Shown piece after piece: positions 1 through 64,000 of a stretch of DNA of 64,000 nt; within the stretch, counting starts at the first letter, position 1; each line of letters begins with the position of its first letter. Where the stretch lies: assembly GCF_013373795.3 (NCBI RefSeq), contig NZ_CP088023.1:62001-126000 (forward strand). Reading direction: 5' to 3'. Made by a program: the position numbers and the translations under genes. This stretch comes from Bradyrhizobium quebecense (GTDB lineage Bacteria; Pseudomonadota; Alphaproteobacteria; Rhizobiales; Xanthobacteraceae). The notes under the pieces are model-generated. The model was not told where the DNA came from and made no database searches. It saw only the letters and a program-made list of their open reading frames with translations.

Positions 1-636
1 GGTGGATGGCAGCCAAAGAAAGTTTTGGCAAGTTTGTCGTAGCGAGTTGCGACGCGCCTGAAATCCTTGAGCCGGCAGAAACAGCGCTCGATGACATTGC
101 GCCCTTTGTAGGGCGCGTTTGCTGAAGCTGTGGAGGGTTACCCTGTTGGATTTGTTGGGAATGACGGGCTTCGCGCCGCGATTGACGATTTCGGCGCGAA
201 AGCCGTCGCCATCGCAGCCTTTATCCCCAATGAGGGTAGACATCGGCGGCGCAGCTTCAAAAGGGCTGGTCCTGCGGCAATATTTGCGTCTGGAGTGAGA
301 TGAAATGCGCAAGGTTTGCAATCAGAGTTGCTCAGCGCGTGGATTTTCGTGGCCCGCCCATCGCGCGAGCGGCCGATCGCCTGTTCATTCTCCCCCTTTT
401 CCACCGCTCGTCGAGCGATGCGCTTTGATCGAAGTGGAGTCGATGGACAGAGTCACGCCGTCCTTGCCGCAGCGGGCGAGCGCTTCAAAGATCGCCTGCC
501 AATGTCCGCGCTCAGCCCACCGATTGAAACGATTGTAGATCGTGGTGTAAGGACCATAGTCGGGCGGGCAATCGCGCCAGCGCGCGCCGCAAGCGGGCGG
601 TCGGATGAGAAAGCCGCCCTTCGCGCGAAGCAACAA
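1..636 (-). pseudogene. IS5-family (IS427-type) transposase remnant
   Basis: Read on the minus strand, this stretch carries the conserved blocks of an IS427-group DDE transposase: YTTIYNRFNRWAERG, IDSTSIKAHRS and, near the left edge, CFCRLKDFRRVATRYDKLA. The blocks lie in different frames, with changes near 400 and near 130-150. The first 50-60 residues of a normal protein are missing, and the C-terminus reaches the window edge. It is therefore a decayed, inactive copy. Family assignment is from motif recognition only. Confidence 0.8.
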
Positions 637-732
637 ACATTCGCTGATCTTAACAACGAGACCGTGTGATGAGAGTATGCCGGTCTGCTCTCTAAGAGTC
701 TCCGCGACGAAATTTCCGTTGGGAAAACTGCT

Positions 733-1536
733 ATGGCAATCGGACGTTTACCATCGTGTCTGGCCGTAACTCTCAAATATGAAGGTGGATACTCGAACGA
801 TCCAAATGATCGGGGGAATTGGACTGGCAAGAAGCGCGGTGTCGGAGTTTTGAAAGGAACGAAATACGGGATCGCCGCTCATGCATATCCGACTCTCGAC
901 ATCAAAAACCTGACGCTTGCTGATGCAGAGTCAATTTATGAAAGAGACTATTGGAACCCAGTGCGCGGTGAGAGCCTCCCTTACGGTGTCGATCTTGCGA
1001 CGTTTGACGCTGGCGTAATGTCCGGACCTCGGCGAGGCGTTCGCTGGTTGCAAGCGGCAGTCGGCGCGAAACAGGACGGCCTTGCCGGAAGCGAGACGAT
1101 TGCGAAGGCGATCGCCGCGAACGGCAAAGCGACCATCCTGCGGATTTGCGCCAAACGGCGAGGTTTTGTGCAATCCCTTTCGTCGAGCAACTTTTTCGGG
1201 AGAGGCTGGTCGCGGCGCATTGCTGAGGTTGAAGCGAAAGCCGTTGCCCTGTGGCTGACGCGCGGGGCCAGCAAGCTAACGGAAGAAGACCGTGCGGAGA
1301 TCAATAACGATAGCATCGCTGCACGAAACAAGGCTGTCGCCCACACGAAGAGCGCGAAGTGGACTTGGTCCGCCGGTGTGGCGCTTGGCGGCGGCGATAC
1401 AATCCTAAGCCGCGGCCCCAACTGGGTCGTGATTGGGATCGTCGCTGTTCTCATGATCAGCGCGGTCGTGCTCTGGAACAAGGCCCGCCACAATAAGGAG
1501 CGAGCCTTGGCTTACGAGGCCGTGGGTGCTCGATGA
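733..1536 (+). CDS. GH108-type muramidase (phage-like lysozyme) with C-terminal membrane segment
   Basis: The 267-aa product has the glycoside hydrolase 108 layout. A catalytic Glu lies in the KYEGGYSNDP motif near residue 18, and the domain core includes YGIAAHAYP, YERDYWNP and FDAGVMSGP. A peptidoglycan-binding half follows to about residue 170. Such enzymes cleave the glycan backbone of peptidoglycan and are used in phage lysis or to open the wall for secretion machines. A hydrophobic helix near residues 230-247 (NWVVIGIVAVLMISAVVLW) would anchor it in the inner membrane, with no signal peptide seen. The ATG at 733 sits just before the conserved domain. The stop overlaps the start of an IS66 gene, so the natural 3' end may have been altered. 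No other phage gene is nearby. Confidence 0.8.
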   Translation: MAIGRLPSCLAVTLKYEGGYSNDPNDRGNWTGKKRGVGVLKGTKYGIAAHAYPTLDIKNLTLADAESIYERDYWNPVRGESLPYGVDLATFDAGVMSGPRRGVRWLQAAVGAKQDGLAGSETIAKAIAANGKATILRICAKRRGFVQSLSSSNFFGRGWSRRIAEVEAKAVALWLTRGASKLTEEDRAEINNDSIAARNKAVAHTKSAKWTWSAGVALGGGDTILSRGPNWVVIGIVAVLMISAVVLWNKARHNKERALAYEAVGAR

Positions 1537-1763
1537 GCAGTTCGTTTTTCGAGCTGCAGCGCATCGAGATCATCACGGGGACGGGCCGGCGTCGGCGCTG
1601 GTCGACTGACGCGAAGGCGGCGATTGTTGCGAAGAGTTTTGCTCCGGGGACAAGCGTGTCCGCGGTGGCGCGGCGGCAGGATATCAGTCCAAGCCTGTTG
1701 TTTCTCTGGCGTCGCCAGGCAACGCAGGCGCAGCTCGCGGAGCGCGGGACAGAGGCATGCTAA
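1533..1763 (+). pseudogene. tnpA: IS66 tnpA (Orf1) with internal deletion
   Basis: The 76-aa reading frame matches the N-terminal helix-turn-helix half of the IS66 TnpA at 9607-10062: RRRRWSTDAKAAIV, then SVSAVARRQDISPSLLFLWR. After ERGTEAC it jumps to the last codons of the gene (AVGAIGRSMIG-like sequence at 1775-1805), so the middle is deleted. No tnpB remains between here and tnpC. This is the 5' end of the decayed IS66 that runs to about 3992. Confidence 0.85.
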
Positions 1764-1892
1764 GAGCTGGCTGGCGGCAGTCGGGGCGATTGGTCGATGA
1801 TCGGATAGCGGTACGACAACCCCACCTCGTTTAAGTGGACGGGATGAGCAAGACTCGCGCGTGGATTTGACAACGCGAGGGACGCTCGTTCC

Positions 1893-3351
1893 ATGCATCA
1901 AGACAGACATCAAGACAGGCATGATGCCGCCTCCTATCAACGGATCGAGGTGATCACTGTCTGCGCCGAACAGATCGCGTTTGATCTGGAACCGACCGCC
2001 GGCTCACAGCTCCCGGCCAATGACGACAAACCGGACGCGCCGAGACCGAAGCGGCGCAAAGCGAGGCGCAACATCGGCGCACTGCCGGCGCATCTGCCCC
2101 GGATCGAGCGGGTGATCGAGCCGGCGTCCACGCGGTGCCCGTGCTGCACGGGTCAGATGCATCGGATCGGCGAGGAGAGCAGCGAAGCGCTCGATCGGGT
2201 GGCTGCGTGTGCTCCGCACGATCCGTCCAAAATACGCCTGCCGCTCCTGTGAGGGCGCGATTGTCCAGGCCCCGGCACCGGCGCGGCTCGTCGAGGGCGG
2301 CATGGCGACGACGGCGCTGATCGCGCATATCGCCGCGGCCAAATATGCCTGGCAATCGACGCTCTACCGCCAGACGCAGATCCTGGCGGGTCAGGGTGTC
2401 GTCGTCGACCGTCAGACGCTGGCGCGCTGGATGGGGAGCGCGGCGTGGCTGGTCAGGGGCCTCTACGATCTGCAACTGAAGACTATGCACGGCTTCGAGC
2501 GGCTGTTCTGCGACGAGACGCCGATGCCAGTGCTCGATCCGGGACGCGGCCGCACGAGGATCTGCCAGTTCTGGGCGCACGCGACGGACGATCGGGCGTG
2601 GAAGGGGCCGGCGCCGCCGGCGGTCGCCTACGTGTTCGCAGGTGGTCGCGGCAAGAAGGAGATCGTGGCGCAGTTGGCCGGCTTCGAAGGCGTGCTGCAA
2701 GTCGACGGCTATGCCGCCTACGCCTCGCTGGCGGGCGATGCGAAGATGTCGGGCCAGATCCAGCTGGCGTATTGTCTCGTTCACGCGCGCCGCAACTTCG
2801 TGAGGGTGCACAAGACGACGAACTCACCCTTCGCCGCGGAGGTCATCGAGCGCATTGCGGCCGTCTACGCGATCGAGGAGAGGATCCGCGGTCTCGACGC
2901 CGGGGAACGCCGCGCGACGCGACAGGCCGAGACGAAGCCGCTGATGGAAGCGTTGAGGATCCGTCTGATCGCGGTGAAGGACGGGATCTCCCGCCGCTCG
3001 ACGCTCATCAAGGCGATCGACTACATGCTCGAACGCTGGCAGGGCCTGACGGCGTTCCTGGATGACGGGCGGCTCGAGCCGGACACCAACACGGTCGAGC
3101 GATCGATCAGGCCCATTGCGATCGGAAAAAAGAACTCGTTGTTCAGTGGTGACGAAGGCGGGGGCGAGACTTGGGCGATACTCGCTTCGCTTCTTAACAC
3201 AGCGAAATTGAATGGTCTCGACCCCGAGGCGTATCTCATCGACGTTCTCGATCGCATGGTGAGCGGCGCCACGAAGACCAACCAGCTGCACGAACTTCTG
3301 GCCTGGAGCTGGAAGGCCGCACGCGAAGCCGAAAAGCGGGCCGTGGCATGA
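1893..3351 (+). pseudogene. tnpC: IS66 tnpC transposase, N-terminally deleted and frameshifted
   Basis: The zinc-finger region (RIERVIEPASTRCPCC, about 2100-2150) and the DDE catalytic region (LFCDETPMPVLDPGRGRT, LQVDGYAAYASL, NTVERSIRPIAIGKKN) of IS66 TnpC are present. They lie in two frames that break near 2205, within SEALDRV. The N-terminal leucine-rich part is missing. The C-terminus to 3351 is complete and overlaps the next gene by 4 bases. The element cannot make active TnpC. It is related to, but clearly diverged from, the intact copy at 7577-9205. Confidence 0.9.
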
Positions 3352-3992
3352 CGAAGCCGAAGCAACGGCGAGGAAAACGGGCCAAGACGACGATGGCGGA
3401 CTATGCCATGTCGTTCGAACGGCTCGGGCAATGGATCAGCGAGCGCGCCAGGTCGCCGACGCTTCGGCATCCGCGGGCGACGTCGCTCTCCATGCTCGAC
3501 GGCGCGGTGGCCGCGGTCGTTGCCGGGCCGGTCTCGATGGCGTCCGAGGAATGGGTGTGCCCGCTCCTCGGCGTAGATCCCGACGCCTTCAATCACGACA
3601 CCGAGGAGTTCTCGGCGATCGCCGCCACGCTGATGCGCCACAACGCAATCAGCGAGACGCTGTCGACAGGACCGGAGAGCTTCGAGCCGCTGTTCGTGCG
3701 ATCACCGGACGGCGAAGTCGACCCGCAGCCCTGGTGCATGGGCTTCTACGCCGTCATGAAGCTTCGGCTTCTCGTCTGGTCGCGGCTTCTCTCCCCGAAC
3801 GGAACCGAACACCTTATGCTGCGGCCGATCTTGGTCCATTGCATCGACGACGCCGGTCGGCCCTTGCTACCCCCGGCCCGGCACACGCTGGGAACGCTGC
3901 CCGTCGCTCAAAACGTCCGGCGCGACATTCCCGTAGCCGTTGAGGCCCTGCGGCAGTTCTGGATGCCTATACGCTTCAAGCGCGGTGCGTAG
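3348..3992 (+). CDS. UPF0149 (YecA-like) family protein carried by the IS66 element
   Basis: The 214-aa product begins with an ATGA overlap on the tnpC stop, so it belongs to the IS66 transcription unit as a passenger. After a Lys/Arg-rich start it has the UPF0149 pattern: SLSMLDGAVAAVVAGPVSMASEEWVCPLLG (residues about 45-75) and a WCMGFYAVMKLR block near residue 128. The C-terminal SEC-C-type zinc motif of long YecA proteins is absent. UPF0149 proteins have no firmly known role. Because it rides with the transposase, a role in element biology is possible but unproven. The last residues before 3992 run into an IS3 remnant, so the end may be slightly altered. Confidence 0.75.
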   Translation: MTKPKQRRGKRAKTTMADYAMSFERLGQWISERARSPTLRHPRATSLSMLDGAVAAVVAGPVSMASEEWVCPLLGVDPDAFNHDTEEFSAIAATLMRHNAISETLSTGPESFEPLFVRSPDGEVDPQPWCMGFYAVMKLRLLVWSRLLSPNGTEHLMLRPILVHCIDDAGRPLLPPARHTLGTLPVAQNVRRDIPVAVEALRQFWMPIRFKRGA

Positions 3993-4033
3993 GCCATCCG
4001 CGCCAAGTCGTGGCCCTCTCGCACCGTTTACGG

Positions 4034-4239
4034 ATGAACAGTCGACGATAGCCGAACCGCCGCCGTTCGTTGGCAAGCTCGCGCAGCCTGACCCGAAGCT
4101 CGGCGTCAGGCGGGCGCCGCGACCGATAGCGCACCATCGTCCGATCCGCCCCCACGATCGAGCAGGCCCGCCGTTCCGACAGGCCGAACGTGGCCTGCAG
4201 ATGCGCCGCTGCGGCGCGCTTGGCGGCGGGCCCTACCAT
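4034..4239 (-). pseudogene. IS3-family OrfB, N-terminal fragment
   Basis: On the minus strand the frame starting at 4239 gives AAAAHLQATFGLSERRACS and RRRFGYRRLFI, the N-terminus of an IS3-family (IS407-like) OrfB. After the Phe-Gly-Tyr-Arg-Arg block near 4034 it loses similarity and joins the 3' end of the UPF0149 gene. The catalytic DDE domain is therefore gone. Confidence 0.8.
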
Positions 4240-4499
4240 TTTTTTGAAAGCAGTTCCCGCAGCGCTGCTGCATCAAGCATCTGCTCGGCCAGCAGCTTCT
4301 TCAGCTTGGCATTCTCGTCCTCGAGGGCCTTGAGCCGCTTGGCCTCGGAGACGTCCATGCCGCCGAACTTGGCCTTCCAATTGTAGAGCGTCGCCTCCGA
4401 GATACCGTGCTTGCGAGCCAGATCGGCCGTCTTCGCGCCGGCCTCGTGCTCCTTCAGAACCGCTATGATCTGCTCTTCCGTGAACCGCTTCCGCTTCAT
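4233..4499 (-). CDS. IS3-family OrfA (helix-turn-helix subunit)
   Basis: The 88-aa product begins KRKRFTEEQIIAVLKEHEAG and has the HTH (TADLARKHGISEATLYNWK) followed by a leucine-zipper-like coiled coil (EAKRLKALEDENAKLKKLL). This is the standard OrfA of IS407-type IS3 elements, which binds the element ends and is fused to OrfB by frameshifting. The reading frame is intact and overlaps OrfB by 7 bases, but the partner OrfB is truncated, so the element is dead by itself. Confidence 0.85.
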   Translation of the reverse strand: MKRKRFTEEQIIAVLKEHEAGAKTADLARKHGISEATLYNWKAKFGGMDVSEAKRLKALEDENAKLKKLLAEQMLDAAALRELLSKKW

Positions 4500-4993
4500 C
4501 TGTCCGTCCTTCGTCAGGGCGGACTCTAAATCCTTCTGGAGGAAATTCTTAGGGGCAGGTCATGCCTTATGCGAAAAGCCATTTGAACGTCGCTCTCAAA
4601 GCATCATCTGGTGCGAGCTGTTGAGAGCAAAGCGTGGTCCAATAAGAATAACTCTAGGGGCTGAATGTTCATTTTCTGTCATTTTCCAACAGCCACTTTG
4701 GCCTCACCAAAATTTCCCCTCAACGGTTCAAGCATTCGGGTCACTCGAAAAGACGTCCTTTGAAGATGGTGGTGACGAGCACGCCATTTTCTGTCGTTGT
4801 CCCAAATATTCTCGGTTCCCGCTGAGAGCCGAAAAGTCATTATTATTCTCTTTCGCTTGCCCAAAACGGCACGCAATTTTTTGCGAGGCTTGAAAGGCCT
4901 CAGCGGTCATCTATTTATAACATTCATATCCTTGCTATCTCACAACACTACTTCTTCTTTCATCACAAACAGAGTTAAATATCTCGTTTCAGG
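4500..4993. other. non-coding stretch, no supported gene
   Basis: The first 60 bases are probably the end of the IS3 element. The rest is only moderately GC-rich, with short overlapping reading frames on both strands and no recognisable product. No terminator or RNA gene was recognised. Confidence 0.4.
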
Positions 4994-5308
4994 ATGCCGG
5001 AACGTTTCACATGGAAGTTCACCAGCCATACTGTGACCACCAACCTTAGGAACGCTCTTGAGAACGCTAGGATAAATTATGAAGGCCCAGAGAATGAAGC
5101 CAATGTTACGCTTACATACTATTATGGGACGGAGACTGACGCTCAAACGACCGTGTCCGGTCGACGTTTTTTCGGAACTTGGGTCAGAGGCGGTCGCCCA
5201 GTTGCTACGGACGAGGGGGGGCGCGAGTGGTTCATCGCTGTCAAGGGCGACCCGGACCGGTCCAGTGAGATCGAGGTGGTAGCATGGGGGCGTGGGAAAA
5301 ACGAATGA
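4994..5308 (+). CDS. hypothetical protein, 104 aa
   Basis: I do not recognise this protein. It starts MPERFTWKFTSHTVTTN and is rich in beta-forming and charged residues (VTLTYYYGTETDAQ, EWFIAVKGDP, SSEIEVVAWGRGKNE), with no signal peptide or membrane helix. The composition looks protein-like rather than a chance frame. The ribosome site before the ATG is weak (TTTCAGG). The upstream region is AT-rich, with TATTTATAAC near 4910. It stands alone between IS remnants. Confidence 0.45.
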   Translation: MPERFTWKFTSHTVTTNLRNALENARINYEGPENEANVTLTYYYGTETDAQTTVSGRRFFGTWVRGGRPVATDEGGREWFIAVKGDPDRSSEIEVVAWGRGKNE

Positions 5309-5804
5309 TCGAAGTCGCCGTATATTGGCCTGGGCGCTTATTGTGGTGTTGTGTGTATTGTTTTGCATGTTTTTGTTTGCCCCTTTAGGGGGTCTTGAAG
5401 CTGTATTTGGCGGCCCGTCATAGCGGCGGGTTCTCTGTAATAGTCTCTTTGAAAATAAGTCGAGGCCAATTAATAAAATGATCGTTTGTGTTTGATTATT
5501 GCGGTGGTGCTTTTTGCGGTGCTGGAAGGACCTGATCCATCCTGTATTTATACCCTCGGCTGGGTTGCTCGCGAGATGATTATGTTTGAAAGAAAACGCA
5601 ATTAAATCAAGCGAGAATCGCGTTTAACAATAATGCTTATCTATTCATCTCAAAATGACTCAGACGTACAAAATTGCCTGGCTTTTAATTGAATTCAGTG
5701 AACAGTACAACAACATGACGTCGGGAGTGCAAAAGCAGAAATAACGAGAACAACAACAAACGCTTACAAACTAAAGAAAAATTAAACAAGTAAAAGGGGC
5801 TGAA

Positions 5805-5873
5805 ATGCCAAGACCACAAATACGCGCCAGGCCGTCTGAGGCAGCTTTGAGAGAGAAGTGGAGAGAGCCTTGA
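5805..5873 (+). CDS. possible 22-aa peptide with strong ribosome site
   Basis: A short frame (MPRPQIRARPSEAALREKW...) is preceded by AAAAGGGGCTGAA, a good Shine-Dalgarno placed 6 bases before the ATG, in an otherwise AT-rich, gene-free stretch. The peptide is strongly basic. The well-placed ribosome site is the only evidence for expression. Confidence 0.2.
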   Translation: MPRPQIRARPSEAALREKWREP

Positions 5874-5896
5874 TCGTGCTTCGAGAAGTGTTTACG

Positions 5897-6004
5897 CTAC
5901 GTGGCAAAACAGATCGCGAGAAAGGCTAGGGCACCGGCTATCATATTAAGGCCCCTGAGCAGCGCCACGAGCGCGCCAGCTGCCAACCATATCGCAAGCA
6001 CCAT
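5897..6004 (-). CDS. possible 35-aa hydrophobic small protein
   Basis: On the minus strand a 35-codon frame encodes an almost continuous membrane segment (MVLAIWLAAGALVALLRG, then MIAGALAFLAICFAT). This would form one long or two short transmembrane helices. No good ribosome site is visible. Small hydrophobic proteins of this size are often missed, but chance cannot be excluded. Confidence 0.2.
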   Translation of the reverse strand: MVLAIWLAAGALVALLRGLNMIAGALAFLAICFAT

Positions 6005-6041
6005 GTCGCGTTTTTGTGATGTTAGAGGGGAGAGAACCTAA

Positions 6042-6769
6042 CCCGATCTATTCACGAGAGCACGGTCGTTCTTGACGTCTGACGGGGGCTGGCGGCTGGC
6101 GTGGGTGACCGTCCGGCCTTTTGTCACCGGGTTCTACATCAAGCTGTTTTGTACGCGTTGGAGGAGTGGGGCGGGTGAGCGGGCGCAGGCCCGGTCGGTT
6201 ACGGGCCGAGCGGGAGCAGCGCGCCGGGCAAGCTGCGGAAGAGGTCGGCTTCGGGGCATGCCGCGGCGAACGCAAGGCGAATGCGGCTCGCGGTTTCGAC
6301 GACCCGGGCTGCGATTTTCAAGAGACGAAGACGCAGCGTCGCGAACTCGGCAGTGGCCAATTCGCGGACTTTGGGAATGGCGCCGCGCACGGTAAGCATC
6401 AACCAATAAGCGGCGGTGTGGAGAACGAGACGGACCTGGTTGGCGAGCGCCGAACGGCAACTGGTGCGATCGGAGGCGAGCTGCGTCTTATGCAGCTTGA
6501 TCAGATTTTCGGCTTGGCCGCGCGCGCAATACAGGCTGTCGTAGATCCACTCGGCCGAGCCGACATCGAGGCTGGTGACGACGAAGCGGATGTCGAGGCC
6601 GAGCATCGTCGCCTCAATACGGGCGACAGTGCGCCGTTCGTGATCCCAGGACTTTGCCTTGTGGCGCGTCTCGGTATAGCCGCGCAGAACAGGCAGGTTC
6701 TCGATGGCGCGTCGCGTGCGAATGTTGTCGGCGACCTCGTCGACTTTTCTGGCGAGAGGCTTGGTACCG
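6042..6769 (-). pseudogene. IS1380-family transposase, C-terminal fragment
   Basis: The minus-strand frame (stop at 6199) is nearly identical to the C-terminal third of the intact IS1380 transposase at 40500-41843: KVDEVADNIRTRRAIENLP, then ARGQAENLIKLHKTQLAS, ending ALLPLGP. Non-coding DNA to about 6042 matches the right end of that element too. Identity stops sharply at 6769, just inside GTKPLARKV. The N-terminal half of a transposase in the same orientation lies at 14417-14902. Confidence 0.9.
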
Positions 6770-6852
6770 TACGCATACGACGGAGGCCGCCTGATTGACG
6801 CATGCGCGCGGGCACGGCGAGGTCTATGATGGCATTGGGTGAAGGGTGAAGG

Positions 6853-7001
6853 TCAGGCGGCCTGCTGATTGGCTGGCTTGTCGGCCTGGCGCAGGAGCTT
6901 CCATTCCCAGGGCAAGAGCTCGTGCAGACGCGATGCGGGATGATCGGCGATACGGGCCAGGACGTCGGCGAGCCAGGCCTTGGGATCGACGTCGTTGAGG
7001 C
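6853..7001 (-). pseudogene. tnpC: outer IS66 tnpC, C-terminal end (split by inserted IS66)
   Basis: The minus strand encodes RLNDVDPKAWLADVLARI and LHELLPWEWKLLRQ then a stop at 6853, the standard C-terminus of an IS66 TnpC. The matching front part of this gene resumes at 10147 on the other side of the nested IS66. The 8 bases at 6994-7001 (GTTGAGGC) are repeated at 10147-10154. Confidence 0.9.
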
Positions 7002-7138
7002 GTGAGCGTCACGAGAGGATCACGGGTGCCTGGGCTTGACTTGCGCGGAATGCTCTGGATAGCGCGGTCGGGATGATTGACGCCGCCGGCGCGCGGTGAT
7101 GGGTTGATCCCGGTTCGGAGCGGGCAACGGGGATCAGA

Positions 7139-7576
7139 ATGACCAGCGAGTCGCAGCTGCGCGAGAAGCTTCGGAAGATCGAGGCGTTGTTCGTGGGGGC
7201 CGGAACTGCTGGTGAGCGCCTTGCAGCGGAAGCCGCGCTGCAGCGGGTGCGGGCCCGGGTCGAGGAACTTGCTCGCCACGATCCACCGATCGAACAGCAA
7301 TTCTCACTTCCCGACCAGTGGTCTCGGCACCTGTTTCTGGCGCTTTGCCGCCGATATGGGCTGCGGCCGTTTCGTTATCGCCGACAGCGACGTAACACGG
7401 TGATGGTCCGTGCGTCACGGGGCTTCGTTGATAGAGTCCTGCTGCCCGAGTTCACCGAGCTGGAGGGTGCTCTGCAAGTGTATCTGCACGAGGTAACGCT
7501 GCGCGTGATCCGCGAAGAGATCTACGACGACGCCAGCGATGCGCAGGAAGTTCCCGACGCCGTGCCGTCGAACTGA
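7139..7576 (+). CDS. IS66 passenger gene, DUF2786-like N-terminus, 145 aa
   Basis: The product begins TSESQLREKLRKIEALFVGAG and continues with an alanine/glutamate-rich helix (AGERLAAEAALQRVRARVEE). This resembles the DUF2786 pattern found in other small proteins. The rest (FLALCRRYGLRPFRYRRQRR, LEGALQVYLHEVTLRVI) is not familiar. A GGGGATCAGA ribosome site precedes the ATG. It lies inside the terminal repeats of the IS66, converging on tnpC with its stop next to the tnpC stop, so it moves with the element. Function is unknown; it could be a regulator or accessory of transposition. Confidence 0.65.
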   Translation: MTSESQLREKLRKIEALFVGAGTAGERLAAEAALQRVRARVEELARHDPPIEQQFSLPDQWSRHLFLALCRRYGLRPFRYRRQRRNTVMVRASRGFVDRVLLPEFTELEGALQVYLHEVTLRVIREEIYDDASDAQEVPDAVPSN

Positions 7577-9205
7577 TCAAGCGGCGAGCTTTGGCTCCGA
7601 ACCATCGCGCTCGGCTTTCCAATTCCACGGCAGCAGCGTGTTCAGCTGATTGATCTTGGTACGTCCGGAGACGATGCGCTCGAGAACATCAGTAAGATAG
7701 TGCCGTGGGTCGATGTCGTGAAGCTTTGCGGAGTTGATGAGTGATGCGAGAGTGGCCCAGGTTTCGGCGCCGCCCTCACTGCCTGCGAACAGATAGTTTT
7801 TCTTTCCCAGCCCGATCGGCTTGATGCTGCGTTCGACCGTATTGCTGTCGATCTCGATGCGCCCATCATCGATGAATCGCGTCAGGCCATCCCAATGGTT
7901 GAGGGTGTAGCGGATCGCCTTGCCAAGGCCGGATTTCTTCGAGACTTCCAGCAGTCGCGCCTCGAGCCAGGGCTTGAAGTCCTCGATCAGCGGTCTGGTG
8001 TCGGATTGTCGCACCGCAGCTCGCTGCGTCGCCGGCAAACCGCGAATGCGATCCTCAATGGCGTAGAACATCACGATCCGCCGCAGCGCTTCCGCGGCAA
8101 TCGGCGATTTCGTCGCGATGTGGACGTCCCAGAACTTCCGCCGCGCATGCGCGAAGCAGAACGCCAGTTGTACCAGACGGCCGCCGTTTTTAATCAGCCC
8201 CTTGTACCCGGCGTAGCCGTCGACCTGCAGGATGCCGTCGTAGTCTCCAAACAGCTGCCTGGCGCGGATTGCCTTGCGATCCTCGGCGAACACGTAGACT
8301 ACTGCCGGCGGCGCCGGGCCGCCCCACGGGCGGTCGTCGGTGGCGATCGCCCAGAACTGGCAGACTTTGGTTCTGCCACGGCCGGGATCGAGAACTGGCA
8401 GCGGCGTCTCGTCGGCAAACAGCCGCGGGTAGGACATCACTGCGCGGCGCAACAGCGCGTGAAGCGGCTTCAGCCACCAGGCGACGCGGCCCATCCACGA
8501 GGCCAGCGTTTGCCGGTCGAGCGTGATGCCTTGGGCGGCAAACATCTGTTCCTGGCGATACAGCGGCAGCTGGTAGCCGTATTTCATCACCGCGACGTGG
8601 GCCAGCAAGGCTTCCGTCACCATTCCACCGTCGATCGCCTGGGCCGGCGCGGGTGCCTGCAGAACACCCTGGCGGCATCCCCGGCAGCCGTACCGTGGAC
8701 GCATGATGCGCTTGACCCGGTACTGCATCGGAATGACGTCGAAGGCTTCCTTGACGGTCTCCCCGATCTTGTGCAGCTGCTCGCCGCAGCAAGGGCAGAT
8801 GTGGCTCTCGATATCGATCACGACATCGATGCGCGGCAAATGCTCTGGAAGCTTCCCCCGGTTGCGTCGCGCCGGTCGCTTTCCACGGCCCTCCGCTCCG
8901 TCAGGCAGCCTGCCTCCGGTCACGTCGTCGTTGGCGGCGGCACGAACCGCCTGTGCCCTGATGGTGAAGAGAGACAGCTGTCCGATATCCAGTGTCTCGG
9001 AGCGCGGACCGAAGATCGTGCGCTTGTACTGGGACAGGATTATCAGGAGCTTGTCGTTCTCCTGGATCGCAGCGTCGCGTTGGGCGATCGCTGCATCACG
9101 CTCGGTCGCCAGCGTGCTGCATTCCTCCGACAACGCCGCAAGCCGTGACGATAGCGTCATCACGGCTTGTCGGAGCAATGCTGGATCGGAAGGCAAATCA
9201 CTCAT
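7577..9205 (-). CDS. tnpC: IS66 transposase TnpC
   Basis: The 542-aa protein has the full IS66 architecture. An N-terminal coiled coil (residues 1-60) is followed by a zinc-finger segment with ICPCCGEQLHKIGE and RPRYGCRGCRQG. The DDE_Tnp_IS66 domain has the acidic residues in LFADETPLPVLDPGRGRTK, ILQVDGYAGYKG and DSNTVERSIKPIGLGKKNY. A C-terminal IS66_C tail ends LNTLLPWNWKAERDG. Length is normal for the family. It is the last gene of the tnpA-tnpB-tnpC set and would catalyse cut-and-paste movement of the element on chromosomal DNA. Confidence 0.95.
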   Translation of the reverse strand: MSDLPSDPALLRQAVMTLSSRLAALSEECSTLATERDAAIAQRDAAIQENDKLLIILSQYKRTIFGPRSETLDIGQLSLFTIRAQAVRAAANDDVTGGRLPDGAEGRGKRPARRNRGKLPEHLPRIDVVIDIESHICPCCGEQLHKIGETVKEAFDVIPMQYRVKRIMRPRYGCRGCRQGVLQAPAPAQAIDGGMVTEALLAHVAVMKYGYQLPLYRQEQMFAAQGITLDRQTLASWMGRVAWWLKPLHALLRRAVMSYPRLFADETPLPVLDPGRGRTKVCQFWAIATDDRPWGGPAPPAVVYVFAEDRKAIRARQLFGDYDGILQVDGYAGYKGLIKNGGRLVQLAFCFAHARRKFWDVHIATKSPIAAEALRRIVMFYAIEDRIRGLPATQRAAVRQSDTRPLIEDFKPWLEARLLEVSKKSGLGKAIRYTLNHWDGLTRFIDDGRIEIDSNTVERSIKPIGLGKKNYLFAGSEGGAETWATLASLINSAKLHDIDPRHYLTDVLERIVSGRTKINQLNTLLPWNWKAERDGSEPKLAA

Positions 9206-9259
9206 GCAGAGCGATTCTACAACAACTCCGCATGAGTGACGAACGACTCTTGATAATGA

Positions 9260-9610
9260 TCAACCAGCTCGCATCGGCTGATCCACAACTCGCATCGGCA
9301 CACGCTTCCAGTCCGAGCCATCGAGCAGCACCGAGAGCTGAGCATGAGATAGCGACATGACGCCTTCCTTGATCGGCGGCCAGGTGAACTGCCCCTCGAT
9401 TCTTTTGTAGTAAAGGACAAGGCCGCTTCCATCCCAAGTCAGGATCTTCACGCGATCTCGGCGCTTGGAGCGGAAGACATAAAGTCCGCCGTCGAACGGA
9501 TCGGCTCCAAAGGCCTCGCTCACCAGCATCGCCAGCGAGTCCATGCCGCGGCGGAAATCGACCGGCTGCGTCGCAATCCAGATCGACAACCCAGCTCGAA
9601 GCCCGATCAT
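9260..9610 (-). CDS. tnpB: IS66 accessory protein TnpB (Orf2)
   Basis: The 116-aa protein starts MIGLRAGLSIWIATQPVDF and contains the family hallmarks RRGMDSLAMLVSE, GGLYVFRSKRRDRVKIL and LYYKRIEGQFTWP. The ATG at 9610 overlaps the tnpA stop as ATGA, which decides the start over an upstream in-frame ATG. TnpB is needed with TnpA for IS66 transposition, but its biochemical role is not known. Confidence 0.93.
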   Translation of the reverse strand: MIGLRAGLSIWIATQPVDFRRGMDSLAMLVSEAFGADPFDGGLYVFRSKRRDRVKILTWDGSGLVLYYKRIEGQFTWPPIKEGVMSLSHAQLSVLLDGSDWKRVPMRVVDQPMRAG

Positions 9611-10062
9611 CGACCAACCGTCCCGACCGCCGCCAGCACCTCGCACAGTGCCTCCCGGTCCACTGTCCCCCTGACACGGATGCGAATCGCGCCGACCTCG
9701 ATCTCGATCGCCGCCTGCTCCTCACTCGGGCGCCCACAGCCGGTGATCGCGACCGGCACAAAGCCAGGTGGCATGCCTCTGTCCCCGCGCTCCGCGACCT
9801 GCGCCCGCGTAGCCTGGCGACGCCAGAGAAACAACAGGCTTGGACTGATGTCGTGTCGCCGCGCCACTGCGGACACGCTTGCACCCGGCGCAAAACTCTC
9901 CGCAACAATCGCCGCCTTCGCATCGGTCGACCAGCGCCGACGTCGGCCCGTCCCGGTGATGATCTCGACACGCTGCAGCGTGTCGGCGCCGTGTTCGAGG
10001 ATAGGCATATGCCTATCCTTATCGCTATCCTTACGACTATCCTTACGACTATCCTTTGACAT
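9607..10062 (-). CDS. tnpA: IS66 TnpA (Orf1), HTH protein
   Basis: The product has an HTH (RRRRWSTDAKAAIVAESF, then RHDISPSLLFLWRRQ) and a C-terminal beta-rich half. Its N-terminus is extended by codons from a short tandem repeat, CTTACGACTATC-like, at 10018-10056 giving KDSRKDSRKDSDKDR. The real start may be the ATG at 10062 or a later Met (PILEHGADTLQRVE). It is coupled to tnpB by an ATGA overlap. Confidence 0.88.
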   Translation of the reverse strand: MSKDSRKDSRKDSDKDRHMPILEHGADTLQRVEIITGTGRRRRWSTDAKAAIVAESFAPGASVSAVARRHDISPSLLFLWRRQATRAQVAERGDRGMPPGFVPVAITGCGRPSEEQAAIEIEVGAIRIRVRGTVDREALCEVLAAVGTVGR

Positions 10063-10146
10063 TGTGACCTCGCGACAAACCATTCCGCGAGATCTTCCTA
10101 GCCGACCAGATCAACCCTCAGCGCGTGGTCTCCGCATGACGCTCAC

Positions 10147-11686
10147 GTTGAGGCGACAGGTCGTGATCATCGTCAGCATGATGGCGGCACGGTCGGCGCC
10201 GCGCTGGCTGCCGGCGAAGGTCCAGTTGCGCCTTCCCAAGGCGATGCCTCTCAATGCGCGCTCAGCGCAATTGTTGGTCAAGCAGATCCTGCCGTCGTCG
10301 AGGAAGCGGGCGAAGCCGTCCCAGCGCCTGAGCATGTAGTTAATCGGCTTCAGGACCTCGGAGGAACGCGAGAGGGTTTCGCGCTCGCGGAGCAGCCAGG
10401 CATGCATGTCCTCGAGAAGTGACTTACTCTGTTCCTGGCGAGCGGCACGCCGCTCGCCGGCACCGCGGCCGTTGATGGCGCGCTCGATCTCGAACAACGT
10501 ATCGAGGCGTCTGACAGCCTCCAGCGCGATCGGGGAGACCGGTTTGCCTTTCTTGCCTTCCCGAGCATTTTTCTCGATATCAGCCAGCTCGAAGAAGCCC
10601 CGCCGCGCATGGGCCACGCAAAACGCCGGCGTAATCGGCAGCGCCTTCTTCTGCGGGTCGAACAGCGGCTCGAAGCCGCTGTAGCAATCCGCCTGCAAGA
10701 TGCCGGCGAAGGCGGCCAGATGTCTCTGTGGATGCTCGCCTCGTCGGTCGCTCGAGGCGTAATAGACCGCTGCCGGCGGCGCAGGCCCGGCGAACGGCCG
10801 GTCATCCCGCACATAAGTCCAGATCCGCCCGGTCGTGCACTTGCCCTTCGCCAGAATACGGATGGTGGTGTCGTCGCCATGAAGGCGCTCGGCAGCGAGC
10901 ACGTGGCGTTCGATCAAGTGGAAGAGCGGCATGACGGCGAAGGTCCCGTGGCCGACCTGGTCGGCCAGCGTCGACAACGGCAGGTCGATCCCCTCGGCCT
11001 TAAAGCGCGCACTCTGGCGGTTGAGCGGGATATGCATGCCGAACTTGTCGAACAGGATCGTCGCCAGCAATTGTGGGCCGATGAAGCCGCGCGGCGTGGC
11101 ATGGAACGGCGCGGGCGGCTGGCTGATCTTCTCGCAATCGCGGCAGGTGAACTTCTCGCGTACCGTCTCGATCAGCTTGAAGCTTGAAGCGGCGCGGGAT
11201 CTCCTCCAGCGTCTTGGTCACATCCTCACCGATCTTCGCCAGCCGCGATCCACCGCAGCAGGCGCAGGTCGTTGGAGTCTCAATGACGACGCGCTCGCGT
11301 TCGATATCGTCAGGCCATGGCTTGCGCACCGGCCGCTTGCGCATGAAGGGGCGGACGTTCTGCGTCTTCGCCGCTGCGGCCTGTGCGGCAAGCTCATCCT
11401 CGCTCGCCGTGGTGACGAGTTCTTCGAGCTCCAACTCCAACTGCTCGAGCAGCCGTGCCGAGCGCTCGGATCGCTGCCCGTGCAGTTCGCGTTTCAGCTT
11501 CTCGATGCGCAACTCGAGATGAGCGATCAGCGCCTCGGTATCCGACAGTTTCGCCTGCGCATTCGCGGCTTGCGCCTGCCAGTTGGCGGCCTTCGCCTCG
11601 GCTTTCTGTCGCGCCTCACGCTCGGCCTGCAGCGCCGCCAGGGCACTGACAAGGTCCGATGGAAGATCATCCGGCTTCGATATCAT
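10147..11686 (-). pseudogene. tnpC: outer IS66 tnpC, N-terminal part, frameshifted and interrupted
   Basis: The gene starts at 11686 with MISKPDDLPSDLVSAL and a long coiled coil, then the zinc segment CACCGGSRLAKIGEDV. Near 11185 a 7-base tandem duplication (CTTCAAG twice) shifts the frame. The rest continues from about 11180 with LLATILFDKFGMHIPLNR, GDDTTIRILAKGK and NNCAERALRGIALGRRNW. It is cut at 10147 by the nested IS66 and its last 50 codons lie at 6853-7001. Two independent lesions make it inactive. Confidence 0.9.
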
Positions 11687-11732
11687 GGAGCCATTGAATC
11701 AGATCGAGCAGCAGATTCAAACCGTAAAACGA

Positions 11733-11903
11733 CTATCCGACCCGCGTCGGACGCTGGGTTTCTTGAGGGTTGCGCCAATCGATCCCGGACAACAGATAGC
11801 TCAACTGCGCCGGAGAGATCGTTACCGATTCACCAGCAACCGATGGCCAGATGAACCTGCCTCTCTCGAGTCTTTTGGTGAACAAGCAGGCGCCCTGGCC
11901 ATG
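11733..11903 (-). pseudogene. tnpB: outer IS66 tnpB, 3' exon (split by group II intron)
   Basis: The minus strand reads GQGACLFTKRLERGRFIWP and SPAQLSYLLSGIDWRNP, the C-terminal half of an IS66 TnpB. The 5' half is at 13790-13967. The group II intron lies exactly between them and the two exons join in frame, so correct splicing would restore the protein. Confidence 0.88.
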
Positions 11904-13789
11904 GTGAGTCGGCCCCGGGAGTTGCACCCGGAGCCGCTCTCCGAACCGTACGTGACGCTCTCACGTCATACGGCTCTCAACAAGTAACGAAGCAGAACTC
12001 AACATCGCCCAATGAGCGAACAGCTTCGGCCTGCGGCAGCGGATCAATCTGAGCCAGGTGGAGGCTCTGACTTTTCCATTCTTCAGCCCTTTGTATTTGC
12101 GTCGCGCCCAGCGGTTAAGAGATTCGTCGACGTATCGATACAGGTTGTGCATTTCAGACCGCCCATATCTGCCGTAGTACTGCATCCATCCACGAAGGAC
12201 GGGATTCAGTTCCAAGGCAATTGCGTCGACTTCCGTCTGCGAGCGAAGCCTGAGCCGGAGCTGCCGGATCGTCATACGCATAGACTTCATCGCCGCCCTG
12301 CTGACCGCTGGCGAGAACGTACAGAAGTTTTCTTTCTTCTGATGGTTTCTTGCCCTGCGCGGTCGAAAGGTAAATCCCAGAAAGTCAAATGACTGACTGG
12401 CATGGCTACCCGGGCGGTTGCTGTCTTTGCAGTAGACGAACTTGGTCTTGTCGGGATGCATTTCGAGTTCGCATTCCTTAAACCTTGCTTGCAGCGCCGC
12501 CTTGATGGCTTCCGCTTCAGCCTTGGTTCGGCAATGAACGAGCCCGTCGTCCGCGTATCGACACCACGGCGACTGCGGGAAGTTCCGCGCCATCCATGTA
12601 TCGAACGCATAATGCAAGAACAAATTGGCAAGGACGGGACTGATCACGCCGCCTTGGGGTGTGCCCCGGTCGCGAGCGGTGATCGCTCCGTCTCTGTCTT
12701 GCATCGGCGCTGTTAGCCAGCGTTCGATGTAGAGCAGAGCCCATTCGTCTTGCACATGCTTCCTGACGGCCTTCATAAGCAACTTGTGGCTGATATTGTC
12801 GAACAGGCCTTTGATGTCGAACTCCAGCACCCAGTTCATCTTCCAGCACCGTTGCCGGGTGACGCCGACGGCGTCCAGCGCGGATTTTCCGGGCCGGTAG
12901 CCGTAGGAATCGGGAAGGAAGATTTCCTCGAGTGCTCGTTCAATCTGCAGCTTGACGACCGTCTGCGCCACGCGATCTGCTACTGTCGGCACACCTAGAA
13001 TGCGTTGTCCGCCGTTCCTCTTGGGAATGGGGACAGCCCGAACGGCAGGTGGAAAGTAGCTGCCAGAAGACATGCGATTCCAGACCTTGTAAAGGTTGCC
13101 CTTCAAGTCCTTCTCAAATGCTTCGAGCGACACCTTATCCACGCCGGCCGCGCCCGCATTGGCTTTGACCAGTTTGTAGGCCTTCATCACTGTCTGCTTG
13201 TCGATATCGTACTGCTTGCGTCCGGTTACACTCACATGTCCTCCTGCTCATCACAGTTGCATATGGGCGCAACCCACTTGTTTCGGCCCCTTCGCTCCAG
13301 TTCCATTACAGCACCTTCATCACTACTACGAGCCGATCCGCCCCAGTGTTGTGCTTCGGTACTCTCGTCTCGCGGTGTGCGCCGCTTGAACTTCTCCCTT
13401 GGCATCACAACGACTGGTTCCTGCAGTTCTCTACAAGAGCCTGTATCCAGATCGCGTCCCCTAAACGCCGGTCGCCATCCGCGCAGTAATCCAGGCGTCT
13501 CACGGATTGATCTCAGGGATGGCACGCGCCCCTGATTTTGGCGACGTCTAAATATTTTTCGACGCGTCATCGGAAGATTCGCTTTCGCTCGCCTTCTGGA
13601 TACTTACCTGCCCCGTAAACCCGGGACTTTTGCAACACTTGCTCATGACCGCGCCTTTTAAGCGAAGCCACAGTGTCGTGGTTTTGCATCTGCGCCTGAA
13701 ACGCCGATGCAGGAGGGCCATCCTCCATCTCTCATAAAGCTGTACGCATTAAATTCGGTTATTCACCTCCTTCATGCTCTGCAGCACAC
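11904..13789 (-). mobile_element. group II intron inserted in IS66 tnpB
   Basis: The 5' end on the minus strand begins GTGTG at 13789, as expected for a bacterial group II intron. A typical 34-nt domain V hairpin lies at 11943-11976 (starting GAGCCGTATG, ending CGTACGGTTC). A domain VI-like stem follows and the intron ends near GACTCAC at about 11904. It carries one reverse transcriptase gene. The exact 3' boundary is uncertain by 1-2 bases. Confidence 0.88.
11961..13235 (-). CDS. ltrA: group II intron reverse transcriptase/maturase
   Basis: The 424-aa protein has the RT domain blocks: KRNGGQRILGVPTVADRVAQ (block 2), FDIKGLFDNISH (block 3), GTPQGGVISPVLANLFLHYA (block 4) and catalytic CRYADDG (block 5, YADD box). 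A maturase domain X (LNPVLRGWMQYYGRYGRSEM) ends the protein. No HNH endonuclease domain is seen. The stop codon falls inside domain V, as in many rhizobial introns. The protein would help the intron splice and retro-home. Confidence 0.95.
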   Translation of the reverse strand: MSVTGRKQYDIDKQTVMKAYKLVKANAGAAGVDKVSLEAFEKDLKGNLYKVWNRMSSGSYFPPAVRAVPIPKRNGGQRILGVPTVADRVAQTVVKLQIERALEEIFLPDSYGYRPGKSALDAVGVTRQRCWKMNWVLEFDIKGLFDNISHKLLMKAVRKHVQDEWALLYIERWLTAPMQDRDGAITARDRGTPQGGVISPVLANLFLHYAFDTWMARNFPQSPWCRYADDGLVHCRTKAEAEAIKAALQARFKECELEMHPDKTKFVYCKDSNRPGSHASQSFDFLGFTFRPRRARNHQKKENFCTFSPAVSRAAMKSMRMTIRQLRLRLRSQTEVDAIALELNPVLRGWMQYYGRYGRSEMHNLYRYVDESLNRWARRKYKGLKNGKVRASTWLRLIRCRRPKLFAHWAMLSSASLLVESRMT

Positions 13790-13967
13790 CGTGCCAAATG
13801 ACCTTCAATAGATCACCGCGTTTGCCCCGGAAGCAGAAAAGACCGCCGCCCATGGCGTCGCGCTTGAGCACTTCCTGCACGCGCAGAGCCAGACTCGGAA
13901 AGCCGCACCGCATGTCGGTATGGCCCGTCGCCAGCCACACCCGCACGCCCGTCGGGATCGGGATCAT
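13790..13967 (-). pseudogene. tnpB: outer IS66 tnpB, 5' exon
   Basis: Starts MIPIPTGVRVWLATGHTDMR and runs through GGGLFCFRGKRGDLLKVIWH, the N-terminal half of TnpB. Beyond that point the frame enters the intron and soon stops. The ATG at 13967 overlaps the tnpA stop (ATGA). The second exon is at 11733-11903. Confidence 0.88.
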
Positions 13968-14359
13968 CGGCGCGCCAGGCCCCGAGCAATTCGAACGACC
14001 GCCTCGATATCCGCACCGGGGCCGAAGACCACGCGCAGCCCCTGAGGGCTCACGATTTCGATCTGACCTGTCTCGACAGCTTCCGTCGTTGGCGGCGTAC
14101 TTGCCGCAACTATCGCAGGGACGAATGTCGGGCCGATCGAATCCTCTTCGGCCGGATCATGACAGGTCCAAGCCTTGCGCCAGCTCAGCAGAAGCTGACG
14201 TGATATCCCATACCGGCGAGCCGTCGCCGACACCAGTCGTGGCCCCGAGAAGCTCTCCTCTACGATTCTGAGCTTCTCCGCACGCGTCCAGCGTCGCCGC
14301 CGACCGGTCTCCACCAAATCCATGCGGCTCAGCACCGCACTGTCCTTATGTCCGTCCAT
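13964..14359 (-). CDS. tnpA: outer IS66 TnpA (Orf1)
   Basis: The 131-aa product has RRRRWTRAEKLRIVEESF and the HTH TARRYGISRQLLLSWRK, then the C-terminal segment EIVSPQGLRVVFGPGADIEA typical of IS66 Orf1. The frame is intact. It belongs to the older IS66 that received both the group II intron and the nested IS66, and is clearly diverged from the tnpA at 9607-10062. Confidence 0.85.
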   Translation of the reverse strand: MDGHKDSAVLSRMDLVETGRRRRWTRAEKLRIVEESFSGPRLVSATARRYGISRQLLLSWRKAWTCHDPAEEDSIGPTFVPAIVAASTPPTTEAVETGQIEIVSPQGLRVVFGPGADIEAVVRIARGLARR

Positions 14360-14416
14360 AAGGACAGTCAGCTACAGATCGGAAAAACTCGCAAGACGGC
14401 CGCCCTCGGACGGATA

Positions 14417-14902
14417 CGGCTCTTCTCCGTGTCGTAGACGTGGATCGGCAGGAAGCAGCGTTCGTCATAATGAGCGTTGAACAGCGAGAGTTGCTGATGG
14501 CCGTGGACGACATCGCAGGTGTCGTCAATGTCGAGCGTGACGGATGCGGGCTCGCACCGATAGCTATCCATCCATGCATCGACCAGGGTGTAGGTCAGGC
14601 GGATCACGTCGCGCAGGCGGGGAGCATTCTCCAGCCGCGACAGCGTCGGTTGGGAACACAGATCGCGACCGCTGTCTGGTAGCCGTCCACAGGCCAGCTT
14701 GAATGCGGGATCGGACCGCAGATGATCGAGGTCATCGGCGTCCTCGTAGCCGCAGCAGATCGCGAACATGCGAGCGCGAAACATATCGACAAGGCTGTGC
14801 ACGACCCGCGTCGGATCGCGCCGATCCGGGAACACCCGGGCCAAATTGTTGGCCAAACCGAGACGTCGCTCGGCCATCGCAAGAAGCATCACGCCCCCTG
14901 GC
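14417..14902 (-). pseudogene. IS1380-family transposase, N-terminal fragment
   Basis: The frame reads MLLAMAERRLGLANNLARVF through LDIDDTCDVVHGHQQLSLFN to HVYDTEKSR, almost identical to residues about 35-190 of the intact copy at 40500-41843. It ends abruptly at 14417 next to the outer IS66 and at 14902 next to an IS3 remnant. With the C-terminal fragment at 6042-6769 it may be the other half of one element. About 198 bp of the middle are missing between the two. Confidence 0.9.
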
Positions 14903-15112
14903 GCAACAGTTTGATGTTCATCCGAACCAGATCACGACCTGGAAGACCCAGCTTCTGGAAGGCGCCGCCGGAGTGTTTGGGCAGGACAACGGACCGGCCG
15001 AGGCGCCGGTCGATTTGAAGCGTTACATGCCAAGATCGGCGAGCTTGCGTTGGAGAACGATTTTTTGTCCGGCGCGCTCACCAAGGCGGGCCTGCTGAGC
15101 GCAAAGCGATGA
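14903..15112 (+). pseudogene. IS3-family OrfA fragment, frameshifted
   Basis: It starts inside LAQQFDVHPNQITTWKTQLL and GAAGVFGQD, then shifts frame near 15025 and continues LHAKIGELALENDFLSGALT, ending AGLLSAKR. This is the C-terminal two thirds of an IS3 OrfA with its coiled coil. Its start was lost where the IS1380 fragment abuts. Confidence 0.85.
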
Positions 15113-15935
15113 TCGACCGCGACCATGATCTGTCTGTCGTGCGCCAGGCGAAGGTCCTGAACCTTGCCCGCAGTACGGTTTACTATGAACCTCGGCCGGT
15201 TTCGGCCGAGGACTTGTCTTGATGCGCCGGCTCGATGAGCTGCACCTCGATTATCCCTTCGCAGGGGGGCGCATGCTGCGATCGCTGTTGCGGCGTGAGG
15301 GCGCGCAGATTGGCCGCCGCCACGTCGCGACGCTGATGAAGCGCATGGGGATCGAGGCGATCTATCGTCGGCCGAATACGAGCAAGCCCGGGCCGGGCCA
15401 CAAGATCTACCCGTATTTGTTGCGCGGATTGAAGATCGTGCGGCCGAACCAGGTCTGGGCCATGGACATCAGCTACATTCCGATGCGGCGTGGCTTCGTC
15501 TACCTCGCCGCGGTCGTCGATGTGTTCAGCCGGCGGGTCCTGGCCCATCGCGTATCGATCACGATGGAGACGGTGTTCTGCGTCGAAGCGCTCCAGGAGG
15601 CGCTGGCGAAGCACGGCAGGCCCGAGATGTTCAACACGGATCAGGGCAGCCAGTTCACCAGCCTCGACTTCACCAGTGTGCTGCCGGACGCAAAGATTGC
15701 GATCAGCATGGACGGCAAGGGCGCCTGGCGCGACAACGTGTTCGTCGAGCGGCTCTGGCGCACGGTCAAATACGAGGAAGTCTACCTGCGCGCCTACGAC
15801 AGCGTGTCCGAGGCGCGAGCATCAATCTCCAGATATCTGGCGTTCTACAATCAGGGACGCCCGCACTCGAGCCTTGACGAACGCACCCCCGACGAGGCCT
15901 ACTTTGGCACGCACGCGATGGTGATGGCCGCATGA
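15109..15935 (+). pseudogene. IS3-family OrfB integrase, single frameshift
   Basis: An ATG at 15109 overlapping the OrfA stop starts IDRDHDLSVVRQAKVLNLAR. The frame breaks at about 15218 where one C appears to be missing (SAEDLSL) and resumes with MRRLDELHLDYPFAGGRML. The rve catalytic core is complete: VWAMDISYIP with the first Asp, FNTDQGSQFTS with the second, and FVERLWRTVKYEEVYL with the Glu. If the single lesion is a sequence error, the enzyme would be intact. Confidence 0.85.
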
Positions 15936-16079
15936 CCGTCGCCGACGATTTTGTCGTTGCTCTGGTCGGGCTACGCCCTTCTCCCGACGCAACGACAAAA
16001 TCGCAAAGCCCCGCATTCAGTGTAACCTGGCAGGAATCCACTTAATTTCCGCGGGGCACTGTCCAAACAACCGGGGCCT

Positions 16080-16132
16080 GCTCTCTCATCCTGATTGACG
16101 CTCCACTGTCATCCTGATTGCCGCGCAGCAGG
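16080..16132. repeat. solo IS21-family terminal repeat
   Basis: The sequence CTCTCATCCTGATTGACGC followed by TCATCCTGATTGCCGCGC matches the paired terminal motifs at the right end of the IS21 element at 56035-56081. No istA or istB is attached. It truncates the tandem-repeat gene on its right and abuts the IS3 remnant on its left. Confidence 0.75.
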
Positions 16133-18037
16133 CTGCTGACCTTTGATCACCGCTCTCGCCGCCGAGATGATCGCCGGGATCAGAATAGCAGGGTTGATGC
16201 CGAACAGCTTCTGCTCGGTAAGCTGCTGACCTTTGGCAAGGTCACCTGCAATTTGGATCGCGTCGCCACGTAGGCTCTCGTCAAACTCGTTGGGCTGCTG
16301 ACCTTTGATCACCGCCCTCGCCGCCGAGATGATCGCCGGGATCAGAATAGCAGGGTTGATGCCGAACAGCTTCTGCTCGGTAAGCTGCTGACCTTTGGCA
16401 AGGTCACCTGCAATTTGGATCGCGTCGCCACGTAGGCTCTCGTCAAACTCGTTGGGCTGCTGACCTTTGATCACCGCCCTCGCCGCCGAGATGATCGCCG
16501 GGATCAGAATAGCAGGGTTGATGCCGAACAGCTTCTGCTCGGTAAGCTGCTGACCTTTGGCAAGGTCACCTGCAATTTGGATCGCGTCGCCACGTAGGCT
16601 CTCGTCAAACTCGTTGGGCTGCTGACCTTTGATCACCGCCCTCGCCGCCGAGATGATCGCCGGGATCAGAATAGCAGGGTTGATGCCGAACAGCTTCTGC
16701 TCGGTAAGCTGCTGACCTTTGGCAAGGTCACCTGCAATTTGGATCGCGTCGCCACGTAGGCTCTCGTCAAACTCGTTGGGCTGCTGACCTTTGATCACCG
16801 CCCTCGCCGCCGAGATGATCGCCGGGATCAGAATAGCAGGGTTGATGCCGAACAGCTTCTGCTCGGTAAGCTGCTGACCTTTGGCAAGGTCACCTGCAAT
16901 TTGGATCGCGTCGCCACGTAGGCTCTCGTCAAACTCGTTGGGCTGCTGACCTTTGATCACCGCCCTCGCCGCCGAGATGATCGCCGGGATCAGAATAGCA
17001 GGGTTGATGCCGAACAGCTTCTGCTCGGTAAGCTGCTGACCTTTGGCAAGGTCACCTGCAATTTGGATCGCGTCGCCACGTAGGCTCTCGTCAAACTCGT
17101 TGGGCTGCTGACCTTTGATCACCGCCCTCGCCGCCGAGATGATCGCCGGGATCAGAATAGCAGGGTTGATGCCGAACAGCTTCTGCTCGGTAAGCTGCTG
17201 ACCTTTGGCAAGGTCACCTGCAATTTGGATCGCGTCGCCACGTAGGCTCTCGTCAAACTCGTTGGGCTGCTGACCTTTGATCACCGCCCTCGCCGCCGAG
17301 ATGATCGCCGGGATCAGAATAGCAGGGTTGATGCCGAACAGCTTCTGCTCGGTAAGCTGCTGACCTTTGGCAAGGTCACCTGCAATTTGGATCGCGTCGC
17401 CACGTAGGCTCTCGTCAAACTCGTTGGGCTGCTGACCTTTGATCACCGCCCTCGCCGCCGAGATGATCGCCGGGATCAGAATAGCAGGGTTGATGCCGAA
17501 CAGCTTCTGCTCGGTAAGCTGCTGACCTTTGGCAAGGTCACCTGCAATTTGGATCGCGTCGCCACGTAGGCTCTCGTCAAACTCGTTGGGCTGCTGACCT
17601 TTGATCACCGCCCTCGCCGCCGAGATGATCGCCGGGATCAGAATAGCAGGGTTGATGCCGAACAGCTTCTGCTCGGTAAGCTGCTGACCTTTGGCAAGGT
17701 CACCTGCAATTTGGATCGCGTCGCCACGTAGGCTCTCGTCAAACTCGTTGGGCTGCTGACCTTTGATCACCGCCCTCGCCGCCGAGATGATCGCCGGGAT
17801 CAGAATAGCAGGGTTGATGCCGAACAGCTTCTGCTCGGTAAGCTGCTGACCTTTGGCAAGGTCACCTGCAATTTGGTTAGCTTCCCGGGTTGGCTGCTGG
17901 TCATTGTTCTCAGCCGTAATCATCGAGACGATCCCGCGAACTAGACTCGGATGATCTATTCCGAAAGGGTCGCGCTCAAGCTGATATCTCTCTTTAGCTG
18001 TGCCAAGTGACAGTCGAGTAAGCGTAGATGTGTCCAT
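16109..18037 (-). CDS. tandem 54-residue repeat protein next to a caspase-like protease (3' end truncated)
   Basis: The 642-aa reading frame starts at 18037 behind a good AAGGTGAT ribosome site. After a 30-residue leader it consists of eleven almost identical units. Each contains QIAGDLAKGQQLTEQK, then the hydrophobic run LFGINPAILIPAIISAAR, then AVIKGQQPNEFDESLRGDA. The leader holds a worn twelfth copy (DPFGIDHPSLVRGIVSM, then NDQQP). No signal peptide is seen. The hydrophobic run is Ala/Ile/Pro-rich and could be an amphipathic, membrane-active helix. Lys-Gly and Arg-Gly pairs bracket each run, positions a Lys/Arg-specific caspase-like enzyme could cut. It lies 40 bases after the caspase gene in the same direction, so they form an operon. 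The last residues (ARQSG) come from an IS21 end, so the native C-terminus is lost. Function is unknown. Confidence 0.8.
   Translation of the reverse strand: MDTSTLTRLSLGTAKERYQLERDPFGIDHPSLVRGIVSMITAENNDQQPTREANQIAGDLAKGQQLTEQKLFGINPAILIPAIISAARAVIKGQQPNEFDESLRGDAIQIAGDLAKGQQLTEQKLFGINPAILIPAIISAARAVIKGQQPNEFDESLRGDAIQIAGDLAKGQQLTEQKLFGINPAILIPAIISAARAVIKGQQPNEFDESLRGDAIQIAGDLAKGQQLTEQKLFGINPAILIPAIISAARAVIKGQQPNEFDESLRGDAIQIAGDLAKGQQLTEQKLFGINPAILIPAIISAARAVIKGQQPNEFDESLRGDAIQIAGDLAKGQQLTEQKLFGINPAILIPAIISAARAVIKGQQPNEFDESLRGDAIQIAGDLAKGQQLTEQKLFGINPAILIPAIISAARAVIKGQQPNEFDESLRGDAIQIAGDLAKGQQLTEQKLFGINPAILIPAIISAARAVIKGQQPNEFDESLRGDAIQIAGDLAKGQQLTEQKLFGINPAILIPAIISAARAVIKGQQPNEFDESLRGDAIQIAGDLAKGQQLTEQKLFGINPAILIPAIISAARAVIKGQQPNEFDESLRGDAIQIAGDLAKGQQLTEQKLFGINPAILIPAIISAARAVIKGQQPAARQSG
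16133..17880. repeat. 162-bp tandem repeat array, about 11 units
   Basis: Near-identical 162-bp units recur with the landmark GTTGGGCTGCTG at about 16289, 16451, 16613 and so on every 162 bases to about 17747. Differences are very few; for example, the copy nearest 16150 has GCTCTCGCC where the others have GCCCTCGCC. The uniformity implies recent expansion or gene conversion. It is in frame with the coding sequence throughout. Confidence 0.95.
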
Positions 18038-18077
18038 TGTTGATCACCTTGTTGATGTTTGCGGTTGGTTGCGGCTC

Positions 18078-19028
18078 TCAGATCACACTTCTCCGCTGGC
18101 GTGCAAAGGTGATGAAGGAGCGGAGCCGTGTGCCCCCTGGAATCTTAGGTTCCTTTAAAAGAGGCGTCTGGGGAAGCCCGACCCTCCGGATCATTAACTT
18201 CGCGGCGTCCACAAGCTCAGCCAAGCTTGCTCCGGGGCTGAGCGCCTTCAATGAATGGAGAAGGGCAAAGGTAAAGGCCGACTTCCCTTCCGTTAATGCA
18301 GTGCTCGCGGCTGCCGTTTCGGTTTCGAGGCAAGCGGAAAGAAGGACGCCATTTAACTGTAGCTGCCCCGTCTCACCGGACGCGGCCTCCGGCATAGAGG
18401 CCTGCAACCCGGCCAGGGGATCCCGCGAATTCGCCGCGACGGGTGAATTCCGAAGGTAAGTCATCTCACCAAAGCGCTTCTTTGCTATTGCCCTGCCCTG
18501 CCCGTTGGTGTGTTCGAGGAATTTGTCGCCGGTTAAACGCATGTGGGTTTTGACGCGCGCGCGTCCGACTAACCCGGAGTACTTGAACGCCGGCGCCAAC
18601 ATCCGCTTTTCAAGGCCGCCGGAGAAGCAGCAATCGGCAACGAGCGTCAATATTCCGGGCGGCAGGTTCTGCGTCATCTGCGCGAACGTGTTGTCGAAGA
18701 GATAGCCGTCGTAGAGAACAATGCATTCTTGAATGACGAGGCCTCGGAGTGCAGTCGTTCCGTGACCGGAGAAAAAGAAGACCAATCGATCCTCCGGCGA
18801 TACGTCTGCGAAGAGCTCTCGCAAGGCAGCTGTTACATTGCCTACGGTGGCTTCGGAATCGACAAGTCGAACAATGTTGGCGAATCCGTATTGCTTCTTG
18901 AGTACCTCCTCAAAGGCATTAACATCGTTAACACTGCTCGGAAGGTTGTTCGCTGCGCCGTGATAATCGTTGATGCCTACGAGCACCGCCCGGCACCGTT
19001 CGCCTTTGGTGGTGTCAGCTGAATACAC
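18078..19028 (-). CDS. caspase-like cysteine protease (peptidase C14, bacterial metacaspase type)
   Basis: The 316-aa protein starts with GTG at 19028 and has a single caspase fold. It opens with CRAVLVGINDYHG (beta-1) and has the catalytic His at residue 89 in FFFSGHGT and the catalytic Cys at residue 134 in VADCCFSGG. A small-subunit region follows (GVLLSACLETETAAASTALT, then SAFTFALLHSLKAL). There is no signal peptide, membrane helix, NACHT or TPR module, so it is a compact stand-alone protease, probably cytoplasmic. Bacterial members usually cut after Lys or Arg. Its partner is the 54-residue repeat protein 40 bases downstream. A strong promoter with an inverted repeat lies upstream (19134-19194). 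Caspase-like proteins are often linked to programmed death or defence, but this one's role is unknown. Confidence 0.88.
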   Translation of the reverse strand: MYSADTTKGERCRAVLVGINDYHGAANNLPSSVNDVNAFEEVLKKQYGFANIVRLVDSEATVGNVTAALRELFADVSPEDRLVFFFSGHGTTALRGLVIQECIVLYDGYLFDNTFAQMTQNLPPGILTLVADCCFSGGLEKRMLAPAFKYSGLVGRARVKTHMRLTGDKFLEHTNGQGRAIAKKRFGEMTYLRNSPVAANSRDPLAGLQASMPEAASGETGQLQLNGVLLSACLETETAAASTALTEGKSAFTFALLHSLKALSPGASLAELVDAAKLMIRRVGLPQTPLLKEPKIPGGTRLRSFITFARQRRSVI

Positions 19029-19133
19029 TGTACGAACTCACGAAACGGTCAGGTCGGGCGACAGTCAAAGTCTTCTGATGTTCAAACACTACCACTTCCT
19101 GTGAAGCTGGCCTCGTAATGTCTTGTTACTGCG

Positions 19134-19215
19134 ATTATACAGAAGGTCCAAAGGAACGGCCGTGAAACTCGCGTGAAAACGAGGGCAGTTTCACCATCGT
19201 GCGTCAGAGTGGCTC
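19134..19215 (-). promoter_or_regulatory. promoter and inverted-repeat operator of the caspase operon
   Basis: On the minus strand an extended -10 box TGTATAAT lies with TATAAT at 19139-19134. Upstream is the perfect inverted repeat GTGAAACT (19194-19187) and AGTTTCAC (19169-19162). The whole segment is closely conserved at 25945-26060 (plus strand). The conserved palindrome suggests a shared regulator. Confidence 0.65.
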
Positions 19216-19224
19216 AGTGCGGAT

Positions 19225-19390
19225 ATTTGACGGCTTGAACTTGCTCCCGTGGTGGCCTCCATCTCGGGTGAACAGACCGGGCTGGTGACAAAGGGCGAGC
19301 CCGCCTGGCCGCCACTTGCGTTGTTCAAGGGTTCAAGGCGATGCGGCCGCACTTCGCGAGCTCCTTTCAAAAACGGTATGGTCCGCCCTG
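19225..19390 (+). pseudogene. mixed IS5 and IS3 transposase scraps
   Basis: About 19251-19333 encodes SGEQTGLVTKGEPAWPPLAL, an N-terminal piece of an IS5/IS1182-type transposase. It is joined directly to GDAAALRELLSKTVW (about 19335-19380), the C-terminal codons of an IS3 OrfA. Neither is functional. Confidence 0.6.
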
Positions 19391-19548
19391 TCCGTGCAAG
19401 GGTTCGTAACCAGCAAAAATGACGCTTCCAGTTGCATAAATGTATCCGGCCTCTCGCGAGTGGACTGCGGTTGCAGCCAGGCCATGACCTTGCCCCCGGG
19501 GCCTAATCCAGTTTGAAGTTCGTTCTGGCCCACGACGAGGACCAGAGC

Positions 19549-19770
19549 ATGAAGCGTAGCCGCTTTACGGAAGAACAGATCATCGGGATCTTGAAGGAGC
19601 ACGAGGCCGGGGTGTCGGTCGCCGATCTATGCCGCAAGCACGGCGTAAGCGACGCCAGCATTTACAAATGGAAGGCCAAGTACGGCGGGATGGACGTGTC
19701 CGAGGCCAAGAGGCTGAGGGCGCTGGACGACGAGAACACGAAGCTGAAACGGCTCCTGGCTGACGCCAAC
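19549..19770 (+). pseudogene. IS3-family OrfA, truncated
   Basis: It starts KRSRFTEEQIIGILKEHEAG with HTH SVADLCRKHGVSDASIYKWK and coiled coil up to KLKRLLADA, then enters foreign sequence at about 19767. The last 15-20 residues and all of OrfB are missing. It is a close relative of the OrfA at 4233-4499. Confidence 0.85.
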
Positions 19771-19801
19771 TTATTTTTCGGTCGGACACTTAGAGCCTGA
19801 C

Positions 19802-20644
19802 TCAAAATTGCATTGCTGTTTTTATCGCTGCGATGCGCCTTGTCATGAGTTGGACAGAGGCGAGGAAGAGCCAGGCAGTTGCGCTTTCGATGGTTCGCTC
19901 GAAGTCCTTGGCTAATCTGCGATTGCGGCCGAGCCAGGCGAAGGTTCGTTCGACGACCCAGCGCCGCGGAAGCACCTGGAAGCCCCGTGCAGCATCGGAG
20001 CGCTTGATGATCTCGACAGTCCACCGGCCGATCTTTTCCAGCACCGCCTTGAGCTTTTCGCCGGCATAGCCGCCATCGGCGAAAATATGGCGCAGCCAGG
20101 GGAAGCGATAGCGAATGCTGCACAGGACATCTGGCGCGCCATCGCGATCCTGGACGTCGGCAGCGTGAACAATCGCTCCGACCAGGAGCCCTTGGGTGTC
20201 GGTGACGATGTGACGCTTTCGACCCTTGATCTTCTTTCCCGCGTCGTAGCCGCGAGGGCCGCCACTTTCCGTGGTCTTGACCGATTGGCTGTCGATCACG
20301 CCGACCGTCGGCGAGGCCTCCCGGCCGATCGCCTCGCGCGCCAACATCAGGAGTGCGTGGTTGATCGATTGCCACAATCCGCTGTCGCGCCATTGGTAGA
20401 AATAGTACTGCACCGTGGTCATTGGTGGAAACAGAGTGGGCGGCAGCATGCGCCACGGCAACCCGCCGCGCAGCAGATAGAGCACTGCCTCGACGATGTC
20501 GCGATAGCTCCATTTCGGGCGCCGCCCGCGCTTGGCCCGCACAGGAAGCAACCTCTCCAGCACGCCCCATTCCGCATCCGTCAAGTCGCTTGGCAAACGC
20601 AGCTCCTCTCGGGCAAACTGTGCCCGGGTGATATCAGTCCACAT
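19802..20644 (-). CDS. IS5-family (IS1031-type) transposase
   Basis: The 280-aa protein has the DUF4096-like N-terminus (LPSDLTDAEWGVLERLLP, then VLYLLRGGLPWRMLPP). The DDE core has the first Asp in VGVIDSQSVKTTESGG, the second in FADGGYAGEKL and the Glu in RRWVVERTFAWLGRNRRLAK. The frame is full length. A truncated copy of the same gene lies at 38700-39035. The element's ends carry an odd 24-bp direct repeat (19767-19790 and 20702-20725). Confidence 0.93.
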   Translation of the reverse strand: MWTDITRAQFAREELRLPSDLTDAEWGVLERLLPVRAKRGRRPKWSYRDIVEAVLYLLRGGLPWRMLPPTLFPPMTTVQYYFYQWRDSGLWQSINHALLMLAREAIGREASPTVGVIDSQSVKTTESGGPRGYDAGKKIKGRKRHIVTDTQGLLVGAIVHAADVQDRDGAPDVLCSIRYRFPWLRHIFADGGYAGEKLKAVLEKIGRWTVEIIKRSDAARGFQVLPRRWVVERTFAWLGRNRRLAKDFERTIESATAWLFLASVQLMTRRIAAIKTAMQF

Positions 20645-20725
20645 TCTCGATCCCTTTGATGCTTCGCAACACCAATGGAATCAGAACTCGCTGATATCAC
20701 TCAACTTATTTTTCGGTCGGACACT

Positions 20726-20898
20726 AACGACCGATGCCATGGCCGCTGGCCCTGATGGAGATCGCGGATCGAGGCCTCATCAACGGGTCGCGCTTGTTGC
20801 GCTTAAAGCTCTTCGGGCTTGCTCGATCCCCAGCTCCGCCGGTGTCCGTCATGCTGTCATTTGCCCTCACACCATAACGTGGCCAACATACGCGACAT
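20726..20898. other. short unassigned stretch between IS elements
   Basis: A plus-strand frame reads PWPLALMEIADRGLINGSRL, which looks protein-like, but I do not recognise it and it stops after about 50 codons. It is most likely the remnant of an interrupted gene or the edge of the IS110 element. Confidence 0.3.
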
Positions 20899-21921
20899 TC
20901 AGGTCGCAAGCTTAGGCCGATAGAATTCCCCGGTCGTCATCATTGCCCAGACGATCCGGGCCAACTTGTTGGCAACGGCGATGGCGACGACCATCGGCCG
21001 ACGCCGTTCAAGCAGGGCTTCGATCCAGCCGCCCCCAACCCGGCAGCGTGCCTTTGGGTACCGAACGACGTTGCGTGCTCCGATGACAAGCAAGTGTCTG
21101 AGATAGGAATCGCCCTGTTTCGTAATCCGGCCGAGCCGATCCTTCCCGCCGGTGGAATTCTGCTTAGGCGTCAGGCCAAGCCAGGCCGCGAACTCTCGCC
21201 CGGAGCGGAACATGGTCGCGTCCGGTACGGTCGCGGCGAGAGCCGTGGCCGTAATGGGACCGATCCCGGGAATCGAGGACAGCAACTTCGCCATCGGATT
21301 TACTCTCTGGATCTCAGCTAGTTCGCGCTCGATGGCCTTGACCTGCCGGTGCAATTCCTTCAGTTGGCTCACAAGGACGGCCAGGGCGATGCGAGCGTGG
21401 GCCGGTAGCGTCAGTTCCTCGTCATCCAACAAGTCCGCCAAACCATCCACTCGTTGCCGGCCTTGCCCGACAATGATTCCGAACTCAGCAAAGTGAGCCC
21501 GAATGGCGCAAGCTGTCATGGTGCGTTGGCGGACCAGCAAGCCTCTTGCACGATGAAGCATCAAGAAGCCCTGGTTCTCAGCGCTCTTGATTGGAACGAA
21601 CCGCATATTAGGACGACTGACCGCTTCGCAGATCGCGGCCGCGTCAGCGGCGTCATTCTTGGCTCCTCTTCGTAGGTAGGGTTTAACATAGGCTGGCGGA
21701 ATCAATCTGACATCGTGTCCAAACTGCCGAATCTCCCGCGCCCAGTGGTGAGCAGTAGCGCAAGCCTCGATGCCGACCAGGCAAGGTGCGAGCGAAGAGA
21801 AGAACGACACGATCTCGCCTCGCCGGAGACGTTGGCGACCGGCCACTTGGCCTTGGCTATCAACTGCATGGATGTGAAATACGTGCTTCGAAATATCCAA
21901 CCCAATTGTCGCGGCTTCCAT
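20899..21921 (-). CDS. IS110-family transposase
   Basis: The 340-aa protein has the N-terminal DEDD (RuvC-like) domain: IGLDISKHVFHIHAVD with the first Asp, LVGIEACATAHHWARE with the Glu, and KNDAADAAAICEA with the Asp pair. The C-terminal Transposase_20 domain contains LSSIPGIGPITATALAA and the catalytic Ser region of GREFAAWLGLTPKQNSTGGK. Length is normal and the frame intact. Members of this family use a bridge RNA from a non-coding end for target choice. That end would lie outside this frame, and an IS5 element starts only 17 bases beyond the start codon, so the upstream end is probably lost or displaced. Confidence 0.93.
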   Translation of the reverse strand: MEAATIGLDISKHVFHIHAVDSQGQVAGRQRLRRGEIVSFFSSLAPCLVGIEACATAHHWAREIRQFGHDVRLIPPAYVKPYLRRGAKNDAADAAAICEAVSRPNMRFVPIKSAENQGFLMLHRARGLLVRQRTMTACAIRAHFAEFGIIVGQGRQRVDGLADLLDDEELTLPAHARIALAVLVSQLKELHRQVKAIERELAEIQRVNPMAKLLSSIPGIGPITATALAATVPDATMFRSGREFAAWLGLTPKQNSTGGKDRLGRITKQGDSYLRHLLVIGARNVVRYPKARCRVGGGWIEALLERRRPMVVAIAVANKLARIVWAMMTTGEFYRPKLAT

Positions 21922-21937
21922 TGGTATGCTCCTTTTA

Positions 21938-22881
21938 GAGCCGATCCAAGAAGAAGGGATTCATGATCAAGGGGCTGGCTTGGTCAAGCGCCTGAGCATG
22001 ATGCGGATCATGGCGAGACGGATGAAGGCAACGACCGTTTCGGCGTAACGCTCGAAGTCGCGGGCCAAGCGGCGATTACGGCTGATCCAGGCGAAAGTCC
22101 GCTCGACGATCCATCGCTTGGGCAGGACGACGAATTTATGCAGTTCGTTGCGCTTGACGATCTCAATGGTCCAGCAACCGGTGTCGGCGACCACCTCTGC
22201 CATCTTGGCTCCCTGATAGCCAGCATCGGCAAAAATGCGCTTAATGAAAGGGAACGAGCGGCGTGCGCTGCGGAGCAGGTCACGAGCACCGTCGCGGTCT
22301 TGCACATGGGCGGGATGGACTACGACACTCAGCAGCAGGCCGAGCGTATCGACGAGGATATGGCGTTTGCGACCCGTGACCTTCTTGCCGGCATCAAAGC
22401 CTTGCGGGTCGAGCGCAGACCCCCTTTTTGCGCCGCCTTGGCACTCTGGCTGTCAATGATTGCCGCCGTCGGACTGGCTTCACGGCCGGCCTGCTCACGA
22501 GCCTCGACGTAAAGTGCATGGTGGATGCGCTCCAGCGTGCCGTCCCACTGCCACAGCATGAAATAGTAATGCGCCGTGCTCTTCGGCGGGAGGTCTTTCG
22601 GCAGCGCCTTCCACTGACACCCCGTCCACAACACGTAGAAGATCGCGTTAAGAACCTCGCGGACATCGACATTCCGCGGCCGGCCGCCGCGCTTGGCCGG
22701 CGGAATCCTCGGTGCGATCATCGCCCATTCCGCCTCGGTAAGATCACTCGGATAACGAAGCCCGCGCCGTTCAGCCGCGCACCGGTGTTCAGGCTTCCAC
22801 ATTAGACGCTCCATCCCGAATCAAGCGCCATCACAGAATCACAACCGATTCACCTGACTCAACTTCTTCTTGGATCGGCTC
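21938..22881 (-). mobile_element. complete IS5-family element
   Basis: The inverted ends GAGCCGATCCAAGAAGAAG (from 21938) and CTTCTTCTTGGATCGGCTC (to 22881) bound a 944-bp element. It is flanked by the 3-bp direct repeat TTA (21935-21937 and 22882-22884). It contains a two-frame transposase. Confidence 0.9.
21967..22814 (-). CDS. IS5-family transposase made from two frames
   Basis: The first frame (22814-22329) carries YPSDLTEAEWAMIAPRIPP and the first catalytic Asp in AAIIDSQSAKAAQKGG. The second (to 21967) carries GRKRHILVDTLGLL, ADAGYQGAKMAEVV and the Glu in PKRWIVERTFAWISRNRRLA. The frames meet at A5G5 (minus-strand AAAAAGGGGG, about 22421-22430), the kind of slippery run used for programmed frameshifting in some IS5 elements. 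The start may be the Met at 22802 (WKPEHRCAAERRG). It could be functional by frameshift, or dead if the shift is a mutation. Confidence 0.8.
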
Positions 22882-22884
22882 TTA

Positions 22885-23060
22885 AGCGGGTTCGTCCATC
22901 GCCAGTATATCGCCGGCGCCGAGGGAGCGGGACCGTCTTCCCCATCAACGGCCGGCTCCGGGATGAATTGCTGAACGAGACGCTGTTCGCGTCGCTGGCT
23001 CAGGCCCGCGTCGCGCTCGGATGCTGGCGCGCCGATTACAACCGCGCATCAGAACACCCA
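22885..23060 (+). pseudogene. IS3-family OrfB C-terminal fragment
   Basis: The plus strand encodes INGRLRDELLNETLFASLAQ and ARVALGCWRADYN, the C-terminal end of the rve domain of an IS3 OrfB. It is cut on the left by the IS5 element and on the right by the serine recombinase locus. Confidence 0.75.
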
Positions 23061-23065
23061 TCTGT

Positions 23066-25135
23066 CTATGTTGTTGAAGAGAAGAGAGTTTGCTGATCGG
23101 GATGCGATCCTGTGGGGTATCTTGGGTTCTGTCGCGCTCCTTCGGCGATAGATTGAGCGGCAGCTGTTATCAGCGAGGCGCGAGCAAAGATCCACGGGCC
23201 GTCCGATAGCGGATGGATGGCTGCGATCTCGCCGGCTTCAGCGGCGAGCCGGAGCGTCTTGGGCGCGACCTTCAGGAGCTTTGCGGCGTTGCTAAGGTTG
23301 AGCCAGGGTTCGATCCCGTCATCGGCGGGCTTGAACACCGGGAGGTGGTAGCTCGAGCGCATTGATGTGACGCGCTCGCGGGTCCAGCGATTGCCGTTGC
23401 CCGTCTTGAGGCCGTTTCGGTTGAGGAGGCCGGCAATCAGATCGTCGCTGGCGATCAGCACCAGTTGACGCACGGCTTGGATAATATCGGCGGAAGTGCT
23501 GTTGCGCTGTCCGCGCCGGCGCTTGGGCAAGCGCAACTCGCTGTGAGCGCCACCCACCCAGTGGACGATGAGAACGATCTCGGACGCCGCGTCGTCTATA
23601 TCGGCCACGACCTCATGGACGAGGGTGCGTACAATGCGCTTCTTGAGACGAGCATCCGTCGTCGGCGCATCCCAGACCGTTTTGAGGTTCGAGGCCAGTA
23701 CGCCGAGCGAAGCTGGATCAGCAATGGGTGCGGGCGTGGCCGCATCATGCATGGCGATCTTGCCCTCGACCTCCGCCGCGTGAGCGAGTGCCCTGTTCCA
23801 GCGCGCTTCCAGCTCACTCGCCACCAACCGGTTCGCGGGGTCAGCGGCATCGTATTGCCGGAAAGCCCGGTCGGCGGCATAGCGCGCCGCTTCCAGATCG
23901 CGACTGAGCGCATCGCGCACCTGATCCCGCCGTTCCCTGGCTCCTTCGGCGGCAGCGGTTGCAGCGGCGATAGCGCCCGGACCGACGACGCCAAGCAGTG
24001 CTTCCTCGATTGCATCATCGACACGCAATCCGCCGAAGGCGATGCAGTGAGGACCGCCATTGTCCATCCAGGCGCGGCTGCAGCTGTAGCGTGGGATATG
24101 GTGCTTCATGCCGGAGTACCGGAGTGTGAGCTTGCGGCCGCAGCGCTTGCACCGGATCAGACCGGCCAGCAGCGCGTCACCATGCTTGGGTGCGCCGTGA
24201 TGCCGACCGGTGGGAACGTTGCTGCTGACCATGGTGCGGATCGCCTCGAACCTCTCCCAGCTCACATACCCGTCGTGGGTGTTGGGCTTCAGCGCCAGCC
24301 ATTCGTTCCGTGTCTTGCGGCGGATCTTCAAGCTCACGCCCCCGGCGCTGTATCCCGCCGCCACAGCCGTCTTACCATAGGCATAGGCGCCGCCGTAGAC
24401 CGGGTTCTCAATGATCCGGTGGATGGCGGAGTAACTCGGTCGCCGCCAGGCTGTGTCGCCGTTGGACTGCTTCACTGGTAGATCGAGATTGTACTCGTGG
24501 AGCCAGCAGAGCGCCTGTCGCGCGCTGCCCAGTTCCTCGACCTTGTCGAACACCAGCTTGATCGCTTCCTGGACACGCCGATCCGGATCTTTCTCATAAT
24601 GGTCGCCGGCCTTCACGAAGCCGACGGGCGCCGCCACAACCAACTCGCCCCGGCGCGCCTTCTCGTAGCGGGCCGAGAGCGAGCGTTGGCGCAACAAATC
24701 CAGTTCGTACTCGTTGAGGCTGCCCTTGAGCCCGAGCAGCAGGCGGTCGTTGCCGTGCCTTGGCGCATAGATAGTCTCCTGATCGACCAGAACGGTATCG
24801 ACCACGCGGCACATCTCGATGAGTTGCTGCCAATCCCGGCTGTTGCGGGCGAAGCGCGAGACCTCGCGGGCGCAAACCGCACCAACCTTACCGAGGCAAA
24901 CCTCCGCTACCATTCGCTCGAAACCGGCGCGTTGCACGCCGCCGGCGGCTGAACGACCGAGATCATCATCGATCACTTCGATCTCTGACCACCCGAGTGC
25001 CGTCAGCCGGTCCCGCATGGCGTATTGCAATGCGCTGCTCTCGCGATTGTGCAACACCTGATGTGCTGAGGATTGGCGCACGTAAAGAATCGCCTTACGC
25101 TCCAGATGATGAGGCCTGACCTTGTCAGAGATCAT
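23066..25135 (-). CDS. large serine recombinase
   Basis: The 689-aa protein has the resolvase/invertase catalytic domain: [20 protein letters not shown] with the nucleophile Ser near residue 22, [18 protein letters not shown], and [21 protein letters not shown] Recombinase domain follows (residues about 170-310), then a zinc-ribbon ([20 protein letters not shown], with Cys in SCSRAW), a coiled coil (about 400-460) and a C-terminal DNA-binding part with HTH-like [20 protein letters not shown]. It is the type used by integrative elements. It overlaps the small gene upstream by 11 bases, so the two are translationally coupled. Confidence 0.93.
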
Positions 25136-25364
25136 GATCGACCCCCTTCGCGGGCGGCGTCGCTGTCATCGCAGCATGGTCGAGGATCAACTGCGTCATC
25201 AGGCTTGTGAGGGCCGCCCGCGCTTCCGCCGGCAGCTCCGACCATGCCGGCGCGCCGAGGGCGCCGTTCGACAGGCCGCTCCCGAACAGATCCATCTGCT
25301 GCTGCAACCGCGGTTGTCGATTGTGTCGGTATCCGCTCCCTGGCATTGCCGTCTCGCGTGACAT
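25125..25364 (-). CDS. small accessory gene of the recombinase cassette, 79 aa
   Basis: The product is [20 protein letters not shown] followed by [12 protein letters not shown] and a helical end ([20 protein letters not shown]). Rhizobial genomes often place a small protein of this plan just upstream of a large serine recombinase. Its function is unknown. It overlaps the recombinase start and lies within the 3' half of the longer upstream frame in another register. Confidence 0.6.
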
Positions 25365-25734
25365 GAGTCGCTCCCCGATTCTGGTCGTGAGAGCCTCTGG
25401 ATGCGCCAGAAAGCGGGGCAGCTGATGGCGTTCGATCCTTCAACGCCAGATCGAGAAGCGCAGCGAGCGCCGCAAGTGCATCGATGCTAACAAACGGCCG
25501 AACTGTCAGAAGCTCGGCGTCAGGGCAGGCCGTCCGGTCGAACATCCATGCTGGAACTTCCAGCCAACGGTCTGCTTGCGATCCGTCCAGGGTGCAGCGA
25601 AAAACGACATCGTCAGCCTTGTCGACCGCCCCATGAACGCAAACTCGGCGACCAAACCAGGGATGATGCCGATAAAGAACCTCGCGAAGAACGGTCCTGT
25701 GGGCGTTCTCAAACGTCGTTGTATAACGACACAC
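25132..25734 (-). CDS. DUF5372-like protein of the recombinase cassette
   Basis: The first 100 or so residues look genuine: [47 protein letters not shown] and [20 protein letters not shown]. This follows the plan of the DUF5372 proteins found at the head of recombinase cassettes. The remaining 85 residues are the out-of-frame shadow of the 79-aa gene, so the true stop may have been lost to a frameshift near 25370. The start at 25734 is next to an IS3 fragment and could be truncated. No known activity. Confidence 0.5.
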
Positions 25735-25850
25735 GACCGCACTCGCAGCTCGGATGGAAGACGCCCTCCGAGTTCGCCTTCACGTGCCACCCGCGCCGCC
25801 CAACTGGGCAAATCCACCGGCTTGAGCGAACTCAGAACTGGATAAAATCT
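25712..25850 (+). pseudogene. IS3-family OrfB C-terminal fragment
   Basis: The plus strand reads [20 protein letters not shown] and TCHPRR, the invariant C-terminal block of IS3 OrfB proteins. It ends near 25800, and the following non-coding DNA is probably the IS3 end. Confidence 0.75.
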
Positions 25851-25944
25851 GGGGGCAACGTCACAGTTCCGCCTCTCGATCTGGGGAAGACGTCGCCATC
25901 TCCCTTTCACCAGACGACTAATTGGAATGGCGCCTGGCTTCACT

Positions 25945-26060
25945 CGTGATCCGCGCTGAGCCGCTCTGACGCACGATGGTGAAACCTGGCTCTCGTTTTT
26001 AACGTGAGTTTCACGGCATTTCCTTCGGATCTTTCTGTATAATCGAGACAACAAGACATT
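25945..26060 (+). promoter_or_regulatory. second copy of the caspase-operon promoter
   Basis: The segment from GCGCTGAGCCGCTCTGACGC through the inverted repeat GTGAAAC (25979-25985) and GTTTCAC (26008-26014) to TGTATAAT (TATAAT at 26038-26043) and AACAAGACATT matches the caspase promoter on the minus strand at 19120-19215. The spacer between the palindrome arms is 22 bases here and 19 there. Identity continues into the leader (TTGAACATCAG). Confidence 0.7.
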
Positions 26061-26088
26061 CTGCGTTCAGCTTCACAGAGGAGTTTCA

Positions 26089-26286
26089 ATGGTTGAACAT
26101 CAGCAGACTTCTACGATCGGCCGACCTGACCGTGGGTTCCCACAGTGGGTCCAAAGCGGGCACCAGCGAAGCCGAACGCAACCAAGGCTGGGCTGTGGAC
26201 GCGGAATCAACGACTATCATGTCCCTGCCATACCTTCCGAGCTATCTTTTAAAGGGCATCGAAATGGCAAACTAAGCAACAAATGA
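26089..26286 (+). pseudogene. relic of a second caspase gene start
   Basis: The leader and first codons line up with the caspase locus: TTGAACATCAG, CGACCTGACCG, then ATCAACGACTATCATG against ATCAACGATTATCACG (the GINDYH codons of the protease), then ACCTTCCGAGC at nearly the same spacing. After about 26255 similarity ends and the catalytic His and Cys regions are absent. The 65-codon frame that remains open is unlikely to be a functional protein. Confidence 0.6.
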
Positions 26287-26317
26287 GACGACAAACACAA
26301 GAGGACACGTCAGCAAA

Positions 26318-26746
26318 ATGCAGAGCGGTTTAGAATTGCTTGCGCAGATCAAATTGAGGCCGAACGGATCGGTTGAAGCGTTTCTAACTGACGTCCGGCC
26401 AGTACTGAGGGCTTTCACAAAGAAAGATAACCCGTTCAAATACAAGAAGCCGGTGAACAAGATTAGTAATGAATGCTACAGATTTGTGATAGGAAGGCTT
26501 GGGCAGGGCGTAGTGAAATCACCATCCGAAGGTGCCGACATTCTAGACAAGCTGGTTTCGGCAGCAATAAACGACAGCGACACTGAATTTCAGGCGCTCA
26601 TCGCAGAGGCATACCAATTGGATGCCAGAGTGGCAGAGGAAACACGAGACGAACCATCGGGAGCGCAAGAGAGGAAGAGAAAGTTGAAGACCGAACCAAC
26701 ATCCACCGATGACGGACAAACGCCCAAGGACCGCATGCAGGAATAA
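26318..26746 (+). CDS. hypothetical 142-aa protein behind the caspase-type promoter
   Basis: I do not recognise this protein. Residues 1-100 are helical and moderately hydrophobic (LELLAQIKLRPNGSVEAFL, YRFVIGRLGQGVV, GADILDKLVSAAIN, EFQALIAEAYQLDARVAEE). The last 40 are charged and low-complexity (GAQERKRKLKTEPTSTDDG). There is no signal peptide or membrane helix. It sits where a downstream partner of the decayed caspase copy would lie, about 270 bases after the conserved -10 box. An IS91-like end follows at once, so downstream genes may have been lost. Confidence 0.5.
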   Translation: MQSGLELLAQIKLRPNGSVEAFLTDVRPVLRAFTKKDNPFKYKKPVNKISNECYRFVIGRLGQGVVKSPSEGADILDKLVSAAINDSDTEFQALIAEAYQLDARVAEETRDEPSGAQERKRKLKTEPTSTDDGQTPKDRMQE

Positions 26747-26791
26747 CCAAACCGCCCCCCTGGGGACGCTTTAGGCTGTGTGGACTCTTGG

Positions 26792-27578
26792 GGTTGAACG
26801 AAGCCGCTGCCGCGGCGTAGGGGGCAAGGTGGCATAGATCGCCTCCTGGCTGAGAGGATGTGGGTGTTGGAGCCCACCCCCTCAGACAGGAGTATCGAGA
26901 TGGCCGATTTGAGCCCTCTTCGCCGCCGCCTGATCGAAGACATGACCGTCCGCAATCTGTCGCCGGCGACGCAAAGATCCTACATCAGCGCGGTTTCGAA
27001 GTTCAGCCGCTATTTTGGCCGATCGCCTGACCGGTTAGAGCTGGAAGACGTCCGCGCCTTCCAGGTGCATTTGGTCTCGACCGGCATCTCATGGCCGGCG
27101 CTGAACCAGATCGTCTGTGCGCTACGGTTTTTCTACGGCGTCACGCTCGGCGAGGCGCTCATCCCAGAGCGCATTCCCTATGCGCGAGAACCGCGCAAGC
27201 TGCCGGTCGTTCTCAGCGCCGACGAAGTGGTTCAGTTTCTTGAAGCGGTATCGAGCCTGAAGAGCCGCGCCGCGCTCACCACCGCCTATGCGGCCGGGCT
27301 CAGGGCCTCGGAGGTTGCGGGACTGCGGATCGAAGACATCGACAGCGCCCGCGGCGTCATCCAGGTGCGCCACGGCAAGGGCGCGAAGGATCGCAACGTG
27401 ATGCTGTCGCCCCAGCTGCTGGGCATCCTGCGCACCTACTGGCGGCTCGCCCGGCCGCGGCTTTATCTGTTCCCTGGTCGTGACGAAGATCATCCGATCG
27501 ATCAGACCGTGCTGCATGCCGCCTGCCGGTCGGCGGTGAAGGCTGCGGGCCTGACCAAGCGCGTCACGCTGCACACGC
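26792..27578 (+). mobile_element. IS91-like element, 5' part only (copy 1)
   Basis: From TTGAACGAAGCCGCTGCC onward the sequence matches the complete copy at 35060-37565 base for base with few changes. It includes the leader and the first about 225 codons of the tyrosine recombinase starting at 26900 behind an AGGAG site. Identity stops at 27578. Here the recombinase frame is uninterrupted as far as it goes, unlike copy 2, but it lacks the catalytic H-x-x-R and Tyr. The open frame runs on by chance into ppk. Confidence 0.88.
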
Positions 27579-27634
27579 CCGCCGGTTTTGCGCATAAGTC
27601 GCAAATTGGGGCGAACTGGATGGATCGACTTCTG

Positions 27635-29827
27635 ATGGACTCTGCGCAAGCTGTTGAAATTAAAGAAAAAGCTCCGGAGACCGAGGGGCTGCCGGCGATT
27701 GCCTCAAGTCCCGAGCGCTTCATCAATCGCGAGCTCTCCTGGCTGCACTTCAACCGCCGCGTCCTCGAGGAAGCGGTCAATCCCAGCCACCCCATGCTGG
27801 AGCGGGTGCGATTCCTGTCGATTTCAGCGAATAACCTCGACGAATTCTTCATGGTCCGCGTCGCCGGCATCAAGGCCCAGATCCGCGAGGGCATCGCCGA
27901 GCGCAGCCCCGACGGCCTGACGCCGTCCGAGCAGCTCGCGCTGATCAACCGCACCGTCTCGCAGCTTGCCTCTGACCAGCAGGCGATCTGGCGCGACCTG
28001 CGCGGCACGCTGGCCGACGTCGGCATCGTGCTGGTCGACGGCAAGGACGTCACCAAGGCGGAACGGACCTGGATCGAGGACTACTTCCTCAACAACGTGT
28101 TTCCGCTGTTGACCCCGCTCGCCATCGACCCGGCTCACCCCTTCCCGTTCATTCCGAGCCTCGGCTTCACCATCGCGCTCCAGCTCACGCGCGCCGCCGA
28201 CGGCAAGCAGATGAACGCGCTGATTCGTATGCCCGGCAAGATCGACCGCTTCATCCGGTTGCCGGCCGAGGGCAAGGTCGTGCGGCTGATCTCGCTCGAG
28301 CAGGCGACCGGGCTGTTCATCAACCGCCTGTTCCCCGGCTACAATCTCCACGGCCAGGGCGCCTTCCGCATCATCCGCGACTCCGAGCTCGAAATCGAGG
28401 AAGAGGCCGAAGACCTCGTCCGCCTGTTCGAGACCGCTCTGAAGCGCCGCCGCCGCGGGTCCGTGATCCGGCTCGAGATCGACGGCAAGATGCCGGAGGA
28501 GCTGCGCAGCTTCGTGCAGCATGCGCTGTCGGCCGCCGACGACGAGGTCTTCCTGGTCGACGGCGTGCTCGCCATGAACGAGCTCTCGCAGCTCACCCGC
28601 CTCGACCGGCCCGATCTCGAATTCACCCCTTACGTGCCGCGCCATCCCGAGCGCGTGCGCGAGCATGGCGGCGACATCTTTGCTGCGATCCGGCAGAAGG
28701 ACCTCGTCGTCCACCATCCCTACGAATCCTTCGACGTGGTCGTGCAGTTCCTGCAGCAGGCCGCCCGCGATCCCGATGTCGTCGCGATCAAGCAGACGCT
28801 GTACCGCACCTCCAACAACTCGCCGATCGTGCGCACGCTGGCGGAAGCCGCCGAAGCCGGCAAGTCCGTCACCGCGCTGATCGAATTGAAGGCGCGCTTC
28901 GACGAGGAGGCCAACATCCGCTGGGCGCGCGACCTCGAACGCGCCGGCGTGCAGGTCGTCTACGGCTTCCTCGAACTGAAGACGCACGCGAAGCTCTCGA
29001 TGGTGGTGCGCCGCGAGGGCGGCGGCCTCACCACTTACGTCCACACCGGCACCGGCAATTATCACCCCGTCACCGCACGTATCTACACCGACCTCTCCTA
29101 CTTCACCTCGGATCCGACCATCGGCCGCGACGCGGCGCGCGTGTTCAACTTCATCACCGGTTATGCCGCGCCGAGCGATCTGGAAAAGATGGCGGTGTCG
29201 CCGCTGACGTTGCGCAAGCGCATCATCGAGCACATCCAGGGCGAGACCGCGCATGCGCGGCATGGCCGACCCGGCGCGGTCTGGATGAAGATGAATGCGC
29301 TGGTCGACCCCGACATCATCGACGCGCTCTACGAGGCCTCACAAGCCGGCGTCCAGGTCGAGCTCGTGGTGCGCGGCATCTGCTGCCTCAGGCCCGGCAT
29401 TCCAGGCCTGTCGGAGAACATCCGCGTCAAGTCGATCATCGGGCGCTTCCTGGAACACGGCCGAATCTACTGCTTCGGCATGGGCCAGGGCCTGCCGAGC
29501 GCGAAAGCGGCTGTGTATATCTCCTCGGCCGACATGATGCCACGCAACCTCGACCGCCGCGTCGAGGTGCTGTGTCCGCTGCAAAATCCCACGGTGCATC
29601 AGCAGGTTCTCGAACAGATCATGGTCGCGAATCTGAAGGACAATGAGCAGAGCTGGCAATTGTTGCCCGACGGGTCCTCGACGCGTATGAAGACCGCGAA
29701 GGGCGAGGAGCCTTTCAACGTCCACAACTACTTCATGACAAATCCGAGTCTATCTGGCCGTGGAAAGTCGCTCAAGGAATCCTCGCCGCGCCGTCTCACG
29801 CGCCGTAATGAACGTCATCAATCTTGA
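27635..29827 (+). CDS. ppk1: polyphosphate kinase 1
   Basis: From the ATG at 27635 ([14 protein letters not shown]) the product is 730 aa, normal for Ppk1, which polymerises the gamma phosphate of ATP into polyphosphate. Visible domains: N domain ([20 protein letters not shown]), head domain, and two phospholipase-D-like C domains. These carry the catalytic His in [14 protein letters not shown] and the second in [16 protein letters not shown]. The frame is open upstream into the IS91-like recombinase, but the ATG at 27635 gives the family's usual N-terminus. The natural promoter may have been replaced by the IS sequence, which ends only 57 bases upstream. Followed 15 bases later by ppx. Confidence 0.95.
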
Positions 29828-29842
29828 TCCGGGATCGAGGAC

Positions 29843-31345
29843 GTGAAGCGGCCGCGTAAGCGCGGCTCGAGCGTCGCGGTCATCGATATCGGTTCCAACT
29901 CGGTCCGTCTCGTCGTCTACGAGGGACTGACGCGGAGCCTCATTCCGATCTTCAACGAGAAGACGCTGTGCGGCCTCGGGCGCGAGGTGCAGAGCACGGG
30001 CCTGCTTGCGCCCGATGCCGTCGACAAGGCGCTGACCTCGCTGAAGCGGTTCCGGGCCCTGTGCCGCGTCATGCAGGTCGGTCGCGTGTTTGCGATTGCG
30101 ACCGCAGCCTGCCGCGATGCCTCCAACGGCCCCGACTTCATCGCGAAAGCCGAGCGCATCTGCGCCGTGAAGATCGAAATCCTGTCGGGCCCGCGCGAGG
30201 CACGGCTGTCGGCGCTCGGCGTGATCTCCGGCATCCATCATCCCGACGGCATCGTCGGCGATCTCGGCGGCGGCTCGCTCGAGCTGATCGATGTGCGCAA
30301 GAACAGCGTGCGCAGCGGCGTGACGCTGCCGCTCGGCGGCCTCGCGCTCCAGGACCTCGCGCACAAATCGCTCAAGCGCGCCGACCGCATCGTGCGCGAG
30401 GAGCTCGACGAGGTGCCGCAGCTCACCGCCGGCCGCGGCCGCACCTTCTACGCCGTCGGCGGCACTTGGCGCGCGCTTGCGCGCATCCACATCATCCAGA
30501 GCGGCTATCCGCTCCAGGTGATGCACGGCTACTCCATTTCCGCAGCTGAAGCGCTCGACTTTTCGCGTCGTCTCCGCCGGCTTGCGGCCGCCGACATGCT
30601 GGCCGACATCGAGATCGTCGCGGATGCCAGGCGCCCGCTCCTCACCTATGCGGCGCTGGTGCTCGAGCACATCATCCGCGTGGCGAAACCCAAGTCCATC
30701 GTGTTCTCGACCTTCGGCGTGCGCGAGGGCCTCTTGCACGAGAAACTGTCGGAATCCGAGCGCAACAAGGACGGGCTGATCTGCGCCGCGGAAGAGCTCA
30801 ATCAGCTGCTGTCGCGTTCGGCAAAGCACGCCCGCGAGCTGATCGCCTGGACCGACCGCCTCGCGCGCGTGGTGAAGCTGCGCGAGACCGAAGAGGACCG
30901 CCGCTTGCGCCACACCGCGTGCCTGCTCTCCGACATCGGCTGGCGCGTGCATCCCGACCATCGCGGCGAGCAGACGCTGAGCCTGGTCGTCAACGGCAAT
31001 TTCGGCGCAATCACCCACACCGAGCGCGCCTTCGTCGGCCTGTCCGTGTTCTACCGCTATGCGGGCCTGAGCGAGGAGAACCAGCCGCCGGTGACCATGC
31101 AGGAGCTGCTGACACCGGCCCAGCTCGAACGCGCCCGTCTGCTGGGCGCGGCGTTCCGCGTCGCCCATCTGATCTCGGCGGCACGCCCGGGTGTGCTGCC
31201 GGCCACGCATTTCCGCAGCCAGGGCCGCAATCTGATGCTGGTGTCCGAGCACCGGCTCGTCGACCTCGTCGCCGACCGCGTCGGCAGCCGCTTCCGCGCC
31301 CTCGCCCGCCTGATCGGCCGCTCCGGCTCGATCGTGCGACGCTAG
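29843..31345 (+). CDS. ppx: exopolyphosphatase (Ppx/GppA family)
   Basis: The 500-aa protein starts with GTG behind GAGG, 15 bases after ppk. It has the ASKHA phosphate-binding motifs VAVIDIGSNSVRLVVYEG and GIVGDLGGGSLELIDV and the catalytic Glu region ILSGPREARLSALG. A C-terminal HD-like helical domain follows from about residue 310 (RLRHTACLLSDIGWRVHPDH). It hydrolyses polyphosphate from chain ends, or pppGpp, and is the natural partner of ppk in an operon. Its stop overlaps the stop of the convergent PepSY gene by 4 bases. Confidence 0.94.
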   Translation: MKRPRKRGSSVAVIDIGSNSVRLVVYEGLTRSLIPIFNEKTLCGLGREVQSTGLLAPDAVDKALTSLKRFRALCRVMQVGRVFAIATAACRDASNGPDFIAKAERICAVKIEILSGPREARLSALGVISGIHHPDGIVGDLGGGSLELIDVRKNSVRSGVTLPLGGLALQDLAHKSLKRADRIVREELDEVPQLTAGRGRTFYAVGGTWRALARIHIIQSGYPLQVMHGYSISAAEALDFSRRLRRLAAADMLADIEIVADARRPLLTYAALVLEHIIRVAKPKSIVFSTFGVREGLLHEKLSESERNKDGLICAAEELNQLLSRSAKHARELIAWTDRLARVVKLRETEEDRRLRHTACLLSDIGWRVHPDHRGEQTLSLVVNGNFGAITHTERAFVGLSVFYRYAGLSEENQPPVTMQELLTPAQLERARLLGAAFRVAHLISAARPGVLPATHFRSQGRNLMLVSEHRLVDLVADRVGSRFRALARLIGRSGSIVRR

Positions 31346-32508
31346 ACCGGCGAGCCGGTCCTGATCCTTCCCGGACGTTTCTTGAGCCACATGATCGCGC
31401 CGCTGATGAACAGGGCGAGAGGTGCGAAGCCGGCTGCGAACACCAACAGGCGCCCGATCAGCCCGAACGTCGCGCCGTTATGGATCCAGAGCTGTTCGGC
31501 CAGATAGCGATCCCCCATCGACATCGCGGCCGAAGTGCGATCGTGCACCACCGCGCCACTCCATGGATCGAGCCAGATCGCTCCCCGGGCACGTAGCGCG
31601 GGATCGGCACCCTCCGCCCGGCACTGCACCCGCCAGGTGTTGCGCGTTTCGGTGGGCGGGTTCAGCATGGCAACCGCTATGCCCGGCTTGGCCGATTGCG
31701 CGTTCCGCATGATCGCATCAGGTGATAGCGGCGGTGTCCCTGCGGGGGGCGGCGCTTCGATCCGCGGCGACGGATCGGCTGTCGGTTGCGACACAAGGCC
31801 AACGATGGGACGCACGACGTCGGGAAAAATGATCCCGACGCCGGTCATCGAGATCACCGTGAGCGCGAGCAGCGCCCAAAAGCCGGCCGTGCCGTGGACG
31901 TCGAAAACAAATCGAAGCAGCGAAACGTCCCTGCGGACCGACACCGATCGCCAGAATCGACCCGGCCTCGGCCACCACAAGATGAGGCCTGACATGGCCA
32001 GGCCGAGCAGCATGAACCCGGCAACGCCGACCAGCTCTTTGCCCCACCACTCGTAGAGCAGCAGCGTGTAGTGCAGACGATAAACCTTGAGGGAGAACGC
32101 GTTGATGTAGTCACGCCGCCCGAGCACCTTCCCGTTCGAAGGATCGACCATGGTCGTCCAGCGATTCGGGTCGCGGCCTTTCGCAGTTTCATGCGCATGT
32201 ATCACGACCCAGACCGGCCAGGTCCGATCCGGCGCGAGGATCGTGGCAATCGGCGCGGGATCCGCTGCCGCGGCCGCGCGCATCACCTCGCTCAACGTAG
32301 CCTCTCGTTCCCGACCGGCGGGAGTGTAAAGCGCCGGGTTCAGGGCGGCGTCGATTTCCCGATAGAAGACGATGAAGCTTCCCGTGAGGCCGATCAGCAC
32401 CACGACGATGCCGCCGAGCAATCCGAGCCATCGATGAGCCCACAGAAGCCCACGCCGTGCGCGTCCGGTGAGGTTCGGGGCCGGCAACATCGCCGTTGCA
32501 CGCGTCAA
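31342..32508 (-). CDS. PepSY-domain membrane protein, siderophore-linked type
   Basis: The 388-aa protein has four predicted membrane segments: near residues 25-50 (HRWLGLLGGIVVVLIGLTGS), 150-180 (GVAGFMLLGLAMSGLILWWP), 205-230 and a C-terminal one (LLVFAAGFAPLALFISGAIM). Periplasmic PepSY repeats lie between them. The C-terminus is basic (WLKKRPGRIRTG). This PiuB/PepSY_TM plan is found with TonB-dependent ferric siderophore receptors and is thought to help reduce or release iron. It lies 12 bases after such a receptor gene in the same direction, so the two are one operon. Confidence 0.85.
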   Translation of the reverse strand: MTRATAMLPAPNLTGRARRGLLWAHRWLGLLGGIVVVLIGLTGSFIVFYREIDAALNPALYTPAGREREATLSEVMRAAAAADPAPIATILAPDRTWPVWVVIHAHETAKGRDPNRWTTMVDPSNGKVLGRRDYINAFSLKVYRLHYTLLLYEWWGKELVGVAGFMLLGLAMSGLILWWPRPGRFWRSVSVRRDVSLLRFVFDVHGTAGFWALLALTVISMTGVGIIFPDVVRPIVGLVSQPTADPSPRIEAPPPAGTPPLSPDAIMRNAQSAKPGIAVAMLNPPTETRNTWRVQCRAEGADPALRARGAIWLDPWSGAVVHDRTSAAMSMGDRYLAEQLWIHNGATFGLIGRLLVFAAGFAPLALFISGAIMWLKKRPGRIRTGSPV

Positions 32509-32520
32509 AGCCGACCCGCC

Positions 32521-34853
32521 TCAGAAATCCGTCGACATCGACAATAGCAGGGTTCGCGGTACACCTTGCGACAATGCGGAGAAGCTCGCCACGCCAGCCC
32601 AGTAATTGGTATCGAACACGTTCTGAACCAGGGCCCGAAGCGTCACCGGCCGGTTGTTGATCCGCGTGTTGTAGCGGGCACCCAGGTCGAGCCTCGTCCA
32701 GGCCGGAACGACCTGCGTGTTCGCCGCATCCAGATATTGGTGTCCCGTATAGATGGTGTTTGCGACCAACGTCAGTCCGGGTGCGAACGGCGTGTCCCAT
32801 TCGGCGGACAGGTTTGCCTGCACCTGAGGCACACCGATCGGCGTCTTGCCGAGATTGGTTGGCGTGCTTGTCTTTGTCAGCTCCGCATCGATCAACGTCA
32901 CGCCGCCAAGGACTCGTATGCCCGGCTGCACCTCTCCGAATACGGTGAACTCCAGGCCGCGATTGCGCTGTTCGGCGTCGGCCCGGAAGATCTTGTCGAC
33001 ACCCAATTGTCCCGACGGCTTGGTGATCTGGAACACGCTGATCGTGGTGGCCAGCATTCCGAAGTCGACCTTGACGCCTGCCTCGTGCTGCTTGCTGAAG
33101 TAAGGCGCAAGAACTTCCCCCTGATTGCTCGCGGTCGTCGGTGCGACGTCGCCCTTGCTGAGCCCTTCCATGTAGTTGGTGTAGAGCGAAACGTTGCTCC
33201 AGGACTTGACGACGAGGCCGACCATCGGCGTGAGCGCCGTCTGGTCATAGGAGGACGTGACCGCTCCCGTGGTGGTATTGAAGTTGTTGGACTTCACCCC
33301 CTGCTGGCGCACGCCGACGGTCAGCTGAAGGCGCTCCTGAAAAACCGACAAAGTGTCAGCCAGCGCCAAGCCGGTCAATTCGGTATCCGAAAGCTTCGGA
33401 ACAGTCGCGGGAGCAGCAACGAGCTGCTCAGGACGGGCGATCGGCGCATAGATGTTGGACAGAACCGGCGTCCCGGACACAGAGCCCCGTGAGATCTGAT
33501 CCGTGTAGTAGCTGCCCCGGAAACTCACGGCGTGACTGATCGCGCCAGTTTCAAACCGGGCGCGCACACCGGCGTCGGCGACATTCCTGTCGATATCGAA
33601 TTTGAAGCGTCCCGGTGTCGACGTGGTGTTGCCGGCCGCGTTCAGGATCGTCGGCGTGCCGAACAAGCGATCGACCTGGGTCCTGCCGCCACCGCCGTCG
33701 GCGAACACCGTCACGGAATCCGTCACATCGTATTCGGCGCGCGCCAGCAGCGAGTTGTCATGAACCTTGGCCCATTCCCAGGCCTGCGTGACATTGCGCC
33801 TCCCGACCGGCGCGGTCGGGACAGCTACGCCTGTTGCGACCAGAAACGGTCTCGTGGGCGCGTCGAACTTTTCTTCCTGATCGATGAAGTCGAGCGATGC
33901 TCTGAATTTCTCACCGCGATAATCGAATGCGGCGGCGCCGACATGCGCCTGCCGGTTCTGGTTGTCCAGCGGCGTATCACCATTGTGATAGCTGCCATTG
34001 ACGCGAATTCCGAATTCGCGGTTCTCGCCGAACCGTCGGCTGACGTCGAGATGCGTGCCGAACTGGCTGTTCGTCGCGTAGTCGGTCGTAACCCGTGTGA
34101 GATCGACATCAGAGGCACGCTTCGGGACGATATTGATGGTGCCCCCGACGCTGCTGTTCGGGGCCATCCCGTAAAGTAGCGCGGTCGGGCCCTTGATGAT
34201 CTCGATCCGTTCGACGTAGTCGGTGAAGACACGGTAGTTCGGTGCAACACCGTAGACACCGTTGAAGGCAATTTCTCCGACATTCCCCTCGCCGATCGGA
34301 AAGCCGCGGATGAGAAGGAGTCGAGAATGCCGCCGGTCTGGCCGGTGAAACGGACCGAAGGGTCGTTGCTGACGACGTCGGCTATCGTGCTGGCCTGTTG
34401 ATCTTCGATTTTCTTCGCCGTGTAACTGGTGACGTTGAACGGCGTGTCCATGAAATCCCTGTTGCCCAGCAAGCCGATCTGGCCTCCGCGGGCGACCTGC
34501 CCACCTGAGTAGGAGGGCGGGAGTGCGCCGGGCCTTGCGGCAGCGGGGTTCGCTTCCGCTTGCATCCTGGCCCGCTCATTCGCGGGCGCGCTTTGACGGC
34601 CCGCCCTTCGACTTGGGTTCAAACGCGGGCGTGCACGCTGCTTCGGCACGTCGGCAGTGACGGTCACCGCCGGCAAGGCTGTCGCCGTCTCCGGCGCAGC
34701 GCTTTGCGCGCTGGTGCGGTGAAGGAAGCCGTCGCTGAAAAAGGCGATGGAGACCAGAGAGGCCGCGAAGGCAGTCGGTCTGGAGAACTTCGGATGTGAT
34801 TTGACGGTAGCGGCAAGAATAGCAACAGGGCGGCAGGTGGCTCTCGAAGACAT
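32521..34853 (-). pseudogene. TonB-dependent siderophore receptor with one frameshift
   Basis: The two frames together would give about 777 aa. The N-terminus has a signal-like stretch and a linker (LPAVTVTADVPKQRARPR). The plug domain follows (FNVTSYTAKKIEDQQASTIA, SNDPSVRFTGQTGGILDSF), and the barrel ends in PRTLLLSMSTDF with the terminal Phe expected for outer-membrane insertion. Near 34318 a single C seems lost: minus-strand GACTCCTTCTCATCC in place of CTTCCTCATCC, which would read SFLIRGF. The receptor is broken unless this is a sequencing error. It would import a ferric siderophore across the outer membrane. Confidence 0.85.
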
Positions 34854-34861
34854 CTCTCAAC

Positions 34862-35059
34862 AGCTTCCGGTTTGACAGGAATAAATACCGGAGCGACGTG
34901 CCGCTGCACGAGCCGCCAAGTCAATAAAAACGCCTTTATTTTGTCGTCCGTGAACAAGGCTCTAAGCGATTGAGCGAGAGTCTGTTTTTCGGATTTGAGA
35001 CGGTTTGAGATTGCAGGGATTGGGAGGTAAAGACCGCCAAAGCCTGCAAATTCGATTGT
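34862..35059. promoter_or_regulatory. probable promoter region of the receptor operon
   Basis: This gene-free 200 bp lies upstream of the receptor start and is cut on the right by the IS91-like element. Short AT-rich tracts are present (AATAAATACC, CAATAAAAACGCC). No clear Fur box or sigma-70 pair was identified. Confidence 0.35.
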
Positions 35060-35168
35060 GGATTGAACGAAGCCGCTGCCGCGGCGTAGGGGGCAAGGTG
35101 GCATAGATCGCCTCCTGGCTGAGAGGATGTGGGTGTTGGATCCCACCCCCTCAGACAGGAGTATCGAG

Positions 35169-36030
35169 ATGGCCGATTTGAGCCCTCTTCGCCGCCGCCT
35201 GATCGAAGACATGACCGTCCGCAATCTGTCGCCGGCGACGCAAAGATCCTACATCAGCGCGGTTTCGAAGTTCAGCCGCTATTTTGGCCGATCGCCTGAC
35301 CGGTTAGAGCTGGAAGACGTCCGCGCCTTCCAGGTGCATTTGGTCTCGACCGGCATCTCATGGCCGGCGCTGAACCAGATCGTCTGTGCGCTACGGTTTT
35401 TCTACGGCGTCACGCTCGGCGAGGCGCTCATCCCAGAGCGCATTCCCTATGCGCGAGAACCGCGCAAGCTGCCGGTCGTTCTCAGCGCCGACGAAGTGGT
35501 TCAGTTTCTTGAAGCGGTATCGAGCCTGAAGAGCCGCGCCGCGCTCACCACCGCCTATGCGGCCGGGCTCAGGGCCTCGGAGGTTGCGGGACTGCGGATC
35601 GAAGACATCGACAGCGCCCGCGGCGTCATCCAGGTGCGCCACGGCAAGGGCGCGAAGGATCGCAACGTGATGCTGTCGCCCCAGCTGCTGGGCATCCTGC
35701 GCACCTACTGGCGGCTCGCCCGGCCGCGGCTTTATCTGTTCCCTGGTCGTGACGAAGATCATCCGATCGATCAGACCGTGCTGCATGCCGCCTGCCGGTC
35801 GGCGGTGAAGGCTGCGGGCCTGACCAAGCAGCGTCACGCTGCACACGCTGCGCCACAGCTTCGCGACACATCTTCTCGAGAACGGAACCGATATCCGGAT
35901 CATCCAGGTCTTGCTCGGGCACAATAATTTGTCGTCGACAGCGCGCTACACGCAGGTCGCCACCGATACGATCCGAGCGACGCAGAGCCCGCTCGATCGC
36001 CTGTCGCTGGAGGTGACGCCACCTGGATGA
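35169..36030 (+). pseudogene. tyrosine recombinase of IS91-like element, frameshifted
   Basis: The start at 35169 ([20 protein letters not shown]) follows AGGAGTATCGAG. A core-binding SAM-like domain ([19 protein letters not shown]) and the first catalytic Arg ([19 protein letters not shown]) are intact. At about 35829 one extra A (CCAAGCAGCGTCACG; copy 1 has CCAAGCGCGTCACG) shifts the frame. In the restored frame the box [28 protein letters not shown] with the nucleophile Tyr, and the C-terminus to the TGA at 36028-36030 follow. So this copy is inactive as sequenced. Confidence 0.88.
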
Positions 36031-37277
36031 CCCGCAGCGGGATGCGGGTCATGACCCGCTCCGACATCCGCTCCAACAGGCCCGCCATCGAGATTGCCGA
36101 TATTCTGTGCCGGCATGGCGACGCCTATCGCCGTGTACATGCCGGTCATCTGGGGCGGGTCGAGCGGCGCGTGATGAGCGCGATCGTTGCGTGCCGGACC
36201 GAGGCGCTCGGCGGCCACATGCAGGCTTGCGACGACTGCGGCACGACACGCGTTGCCTATAATTCCTGCCGCAATCGGCACTGTCCGAAGTGTCAGGGGA
36301 GAGCCCGAGCCGCGTGGCTCGCCGCGCGTCAAGCCGACCTGCTTCCGGTTCCCTATTTCCACGTCGTCTTTACACTTCCCGCACCGATCGCCGCGATCGC
36401 TTTCCAGAACAAGGCCGTCGTCTATGCCATCCTGTTCAAGGCTGCCGCCGAGGCGATGACGACGCTCGCCGCCAATCCACGCCGGCTCGGCGGTGCGATC
36501 GGCGGCGTCGCCGTCCTCCACACCTGGGGACAGACGCTGATGCATCATCCCCACGTCCATTGCGTCGTTCCGGGTGGCGGCCTCTCGCCCGATGGCGCGC
36601 GCTGGACCGCTTGCCGACCGAACTTCTTCCTGGCCGTCAAACCGTTGTCCAGACTATTTCGCACACTTTTTCTCAAACGTCTGTCGGCAGCCTTCAACTC
36701 CGGTGCCTTGCGTTTCTTCGGCGATCTCGGAGCTCTGGCCGAGCCGGCTGCCTTTGCGGCCCACCTCGACGCCATGCGACGCATCAACTGGGTTGTTTAC
36801 GCCAAGCGGCCCTTCGGCGGACCCGCACAGGTCCTGGCCTATCTCGGCCGCTACACCCATCGCGTCGCGATCGCCAACAGCCGGCTCGTCGCACTCGACG
36901 ACGATCATGTCGCCTTCTCATGGAAGGACTATCGCCAAAACAGCGCGACAAAGATCATGAATCTCAAGCCCGATGAGTTCATTCGCCGTTTCCTGCTTCA
37001 TACGCTGCCTGACGGCTTCCACCGCATCCGCCACTTCGGCTTCATGGCCAACCGCCATCGCGCTGCCAAGCTCGCCCTTTGCCGCGAACTTCTCGATCAT
37101 GAGCGAACAGCCCCAAACGATGGCCAGCCGTCGCCTGTGGATTCGGAGGCTCAAACCCGGGCCGAGGTTCCTGCCTGTCCCGATTGTGGTGGCGTCATGC
37201 GCATCATTGAGCGCTTTCGACATAGCTTCAGACGCCCCAGCCCTCGAACATCACCGTTCCGATGCGACACATCGTGA
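36027..37277 (+). CDS. IS91-family HUH transposase
   Basis: The 416-aa protein overlaps the recombinase stop by ATGA. It has the N-terminal zinc-finger ([19 protein letters not shown], then PKCQ) and the Y2_Tnp catalytic domain. The metal-binding HUH motif is [13 protein letters not shown] near residues 172-184, and the nucleophile Tyr region is [18 protein letters not shown]. The C-terminus carries another Cys pair ([14 protein letters not shown]). It would drive rolling-circle transposition. The frame is full length. Confidence 0.93.
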
Positions 37278-37693
37278 GCCAAGTCATGTCGTGCACGACG
37301 ATCATCATTCGTCATTTCGCTCCCAGCGTCTCGATCATCGCGGACGATGTCGAATCCGTGCTGTCACACTGCGCGACAACAACCGTCCGATGCAGCAAAA
37401 GGCCTATCGCGATCTCAGGCGAAGCGCGTCTGATCTCAACTCTTCCAGGATGCGCACTCCTGTGTCTCTGCCTCACGCGCCGAGCCAGCAGATCGGGCAT
37501 GGCGATCTCGAACAATCCCCATAGCTGCAAAACCGCGAATAGCCTCCCGCGCCTTCGTTCAATCCGGCTTCAATGAGGTCGCGTCATAAGCGCCTGCCGC
37601 GCCCTCGCGTGAGCGCGACCTCACAGAACCCTCCAGATTCTCAAATCAGACGGAACGTGATTCAAGGCTTTCTTTTAGGAGAATGCCTTGGGT

Positions 37694-37975
37694 GTTATGG
37701 ATCGGCTCGTCCTGAGCGAGCCGCAATGGGACCGTATTTCCGGCTTGATCATCGGTCGGCCGGACCAGCGTGGTTCGACGGGCCGCGACAACCGGATGTT
37801 TGTCGAAGGCGTGTTGTGGATCGTTCGAACCGGTTCGCCGTGGCGTGATCTGCCCGAAGCGTTCGGCGAATGGAACAGCGTATTCCGACGCTTCAGCCGG
37901 TGGAGCGCCAAGGGGGTCTGGCTGCGAATGTTCGAAGCGCTCGCAGCTGGTGCGGCTCGCAAAGGGAGCCGCCGG
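37694..37975 (+). pseudogene. IS5-family (IS427-type) transposase, N-terminal fragment
   Basis: Starting at the ATG at 37697-37699 region behind AGGAG, the frame reads LVLSEPQWDRISGLIIGRP, VLWIVRTGSPWRDLPEAFGE and FRRFSRWSAKGVWLRMFEAL. It loses similarity near 37950, before the catalytic Asp residues. The following DNA (to 38310) carries a C-terminal-type scrap SYGRIGKFALIKHQRYAHAK of another transposase and further unrecognised debris. Confidence 0.75.
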
Positions 37976-38520
37976 CATCAAGCTGCGTCAATCCTATGGG
38001 CGGATCGGCAAGTTCGCGCTGATCAAGCACCAGCGCTATGCCCACGCCAAGCAGTTCAAGCGCGCCAATCGAGCCTTGAGGACGCTTGAAGCCGCGCGTC
38101 GGTCGGGAACATCACGTTCTTGGGCTGCACCGTGGTGTCGACGATGACGCGATTGAGGTCACTTGGCTTGATCGCCTTGGTCTCGCTCCGTTCCCAAAAT
38201 CGACTCCCGCCCAATGGCTTGGCAGGTTCTTCACGGCCGACAAATTACTTCGCCGTCGTCGCTATCGCCGCAACTCTGCTCTGGCTAAGGTAACTGTCCA
38301 CGCAGCCTAGGGCGTACCGGGCAATCCTGCTCCAGTGCGTGCGCTGGATGTTTTTCAATGTCCAGCGGTGCCGCGAAGCCAGGCCTCAAGGCGCTGCCGG
38401 TGATCCGCACATCGGGCCCGGAGGCCGGGCGGGCGGCGGCCCTGAGGGCGTAGCGCCTGTTTGTCGACCTTCGCCCCCGCATTCAACGGCGTCAGAGATG
38501 AGGCGGTGACTTTTGAGATC
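37976..38520. other. degenerate insertion-sequence debris
   Basis: Scraps of transposase-like sequence occur at 37985-38090, but no frame is intact. 38100-38500 holds a short frame (TADKLLRRRRYRRNSALAK) without a recognised family. I see no functional gene. Confidence 0.45.
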
Positions 38521-38523
38521 GGT

Positions 38524-38616
38524 TTTGGAGGATGTCAGGCCGCTACTGCGGCTGCGTGGCCTATGGGGCGTGGAGCCAAACGGGGGAGAGCATTCTACCG
38601 CGTGGCCGCAAAGCTC
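38524..38616 (+). pseudogene. fragment of a SARP/BTAD-type regulator gene
   Basis: The bases align with the start of the regulator at 39564: GTCAGGCCGCTACTGCGGCT against GTCAGACCGCTACTCCGGCT, then GGTGTGAGAGC-type spacing and the shared block GTGGCCGCAAAGC. It encodes VRPLLRLRG with frame damage and is cut at 38617 by the IS5 end. Confidence 0.65.
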
Positions 38617-39037
38617 AGTGTCCGACCGAAAAATAAGTTGAGTGATATCAGCGAGTTCTGGTTCCATTGGTGTTGCGAAGCATCAAGGGGATCGAGAATG
38701 TGGACTGATATCACCCGGGCACAGTTTGCCCGAGAGGAGCTGCGTTTGCCAAGCGACTTGACGGATGCGGAATGGGGCGGGCTGGAGAGGTTGCTTCCTG
38801 TGCGGGCCAAGCGCGGGCGGCGCCCGAAATGGAGCTATCGCGACATCGTCGAGGCAGTGCTCTATCTGCTGCGCGGCGGGTTGCCGTGGCGCATGCTGCC
38901 GCCCACTCTGTTTCCACCAATGACCACGGTGCAGTACTATTTCTACCAATGGCGCGACAGCGGATTGTGGCAATCGATCAACCACGCACTCCTGATGCTG
39001 GCGCGCGAGGCGATCGGCCGGGAGGCCTCGCCGGGCC
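38617..39037 (+). pseudogene. IS5-family (IS1031-type) transposase, 3' truncated
   Basis: It begins with AGTGTCCGACCGAAAAATAA, the same 5' end as the copy at 19767-20725. The gene from 38700 encodes TDITRAQFAREELRLPSDLT through LMLAREAIGREASP, nearly identical to that copy. It then fuses at about 39037 to an IS3 fragment, losing the DDE domain. Confidence 0.9.
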
Positions 39038-39431
39038 CGCCCTGGAGCCGCGGCTCACTTTCCGCGGCACCGATGTTGTGGAGGTGCTGGAAAGGGTTTG
39101 CAACGAAGTGGGCTTCCCGGCGACGATCCGCGTCGACCAAGGCAGCGAGTTCGTGTCGCGTGGCGTCGACCTCTGGGCTTACCAGCGCGGCGTCACGCTG
39201 GACTTCTCACGCCCGGGCAAAACGACCGACAATGCTTATATTGAGGCGTTCAATGGCCGCTTCCGGGCCGAATGCCTCAATGCCCATTGGTTCCTGTCGC
39301 TTGCGGACGCCCAAGAAAAAGTGGAGACTTGGCGCAGATACTATAACGAAGAACCGCCCCACGGCGCGATCGGCAATCGACGGCCGATTTTGCTGCACAA
39401 CCACGTCGGCGCCACCAGCCCGCCAACGTGA
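39038..39431 (+). pseudogene. IS3-family OrfB, C-terminal fragment
   Basis: The frame gives LTFRGTDVVEVLERVCNEVG, IRVDQGSEFVSRGVDLWAYQ with the second catalytic Asp, and the Glu block TDNAYIEAFNGRFRAECL. It ends at the normal stop. The first catalytic Asp is missing because the front was replaced by the IS5 fragment. Confidence 0.85.
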
Positions 39432-39563
39432 CAGAGGCGCAAAAATCTAGTTCTGGGTGGTCCAAAGTTCGGTCTCGCTACACAAAAGCCCGAGACTGTA
39501 ACTACCACTGGATGAAAACTCGGTGGCAATGATATACCTCAATCATCTTAGTAGAGGGGCACG

Positions 39564-40142
39564 GTGAAATTCGATACCGACTCAGAGAACGTCAGACCGC
39601 TACTCCGGCTGCGCGTCTTTGGCGCAATGGAGGCTTGGCGCTGGACAGGTGAGAGCGTGCTGCCGCGCGGCCGCAAAGCGCAGGCAATCCTAGCCTATCT
39701 CGCCATGTGCGGAGACTCCACAGTCCCGCGGCGCCGGCTTGCCAGGTTGCTCTGGAGCACGCGCTGGCACGAACAGGCACGAGCCAGTCTCCGGCAAAGC
39801 CTAATGGAGCTGAAGCGAGGCATCGCGATCGCCCCAGAGTTGCTTTGCATCGAAAAAGACCGCGTATCCTTGCAGACCAACAGGGTCTGGATCGATGGGA
39901 TCGGCAGACCCGTCCAAGCTCACCGGTCAACATTCCCGCCTCAGCAGGAGCCCGACACATTTCTGGAGTCGCTGCGTGGCGTCGACACGGCATTCGACCG
40001 GTGGATCGACAGACAGCTGGCGATTTTCGCACAATCGGATGACATAATCAGTCGTCCGTTAAGAAGCCGATTGCAGCGAAGAGTGGTCGCTGATGGCAGC
40101 GATAAGGGTGGCCAGGAAGATGGGCCAAAGAACTCTCTGAAA
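39564..40142 (+). pseudogene. SARP/BTAD-type transcriptional regulator, N-terminal domain only
   Basis: A GTG start behind AGAGGGG gives a product with the winged-helix pattern LLRLRVFGAMEAWRWTGESV, LPRGRKAQAILAYLAMCG and VPRRRLARLLWSTRWHEQAR, then ASLRQSLMELKR. This matches the OmpR-like DNA-binding domain and the start of the BTAD helical domain found in SARP-type and adenylate-cyclase-linked regulators. At about 40142 it runs into the left end of an IS3 (TGGACCCCGATTTTGGGAC), so the C-terminal effector part is missing. The remaining 190 residues could still bind DNA. A scrap of a paralogue lies 1 kb upstream. Confidence 0.7.
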
Positions 40143-40252
40143 TGGACCCCGATTTTGGGACCACGTGCTTAGTTGGAACGGGCCGCTCCGTTTGATAGAC
40201 GGAGGGCATGATGACGAAGACGAGGCGTAAGATCGACGCAGCACTGAAGGCG
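40143..40252 (+). pseudogene. IS3-family left end and OrfA start
   Basis: It begins with the IS3-type terminus TGGACCCCGATTTTGGGAC. A start at 40208 encodes MMTKTRRKIDAALKA, the N-terminus of an IS3 OrfA, and then ends. Confidence 0.75.
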
Positions 40253-40274
40253 TCGTCCGTGAAGAACCTGAACT

Positions 40275-40400
40275 TCAGTTCGGAACGAGCTGCAGCCAGC
40301 GGAGGAGGCGCCGGAAGTTGTAGCCGGCGGCGGAGAGGACGGCATTGGTGGCATCTCCTTCGCGGTGCCAAAGATAGCCCGTCTTATTCGCGAGAGGGCG
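40275..40400 (-). pseudogene. IS5-type transposase C-terminal scrap
   Basis: The minus strand reads GYLWHREGDATNAVLSAAGY and NFRRLLRWLQL then a stop at 40275, the conserved C-terminal block of a group of IS5/IS1182 transposases. Confidence 0.7.
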
Positions 40401-40499
40401 CCTGAGAGGCTGGCGAGCGTGGTGTAAAGCGCTGATGCGGCGTAGGATTCGGTTGCGAAGCCAACCCCATCACCTTCAGCCGCGAACACCACGCCCGCC

Positions 40500-41843
40500 A
40501 TGACCGATGATACGATTCTGCCCTTCTCGTTTCCAGCCGTTCACGCCAAGAAAGTCACAGCTGCCTTGGATGGCGGTCGGCTGACCTCGAACGGGGGCGT
40601 GATGCTTCTGGCGATGGCCGAGCGGCGTCTCGGTTTGGCCAACAATTTGGCCCGGGTGTTCCCGGATCGGCGCGATCCGACGCGGGTCGTGCACAGCCTT
40701 GTCGATATGTTCCGCGCGCGCATGTTCGCGATCTGCTGCGGCTACGAGGACGCCGACGACCTCGATCATCTGCGGTCCGATCCCGCATTCAAGCTGGCCT
40801 GCGGACGGCTGCCGGACAGCGGTCGCGATCTGTGTTCCCAACCGACGCTGTCGCGCCTGGAGAATGCTCCGCGCCTGCGCGACGTGATCCGACTGACCTA
40901 CACTTTGGTCGACGCATGGATGGATAGCTACCCGCGCGAGCCGGCATCCGTCACGCTCGACATCGATGATACCTGCGATGTCGTCCACGGCCATCAGCAG
41001 CTCTCGCTGTTCAACGCTCATTATGACGAACGCTGCTTCCTGCCGATCCACGTCTACGACACGGAGAAGAGCCGGCCCGTGGCGGTCGTGCTGCGGCCCG
41101 GCAAGACGCCTGGCGGGGTCGAGGTGCGTGCCCATCTGCGCCGCCTGATACGGCATATCCGGACGCGGTGGCACAAGACGCGAATTACGTTCCGTGGCGA
41201 CGGGCACTATGCTCGGCCGGAGGCCATGACGTGGTGCGAGAACAACGGCATCGACTACATCTTCGGTCTGTCCGGTACCAAGCCTCTCGCCAGAAAAGTC
41301 GACGAGGTCGCCGACAACATTCGCACGCGACGCGCCATCGAGAACCTGCCTGTTCTGCGCGGCTATACCGAGACGCGCCACAAGGCAAAGTCCTGGGATC
41401 ACGAACGGCGCACTGTCGCCCGTATTGAGGCGACGATGCTCGGCCTCGACATCCGCTTCGTCGTCACCAGCCTCGATGTCGGCTCGGCCGAGTGGATCTA
41501 CGACAGCCTGTATTGCGCGCGCGGCCAAGCCGAAAATCTGATCAAGCTGCATAAGACGCAGCTCGCCTCCGATCGCACCAGTTGCCGTTCGGCGCTCGCC
41601 AACCAGGTCCGTCTCGTTCTCCACACCGCCGCTTATTGGTTGATGCTTACCGTGCGCGGCGCCATTCCCAAAGTCCGCGAATTGGCCACTGCCGAGTTCG
41701 CGACGCTGCGTCTTCGTCTCTTGAAAATCGCAGCCCGGGTCGTCGAAACCGCGAGCCGCATTCGCCTTGCGTTCGCCGCGGCATGCCCCGAAGCCGACCT
41801 CTTCCGCAGCAAGCCCGGCGCGCTGCTCCCGCTCGGCCCGTAA
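40500..41843 (+). CDS. IS1380-family transposase
   Basis: The 447-aa protein is full length for IS1380. It has the N-terminal block LPFSFPAVHAKKVTAALDGG and LTSNGGVMLLAMAERRLGLA, the first Asp in VTLDIDDTCDVVHGHQQLSL, and GDGHYARPEAMTWCENNGID. The Glu-containing ARGQAENLIKLHKTQLASDR precedes the end ALLPLGP. The element continues to about 42000, where GTGAATAGATCGGG matches the end of the remnant at 6042. This is probably the only intact IS1380 here. Two fragments of the same element lie at 6042-6769 and 14417-14902. Confidence 0.95.
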   Translation: MTDDTILPFSFPAVHAKKVTAALDGGRLTSNGGVMLLAMAERRLGLANNLARVFPDRRDPTRVVHSLVDMFRARMFAICCGYEDADDLDHLRSDPAFKLACGRLPDSGRDLCSQPTLSRLENAPRLRDVIRLTYTLVDAWMDSYPREPASVTLDIDDTCDVVHGHQQLSLFNAHYDERCFLPIHVYDTEKSRPVAVVLRPGKTPGGVEVRAHLRRLIRHIRTRWHKTRITFRGDGHYARPEAMTWCENNGIDYIFGLSGTKPLARKVDEVADNIRTRRAIENLPVLRGYTETRHKAKSWDHERRTVARIEATMLGLDIRFVVTSLDVGSAEWIYDSLYCARGQAENLIKLHKTQLASDRTSCRSALANQVRLVLHTAAYWLMLTVRGAIPKVRELATAEFATLRLRLLKIAARVVETASRIRLAFAAACPEADLFRSKPGALLPLGP

Positions 41844-42000
41844 CCGACCGGGCCTGCGCCGCTCACCCGCCCCACTCCTCCAACGCGTACAAAAACAGCT
41901 TGATGTAGAACCCGGTGACAAAAGGCCGGACGGTCACCCACGCCAGCCGCCAGCCCCCGTCAGACGTCAAGAACGACCGTGCTCACGTGAATAGATCGGG

Positions 42001-42384
42001 CTAAACATTTCCAGCTGACATCAGGCTTACGTCATCTCGAAAACTTTCGTTCACCCACGGTGAAACCCCAGATTGCGCTCGGCTATAGGGCGGGCCGCAT
42101 GGCCCCTCCTCCGCCAACGGTCAGTCGGTTATAAGCTCGAGAACGACCACGTCGTAATCCATGAGGAGCGCGAGGTCGGCCGGATCAGGCTGGCGACTGA
42201 GCGAAGCCCGGCGTTTCGGACCTCTGGCTTGAAGGATGGAGGAGCATGTGCCTGGTGTCTGACCGCGATCCGGTCGGCCGGCTGCCCCCCTAGAGTAGGT
42301 AGGAGCCCGATCCAATGTTGATGCTATACCGTCAAACGTCGTTAGCGTTTCGGGCTGGACTCCGTGGAGCATCAGGATCTGACG
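42001..42384. other. gap with a worn gene fragment
   Basis: Around 42124-42225 the plus strand reads VGYKLENDHVVIHEEREVGR and IRLATERSP, the middle of a small hypothetical protein type seen in rhizobia. Neither end is intact. The rest shows no gene. Confidence 0.35.
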
Positions 42385-42603
42385 ATGTCTAAAGAGACTG
42401 CCAACTTGCGCGCCGAAGTTAAGAAGCGCATTGCCCAGATCGAAAGTATGACGCTAGTCCAGATTCAACGGGTCATGACGGATTGTATATCCGAGCGGTC
42501 TGCTGGCAGGATGACGGCATGTGAGGGCAATGCGTTGCGCCACGCGCTGAACAAACGGGTCGGCATTCTCGGACGAGACCTTGTCGCGACGCGGGAGAGC
42601 TAA
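42385..42603 (+). CDS. hypothetical protein, 72 aa
   Basis: The product is a helical small protein: MSKETANLRAEVKKRIAQIE, SMTLVQIQRVMTDCIS, ACEGNALRHALNKRVGILG. I do not recognise it. An alternative start lies 21 bases earlier. There is no signal peptide. The regular heptad-like spacing suggests a coiled coil. Confidence 0.45.
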   Translation: MSKETANLRAEVKKRIAQIESMTLVQIQRVMTDCISERSAGRMTACEGNALRHALNKRVGILGRDLVATRES

Positions 42604-42870
42604 AGCGACAGTGAGAGGCCGCGATCCCGAAGCCCGCGACGCCCAAGGAAAGAACTCAGAGGTGCGTGGCATATTCGAACAACCCACACTTCCGTTCTTA
42701 TTCAATCCCGGCTCGCATTTGTATTGGCCTTGCGGTCTTAAGCGCCGTCCTGCTGGTCGGGATAATGGTGACGCACGTCGGGCCGTAAGGCTGCTCCCCG
42801 TATCCTCACTTGGTTGATTGGGGATTTGCTGTGATGCCGTTCTGCCGCTGGAGACGAATAGGAGTGAGCC

Positions 42871-43137
42871 ATGACTCGCCGCATTACCTGCATTACCAGG
42901 CTGCCTAACCATAAAGACCGCCATCGGCGTATTCAAGCAGTCGGTGGTTCAGGATGGCAAGACTTGGAAGAAACAGCCATTGCAAACGTCAGACGCGACA
43001 AAAGCTCTTATGAGGTCACTGAGCAGGGCAAGACGGTCAAGGTGACCGTCAAAAAACACGATGGTCGCGAGTACCTCAAGACCGCGAACGATCGTTTTCT
43101 TCCCGACAATCTTCTGAGTCTTCCGGATTGCCCGTGA
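42871..43137 (+). CDS. DUF3892 family protein
   Basis: The 88-aa product begins MTRRITCITRLPNHKDRHRR and continues IQAVGGSGW, the signature start of DUF3892. It ends with a conserved TVKVTVKKHDGREYLKTAND and LLSLPDCP. An AGGAGTGAGCC ribosome site precedes the ATG. The family has no known function. It converges on the ATPase gene downstream. Confidence 0.8.
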   Translation: MTRRITCITRLPNHKDRHRRIQAVGGSGWQDLEETAIANVRRDKSSYEVTEQGKTVKVTVKKHDGREYLKTANDRFLPDNLLSLPDCP

Positions 43138-43179
43138 CCAGCATGTCGGCTCTCGCGCGCCGGCCGGAGGGCATTTTCG

Positions 43180-43312
43180 TTTCAGACTTCGAGCAAGGCG
43201 AGATGGCCCCGACCTCTTCAGGAAAGCTTGCGAGTTTGGATTTGAAGGTCTGGTATCGAAGCGTTCGGATCGGCCATACCGCGTCGGCGGCCCTAGCGGC
43301 CGATCCGAATCA
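43180..43312 (+). pseudogene. ATP-dependent DNA ligase fragment
   Basis: The plus strand encodes DGPDLFRKACEFGFEGLVSK then RSDRPYRVG, the motif around the end of the nucleotidyltransferase domain of LigD-type ligases. It starts and ends abruptly and overlaps the 3' end of the ATPase on the other strand. A second piece lies at 44637-44715. Confidence 0.65.
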
Positions 43313-44516
43313 AATATTCGTTGAACATCGGCACGGTGAACGCCGTATCACCATGAGCCGGGCTATACACCATTCCCTTTTTTATCAGGGAGCTTCTAAC
43401 TGGAGCAACGCTTTCGACCGGAACTCCGAGTTCGGTTGCGATATCGCCTGAGCGATGAGCTCCCGGCCCAAGCGCTGCCATGGCAAACATGTAATCCTTC
43501 TCGCGAGGCGAAACGCGATCGAATCTCACACGGAAGAAGCTGTCGTCGAGGTTAGACCTCGCTGCTTCGCTAGCTGCCTTTACATCTTTAGTTGTGATTT
43601 TACCGGAGCCGGCTTTGGCCGCATTCCAAGAGTGGTATCCCCACTCCTGAAGAAAATATGGATATCCGCGTGTTAGCTGGACCGCCAGTTTGAGCGCCTG
43701 AGGATGCCAGTCGACGCCCTCTCGCTTTGCGGGTTCCTTCAAAGCGCTTGCGGCATCTTTTTCGTTCAGTGCGTCCACCTCTGGGTAGTCAAAGAGACGC
43801 TCAGCGTATGATTTTGCTTTGCCCGCAAGGCCGACCAACTGAGGCAAGCCCGCACCGATCACGATTAGGGGTAACTGTTTCTGCGAAATGCGATGAACGG
43901 CCATAATGAGAGCGCTGAACTCAGTCTCTTTGATGTATTGAAGCTCGTCGATGATTATCGCTACCGCAGTATTCCTTGCTTTAGCAGCGGCGCCAATTAC
44001 CTCGAAGAGATCAGCCAGGTCTGTGTCGAGGTCCCCACTGTCGCCGGTACCTTTCTCTGCGTCGATGTCCAAACCAATTTCCACCTCGCCCACCGTAACC
44101 TTAACCGCTTTGGCAAATGACTTCAGCACCATCATTCCGCGCTTTACCGCGACGGTGACTTTTTCCTTGGTGTCGAGTTGGAACAGAATCTTTCGCAAGC
44201 ATGGGATTAGAAGCTCCGGCAGAGACTTGCCTTCTGGCGCCTCAATCACCGTAGCGGTGTAGCCATCATCCTCAGCGATCTGGGCAATTCGATTCAGCAG
44301 AACTGTCTTTCCGACGCCCCGGAGCCCGACCAACATAAAGCTCTTCGCATGTCGCCCCGCTTTAACACGAGCAAGTGTTGTTTCGGTCCGGCTGACAATC
44401 TCGCTACGACCGGCAAGCTCGGGCGGCTGGCTCCCGGCACCTGGAGCATATGGGTTCGCAACTGGGTCCACTTTAGCTTTCTTAAACAAATTATGGGCAA
44501 ATGAGCTAAGTTGCAT
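43293..44516 (-). CDS. P-loop AAA-type ATPase with C-terminal winged helix
   Basis: The 407-aa protein has a Walker A motif SFMLVGLRGVGKTVLLNRIA (near residue 68), Walker B AVAIIIDELQYIKETEF (near 190) and a sensor region LPLIVIGAGLPQLVGLAGKA. A lid domain and a winged helix follow (AMAALGPGAHRSGDIATELG, RSSLIKKGMVYSP). This is the plan of AAA_16/ORC-like regulatory ATPases, some of which act in anti-phage or stress systems. It stands alone, with DNA-ligase scraps on both sides. The start at 44516 is followed by FAHNLFKKAKVDPVANPYAP, typical of the family. Confidence 0.8.
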   Translation of the reverse strand: MQLSSFAHNLFKKAKVDPVANPYAPGAGSQPPELAGRSEIVSRTETTLARVKAGRHAKSFMLVGLRGVGKTVLLNRIAQIAEDDGYTATVIEAPEGKSLPELLIPCLRKILFQLDTKEKVTVAVKRGMMVLKSFAKAVKVTVGEVEIGLDIDAEKGTGDSGDLDTDLADLFEVIGAAAKARNTAVAIIIDELQYIKETEFSALIMAVHRISQKQLPLIVIGAGLPQLVGLAGKAKSYAERLFDYPEVDALNEKDAASALKEPAKREGVDWHPQALKLAVQLTRGYPYFLQEWGYHSWNAAKAGSGKITTKDVKAASEAARSNLDDSFFRVRFDRVSPREKDYMFAMAALGPGAHRSGDIATELGVPVESVAPVRSSLIKKGMVYSPAHGDTAFTVPMFNEYLIRIGR

Positions 44517-44636
44517 AAGGGGCTTGGGTCAACCCGACTAAAGGGTAACTTACAAATCTATAGCGATCTTATGCTGGAATCCGATAAGTTTCATAAGATC
44601 GGTCAACCTAGTTTAAGATTCTAGTGAGGCCTACGA

Positions 44637-44715
44637 TTCGTCCGACTATGAGCAGGGCGAGATCGGCCCGGACCTATTCCGCAAGGTCTGCGAATTCGGC
44701 GACCGTCAATTGAGC
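44637..44715 (+). pseudogene. second DNA ligase fragment
   Basis: Encodes YEQGEIGPDLFRKVCEFG, nearly the same motif as the fragment at 43180, and then diverges. The two scraps bracket the ATPase gene in the same orientation. The order of their residues does not fit a simple insertion into one gene. Confidence 0.55.
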
Positions 44716-44719
44716 CATC

Positions 44720-44914
44720 TCACACTGGCCTAATTTTGTCTTTCAGCTTACGATTGATGAGCATTTCAGCGCGGCGCTTTGCCAACTCTGGCAGGCGCGT
44801 TCTCACGGTGCTCCGCGTTTTTGAATCGTCGAGATGAATGACGATCTCGAACTGATCCTCATAGCGGCGGATCACGTCGAACGAAACGCCCCTATGGGTG
44901 AAAGTCTTCGGCAT
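44720..44914 (-). CDS. hypothetical protein, 64 aa
   Basis: The product (MPKTFTHRGVSFDVIRRYED, FEIVIHLDDSKTRSTVRTRL, AKRRAEMLINRKLKD) is a small alpha/beta protein with a basic helix. I do not recognise it. The composition is plausible for a real gene. Confidence 0.45.
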   Translation of the reverse strand: MPKTFTHRGVSFDVIRRYEDQFEIVIHLDDSKTRSTVRTRLPELAKRRAEMLINRKLKDKIRPV

Positions 44915-45178
44915 TGGTAGGGGCTAACAAATGCCGCGCGCCAGTTGCACCGGAAAGCTACGGGAATTCGTCCCGCTGCAGGAATGCCCCTATGCCTGCG
45001 ACACCCAGCCGCTCAGGATGCACTGCCTCGACCCAACCCTCTTGTGGCGCCCGATCACCTCTCCTCGGTCTAAGGTCCGAGGTGGGCGGCAAGCCCCAAC
45101 TAAGGGGGGCTCGGGCTGCCCGGGCTTATCGTTCTTCCTACGCCGCGACGCCCTGGGCGGCGCTCGCCGCATGCAGCA
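44915..45178. other. unassigned non-coding stretch
   Basis: No convincing reading frame. It is the foreign sequence that truncates the cadherin-like gene on its right. A stretch around 45060-45110 is rich in short inverted GGT/ACC motifs, with no terminator I could define. Confidence 0.35.
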
Positions 45179-45445
45179 TCAGTCGCTCAAGCTTTTGGCC
45201 ACGGTCACAACGCCCGTTGATGGATTGACTGCAAATCGCCCATTGGAGTCATCGACCATTTCCCAAACAACCGTGCCTTCGTAGGCGGCATTAATCGCCA
45301 GCGTTCCAAGCACGTCGCCAATTTCGGCGTCTGCAGCGATCTCGCTGTTGGACAGCGTTATGCAACTCGCGGGGAGAATAATCTGGATGGGTCCGCCGGC
45401 CGACATTTCCGGCACCATGAAGTCTAGTGAAGTTGAGATACCCAT
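45179..45445 (-). pseudogene. N-terminal fragment of a cadherin-like repeat protein
   Basis: The frame starts MGISTSLDFMVPEMSAGGPI and contains a cadherin-type repeat start: SNSEIAADAEIGDVLGTLAI, EGTVVWEMVDDSNGRFAVNP and STGVVTVAKSL. Cadherin-like repeats occur in long surface or phage-tail adhesins of hundreds to thousands of residues. Only the first 88 residues remain before foreign DNA. It is the last gene of a minus-strand operon. Confidence 0.6.
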
Positions 45446-45466
45446 GTTTGACCTTTCGAGATTCTC

Positions 45467-45736
45467 TCATTGAGGCAGGCGCAGCGCCGTGAAACGCGTC
45501 GGCATTCCGATTGAGATGGCCGGGGACACGAATGCCGCGCGAACACCGGAAATATCCCGGCTTGCCTCTTCGATGGAGCGGAGCACGATCTCAACTAACG
45601 TATCGGCGCACGGCAAACGATCAGGAGGCCGCGATGAAAGCAACCGCTCAAGCTGACGCTGAACCTCTGATGCAAGGCTGAAACTGAAACGCGGATCAGC
45701 TAACAACTCTGCCAGAATGTGGCCCTCGTGGCTCAC
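45467..45736 (-). CDS. hypothetical protein, 89 aa, operon member
   Basis: The product reads MSHEGHILAELLADPRFSFS, EVQRQLERLLSSRPPDRL, then VEIVLRSIEEASRDISGVRA. It is mostly helical with no recognised domain. The start overlaps the previous stop as ATGA (45733-45736), so translation is coupled. The cadherin-like gene starts 22 bases later. Confidence 0.55.
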   Translation of the reverse strand: MSHEGHILAELLADPRFSFSLASEVQRQLERLLSSRPPDRLPCADTLVEIVLRSIEEASRDISGVRAAFVSPAISIGMPTRFTALRLPQ

Positions 45737-45927
45737 TTGCCCGCACCAGTGACCAGGGTAATAGCCGCGCGCACGTTGTTCTTGGTGACGTGGGAGAGCG
45801 TGCCATTGCCGATCTGCTTCGTCAGAAGCGCGACGACTTTGGCCTCGAGGTTCTGCACGCCAGCCGTGTCGCGGTCGCCGGCCGCACAGCGGATCATTGC
45901 CTTGTCAGATTTGGAAAGCTCGATCAC
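45733..45927 (-). CDS. hypothetical protein, 64 aa, operon member
   Basis: The product starts MIELSKSDKAMIRCAAGDRD and continues NLEAKVVALLTKQIGNGTLS, VTKNNVRAAITLVTGAGK. I do not recognise it. ATGA overlaps at both ends tie it to its neighbours in a phage-like compact operon. Confidence 0.5.
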   Translation of the reverse strand: MIELSKSDKAMIRCAAGDRDTAGVQNLEAKVVALLTKQIGNGTLSHVTKNNVRAAITLVTGAGK

Positions 45928-46086
45928 GCCGCCGTCCTCTCAGTTCGGATTCCGTTGCTCGCTGCATAGTCGTCGTAACTGGCGAAGAAGACGCCGGTCT
46001 CCAGCTCTTCTGGCGTCGCCTCGCGTGTTACCTTCCGGTCGAGGTCAACCACGACAGTGCGGTTGCCCTCCTTGCTGAGCCAAGCT
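45924..46086 (-). pseudogene. C-terminal fragment of an operon gene cut by IS3
   Basis: The frame, open from about 46086, reads YAWLSKEGNRTVVVDLDRK, TREATPEELETGVFFASYDD and ends SNGIRTERTAA. Upstream it is replaced by IS3 sequence. The first part of the gene is lost. No recognised family. Confidence 0.5.
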
Positions 46087-47134
46087 ATGCCTGGAAGAAG
46101 CAACTGCTGGACCAGGCGGCGCGGGCCTTTGATGCGGGTGTCGGGCGCGAGAGCGAGGAAACGCGCGAACGCGAGATCGAGAAGCTGCACGCCAAGATTG
46201 GACAACTGACGGTCGAGCGCGATTTTTTAGCGCGGAGGTCCGGAAGATGAGCACGCCGGACCGTCGAGGAATGCTCGATCGCGCCGACAAGGCGCTGTCG
46301 ATCCCGTCGGCAATGCTTGTTGCTTGGCATCGCGCGCTCCGGGGTCTACCGGCCGCCCCGGCCGGCTAACGACAACGACCTTGCCCTGATGCGGCGGATC
46401 GACGAGCTGTTCATCGCCTGGCCGTTCCTGGGCTCGCGGCGAATGACCGCAATGCTGAAGGCTGAGGGGCTTCAGGTCAATAGCAAGCGCGTGCAGCGGT
46501 TGATGCGCAAGATGGGCATCGCGGCGCTGGGACCGAAGCCGAACACGACGAAGCCGGCGCCGGGCCACAAGATCTATCCTTATCTGTTGCGCAACATGAC
46601 GATCGACCGGCCGAACCAGGTGTGGGCCGCCGACATCACGTATCTGCCCATCGGCCGTGGCTTTTTTATCTCGTCGCCATCATCGACTGGGCGAGCCGTG
46701 CGGTTCTGGCGTGGCGGTTATCGAACACGATGGACGTCTCGTTCTGCGTGGCGGCTCTGGAAGAGGCGCTGGCGAAGTACGGCAGGCCGGAGATTTTCAA
46801 TGCCGACCAAGGCAGCCAGTTCACCAGCGCGGCCTTCACCGGCGCGTTGGCGGGCGCAGGGATCAAGATCTCCATGGATGGCCGCGGTCGTTGGATGGAC
46901 AACGTCTTCATCGAGCGGCTGTGGCGGTCGCTCAAGCATGAGGACATCTATCTCAAGGGCTATGCCGACGGCCGCGAGGCCAAGGCAGGGATCGCGAGCT
47001 GATCGCCTTCTACAACGATCGTCGCCTTCATCAGGCGCTCGGCTATCGCACGCCGATGGCGGTCTGGCGCGAACGGATGCAGGCCGCGAAGGCTGTGGAC
47101 ATGGTGGACAACGCTGACGCGTTGACCACATGCC
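46087..47134 (+). pseudogene. IS3-family element copy 1 (OrfA end and damaged OrfB)
   Basis: It contains the OrfA C-terminus (QLLDQAARAFDAGVGRE, REIEKLHAKIGQLTVERDFL) to 46250, then OrfB from 46247 with breaks near 46310, 46663 and 47000. Catalytic blocks VWAADITYLPIGRGF, FNADQGSQFTSAAFTGALAG and NVFIERLWRSLKHEDIYLKG are all recognisable. The 3' end is interrupted by an IS110 at about 47135, and its remaining tail is at 48503-48615. Confidence 0.85.
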
Positions 47135-48502
47135 CATCTGTGGACGCCCCCGGGGATGCAAGAAGAATCTTTCGTCAAGCGCTGCGCTGTAGTCGGGGGC
47201 TGACATCTGTCCGGCCTTTAATGCGACCGTCATTTGTCGCGGGCCCGTATGGGAGTTCGCGGATCAGGTCCAAATCACAGCGGCGTGCTTAGATAGCACT
47301 TGGGCATGTACTGGTTTTCCCAACCCCGTCTCTCGACTGTTGCGCCATACCTTCCGTTTGACCTTCCTACATCTCGACGACCTCTGACCGGACGGCTATG
47401 CCGCCACAGCCGGAGCTTTATAGACCCCACCGTTGGCCATCAGAGCCCAGACGACGCGGGCCATCTTGTTTGCAAGAGCGGTGGCTACCAGCATAGGTGG
47501 CTTGCGGGCAACCATGCGCCCGAGCCACGATGACGGTGAAGTGCCTCGCCGCCGTGCCTGCTGCACGACCGCAGTCGCGCCGATGATAAGTAACCGTCGC
47601 AACGTTCGCTCCCCCATTTTCGACGTCGCACCCAGCTTCTGTTTGCCGCCCGTGGAGCGCTGCAACGGGGTCAACCCCAGCCATGCGGCGAAGTCGCGTC
47701 CGCACCGGAAGCTTCCGGCGGCAGGCGCAAGGGCAAGCAACGCCGTCGCCGTCATTGGTCCCACGCCTGGGATTGTCATTAAACGGCGGGCATCTTTTTC
47801 TTTTCGGGCGCGATGGGTGATCTCGCTGTCGAGTTTCTTGATCTGCATTTCCAGCGTCACCATCGTCTTGATCAATATGTCGAGTACGAACCGTGCCGCT
47901 TCGGGCACATTTGTTTTTGGATCCATTGCGCGCTCGACAAGCTCTCCGACATGGGCCGTTCCCTTTGCCATGATCACCCCGTATTCGGCGAGATGACCAC
48001 GCAAAGCATTGATCGCCTGGGTCCGCTGCCGGATCAGCAAGTCGCGGGTCCGAAACACCACCGCGCTCGCTTGCTGCTCTTCACTCTTGACGGGAACGAA
48101 ACGCATGGTCGGCCTCTGCGCTGCTTCACAGATCGCCTCTGCATCGGCCATGTCGTTCTTCTGCCGCTTGACGAAGGGCTTCACGTAAGCCGGTGGGATC
48201 AGCCGCACTTCATGGCCGAGCTTGCCAATCTCACGAGCCCAGTAATGCGCGCCCGAGCAGGCTTCCATCGCCACGAGGCAAGCCGGCTGCTCGGCAAAGA
48301 ATGCCAGCAGCTTATTCCGGCGCAGCTGTTTGCGAAAAACGACCTTTCCGGTGGCATCGGCTCCATGGTCTTGAAAGACATACTTCGCTAAATCTAGTCC
48401 AATCGTGCTAACTTCGTTCACGGACGCTTCCTCTCTCGTGATGGCTGTTCAACACCCTTCACTTTGGCACATCGATGCCGTCGAGGGGGCGTCCACCCCA
48501 TC
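47135..48502 (-). mobile_element. IS110-family element inserted in an IS3 end
   Basis: IS3 sequence matches up to TTGACCACATGCC (47134) and resumes at ACAGCAGCAACAG (about 48503), as shown by the uninterrupted second IS3 copy at 49080-49110. Sub-terminal inverted repeats GTGGACGCCCCC (47140-47151) and GGGGGCGTCCAC (48486-48497) mark the IS110 ends. Confidence 0.8.
47396..48421 (-). CDS. IS110-family transposase
   Basis: The 341-aa protein has the DEDD domain (TIGLDLAKYVFQDHGADATG, CLVAMEACSGAHYWAREIGK, KNDMADAEAICEAAQRPTM). The C-terminal Transposase_20 domain includes LMTIPGVGPMTATALLALAP and GRDFAAWLGLTPLQRSTGGK. It is full length and in frame. It is clearly different from the IS110 at 20899-21921 (for example FVKRQKNDMADAE against LRRGAKNDAADAA), so two IS110 lineages are present. 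Confidence 0.93.
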   Translation of the reverse strand: MNEVSTIGLDLAKYVFQDHGADATGKVVFRKQLRRNKLLAFFAEQPACLVAMEACSGAHYWAREIGKLGHEVRLIPPAYVKPFVKRQKNDMADAEAICEAAQRPTMRFVPVKSEEQQASAVVFRTRDLLIRQRTQAINALRGHLAEYGVIMAKGTAHVGELVERAMDPKTNVPEAARFVLDILIKTMVTLEMQIKKLDSEITHRARKEKDARRLMTIPGVGPMTATALLALAPAAGSFRCGRDFAAWLGLTPLQRSTGGKQKLGATSKMGERTLRRLLIIGATAVVQQARRRGTSPSSWLGRMVARKPPMLVATALANKMARVVWALMANGGVYKAPAVAA

Positions 48503-48615
48503 ACAGCAGCAACAGCAGCAGACAGTGTCTCTGGCAGCGTGATAGGAAGTAATCAGGAGCGGTCAGTTTCCAACTAACAAACCGGCTCAAGCGGCCCCGC
48601 TCCGCGGGTCCATTT
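48503..48615 (+). repeat. right end of IS3 copy 1
   Basis: It contains a CAG/CAA-rich run and AGGAGCGGTCAGTTTCCAAC to GCGGGTCCATTTCA, matching the right end of IS3 copy 2 (49090-49211). It is separated from its own element by the IS110. Confidence 0.75.
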
Positions 48616-49211
48616 CATTTCTTTATCTCGTTGCCATCATCGACTGGGCGAGCCGTGCAGTGCTAGCGTGGCGTATCTCCAATACAATGGATACCTCGTT
48701 CTGCCTCGCTGCGCTCGACGACGCTCTGGCACGGTATGGCAGGCCGGAGATATTCAACACCGACCAAGGCAGCCAATTCACGAGTGCGGCCTTCACCGGC
48801 GCGTTGGCGGGCGCAGGGATCAAGATCTCAATGGATGGCCGCGGTCGTTGGATGGACAATGTCTTCATCGAGCGGCTGTGGCGCTCGCTCAAGCATGAGG
48901 ACATCTATCTCAAGGGCTATGCCAACGGTCGCGAGGCCAGGGCAGGAATCGCAAACTGGATCGCCTTCTACAACGGTCGCCGCCTTCATCAGGCACTCGG
49001 CTATCGCGCGCCGATGGCGGTCTGGCGCGGACGGATGCAGGCTGCGAAGGCTGTGGACATGATGGACAACGCTGACGCGTTGACCACATGCCACAGCAAC
49101 AGCAACAGCAGCAGACAGGGTTTCTCGCAGCGTGATAGAAACGGATCAGGAGCGGTCAGTTTCCAACTAACAAACCGGCTCAAGTGGTCCCGCTCCGCGG
49201 GTCCATTTCAC
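48616..49211 (+). pseudogene. IS3-family OrfB copy 2, N-terminally truncated
   Basis: The frame begins inside FLYLVAIIDWASRAVLAWRI and continues through FNTDQGSQFTSAAFTGALAG and NVFIERLWRSLKHEDIYLKG to RRLHQALGYRAPMAVWRGRM and the CAG-rich tail. The first third, with the first catalytic Asp, is missing because the copy is fused directly to the right end of copy 1. The right terminus is near 49211. Confidence 0.85.
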
Positions 49212-49333
49212 AAATGACCCTCGGCCGGCAGAACATCACCGTAGCGCGACCCAACGGCAGCCCGGACGTCTTTCGCCTGGCTGGTTTTTTCCGTGATGAC
49301 GATCTGATCAACCACGACGGGCTCGCGAGACAT
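49212..49333 (-). pseudogene. N-terminal fragment of type IA DNA topoisomerase (TopB-like)
   Basis: The frame starts MSREPVVVDQIVITEKTSQA and continues KDVRAAVGSRYGDVLPAEGH, the Toprim start of plasmid/ICE-type topoisomerase III proteins. It is cut by the IS3 right end after about 40 residues. Such genes belong to conjugative elements. Confidence 0.7.
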
Positions 49334-49446
49334 AAACTTGAATGCGCGAACATATAGTGGACAAACTAATTTTACAAGCCGTCCTTTGACTCGTCGCGCC
49401 TCGCAGCAAGGATGACGAATATCCTGCCGGTGTGAATCGACCGGCT

Positions 49447-49645
49447 CATTGACGATTTCCTCTGACGTACCCGCGAACCTGTTCCTTGTAACCGCCACGA
49501 GTGAAGTCGCGCACGCGCACTGCTGTCCACCCAAGCTCCGCCATCAAGGTCGCAAGGTGACGGTATTTGCCGGCGGTACGCTCGCGCTGCGGGACCTCCA
49601 GGATATTCGGCAGACTCAATCGCACTTGTAGGCGGAACGATCGTC
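49447..49645 (-). pseudogene. C-terminal fragment of an unrecognised gene
   Basis: A minus-strand frame reads VRLSLPNILEVPQRERTAGK, YRHLATLMAELGWTAVRVRD and ends TRGGYKEQVRGYVRGNRQ. It looks like a real protein tail (possibly a plasmid replication or primase-type protein) 110 bases before topB. I cannot name it. The upstream end near 49645 is not resolved. Confidence 0.4.
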
Positions 49646-49737
49646 GGCAAACTGGGGTCGATAATAACTGCTGATGGTAGATCCTAAGCTAAACGCTGAG
49701 GCTCGATCGGGGTTTTCTTTTTACCGCCGGTTCGCTT

Positions 49738-50319
49738 TTAACTGCCGCTGCGAGATCCTAGCGCCCGGTTTGGGTCATCTTCGCCGCGAAGCCCTTCCCA
49801 AGGCCTGAGGATGATCTGCTTGGCAAGTTCGCTGTAGAGTTCACAAATCTTCTGTGACTCAGCCACAAAGTTTGCATAAGCCTGCCTTGCGAATTCGGTC
49901 TGAACCTCAATCGCCTTATCGAACGACCGCGCAGCCATGAGCTTCTCGACAAAGGACCCGGTCTCCTCGAGCGACCTCTTGGTATAGTCTCTGTAGGCAT
50001 TCGTGATAGTTTGAATACTGACTGGCCAGTTGTCCGCCGGTGTGACTGCGCCGATTGGGGGAGCATCCGTCGGTGCGACTTCGCCGATCAAGGGCACATC
50101 CGCCGGGGCGGGTGCGCCGCTTGAGGGAGGCTCCGCCGGCGCAGTTCCGCCGTTCGTGACGGTGTCAATTGACGCGACCATTGCGCCGATTCGATCCTCA
50201 CCCCGCTGGGCGAGCTTCGGGCTCTGCTGTTGATCATCAGGTTTCTGGTTTCGCTGGTCCGCCTTCCGGCTGCGCTGGCGTGGCTTACCGCGCGGCTTAT
50301 CTTTGTGGGTCGTCGCCAT
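49738..50319 (-). CDS. phasin family protein
   Basis: Starting at the second Met (ATTHKDKPRGKPRQRSRKAD), the 193-aa product has a basic Lys/Arg/Gln-rich N-terminus, then a Pro/Ala linker. A Phasin_2 domain fills the C-terminal 90 residues: TITNAYRDYTKRSLEETGSF, KLMAARSFDKAIEVQTEFAR, YANFVAESQKICELYSELAK. Phasins coat polyhydroxyalkanoate granules. A PHB depolymerase lies 1.2 kb away, so the locus handles storage polymer. The longer start at 50370 is less likely, given the family's usual N-terminus. Confidence 0.8.
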   Translation of the reverse strand: MATTHKDKPRGKPRQRSRKADQRNQKPDDQQQSPKLAQRGEDRIGAMVASIDTVTNGGTAPAEPPSSGAPAPADVPLIGEVAPTDAPPIGAVTPADNWPVSIQTITNAYRDYTKRSLEETGSFVEKLMAARSFDKAIEVQTEFARQAYANFVAESQKICELYSELAKQIILRPWEGLRGEDDPNRALGSRSGS

Positions 50320-50482
50320 TGCTGAACTCCGCTGTTCTGCATCCAACCAGACGCCAAGATACTCCGCCATGTTTGCGATGAAATCGCGGTTTTGCCTTGT
50401 TCGTTACGCGGCGTTGGTGTGGTGAAGGAACTCTGAATGGAATGCGGGCGGACCTGACGCGCTCCATGGCAGTGGAGATCGT

Positions 50483-50625
50483 TTATTTTTTCTTCGCCTT
50501 CAACTCCGACAGTCCCGTGGCTAACTGCGTACGAAATCGGGCGACGTCTCGAAGTAGTGCATCGCGCTCCGGGGTCGGAGCAAGCTTGCGCGCGGTGGAT
50601 TCTAGAGCATGTTGTTTTTTGCCGG
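50483..50625 (-). pseudogene. C-terminal fragment of an unrecognised gene
   Basis: The frame gives ARKLAPTPERDALLRDVARF and RTQLATGLSELKAKKK then a stop. It is cut at 50629 by the IS91-like end. A short helical tail of unknown function. Confidence 0.4.
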
Positions 50626-50628
50626 AAT

Positions 50629-50753
50629 CGGGATTGAACGAAGCCGCTGCCGCGGCGTAGGGGGCAAGGTGGCATAGATCGCCTCCTGGCTGAGAGGATG
50701 TGGGTGTTGGAGCCCACCCCCTCAGACAGGAGTATCGAGATGGCCGATTTGAC
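50629..50753 (+). mobile_element. solo IS91-like left end (copy 3)
   Basis: From GGGATTGAACGAAGCCGCTG through AGACAGGAGTATCGAGATGG and the first codons (MADL) it is identical to copies 1 and 2, then stops at 50753. No transposase remains. It is fused to the tail of a glycosyltransferase gene. Confidence 0.88.
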
Positions 50754-51000
50754 CCCGCGCGGGTTGATCGTGGAAGATCCGGGGGTGGACCAGGACGCCA
50801 TCGCACCCGCTTCGAGGAGCGCTTCTCCGCGGACCGAATGGCGCGCGAGTATGAAAGCGCGTACCGCGGATTGATTTCTGCCGCCGCCGGGAACTCGGCT
50901 GCGGCGTTCGCGGCGCCAAACGCTGAACGTCGGCGCGAGACGAGGCCGGCCGACGAACTGCCAGCGTCTAACCGATTTTTCGCTGCCCCCTTGAAAATAG
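50754..51000 (+). pseudogene. glycosyltransferase C-terminal fragment
   Basis: The frame reads TRFEERFSADRMAREYESAY and RGLISAA, the C-terminal helix of a GT4-type glycosyltransferase. The catalytic domains are missing, replaced by the IS91-like end. The stop is lost or the frame fuses into the next gene's leader. Confidence 0.6.
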
Positions 51001-51041
51001 CTCCTGAACATCCACATAAAATCCCTACGCCATCCCGATGG

Positions 51042-51482
51042 ATGGTGAAAATGGATGCTTTCATGGTCGACAATGTGCGCGAGCTGCGACCTCGGATCCC
51101 CGATACAGAGAAGATCACGATCAACCTTGGCTATGTCGATCTGGGTCAGGTCGATCTGATGGTGCAGGAAGGGTTCTATTCGAACCGCACGGATTTCATC
51201 CGGACGGCCATCCGCAACCAGCTCGAACGCCACGCGGACGTCGTGAAGCAGTCGACGGTCCGAAAGGGCTTGGACTTGGGCGTGCGGAACTACAGCCGCG
51301 AGGATCTCGAAGCGGCGCGGCGCGCCGGCGAGATGCTGCACATCAACGTGCTGGGTCTCGCGACCATCGCCCAGGACGTCACCCCCGAGCTGGCCGGCGC
51401 CACCATTGCTTCGGTCTCGGTGCTCGGTGCCCTTCACGCCACTCCCGCGGTCAAGGCCGCCCTCTCCGACAGAACAAGGTGA
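51042..51482 (+). CDS. CopG/ribbon-helix-helix-like regulator, 146 aa
   Basis: From the ATG at 51042 the product contains a ribbon-helix-helix pattern: TEKITINLGYVDLGQVDLMV, then EGFYSNRTDFIRTAIRNQLE. A C-terminal part follows (EDLEAARRAGEMLHINVLGL, TIASVSVLGALHATPAVKAA). The open frame extends upstream into glycosyltransferase remains, but the Met given matches the domain start. The stop is 5 bases before the depolymerase start, so they form an operon. It probably controls the storage-polymer genes (inference). Confidence 0.7.
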   Translation: MVKMDAFMVDNVRELRPRIPDTEKITINLGYVDLGQVDLMVQEGFYSNRTDFIRTAIRNQLERHADVVKQSTVRKGLDLGVRNYSREDLEAARRAGEMLHINVLGLATIAQDVTPELAGATIASVSVLGALHATPAVKAALSDRTR

Positions 51483-51487
51483 ATGCG

Positions 51488-52651
51488 ATGCTGAGCCAGA
51501 ACTTGATTTCCGAGGCCACGCGCCTCACGCTTACGGGCCAACTGGTCGAGGCCACCGCGCTCCTGCAGCGCATGCTCCGCGGCGAGTCGCCAGAACCGTC
51601 CCATGCTCGTGTCTCGCCAGCTCGGCTCGAGCCGCCGACCATCGACGTGAAGGCCAGCATCGTCGAGGAGAAGGAAAGCCGACGAACCACCCGGGTTTCT
51701 CCCGCTCCTTTGCAAAGCTTCGATCGCTTGAAAGACTTCCCCGGACTCAACCTGCGTGGTCCGATGACCCGCGCTCCGCCTGCCACGACGGATATCGCGC
51801 CCCAAGGCACGAGATTCATCGCAGGCACTTTCCGCAGCGCGAATGGAAGCCGGAATTACAAGCTGTTCGTCCCAAGCCGCTCCCAAGAAAAGCCGCTTCC
51901 TCTGGTCGTCATGCTTCACGGCTGCACCCAGTCGCCGGACGAATTCGCGGCCGGGACCCGGATGAATTTCCTGGCGGAAGAGCGAAATTGCTTCGTGGTC
52001 TATCCGGAGCAGCCCAGCGGAGCCAACCAGGCGAAATGCTGGAATTGGTTTCGCGCGGGCGACCAGCACCGGGACGGCGGGGAGCCTTCGCTGATCGCGG
52101 GCATCACTCGCCAGGTCATGCGGGACTATCCGATCGATCCGAAGCGGGTCTACGTCGCAGGTCTGTCGGCCGGCGGGGCGCTCGCCGCCATCATGGCAGC
52201 GACCCACGCCGATCTGTACGCGGCCGTCGGGATCCATTCCGGCCTCGCCTGCGGGGCGGCAAGCGATCTTCCCTCCGCGTTCGTCGCCATGCGGCAGGGA
52301 GGCGGGTCTGAAATTGCCGATGGTGGACCGCCAGTGCCGACCATCGTTTTCCATGGCGATCGCGACACCACGGTGCATCCGAACAACGGCGACCGGATTG
52401 TCGAGCAGTCCATCAAGGCGGCAGGTTTGAAAGCGAAGGTGAGCGACGGACGAGTGCCCCATGGGCACGCCTACACCCGCACGAACCTGACCGATCCGAG
52501 AGGGCGGGCCATCTCCGAGCATTGGAACGTTCACGGCGCCGGCCACGCCTGGTCGGGAGGCAGTCCCGCCGGCTCCTACACCGATCCCCGCGGGCCGGAC
52601 GCGACGAGGGAGATGCTGCGCTTCTTCCTTGAGCATTCGCTCCCGGGTTAG
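51488..52651 (+). CDS. PHB depolymerase family esterase
   Basis: The 387-aa protein has an N-terminal 100-residue extension, then the Esterase_phd fold. It has the oxyanion region LPLVVMLHGCTQSPDEFAAG, the lipase box VYVAGLSAGGALAAIMAATH with catalytic Ser, HGDRDTTVHPNNG with catalytic Asp, and a C-terminal His in GAGHAWSGGSPAGSYTDP. No classical signal peptide is present. This matches the short-chain poly(3-hydroxybutyrate) depolymerase/polyhydroxybutyrate esterase family. It cleaves ester bonds of storage polymer or related esters. Confidence 0.9.
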   Translation: MLSQNLISEATRLTLTGQLVEATALLQRMLRGESPEPSHARVSPARLEPPTIDVKASIVEEKESRRTTRVSPAPLQSFDRLKDFPGLNLRGPMTRAPPATTDIAPQGTRFIAGTFRSANGSRNYKLFVPSRSQEKPLPLVVMLHGCTQSPDEFAAGTRMNFLAEERNCFVVYPEQPSGANQAKCWNWFRAGDQHRDGGEPSLIAGITRQVMRDYPIDPKRVYVAGLSAGGALAAIMAATHADLYAAVGIHSGLACGAASDLPSAFVAMRQGGGSEIADGGPPVPTIVFHGDRDTTVHPNNGDRIVEQSIKAAGLKAKVSDGRVPHGHAYTRTNLTDPRGRAISEHWNVHGAGHAWSGGSPAGSYTDPRGPDATREMLRFFLEHSLPG

Positions 52652-52668
52652 TCGGGCTTCACAAAGCG

Positions 52669-52852
52669 CTCAGGTCGTCCGGCACGTCGCCGAACTCGCC
52701 GGTCGCCGGATCCCCGCTGCGGCTGAACGCGATCGCGCCGACGCAGCCGGGCTTGCGCGAGAGCGCCTCCGCCCGCATGACGGCCGCATTGGCGCTCAGG
52801 TCTCCACCGCTTCGCCGGCCGCTACCCCGTCGTCTGCCAGGAAGCGCGACCT
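52669..52852 (-). pseudogene. C-terminal fragment of a conserved hypothetical gene
   Basis: The minus strand reads LSANAAVMRAEALSRKPGCV, GAIAFSRSGDPATGEFGD and VPDDLSAL before a stop at 52669. This looks like the tail of a small conserved rhizobial protein without known function. Its front is lost near 52852. Confidence 0.45.
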
Positions 52853-52965
52853 AGCAGTTTACTGAAAAATCCAAGGAATTGGGCGTTTGTTCTGTCGCGG
52901 GTGCCATTGTTGGGATGATTTGTTTGAGAGTTTGAAGCGCTTTGGTGGTCTGGACGCCAAGTTGG

Positions 52966-53190
52966 CTACGCTGCAACCAGTTTGGGGATGAGGATCAGGT
53001 TGTAGGCGAGCCGCCAATTGCGACGTTGAAGACGCGACCTCCGCCCCCTGCGGGCCTTCCCAATTCCCCGAATCACCATTCCGGCGTGCCGTGCCCACCC
53101 CGGCAGATCGAGACAGGTGCTCGTGTCGGTTGCTACCTGTCCCACGCTGCCTTCCCCGAATCTCAGGCGGGTTGGCATCTGCAATTTCAC
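52966..53190 (-). pseudogene. transposase-like C-terminal fragment
   Basis: The frame ends HAGMVIRGIGKARRGRRSRL, QRRNWRLAYNLILIPKLVAA. A basic tail with this ending is found in several rhizobial transposases, but the family is not certain. The flanks 52853-52965 and 53190-53360 show no gene. Confidence 0.4.
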
Positions 53191-53361
53191 TTTCGATATC
53201 TGCTCAGGCTTTCCTCACGTTACGGCCCAATGGATGCTCAACCGCCCTCGGCGGCCTTTGCTCAGACAAGCCGCTTGCCAGCTACCAGATCAAACCTACT
53301 GTCTGGGTGGCACCTTCCTCCATTGGTGATCCGCGCCGTTGGGCACACTGAGAATTGCGAG

Positions 53362-53401
53362 TTACCCGAGTCCTTGCAGCACCAGCTGGTTCAGCCTCGC
53401 C
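53362..53401 (-). pseudogene. htpG: htpG 3' end, severed by IS21
   Basis: The minus strand reads RLNQLVLQGLG then stop at 53362, the expected C-terminus of HtpG. It continues directly from the gene body at 56082-57520 when the IS21 and one copy of the 6-bp target repeat are removed. Confidence 0.75.
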
Positions 53402-53423
53402 TGCGCGGCGGCGATCAGGGTGA

Positions 53424-55067
<1,644 letters not shown>

Positions 55068-55118
55068 ACTCGCCTCCGTCAGCGTCATGTCGGGCCGCTC
55101 GAACCTGGGAGAGGCAGC

Positions 55119-55961
55119 ATGACCGGTATCGCTACCTCCGTCGATGCCGCCCGTGTCGAGCTGCTTCTCAATGAGCTCCGCCTGCCGGGCGTCAAGGCGA
55201 TCTGGCCGAAGCTCGCCGCACAGTCGGACAAGGAAGGGTGGCCTGCCGCCCGCTTCCTCGCCGCCCTTGCCGAGCACGAGGCGGCCGATCGCACCCGCCG
55301 TCGGATCGAGCGACACATGGTGGAAGCGCGTTTGCCCGCCGGCAAGACGCTCGCCACCTTCGACTTCGAAAGCGTGCCGATGCTATCAAAGGCACAGGCG
55401 ATGGCGCTCGCCGCTGGCGACGCCTGGTTGAAGGCCGGCGCCAATTTGCTCTTGTTCGGTCCACCGGGCGGCGGCAAGACCCATCTCGGCACGGCGATCG
55501 GCCTGGCTCTCGTCGAGAACGGTTGGCGCGTTCTCTTCGCGCGCACCACTGATCTGGTGCAACGGCTGCAGGTCGCGCGGCGCGAGCTGGCGCTGGAGTC
55601 CGCGATCGCCAAACTCGATCGCTATGACCTCCTGATCCTCGACGACATCACATATGTGAGCAAGGATCAGGCGGAAACCAGTGTGCTGTTCGAGTTGATC
55701 GCCGCCCGCTACGAACGACGCTCGCTGCTGATCACGGCCAATCAGCCATTTGGCGAATGGGGGCGTATCTTCCCGGACCAGGCAATGACGTTGGCTGCCA
55801 TCGATCGTTTGGTCCACCACGCCACGATCCTCGAGATGAACGTCGAAAGTTACCGTCGAAAAGTTGCCCTCGATCGCAAGCGCGGTCCAGGCCGGCCACC
55901 TGTTCACACGACCCCCAACGAACTCGACAAGACTGTGATTGACGCTGGCAGCGCCGCTTGA
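55119..55961 (+). CDS. istB: IS21 helper ATPase IstB
   Basis: The 280-aa protein has the IstB_IS21 N domain (LLLNELRLPGVKAIWPKLA) and Walker A LLLFGPPGGGKTHLGTAIGL. Walker B is DLLILDDITYVSKDQAETS, with sensor motif SLLITANQPFGEWGRIFPD. It regulates target choice and activates IstA. The ATG at 55119 overlaps the ancestral istA stop (ATGA), which confirms the start. A basic C-terminal tail (RKRGPGRPP) is normal. The frame is intact. Confidence 0.94.
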   Translation: MTGIATSVDAARVELLLNELRLPGVKAIWPKLAAQSDKEGWPAARFLAALAEHEAADRTRRRIERHMVEARLPAGKTLATFDFESVPMLSKAQAMALAAGDAWLKAGANLLLFGPPGGGKTHLGTAIGLALVENGWRVLFARTTDLVQRLQVARRELALESAIAKLDRYDLLILDDITYVSKDQAETSVLFELIAARYERRSLLITANQPFGEWGRIFPDQAMTLAAIDRLVHHATILEMNVESYRRKVALDRKRGPGRPPVHTTPNELDKTVIDAGSAA

Positions 55962-56081
55962 TTGTCGCGCAGCGTCAATCAACGCTTGCCAAGTAGGCGG
56001 CCAGCGTCAATTATCTCCTGACTCGGCCGCCTCGTCTCATCTTGATTGACGCGCCGCTCTCATCCTGATTGTCGCGCTATA

Positions 56082-57520
56082 CTCGCCGCGAACGCAGCCG
56101 GGTCTTCCGGCAACTCGCTGTCGAGGATCTGCGCCTGCTCGAGCAGTAGCAGGCTGAGGTCGTCGACGACCTCTGAGCTAGCCTGGGCCCTGGTGATCGC
56201 CGTCACCAGCGGATGGCGCAGGTTGATCTCGAGGATCGGCTTGGTCCGCATGCCGCGGTTCTGCTGCGACAGGATGCGATCGAGCTCGCGGCTCGGCCCC
56301 TGGCTGTCGGCAACGAGGCAGGAGGCCGAGCTGGTGAGGCGCGTCGAGGCCTTGACGTCGCTAACGCGCTCGCCGAGCGCGGCCTTGATCACGGCGATGG
56401 TGGCGGCTTCGTCGGCGGCCGGCTCGTCCTTTTTCGCCTCGTCCGCCTCGTCGACACGCGGGATCAGGTCGAGATTGAGATCGCCCTGGCTCAGCGACTT
56501 CAGCGGCTTGCCCTCGAACTCCGAGGGCATCGAGGTCCAGAAGGCGTCGACGGGATCGGACAGCAGCAGCACCTCGATGCCGCGCGCGGTCGCAGCTTCC
56601 AGCCGCGGATTGGACTTCAGCCGCTCGATGCTGTCGCCGACGAGATAATAGATCTCGGTCTGGTTCGGCTTGAAATCGGCGATGACCTGCTTCAGCGACC
56701 GCTTCTCGCCCGACGTGGTGGTGAAGCGCGACAACGCGAGCAGCTTTTCGCGACGCTCGAAATCCTCATAGATGCCTTCCTTCAGCACCGCGCCGAAGGC
56801 GTCCCAGATCTTGGCAAAGTTCTCCGGATCCTTCTCGGCGAGGCTTTCGAGCTCGGACACGACACGCGTCGCCACGGCTTTGCGGATCTGTGCGAGCTGC
56901 GGATTGTTCTGGAGCATCTCGCGGGAGATGTTGAGCGGGAGATCCTCGCTGTCGACCACGCCGCGGATGAAGCGGAGGTACCCCGGCAGCAGATCGGCAT
57001 CATCGGTGATGAAGACGCGGCGGACGTAAAGCTTCACCCGGCCCTTCCGGTTCGGCTCGAACAGGTCGAACGGTTTCGTCGACGGCGCGAACAGCAGCAC
57101 GGCGTAGGAATAGCGGCCCTCGGCGCGGTAGTGCAGCGTCATCGCGGGATCGTCGAAGGCGGAGTTGATCTGCTGATAGGCCTTCTTGTAGTCCTCCGCC
57201 GTCAGCTCGGATTTCGAGCGCTGCCACAGCGCGCTCGCCGAATTGATCTGGCGCGGTTCGCCCTCACCGGGCACGAGCTCAATGGGAAACAGGATGTTGT
57301 CGGAATAGGCACCGACGATGCGCTCGATCTCGTAGGTCTCGAGATATTTCTTCGCGTCGTCCTTCAGGTGCAGGACGATCTCGGTGCCGCGCACCACACG
57401 TGCCGCGTCCTCGTCGCTGGCCCGGGCGATCTCGAATCCGGAGCCGCCGGACGAGGTCCAGGTCCAGACATCGCTCTCGCCGGCGCGGCGGCTGATCACG
57501 ACGATCTTGTCGGCGACCAT
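56082..57520 (-). pseudogene. htpG: htpG (Hsp90) lacking N-terminal domain and cut by IS21
   Basis: The minus-strand frame holds about 480 residues of HtpG. It starts at [20 protein letters not shown], passes through [16 protein letters not shown], the middle domain ([20 protein letters not shown]) and the C-terminal domain to [10 protein letters not shown]. The first about 125 residues, with the ATP-binding Glu/Asn/Asp motifs, are missing; the break at about 57520 adjoins an IS4 fragment. The last residues are displaced by IS21. The chaperone is inactive. A functional htpG would have to be elsewhere in the genome. Confidence 0.9.
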
Positions 57521-57920
57521 GGCCATAGGCGCGGAATGTCGGCCAGACGTATTGCCTCAGGAAGTAATGTTACCCGGGATGAAGGTCTCGCAACTGCGGA
57601 CCGCTCAGCGACTGACGAATCTGATCTCGGTATTCTGCATTGTGAGCTGGCGCATTTTTTGGATGACGATGCTTAATCGTTCAGCGCCAAATGCCTCACC
57701 GGAGTTTGTGCTGACCAAAGGTGAAATCCAATTGCTTGATCGGCTCGTCAAAGACAAGATTCCAGTCAGCGCACAACGAAAGACATTGTCGCATTATCTC
57801 ATCAAGATCGCCAGGCTCGGCGGCTACCTCGCCCGTGCCAACGATCCGCCACCAGGGAATCTGATCATGTGGCGCGGATTGTCGCGAGTCATCGATATCG
57901 CAACGGGAGCGACACTCTGA
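57521..57920 (+). pseudogene. IS4-family (Tn5-like) transposase C-terminal fragment
   Basis: The frame reads VSQLRTAQRLTNLISVFCIV, SWRIFWMTMLNRSAPNASPE, LTKGEIQLLDRLVKDK, then HYLIKIARLGGYLARANDPP and PGNLIMWRGLSRVIDI. This is the conserved C-terminal part of Tn5-like IS4 transposases. The catalytic front was lost where it joins htpG. Confidence 0.85.
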
Positions 57921-57965
57921 CTCAAAAATGTGGGTAATCGTAAGCTTCGTCGTATGCGTACGACA

Positions 57966-60900
57966 TCAGCCCCCGAGTCGGTTCTGCAGCGCCTGCCGAT
58001 TGGCAACGAGGCTGCTGAGGTTCAGCAGGTGTGGTGCTCGTCCTTGCTCCAATTGCCTAACCAGCGCCCGCGTGCCGTCCACCACGAAGACGCCGCAATC
58101 ATAAGTGTTCAGCTGCTGGGTCATGCCGCGTGACTCCAGGCGGGCGCCCAGCCTTGCTGCGAGCTCTGCTGCGGGCGTGTTGTTGTATTCCCCCATGGAG
58201 TCGTAGCGATAGGCAACCGGCCTTTCGCGGTCGCGGCGATCAACAAACAGCAACGACCAATGGGTGCCGGGGAGATTCGTAGCACGGGCATTGTTCACTG
58301 GCAGGAACAGGAAGTCGGCTGTGTCGTCACCATTCTGATCATGGACGATGCGCTGGAATGCGCGTAGCATTTCGCTCTCGGTGCCCAAGCGCAGGCTAAC
58401 AAGGGTTATGAGAGGATCCACGAACCGCGTCCGGGCGGCGAGATTCGGATTGTCCCCCCCCAACTCTTGCGCCAGGAGCTGGTAATCTCTCAGGACATGC
58501 TCGTCGCCCAGCCATTCCGTGTCCTCGAGCACCAGCCCGCGGCCGTGAGGCGAGGCTGTCGGACCTAAAGCCCCGATCTGAGCATCGTAGGAGGTGCTCG
58601 GAAACGCCGGCACAGAATTAACATCGTCGCGTGATTCAGACGGCGTGGCCGCAGTCAGATCAACCAACGGAGGACCGCCGTAGGTGCTTGAGCGAACCCT
58701 GGCAGCCTGCGCTGGCTCAAAGTGAGCATCGTCGCGCAACTCGGACGGTGTCGGCGCATTCAGAGCAAGAAATGGCTCAAGACCAGCGTAGATGTCTGAG
58801 GGAGCCCTGGTAGAGTGCGCTGGCGATGCTTCCAGCATCGGCCACATACTCCAATCAAAGTTGAGCGGCATCTGCGGCGACCAGGTTGAGGCGGACCAGG
58901 CAGGTTCCTGCTGTCCAGCTTGGACTATGTCCTGCGCCTGCTCCGGGGGAACCCCGGGCCACGGTGGGCCGTCTTCCACCATCAAACGCAGATCCTGATC
59001 ATAACCTTCCGGGAGGACCAATGGCCGACTGACAGCTCGCTGCGGCGCCGTGGCATCTTGGTACCCACTCCCCTGCATCGTCGGCTGCGCCTGCCATGGC
59101 GATGCACCCAGTTGATGGGTGGGGGCCGACGTCAGCAGGCGACCGCCTGAATTGGCGATCTCGCTCAGCTGCCTCTCAATGGCAAGGCCTTGCAGATTGT
59201 CTAGGGTCCTCGGCCTTTTCGCTGGCCTCAATTCAGCTGTGTCATGCTCATCGTTGATGACGACCTCCTCGCTTGGCAGGAGGTTGCTCTTGGCAAGTGC
59301 ACCGATCGGCTCGTCCGGGAACTGCTGGCGGTCGTAGCCCCAGTTCAAGGGACGAATGGACTCTCCGGGATCCGATGACTGGTCATGGCGCGCGGCTGGC
59401 TCAAGAAGAGATGACGACGGGCCGGGTTCGTCCATCAGCTCCCAAAGCAAATCCTGATCGTAGCCTTCTACAGGAAGCAGCTCCTTTGGCCAACTGCCCG
59501 CGTCCTGCGACGCGCTGTGCTGCGCAGCGGCGCCGCCGACGGGCATCGGCTCCATCAGTGCCGCGTCTTCGGGATCAGGAACGGGGGAAATATGGCGCTC
59601 GCGCTCCATCGCTTTAGCGCCGGCCTGCGATTTCCGGAGATCAGCCAGTGCGGCACCGATATTCCGATTACCCCCGGCGTCCTTCCTATAGCTCTCGACA
59701 TCTCCATCCAACGCCTTGCCGGAAAGCCGAGCAGAAATGCCCTTCTTGTTATTTTCACGCAGGTAGTCACTGAAACTGTTAAGAACAACTGCATAGGTAC
59801 GTACGGTACCTGTCGCAGCTTTGTTTTTGTACTCTTTGATGAGAGCCACGTCCTGGGGATAAGGATTCAGCTTAGCGCGGCCTGCGATCGGCACGATCCC
59901 GCCCGTCGACTGCGAGGTCCGGAGATGATCTATTGCCGCAAGGAGTTTCGCGGGATCACCCTTTCCGATGAACTCGCGCGCATCAATGGTCAACGACTCG
60001 TCGTCGAGCCGAGCAGCAATGCCCTTTTTGTCATTTTCGAAGAGCCAGCGGCCAAACCTGCGAAGAGAACCTGCATAATCCTTGGTGGTGGCTTCAGCGG
60101 CCCCGCCCTTGATGAGGGCCTCCTCAAGCTCCGAAATAAGGGGAGCGTCCTCGGAATAAAGAGGCTGCTTCCTGCGAACCCCAGTTGATCGAGCCGGCTG
60201 CAGCGCCGAGGACGGCGGGCCGGGTTCGTCCATCAGCCCCCAAAGCAAATCCTGATCGTGGGCTTCCGCAGGAAGCAGCTCCTCTGGCCAACTGCCAGCT
60301 TCCTGCGACGCGCGGTGCTCCGCAGCGGCGTCGCCGACCCGCCTCGGCTCCGTCAGGGCCGCGTCTTCGGGATCAGGAAAGGGGGAAATATGGCGCTCGA
60401 GCTCCATCGCCTTAGCGCCGGCCGACGATTTTCGGAGATGGGTCAGTGCGGCACCGATATTCCGATTACCCCCGGCGGCGTCTTTCCTATAGCTCTCGAC
60501 ATCTCCATCCAACGCCTTGCCGGAAAGCCGAGCAGCAATGCCCTTCTTGTTGTTTTCACGCAGGTAGTCACTGAAACTGTTAAGAACAACTGCATAGGTA
60601 CTGGCGGTACCTGTCGTTGCTTCGTTTTTGTACTCTTTGATGAGAGCCGCGTCCTTGGGATACGGATTCAGCTTAGCGCGGTCTGCGATCGGCACGATTC
60701 CGCCCGTCGACTGCGAGGTCCGGAGATGATCTATTGCCTTAAGGAGTCTCGTGGGATTACCCTTTCCGAAGAACTCGCGCGCATCAATGGTCAACGACTC
60801 GTCGTCGAGCCGAGCAGCAATGGACTCTTTGTTATTTGCGACAAGCCAGCGGCCAAAGCTGCGAAGAGAATATACATTGGCCTTGGCGCTGATTTCGGTG

Positions 60901-62087
60901 GCCCCGCTCTTGATGAGGGCCTTCTCAAGCCCCGAAATAAGGGGACCATCCTCGGAATAAAGTGGCTGCTTCCTCTGCCTTCTCAAAACTCCAGTTGACT
61001 GAGCCGGCTGCAGCGCCGAGTGCGACGGACCGGGTTCGTCCATCAGCCCCAAAACCAAATCCTGATCGTAGCCTTCTGCAGGAAGCTTCTCTGGCCAACT
61101 GCCAGCTTCCTGCGACGCGCGGTGCTCCGCAGCGGCGTCGCTGACCCGCCTCGGCTCCATCAGGGCCGCGCGTTCGGGATCAGGACCGGGAGAAATATGG
61201 CGCTCGAGCTCCATCGCTTTAGCGCCGGCCCGCGATTTTCGGAGATGAGCCAGTGCGGCACCGATCCGCCTATTACCACCGACGTCCTTCTTATAGTCTC
61301 CGACATCTCCATCCAACGCCTTGCCGGAAAGCCGAGCAGCAATGCCCTTCTTGTTGTTTTTACGCAGGTAGTCACTGAAACTGCTAAGGGTAAATGCATA
61401 GGTACTGACGGTACCTGTCGTTGCTTCGTTTTTGTACTCTTCGATGAGAGCCGCGTCCTGGGGATAAGGATTCAGCTTAGCGCGGTCTGCGATCGGCACG
61501 ATTCCGCCCGTCGACTGCGAGGTCCGGAGATGACCTATTGCCGTAAGGAGTCTCGTGGGATTACCCTTTCCGAAGAACTCGCACGCATCAACGGTCAACG
61601 ACTCGTCGTCGAGCCGAGCAGCAATGGCCTGCTTTTTGTTTTCAAAGAGCCAGCGGCCCAATCTAAGAAGATGACCTACATTCTCCTTGGCAGTGCGTTT
61701 GACAGCCCCCCCTTTGATGAGGGCCTCCTCAAGCCCCAAAATAAGGTCAGCATCTTGGGAATAAAGAGGACGCCTGCGGGTACCGTAAACCTCTGCTGAC
61801 TGGCCAGGCTGCAGCGCCGAGGCGCCTGGCATTGGCCCGCCGCCTCCATCCTGCGACGCTGGAGGGCATTCGTGCCCGCTCGCCTGCATGATGGGCTGCG
61901 CCTCCGATGGCGATGCGGCGACTTGATGGGGGGGGGTCTGCATCAGCACACCATCACCTGGACGGGTGATCTCGCTTAGCTGCCGCTCAAAGGCCGCCGC
62001 GTCTGTCGACGGGGACACCGGTGCAGTCTCTTGCTGGGCGGCGCTGTTCGATTGTTGCTGCAGTCGGCTAGTTGAGGTGAAATCCAT
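57966..62087 (-). CDS. nopD: NopD/Bel2-5-type type III effector with Ulp1 (C48) SUMO-protease domain
   Basis: The 1373-aa protein has no classical signal peptide. Its N-terminus is Ser/Gln-rich (TSTSRLQQQSNSAAQQE), as type III signals are. Three repeat units of about 265 residues (about 105-370, 371-635, 636-900) each hold two helical modules resembling integrase SAM-like domains, with shared blocks LDDESLTIDAREF and HLRTSQSTGGIVPIADRAKL. A nuclear-localisation-like KRPR lies near residue 955. The C-terminal 200 residues are a C48 protease with His1276 (GTHWSLLFVD), Asp1296 (YRYDSMG), Gln1325 and Cys1331 (NTYDCGVFVVDG). Known NopD/XopD-family proteins remove SUMO from plant proteins in the host nucleus. 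A tts box lies about 200 bases upstream. The reading frame is complete. Confidence 0.9.
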   Translation of the reverse strand: MDFTSTSRLQQQSNSAAQQETAPVSPSTDAAAFERQLSEITRPGDGVLMQTPPHQVAASPSEAQPIMQASGHECPPASQDGGGGPMPGASALQPGQSAEVYGTRRRPLYSQDADLILGLEEALIKGGAVKRTAKENVGHLLRLGRWLFENKKQAIAARLDDESLTVDACEFFGKGNPTRLLTAIGHLRTSQSTGGIVPIADRAKLNPYPQDAALIEEYKNEATTGTVSTYAFTLSSFSDYLRKNNKKGIAARLSGKALDGDVGDYKKDVGGNRRIGAALAHLRKSRAGAKAMELERHISPGPDPERAALMEPRRVSDAAAEHRASQEAGSWPEKLPAEGYDQDLVLGLMDEPGPSHSALQPAQSTGVLRRQRKQPLYSEDGPLISGLEKALIKSGATEISAKANVYSLRSFGRWLVANNKESIAARLDDESLTIDAREFFGKGNPTRLLKAIDHLRTSQSTGGIVPIADRAKLNPYPKDAALIKEYKNEATTGTASTYAVVLNSFSDYLRENNKKGIAARLSGKALDGDVESYRKDAAGGNRNIGAALTHLRKSSAGAKAMELERHISPFPDPEDAALTEPRRVGDAAAEHRASQEAGSWPEELLPAEAHDQDLLWGLMDEPGPPSSALQPARSTGVRRKQPLYSEDAPLISELEEALIKGGAAEATTKDYAGSLRRFGRWLFENDKKGIAARLDDESLTIDAREFIGKGDPAKLLAAIDHLRTSQSTGGIVPIAGRAKLNPYPQDVALIKEYKNKAATGTVRTYAVVLNSFSDYLRENNKKGISARLSGKALDGDVESYRKDAGGNRNIGAALADLRKSQAGAKAMERERHISPVPDPEDAALMEPMPVGGAAAQHSASQDAGSWPKELLPVEGYDQDLLWELMDEPGPSSSLLEPAARHDQSSDPGESIRPLNWGYDRQQFPDEPIGALAKSNLLPSEEVVINDEHDTAELRPAKRPRTLDNLQGLAIERQLSEIANSGGRLLTSAPTHQLGASPWQAQPTMQGSGYQDATAPQRAVSRPLVLPEGYDQDLRLMVEDGPPWPGVPPEQAQDIVQAGQQEPAWSASTWSPQMPLNFDWSMWPMLEASPAHSTRAPSDIYAGLEPFLALNAPTPSELRDDAHFEPAQAARVRSSTYGGPPLVDLTAATPSESRDDVNSVPAFPSTSYDAQIGALGPTASPHGRGLVLEDTEWLGDEHVLRDYQLLAQELGGDNPNLAARTRFVDPLITLVSLRLGTESEMLRAFQRIVHDQNGDDTADFLFLPVNNARATNLPGTHWSLLFVDRRDRERPVAYRYDSMGEYNNTPAAELAARLGARLESRGMTQQLNTYDCGVFVVDGTRALVRQLEQGRAPHLLNLSSLVANRQALQNRLGG
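59380..61775. repeat. three long internal repeats in the effector gene
   Basis: Units starting near 61775, 60975 and 60175 on the minus strand, each about 800 bp, are highly alike at the DNA level. One shared string is GGCACGATyCCGCCCGTCGA, and the CCTTGCCGGAAAGCCGAGCA block is also found in each. They encode paired helical modules. Confidence 0.9.
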
Positions 62088-62287
62088 CCGTTCTCACTTT
62101 CGAAGATGTAGGCGAATCAGAGCTCGGTTTGGATCTCATGCGCGGGGCAATCGAGACGGCAGCGCGGCGACCAAATCCGCGGCACAGAATGAGCTCTCAA
62201 CGTTGGATCCAGCAACAAACCACTGTGGGTCCGAACCGTCCGCGCCGCAGGCAGTCGGCCACTCGGATGTTCTTCCCCACAATTTTT
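62088..62287. other. long leader of the effector gene
   Basis: No gene is seen. This 200-bp stretch between tts box and start codon is the expected 5' untranslated region. Confidence 0.4.
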
Positions 62288-62322
62288 GCTATGAGAGGAA
62301 GCTGTCGAGTACCTGACGAGCG
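62288..62322 (-). promoter_or_regulatory. tts box (TtsI-binding site) of the effector gene
   Basis: On the minus strand the bases CTCGTCAGGTACTCGACAGC followed by TTCCTCTCATAG fit the rhizobial tts-box pattern (GTCAG..T.TCGA.AGCT). The site is about 200 bases before the effector ATG and in the right direction. It implies induction by the flavonoid-NodD-TtsI cascade (known for such boxes). Confidence 0.75.
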
Positions 62323-62419
62323 CTGTCGGGCGACGTAAAAATTGGCTCTGACTCACTTTTGTTGCAGTCTGAACCGCCCCGGGTTTGCCGGAGGCTCCAA
62401 CTCCCGAGAGGATGGAGCC

Positions 62420-62947
62420 ATGACGAGCAAGACGACGAACAAGTTTTCACCCGAGGTTCGGGCCCGTGCGGTTCGGATGGTTCCGGATCACGCCAGCGAG
62501 CACCCTTCGCGGTGGGCGGCGGTGAGATCGATTGCCGCCAAGATTGGCTGCACACCGCAGACGCTACATGACTGGGTCAAGAAGGTCGAGATCGACAGCG
62601 GGCAGCGGACGGCGTTCCGACGGAGATGGCCGAGAAGCTGAAGGCCCTGGAACGGGAGAACCGTGAGCTTCGACAGGCCAACGAGATCCTGCGCAAGGCG
62701 AGCGCTTATTTTGCGATGGCGGAGCTCGACCGCCGGTCCAAGCCATGATCGCCTTCATTGACGATCATCGTGGGGCGCATGGGGTCGAGCCGATCTGTCG
62801 GGTGTTGCCTGATCGCCCCCTCGACCTACCACGCCCATGGGGCCAAACGGCGCGATCCCGCCAGGCTGTCGACGCGCGCCAAGCCGGACGCCGCACTGAA
62901 GATCGCTCGCGCGAAGCGCGACGGAAGTCGGCAGTGACGGCTCCGGA
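62420..62947 (+). pseudogene. IS3-family (ISRSO-like) element remnant
   Basis: OrfA starts [20 protein letters not shown] and [20 protein letters not shown], shifts frame near 62607, and ends [32 protein letters not shown]. OrfB starts at 62745 ([20 protein letters not shown]), shifts at about 62808 and ends near 62947. Both genes are broken and the DDE domain is missing. Confidence 0.85.
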
Positions 62948-62949
62948 AT

Positions 62950-63108
62950 AGGGGGTGTGGAAAAGGTTCGCGTCCTGATCGTGAACTGACAGAAACCGTT
63001 GAGCCTGACGGGACGATTTAAAACGCTTCATGGCGTCGCCGCGTCGGCTGATGAGAATTCTCGGCCCAATTGTTGAGAGCTTTGTGGTCGTCCGTGAAGA
63101 ATGCAGAT
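62950..63108 (-). pseudogene. IS6-family transposase C-terminal fragment
   Basis: The minus strand reads DDHKALNNWAENSHQPTRRR and, in the next frame, MKRFKSSRQAQRFLSVHDQD then ANLFHTPYS. This is the highly conserved end of IS6-type transposases around the catalytic Glu. It is frameshifted and truncated. Confidence 0.8.
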
Positions 63109-63737
63109 CGGCCTGAGACGGAGGCAGAAGTTATCTCGATAAAGTATTCGATTTTGCAGGAAAGCCGGGTGTTGGGCCGCGGTTTCTTGCGTTTTGGGAT
63201 TTTGCTTTCGAGCGATTCGTGATTCCCTGACGGCCGGTCATAGGCATTGAGGACGGCGATGAGAGCGCTTATCGTCTCCCTCAGACCTGTGAGCGTGCCG
63301 CGCTCGATGCCACTTGCAGCGGCCGTTCTCGATTATCAGAAGTACCGAGTGAAGACCTTGCCGGAGGTAGCATAGATGTCATTCGGCCCTTTAATTGCGG
63401 TTTGTTGTCAAGCTCACATTTTCGAACTCTCCAACGGCAAGGTGGTAGCGCCCGCGCCGTCGGAGCTGGTCGGGGTTGCGGAGACGGCGCGGGCGCGGCT
63501 GATACATGCTCTACTGGCCAGGCATTGGACAGTACGGGCTGGTTGATGTCTTCGCCGGGGTCATGGTCCTTTCCGAGGTCGCGCAGCGCCTCATGATGAT
63601 GTCCGGGTCGGACGCCTCAACGTCTGCAGCGGAGTACAGTCGAGCGCCACCAGCCGAATGAACGAGGTCGCCACAACACCGTCCCAGCGGGACATCGCCA
63701 GTCCGGCAGACCGGACCAGGAACTTTACAAGATCGGA
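63109..63737. other. unassigned stretch
   Basis: I see no supported gene. It lies between the IS6 and IS110 remnants. A few short plus-strand frames exist without recognisable products. Confidence 0.35.
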
Positions 63738-64000
63738 TCAGGCTTCCTTTGCTTGGCCCCAGTCAAACGATGTGCCGTCGACCCAGATGCAGTGCAGAAC
63801 AACGGCGATCTTGCGCGCGATGGCGACCTTCGCCTTCCTCATGCCAATCCTCTTGGCGAGCTTCATTCCCCAGGCCTTAAGGGACGACCACTTCTTCGTT
63901 CGATAAAGCAGGACGGTCGCGGCCTCGAACAGGTAAGTTCGAAGAAGACGGTCGCCCCATCGTGATATTTTGCCATTGATGTCAGTTTCGCCAGATTGAT
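63738..64000 (-). pseudogene. IS110-family transposase C-terminal part (runs off window)
   Basis: The minus strand encodes [60 protein letters not shown] and ends [18 protein letters not shown] at 63738. This is a normal IS110-type C-terminus of a third lineage in this window. Whether the gene is complete depends on sequence beyond 64000. Confidence 0.8.

What the first reader, a model, noticed from the sequence alone, without database searches (positions are those of the whole stretch)
16109..19215. Two-gene unit of a caspase-like protease and a multi-copy hydrophobic repeat protein
Seen: a compact C14-type protease (His89, Cys134) is followed 40 bp later by a protein made almost only of 54-residue repeats. 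Each repeat has a hydrophobic Ile/Ala/Pro segment flanked by Lys-Gly and Arg-Gly pairs. Known: bacterial metacaspase-type enzymes usually cleave after Lys/Arg. Inference: the repeat protein may be a poly-peptide substrate that, once cut, releases many copies of a membrane-active peptide, giving a self-killing or defence module. Alternative: the repeats bind and hold the protease or form a scaffold. I know of no described system with this layout.
Basis: partly seen in the sequence, partly recalled or inferred. Interest (0 to 1): 0.88.

Follow-up and report, generated by a model that had tools for sequence, protein, structure and literature searches.

The report
Caspase with helix array, lysis-linked
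A soil bacterium's plasmid carries a caspase-like protease next to a protein built of eleven near-identical helix units, and relatives suggest that the two belong with a cell-wall-cutting enzyme in a self-lysis module whose action still has to be tested.

Summary
On the minus strand a C14 protease (18078-19028, His89/Cys134) is followed after 40 bp by a 642-aa protein with 11 copies of a hydrophobic motif; the ten full 162-bp units are identical in DNA. Three other plasmids keep the pair with 16, 8 and 5 copies.

The pairing is old. In a well-supported caspase clade, distant relatives (cyanobacteria, Verrucomicrobiota, Cupriavidus, Bradyrhizobium, this genome's own chromosome) carry helical repeats fused to the protease; the tree needs at least two changes between fused and two-gene forms.

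In 72,556 plasmid records, relatives at 60% identity or more of caspase, GH108 and regulator are in the same three records; all four genes lie within 6 kb in Bradyrhizobium neotropicale and B. centrolobii. Three other endolysin types sit beside, or are fused to, other members.

Best reading (0.4): a regulated self-lysis module in which the caspase acts on the helix array, supplying the membrane step, and the endolysin cuts the wall. Cleavage, release and toxicity are inferred; Lys/Arg specificity is doubtful. Main rival: a caspase scaffold.

The parts
18078..19028 (-). C14 caspase-like protease, 316 aa, dyad His89/Cys134; member of a distinct subfamily most of whose sampled members are fused to helical tails
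16109..18037 (-). repeat protein, 642 aa: diverged first part, then 11 copies of a motif EQKLFGINPAILIPAIISAARAVIKGQQ, each full unit followed by a second helix around DAIQIAGDLAKG; unit 54 aa = 162 bp, ten full units identical in DNA
16131..17876 (-). the tandem array itself (162-bp unit, 10.8 copies)
19029..19215 (-). conserved upstream region of the pair, with direct repeat TTTCACG-N4-TTTCACG (19161-19178) and a TATAAT-like box; the same direct repeat is upstream of the caspase in L017, L018, L019, L030, L032, L033
733..1536 (+). GH108 endolysin-type muramidase, 267 aa with a C-terminal hydrophobic helix; 80.6% identical to the one 0.7 kb after the repeat gene in S. meliloti, 70% to the one 3.8 kb after it in L030
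39564..40172 (+). SARP-like regulator, 202 aa, 68% identical over 158 residues to the gene between repeat gene and GH108 in L030
25942..26746 (+). second copy of the caspase promoter/leader with a short remnant of a caspase start (about 26089-26248), then a 142-aa ORF 26318-26746; the stretch is conserved on the same three plasmids; possible co-regulated gene, function unknown

Best explanation
A regulated self-lysis (cell-suicide) module. Shown by sequence: a caspase-like protease with an intact His/Cys dyad; a partner made of hydrophobic, Pro-containing helices that in most sampled relatives is part of the same polypeptide; and co-inheritance with an endolysin-type muramidase and a SARP-like regulator. 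Inferred: an unknown stress or invader signal, with the SARP-like regulator acting at the TTTCACG direct repeats, raises or activates the caspase. It acts on the helix array (in cis in fused forms, in trans here), freeing ~22-residue cationic helices or exposing them. These insert in the inner membrane and do the job of a holin. The GH108 endolysin then cuts the wall and the cell lyses. Tandem amplification (5 to 16 copies) would raise the dose per protein.
For: Conserved pair in window, L017, L018, L019, in L030/L032/L033 and, as a distant version, in P. sabiae. Fusion of the same protease subfamily to helical repeats in distant phyla; the P. sabiae two-gene pair matches one fused Cupriavidus protein, E 5e-80. 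Tree: subfamily 100/100, at least two fused/two-gene changes. Window-type units fused to the caspase in a Verrucomicrobiales MAG, E 2e-8 for the single comparison. Endolysins: GH108 beside the pair in L019 and L030/L032/L033 and on the window plasmid; among 72,556 plasmids GH108 relatives at 60% identity or more are in 3 records, the same 3 as the caspase and the regulator; in the genus 3 of 265 genomes have a close GH108, and these three have the orthologous caspase. Other endolysin types: P. sabiae PF11860/phrog_1224, L041 next gene phrog_181, L042 N-terminal part. Cationic flanks: 47 of 61 units have Lys/Arg on both sides of the helix, 21% expected from composition.
Against: No cleavage, toxicity or lysis data. 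The S1 residue matching AtMC4 Asp352 is Ala in 13 of 13 rows, so Lys/Arg specificity is doubtful. The window unit's match to the generic fused repeats is weak when the model is built without it (3.8 bits; 23 of 2000 shuffles reach it); the link runs through L037 and L030. L030's unit lacks directly flanking Lys/Arg. In 11 of 13 fused-form loci I found no endolysin among the few neighbouring ORFs chosen. In two of those genomes the GH108 gene is on another contig than the caspase (G785, G1179), in a third (G780) I did not check the caspase's contig. Here the endolysin lies 14.6 kb away on the other strand. Hydrophobicity is borderline for a transmembrane helix (KD19 1.66). Both structure models are of low confidence in the repeats. 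The plasmids share ancestry, and L030/L033 and L032 are 99.9-100% identical here, so co-occurrence counts are not independent.
Confidence: 0.4

Rival explanations
1. Scaffold/recruitment array: the helices bind each other or the caspase and cluster it, activating it by proximity; the array is a platform, not a substrate, and the true substrate is elsewhere.
For: Repeats are usually covalently fused to the caspase, as expected for a recruitment domain; copy number varies without loss of the pair; a stand-alone repeat ORF, with no caspase among the neighbouring ORFs shown, exists in the Eremiobacterota genome that also has a fused copy.
Against: No folded interaction domain is predicted (low confidence); no Pfam match of the repeat protein has a stretch that passes on its own; does not explain the endolysin partners.
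Confidence: 0.27
2. Membrane tether: amphipathic helices in tandem only hold the caspase at the membrane or coat it, much as apolipoprotein-like arrays do; nothing is released.
For: Hydrophobic helices with basic flanks in tandem; fused forms are common.
Against: In the two-gene form the array is a separate protein with no recognised caspase-binding part; endolysin association is unexplained.
Confidence: 0.13
3. Host-directed effector pair: caspase and repeat protein are exported into plant cells by a secretion system of these rhizobia.
For: The plasmid carries a C48-protease gene with a tts-box-like site; an F-box-like repeat protein lies next to the S. meliloti locus; of the four named plasmids with the two-gene form three are from root nodules and one from Medicago truncatula.
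Against: No tts-box-like site within 2 mismatches in the upstream regions scanned of the window, L019 and L030; relatives of the caspase are in cyanobacteria, Planctomycetota and Verrucomicrobiota.
Confidence: 0.08
4. Neutral expansion: a decaying gene on an IS-rich plasmid has suffered minisatellite growth, with no present function of the copies.
For: Ten identical units (recent expansion); dN about equal to dS for the units between window and S. meliloti, on few changes; the neighbours are insertion sequences.
Against: Frame open in 4 of 4 plasmids at 16, 11, 8 and 5 copies; partner and unit conserved over long distances by fusion; caspase dN/dS 0.54 with intact dyad; co-inheritance with GH108 and regulator.
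Confidence: 0.12

Closest known systems
Bacterial orthocaspases / metacaspases (C14B), e.g. AtMC4 and AtMC9 by fold
   Same: Caspase fold, His/Cys dyad; nearest solved structures by profile and, for the model of the chromosomal relative, by Foldseek; S1 residues matching Ser84 and Asp137 of AtMC4 kept.
   Different: Residues matching Asp352 and Ser350 of AtMC4 are Ala here; an acidic AtMC4 loop after the catalytic His is absent in the alignment; tail or partner of helical repeats.
Caspase-activated bacterial death systems: gasdermin-protease and canu caspase-nuclease (PMC12799240, passages seen)
   Same: A protease next to a potential pro-toxin that it would activate.
   Different: Partner is an array of hydrophobic helices, with no gasdermin or nuclease match in Pfam or PADLOC; SARP-like regulator and endolysin in the set.
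EACC1-caspase two-gene conflict system (PMC7159879, passages seen; NCBIfam NF047832)
   Same: Two genes, caspase constant, membrane link proposed, diverse C-terminal fusions.
   Different: Score 59.2 against a cut-off of 140; no EACC1-type gene next to it; order differs (caspase first here).
Phage-type holin-endolysin lysis cassettes, also when used for protein release under a PhoB-like regulator (PMC10101115, title and start of abstract in a search listing only)
   Same: An endolysin, a hydrophobic partner and a DNA-binding regulator.
   Different: No holin family match for the repeat protein; a caspase is part of the set.
Plant metacaspase-4 and PROPEP1 (PMC7206013, passages seen)
   Same: A metacaspase that cuts a peptide precursor: the mechanism resembled.
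   Different: PROPEP1 is a plant precursor, not a tandem array (recalled); here tandem hydrophobic helices in bacteria, and an altered S1 pocket.

Membership tests
C14 caspase-like peptidases | Pfam C14 domain with catalytic His and Cys | tested here: met
   PF00656 80.4 bits; H89 and C134 in 13 of 13 rows
Metacaspases with Lys/Arg specificity | full S1 pocket (AtMC4 Ser84, Asp137, Asp352, Ser350; PMC7206013 passages) | tested here: not met
   Ser84 and Asp137 equivalents kept 13/13; Asp352 and Ser350 equivalents are Ala 13/13; AtMC4 loses self-cleavage when Asp352 is Ala
Ca-dependent metacaspases | acidic calcium-binding loop (which loop binds Ca is recalled) | tested here: inconclusive
   an acidic AtMC4 loop is an insertion against the family profile; calcium dependence not testable here
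EACC1-associated caspase system | NF047832 above cut-off and an adjacent EACC1 gene | tested here: not met
   59.2 bits against 140; neighbour is the repeat protein, other neighbours are IS elements
Bacterial gasdermin system | gasdermin partner | tested here: not met
   no Pfam or PADLOC gasdermin match for the repeat protein; comparison by fold not possible with the low-confidence model
canu caspase-nuclease system | pro-nuclease partner gene beside the caspase | tested here: not met
   adjacent genes are the repeat protein and transposases; the Ig-like domain of CanA was not looked for
Holin-endolysin lysis cassette | endolysin gene in the set | tested here: met
   GH108 to phrog_315 endolysin E 1.8e-48, conserved with the pair
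Holin-endolysin lysis cassette | partner is a membrane-inserting holin | tested here: inconclusive
   hydrophobic helices, KD19 1.66; no holin family match (five PHROGs matches of the repeat protein, each with 0 stretches passing on their own, taken as repeat artefacts)
Type III secreted rhizobial effectors | tts box upstream | tested here: not met
   no site within 2 mismatches near 19028, none in the L019 and L030 upstream stretches; consensus recalled
Linaridin-type RiPP (NF033752) | precursor peptide match, with modifying enzymes beside it | tested here: not met
   NCBIfam 50.9 bits but 0 stretches passing on their own, a sum over repeats; adjacent genes are the caspase and transposases

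The most novel reading that the evidence does not exclude
A caspase-operated lysis cassette: the holin is stored as a tandem polyprotein of identical pro-peptide helices, freed in bulk by a dedicated caspase, and works with an endolysin under a SARP-like regulator. The array's copy number would set the lethal dose, and the same design would exist across phyla as caspase-helix fusions, in a Planctomycetota MAG even with an endolysin-like module in the caspase chain.
Probability: 0.33. Interest if true: 0.9.

Novelty: new variant of a known kind. Interest (0 to 1): 0.74.

Why it matters
Bacterial caspases are common, but few substrates and execution steps are known (general knowledge). Here the likely substrate or partner is encoded next door or in the same chain, is repetitive and simple, and comes with an endolysin, so the question 'how does a bacterial caspase kill a cell?' becomes directly testable with three small genes from a soil symbiont. 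If true it joins apoptosis-type proteases to phage-type lysis machinery.

Tried and rejected
Pfam, NCBIfam and PHROGs matches of the window repeat protein report 0 stretches that pass on their own: sums over repeats, rejected. The hold-out HMM did not link the window unit firmly to the generic fused repeats; reported as a negative.

Simple motif test (24 rows, 500 shuffles each): no shuffle reached the count for L031, L034, L035, L041, L043, L105, L106 and the arrays of window, L017, L018; 1 to 41 shuffles did for L039, L040, L102, L103, L107, L019; 104 to 500 did for L037, L038, L042, L044, L036, L104, L020, L030. For L042 the repeat label is unproven (also no HMM hit). Of 19 control C14 loci three had no closed ORF; the other 16 had 0 or 1 hit each, three of them with 24 residues or fewer of tail.

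Type III effector idea rejected for lack of a tts-like site. Phage records gave one partial match. Viral contigs: 11 loci, ten partial, one (L064) covering residues 14-295 at 27%, not pursued. Genome scan: besides the 13 loci used, L046 covers residues 6-292 at 22%, not pursued. In the phylum search only G000 was full-length; the other seven genomes' hits are N-terminal only. A promoter motif shared by caspase, GH108 and regulator genes was sought in 50-350 bp stretches; nothing consistent was found. Tree caveat: outgroup rows come from the same genome and have long branches.

Paper reading: passages of PMC3501461, PMC8283722, PMC8195603, PMC12799240, PMC7206013, PMC7159879; all others only as search listings.
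Full report
OBSERVATION. The window lies on a 187-kb contig (C2) of a 9.17-Mb genome, with close relatives among Bradyrhizobium plasmids. The repeat ORF holds 11 copies of the hydrophobic motif; ten full 162-bp units are identical in DNA. The same pair is on pBb38S5b (16 copies), pBs28S5b (8) and S. meliloti M270 accessoryB (5 copies; 84.5% identical over the first 110 aa). Between window and S. meliloti the caspase has dN 0.064/dS 0.118; single repeat units have dN 0.072-0.090 and dS 0.041-0.084, on few changes, so there is no visible purifying selection on the unit at this distance, although the frames are open in all four plasmids.

THE PROTEASE. It scores above the C14 cut-off and below that of the EACC1-type caspase model (59.2 against 140 bits). 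This genome has 14 C14 matches. By profile the nearest solved structures are plant metacaspases 4 and 9, and a model of the genome's own chromosomal relative (residues 31-320: 24 of 29 ten-residue blocks at pLDDT 70 or more) finds the same by Foldseek. In 13 aligned rows the dyad and the residues matching AtMC4 Ser84 and Asp137 are invariant, but those matching Ser350 and Asp352 are Ala in all 13 (mapping from the alignment). In AtMC4 these four form the pocket for the Lys of the self-cleavage site, and changing any but Ser350 to Ala abolishes self-cleavage (PMC7206013, passages). A preference for Lys/Arg is therefore an open question.

FUSED RELATIVES. One scan of a collection of 84,980 species genomes with two strict peptide patterns gave 31 loci; 13 cover nearly the whole caspase at 33-55% identity (L032-L044), and one more (L046, 22%) was not pursued. 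Ten of these 13 have the protease continued by a helix-rich tail in the same chain (L034, L035, L037-L044); L032/L033 have a separate repeat gene; L036 (Nostoc) has another C-terminus. The genome's own chromosome (L031) and cyanobacterial genomes (L104-L107: 5 of 242 genomes, L041's own among them) add fused cases. The tail units follow one pattern: acidic-Lys-aromatic, a hydrophobic helix with a Pro present in 55 of 55 distinct units, then often Lys-Gly/Asp-Tyr-Gln (the HMM was trained on them). For L042 the repeat label is unproven. The window-type 54-aa unit itself is fused to the caspase in a Verrucomicrobiales MAG (L037; BLASTP E 2e-8 for the single comparison), whose contig ends inside the array. 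A generic model built without the window unit does not find it convincingly (3.8 bits; 23 of 2000 shuffles reach it). The P. sabiae two-gene pair matches one fused Cupriavidus protein over 75% of its length, E 5e-80. In a 22-row tree the subfamily is one clade (100/100), P. sabiae is sister to the fused Cupriavidus protein (98/97) and the window clade (100/99) lies next to fused L037 and L039 (84/84); well-supported branches force at least two changes for the two-gene state. Being now one chain, now two adjacent genes is strong evidence that protease and helices work together.

THE HELICES. AlphaFold2 gives separate helices, two main ones per 54-aa unit, at mean pLDDT 36 with a three-sequence alignment, and a string of mostly ~24-residue helices below 50 in the fused protein. 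This neither shows a solenoid nor excludes one. Lys/Arg lie on both sides of the helix in 47 of 61 units by fixed offsets around the Pro (expected 21% from composition; units of one protein are not independent); the window, S. meliloti and L037 units count as misses there because their first Lys is three residues nearer, though they do have Lys on both sides. L030 has none directly adjacent. Basic flanks suit a Lys-specific protease but equally any membrane helix.

ENDOLYSIN AND REGULATOR. The S. meliloti pair is followed after 0.7 kb by a GH108 gene. TBLASTN with it hits the window at 718-1257 (80.6%) and L030/L032 at 65%; the window ORF is 733-1536. It matches the PHROGs endolysin family 315 (E 1.8e-48) and ends in a hydrophobic helix (KD19 2.38). 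G310 has one GH108 match in 8.7 Mb, 3.8 kb from the repeat gene; G000 has two, one on this plasmid. Among 72,556 plasmids, relatives at 60% identity or more are in three records for the caspase, three for GH108 and three for the regulator, always the same three, two of them closely related plasmids; the tool may leave out the window's own record. In the genus, 3 of 265 genomes have a close GH108; these three have the orthologous caspase, while in the 161 genomes two more have 42-43% matches in long frames, of the fused type. G310 (identical to L033, B. neotropicale) and L032 (B. centrolobii) are 99.9-100% identical here and count once. Of three next-best GH108 genes looked at, one sits by phage tail genes, one next to a 3TM holin, one in an unannotated stretch. 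Other endolysins: a PF11860 muramidase 1.4 kb after the P. sabiae pair, with a transposase between, a phrog_181 endolysin 217 bp after L041 (E 3.5e-26; no Pfam match), and an endolysin-like N-terminus fused to L042. Not every neighbour was scanned: searches took 24 distinct ORFs or pieces from 15 loci (10 by PHROGs, 20 by Pfam), and gave no other endolysin; TBLASTN of four endolysins and the L042 N-terminus over 26 loci found only the GH108 genes named and themselves. The regulator 39564-40172 is 68% identical over 158 residues to the L030 gene between repeat gene and GH108; in S. meliloti its relative is ~28 kb from the caspase and not annotated. Pfam does not recognise it above cut-off; the name SARP-like rests on homologues annotated as BTAD/SARP regulators at 36-40% identity. 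BTAD regulators also precede the fused caspases L034 and L035. So a compact locus in B. neotropicale/B. centrolobii (caspase, repeat, regulator, GH108 within 6 kb) appears scattered among insertion sequences here. The direct repeat TTTCACG-N4-TTTCACG precedes the caspase in the window, S. meliloti and L030 lineages; SARP proteins are recalled to bind heptamer repeats at 11-bp spacing, which this fits, but I did not find it in front of the GH108 and regulator genes. A one-mismatch copy lies at 25998-26015 with a copied caspase leader.

INTERPRETATION. Shown: conserved pairing, fusion, at least two changes between fused and two-gene form, co-inheritance with endolysin and regulator. Inferred: that the caspase acts on the helices, that they harm membranes, and that the outcome is lysis. 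I put 0.4 on the self-lysis module, 0.27 on a scaffold, 0.13 on a tether, 0.12 on neutral expansion, 0.08 on a plant-directed pair. The facts would also fit lysis for release of proteins rather than suicide.

NOVELTY. In the ten searches made (open-access library only) and in passages of six papers I saw no description of caspases with such helical repeats or linked to phage-type endolysins; the nearest is one amidase in a metacaspase operon of Geobacter (PMC3501461). Protease-activated death effectors beside a caspase are a known kind (PMC12799240); this is a new variant, and categorically new only if the released-holin model holds.

Noticed in passing
window 57966-62087 (-) and 62301-62317 (-): 1373-aa protein with a C-terminal C48 (Ulp1-like) protease domain and a tts-box-like site (1 mismatch to a recalled consensus) about 210 bp upstream: looks like a rhizobial type III effector gene.
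   Followed up: partly
window 25942-26746 (+): A second copy of the caspase promoter and leader with a short caspase-start remnant, ahead of a 142-aa ORF without Pfam match; the stretch is conserved on the same three plasmids (88% in S. meliloti).
   Followed up: partly
window 26858-29827 (+): One 989-aa ORF joins a phage-type integrase to a full polyphosphate kinase.
   Followed up: no
window 19028-19110 (-): S. meliloti and L030 caspase ORFs start further upstream with a leader containing EHQ; in the window the related stretch is in another frame and the ORF starts at GTG 19028.
   Followed up: partly
L019:9513-11168: Next to the S. meliloti locus: F-box-like start (E 0.009, below cut-off) followed by LAPELQQRL repeats; relatives on Bradyrhizobium, Mesorhizobium and Xanthomonas plasmids.
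   Followed up: partly
L102:6625-9649: Eremiobacterota: stand-alone helical-repeat ORF (308 aa) followed by a 608-aa ORF that resembles SLOG/SLATT proteins by eye (no Pfam match); no caspase among the neighbouring ORFs shown. The genome has a fused copy elsewhere.
   Followed up: partly
L035:10073-10456 and L103:4623-5024: Small Cys-rich protein after fused caspase or repeat frames in two Bradyrhizobium MAGs, 68% identical, no Pfam match.
   Followed up: partly
L031:10760-11566: Gene after the chromosomal fused caspase has an HExxH-like motif by eye; pieces of a relative follow the Cupriavidus fused gene.
   Followed up: partly
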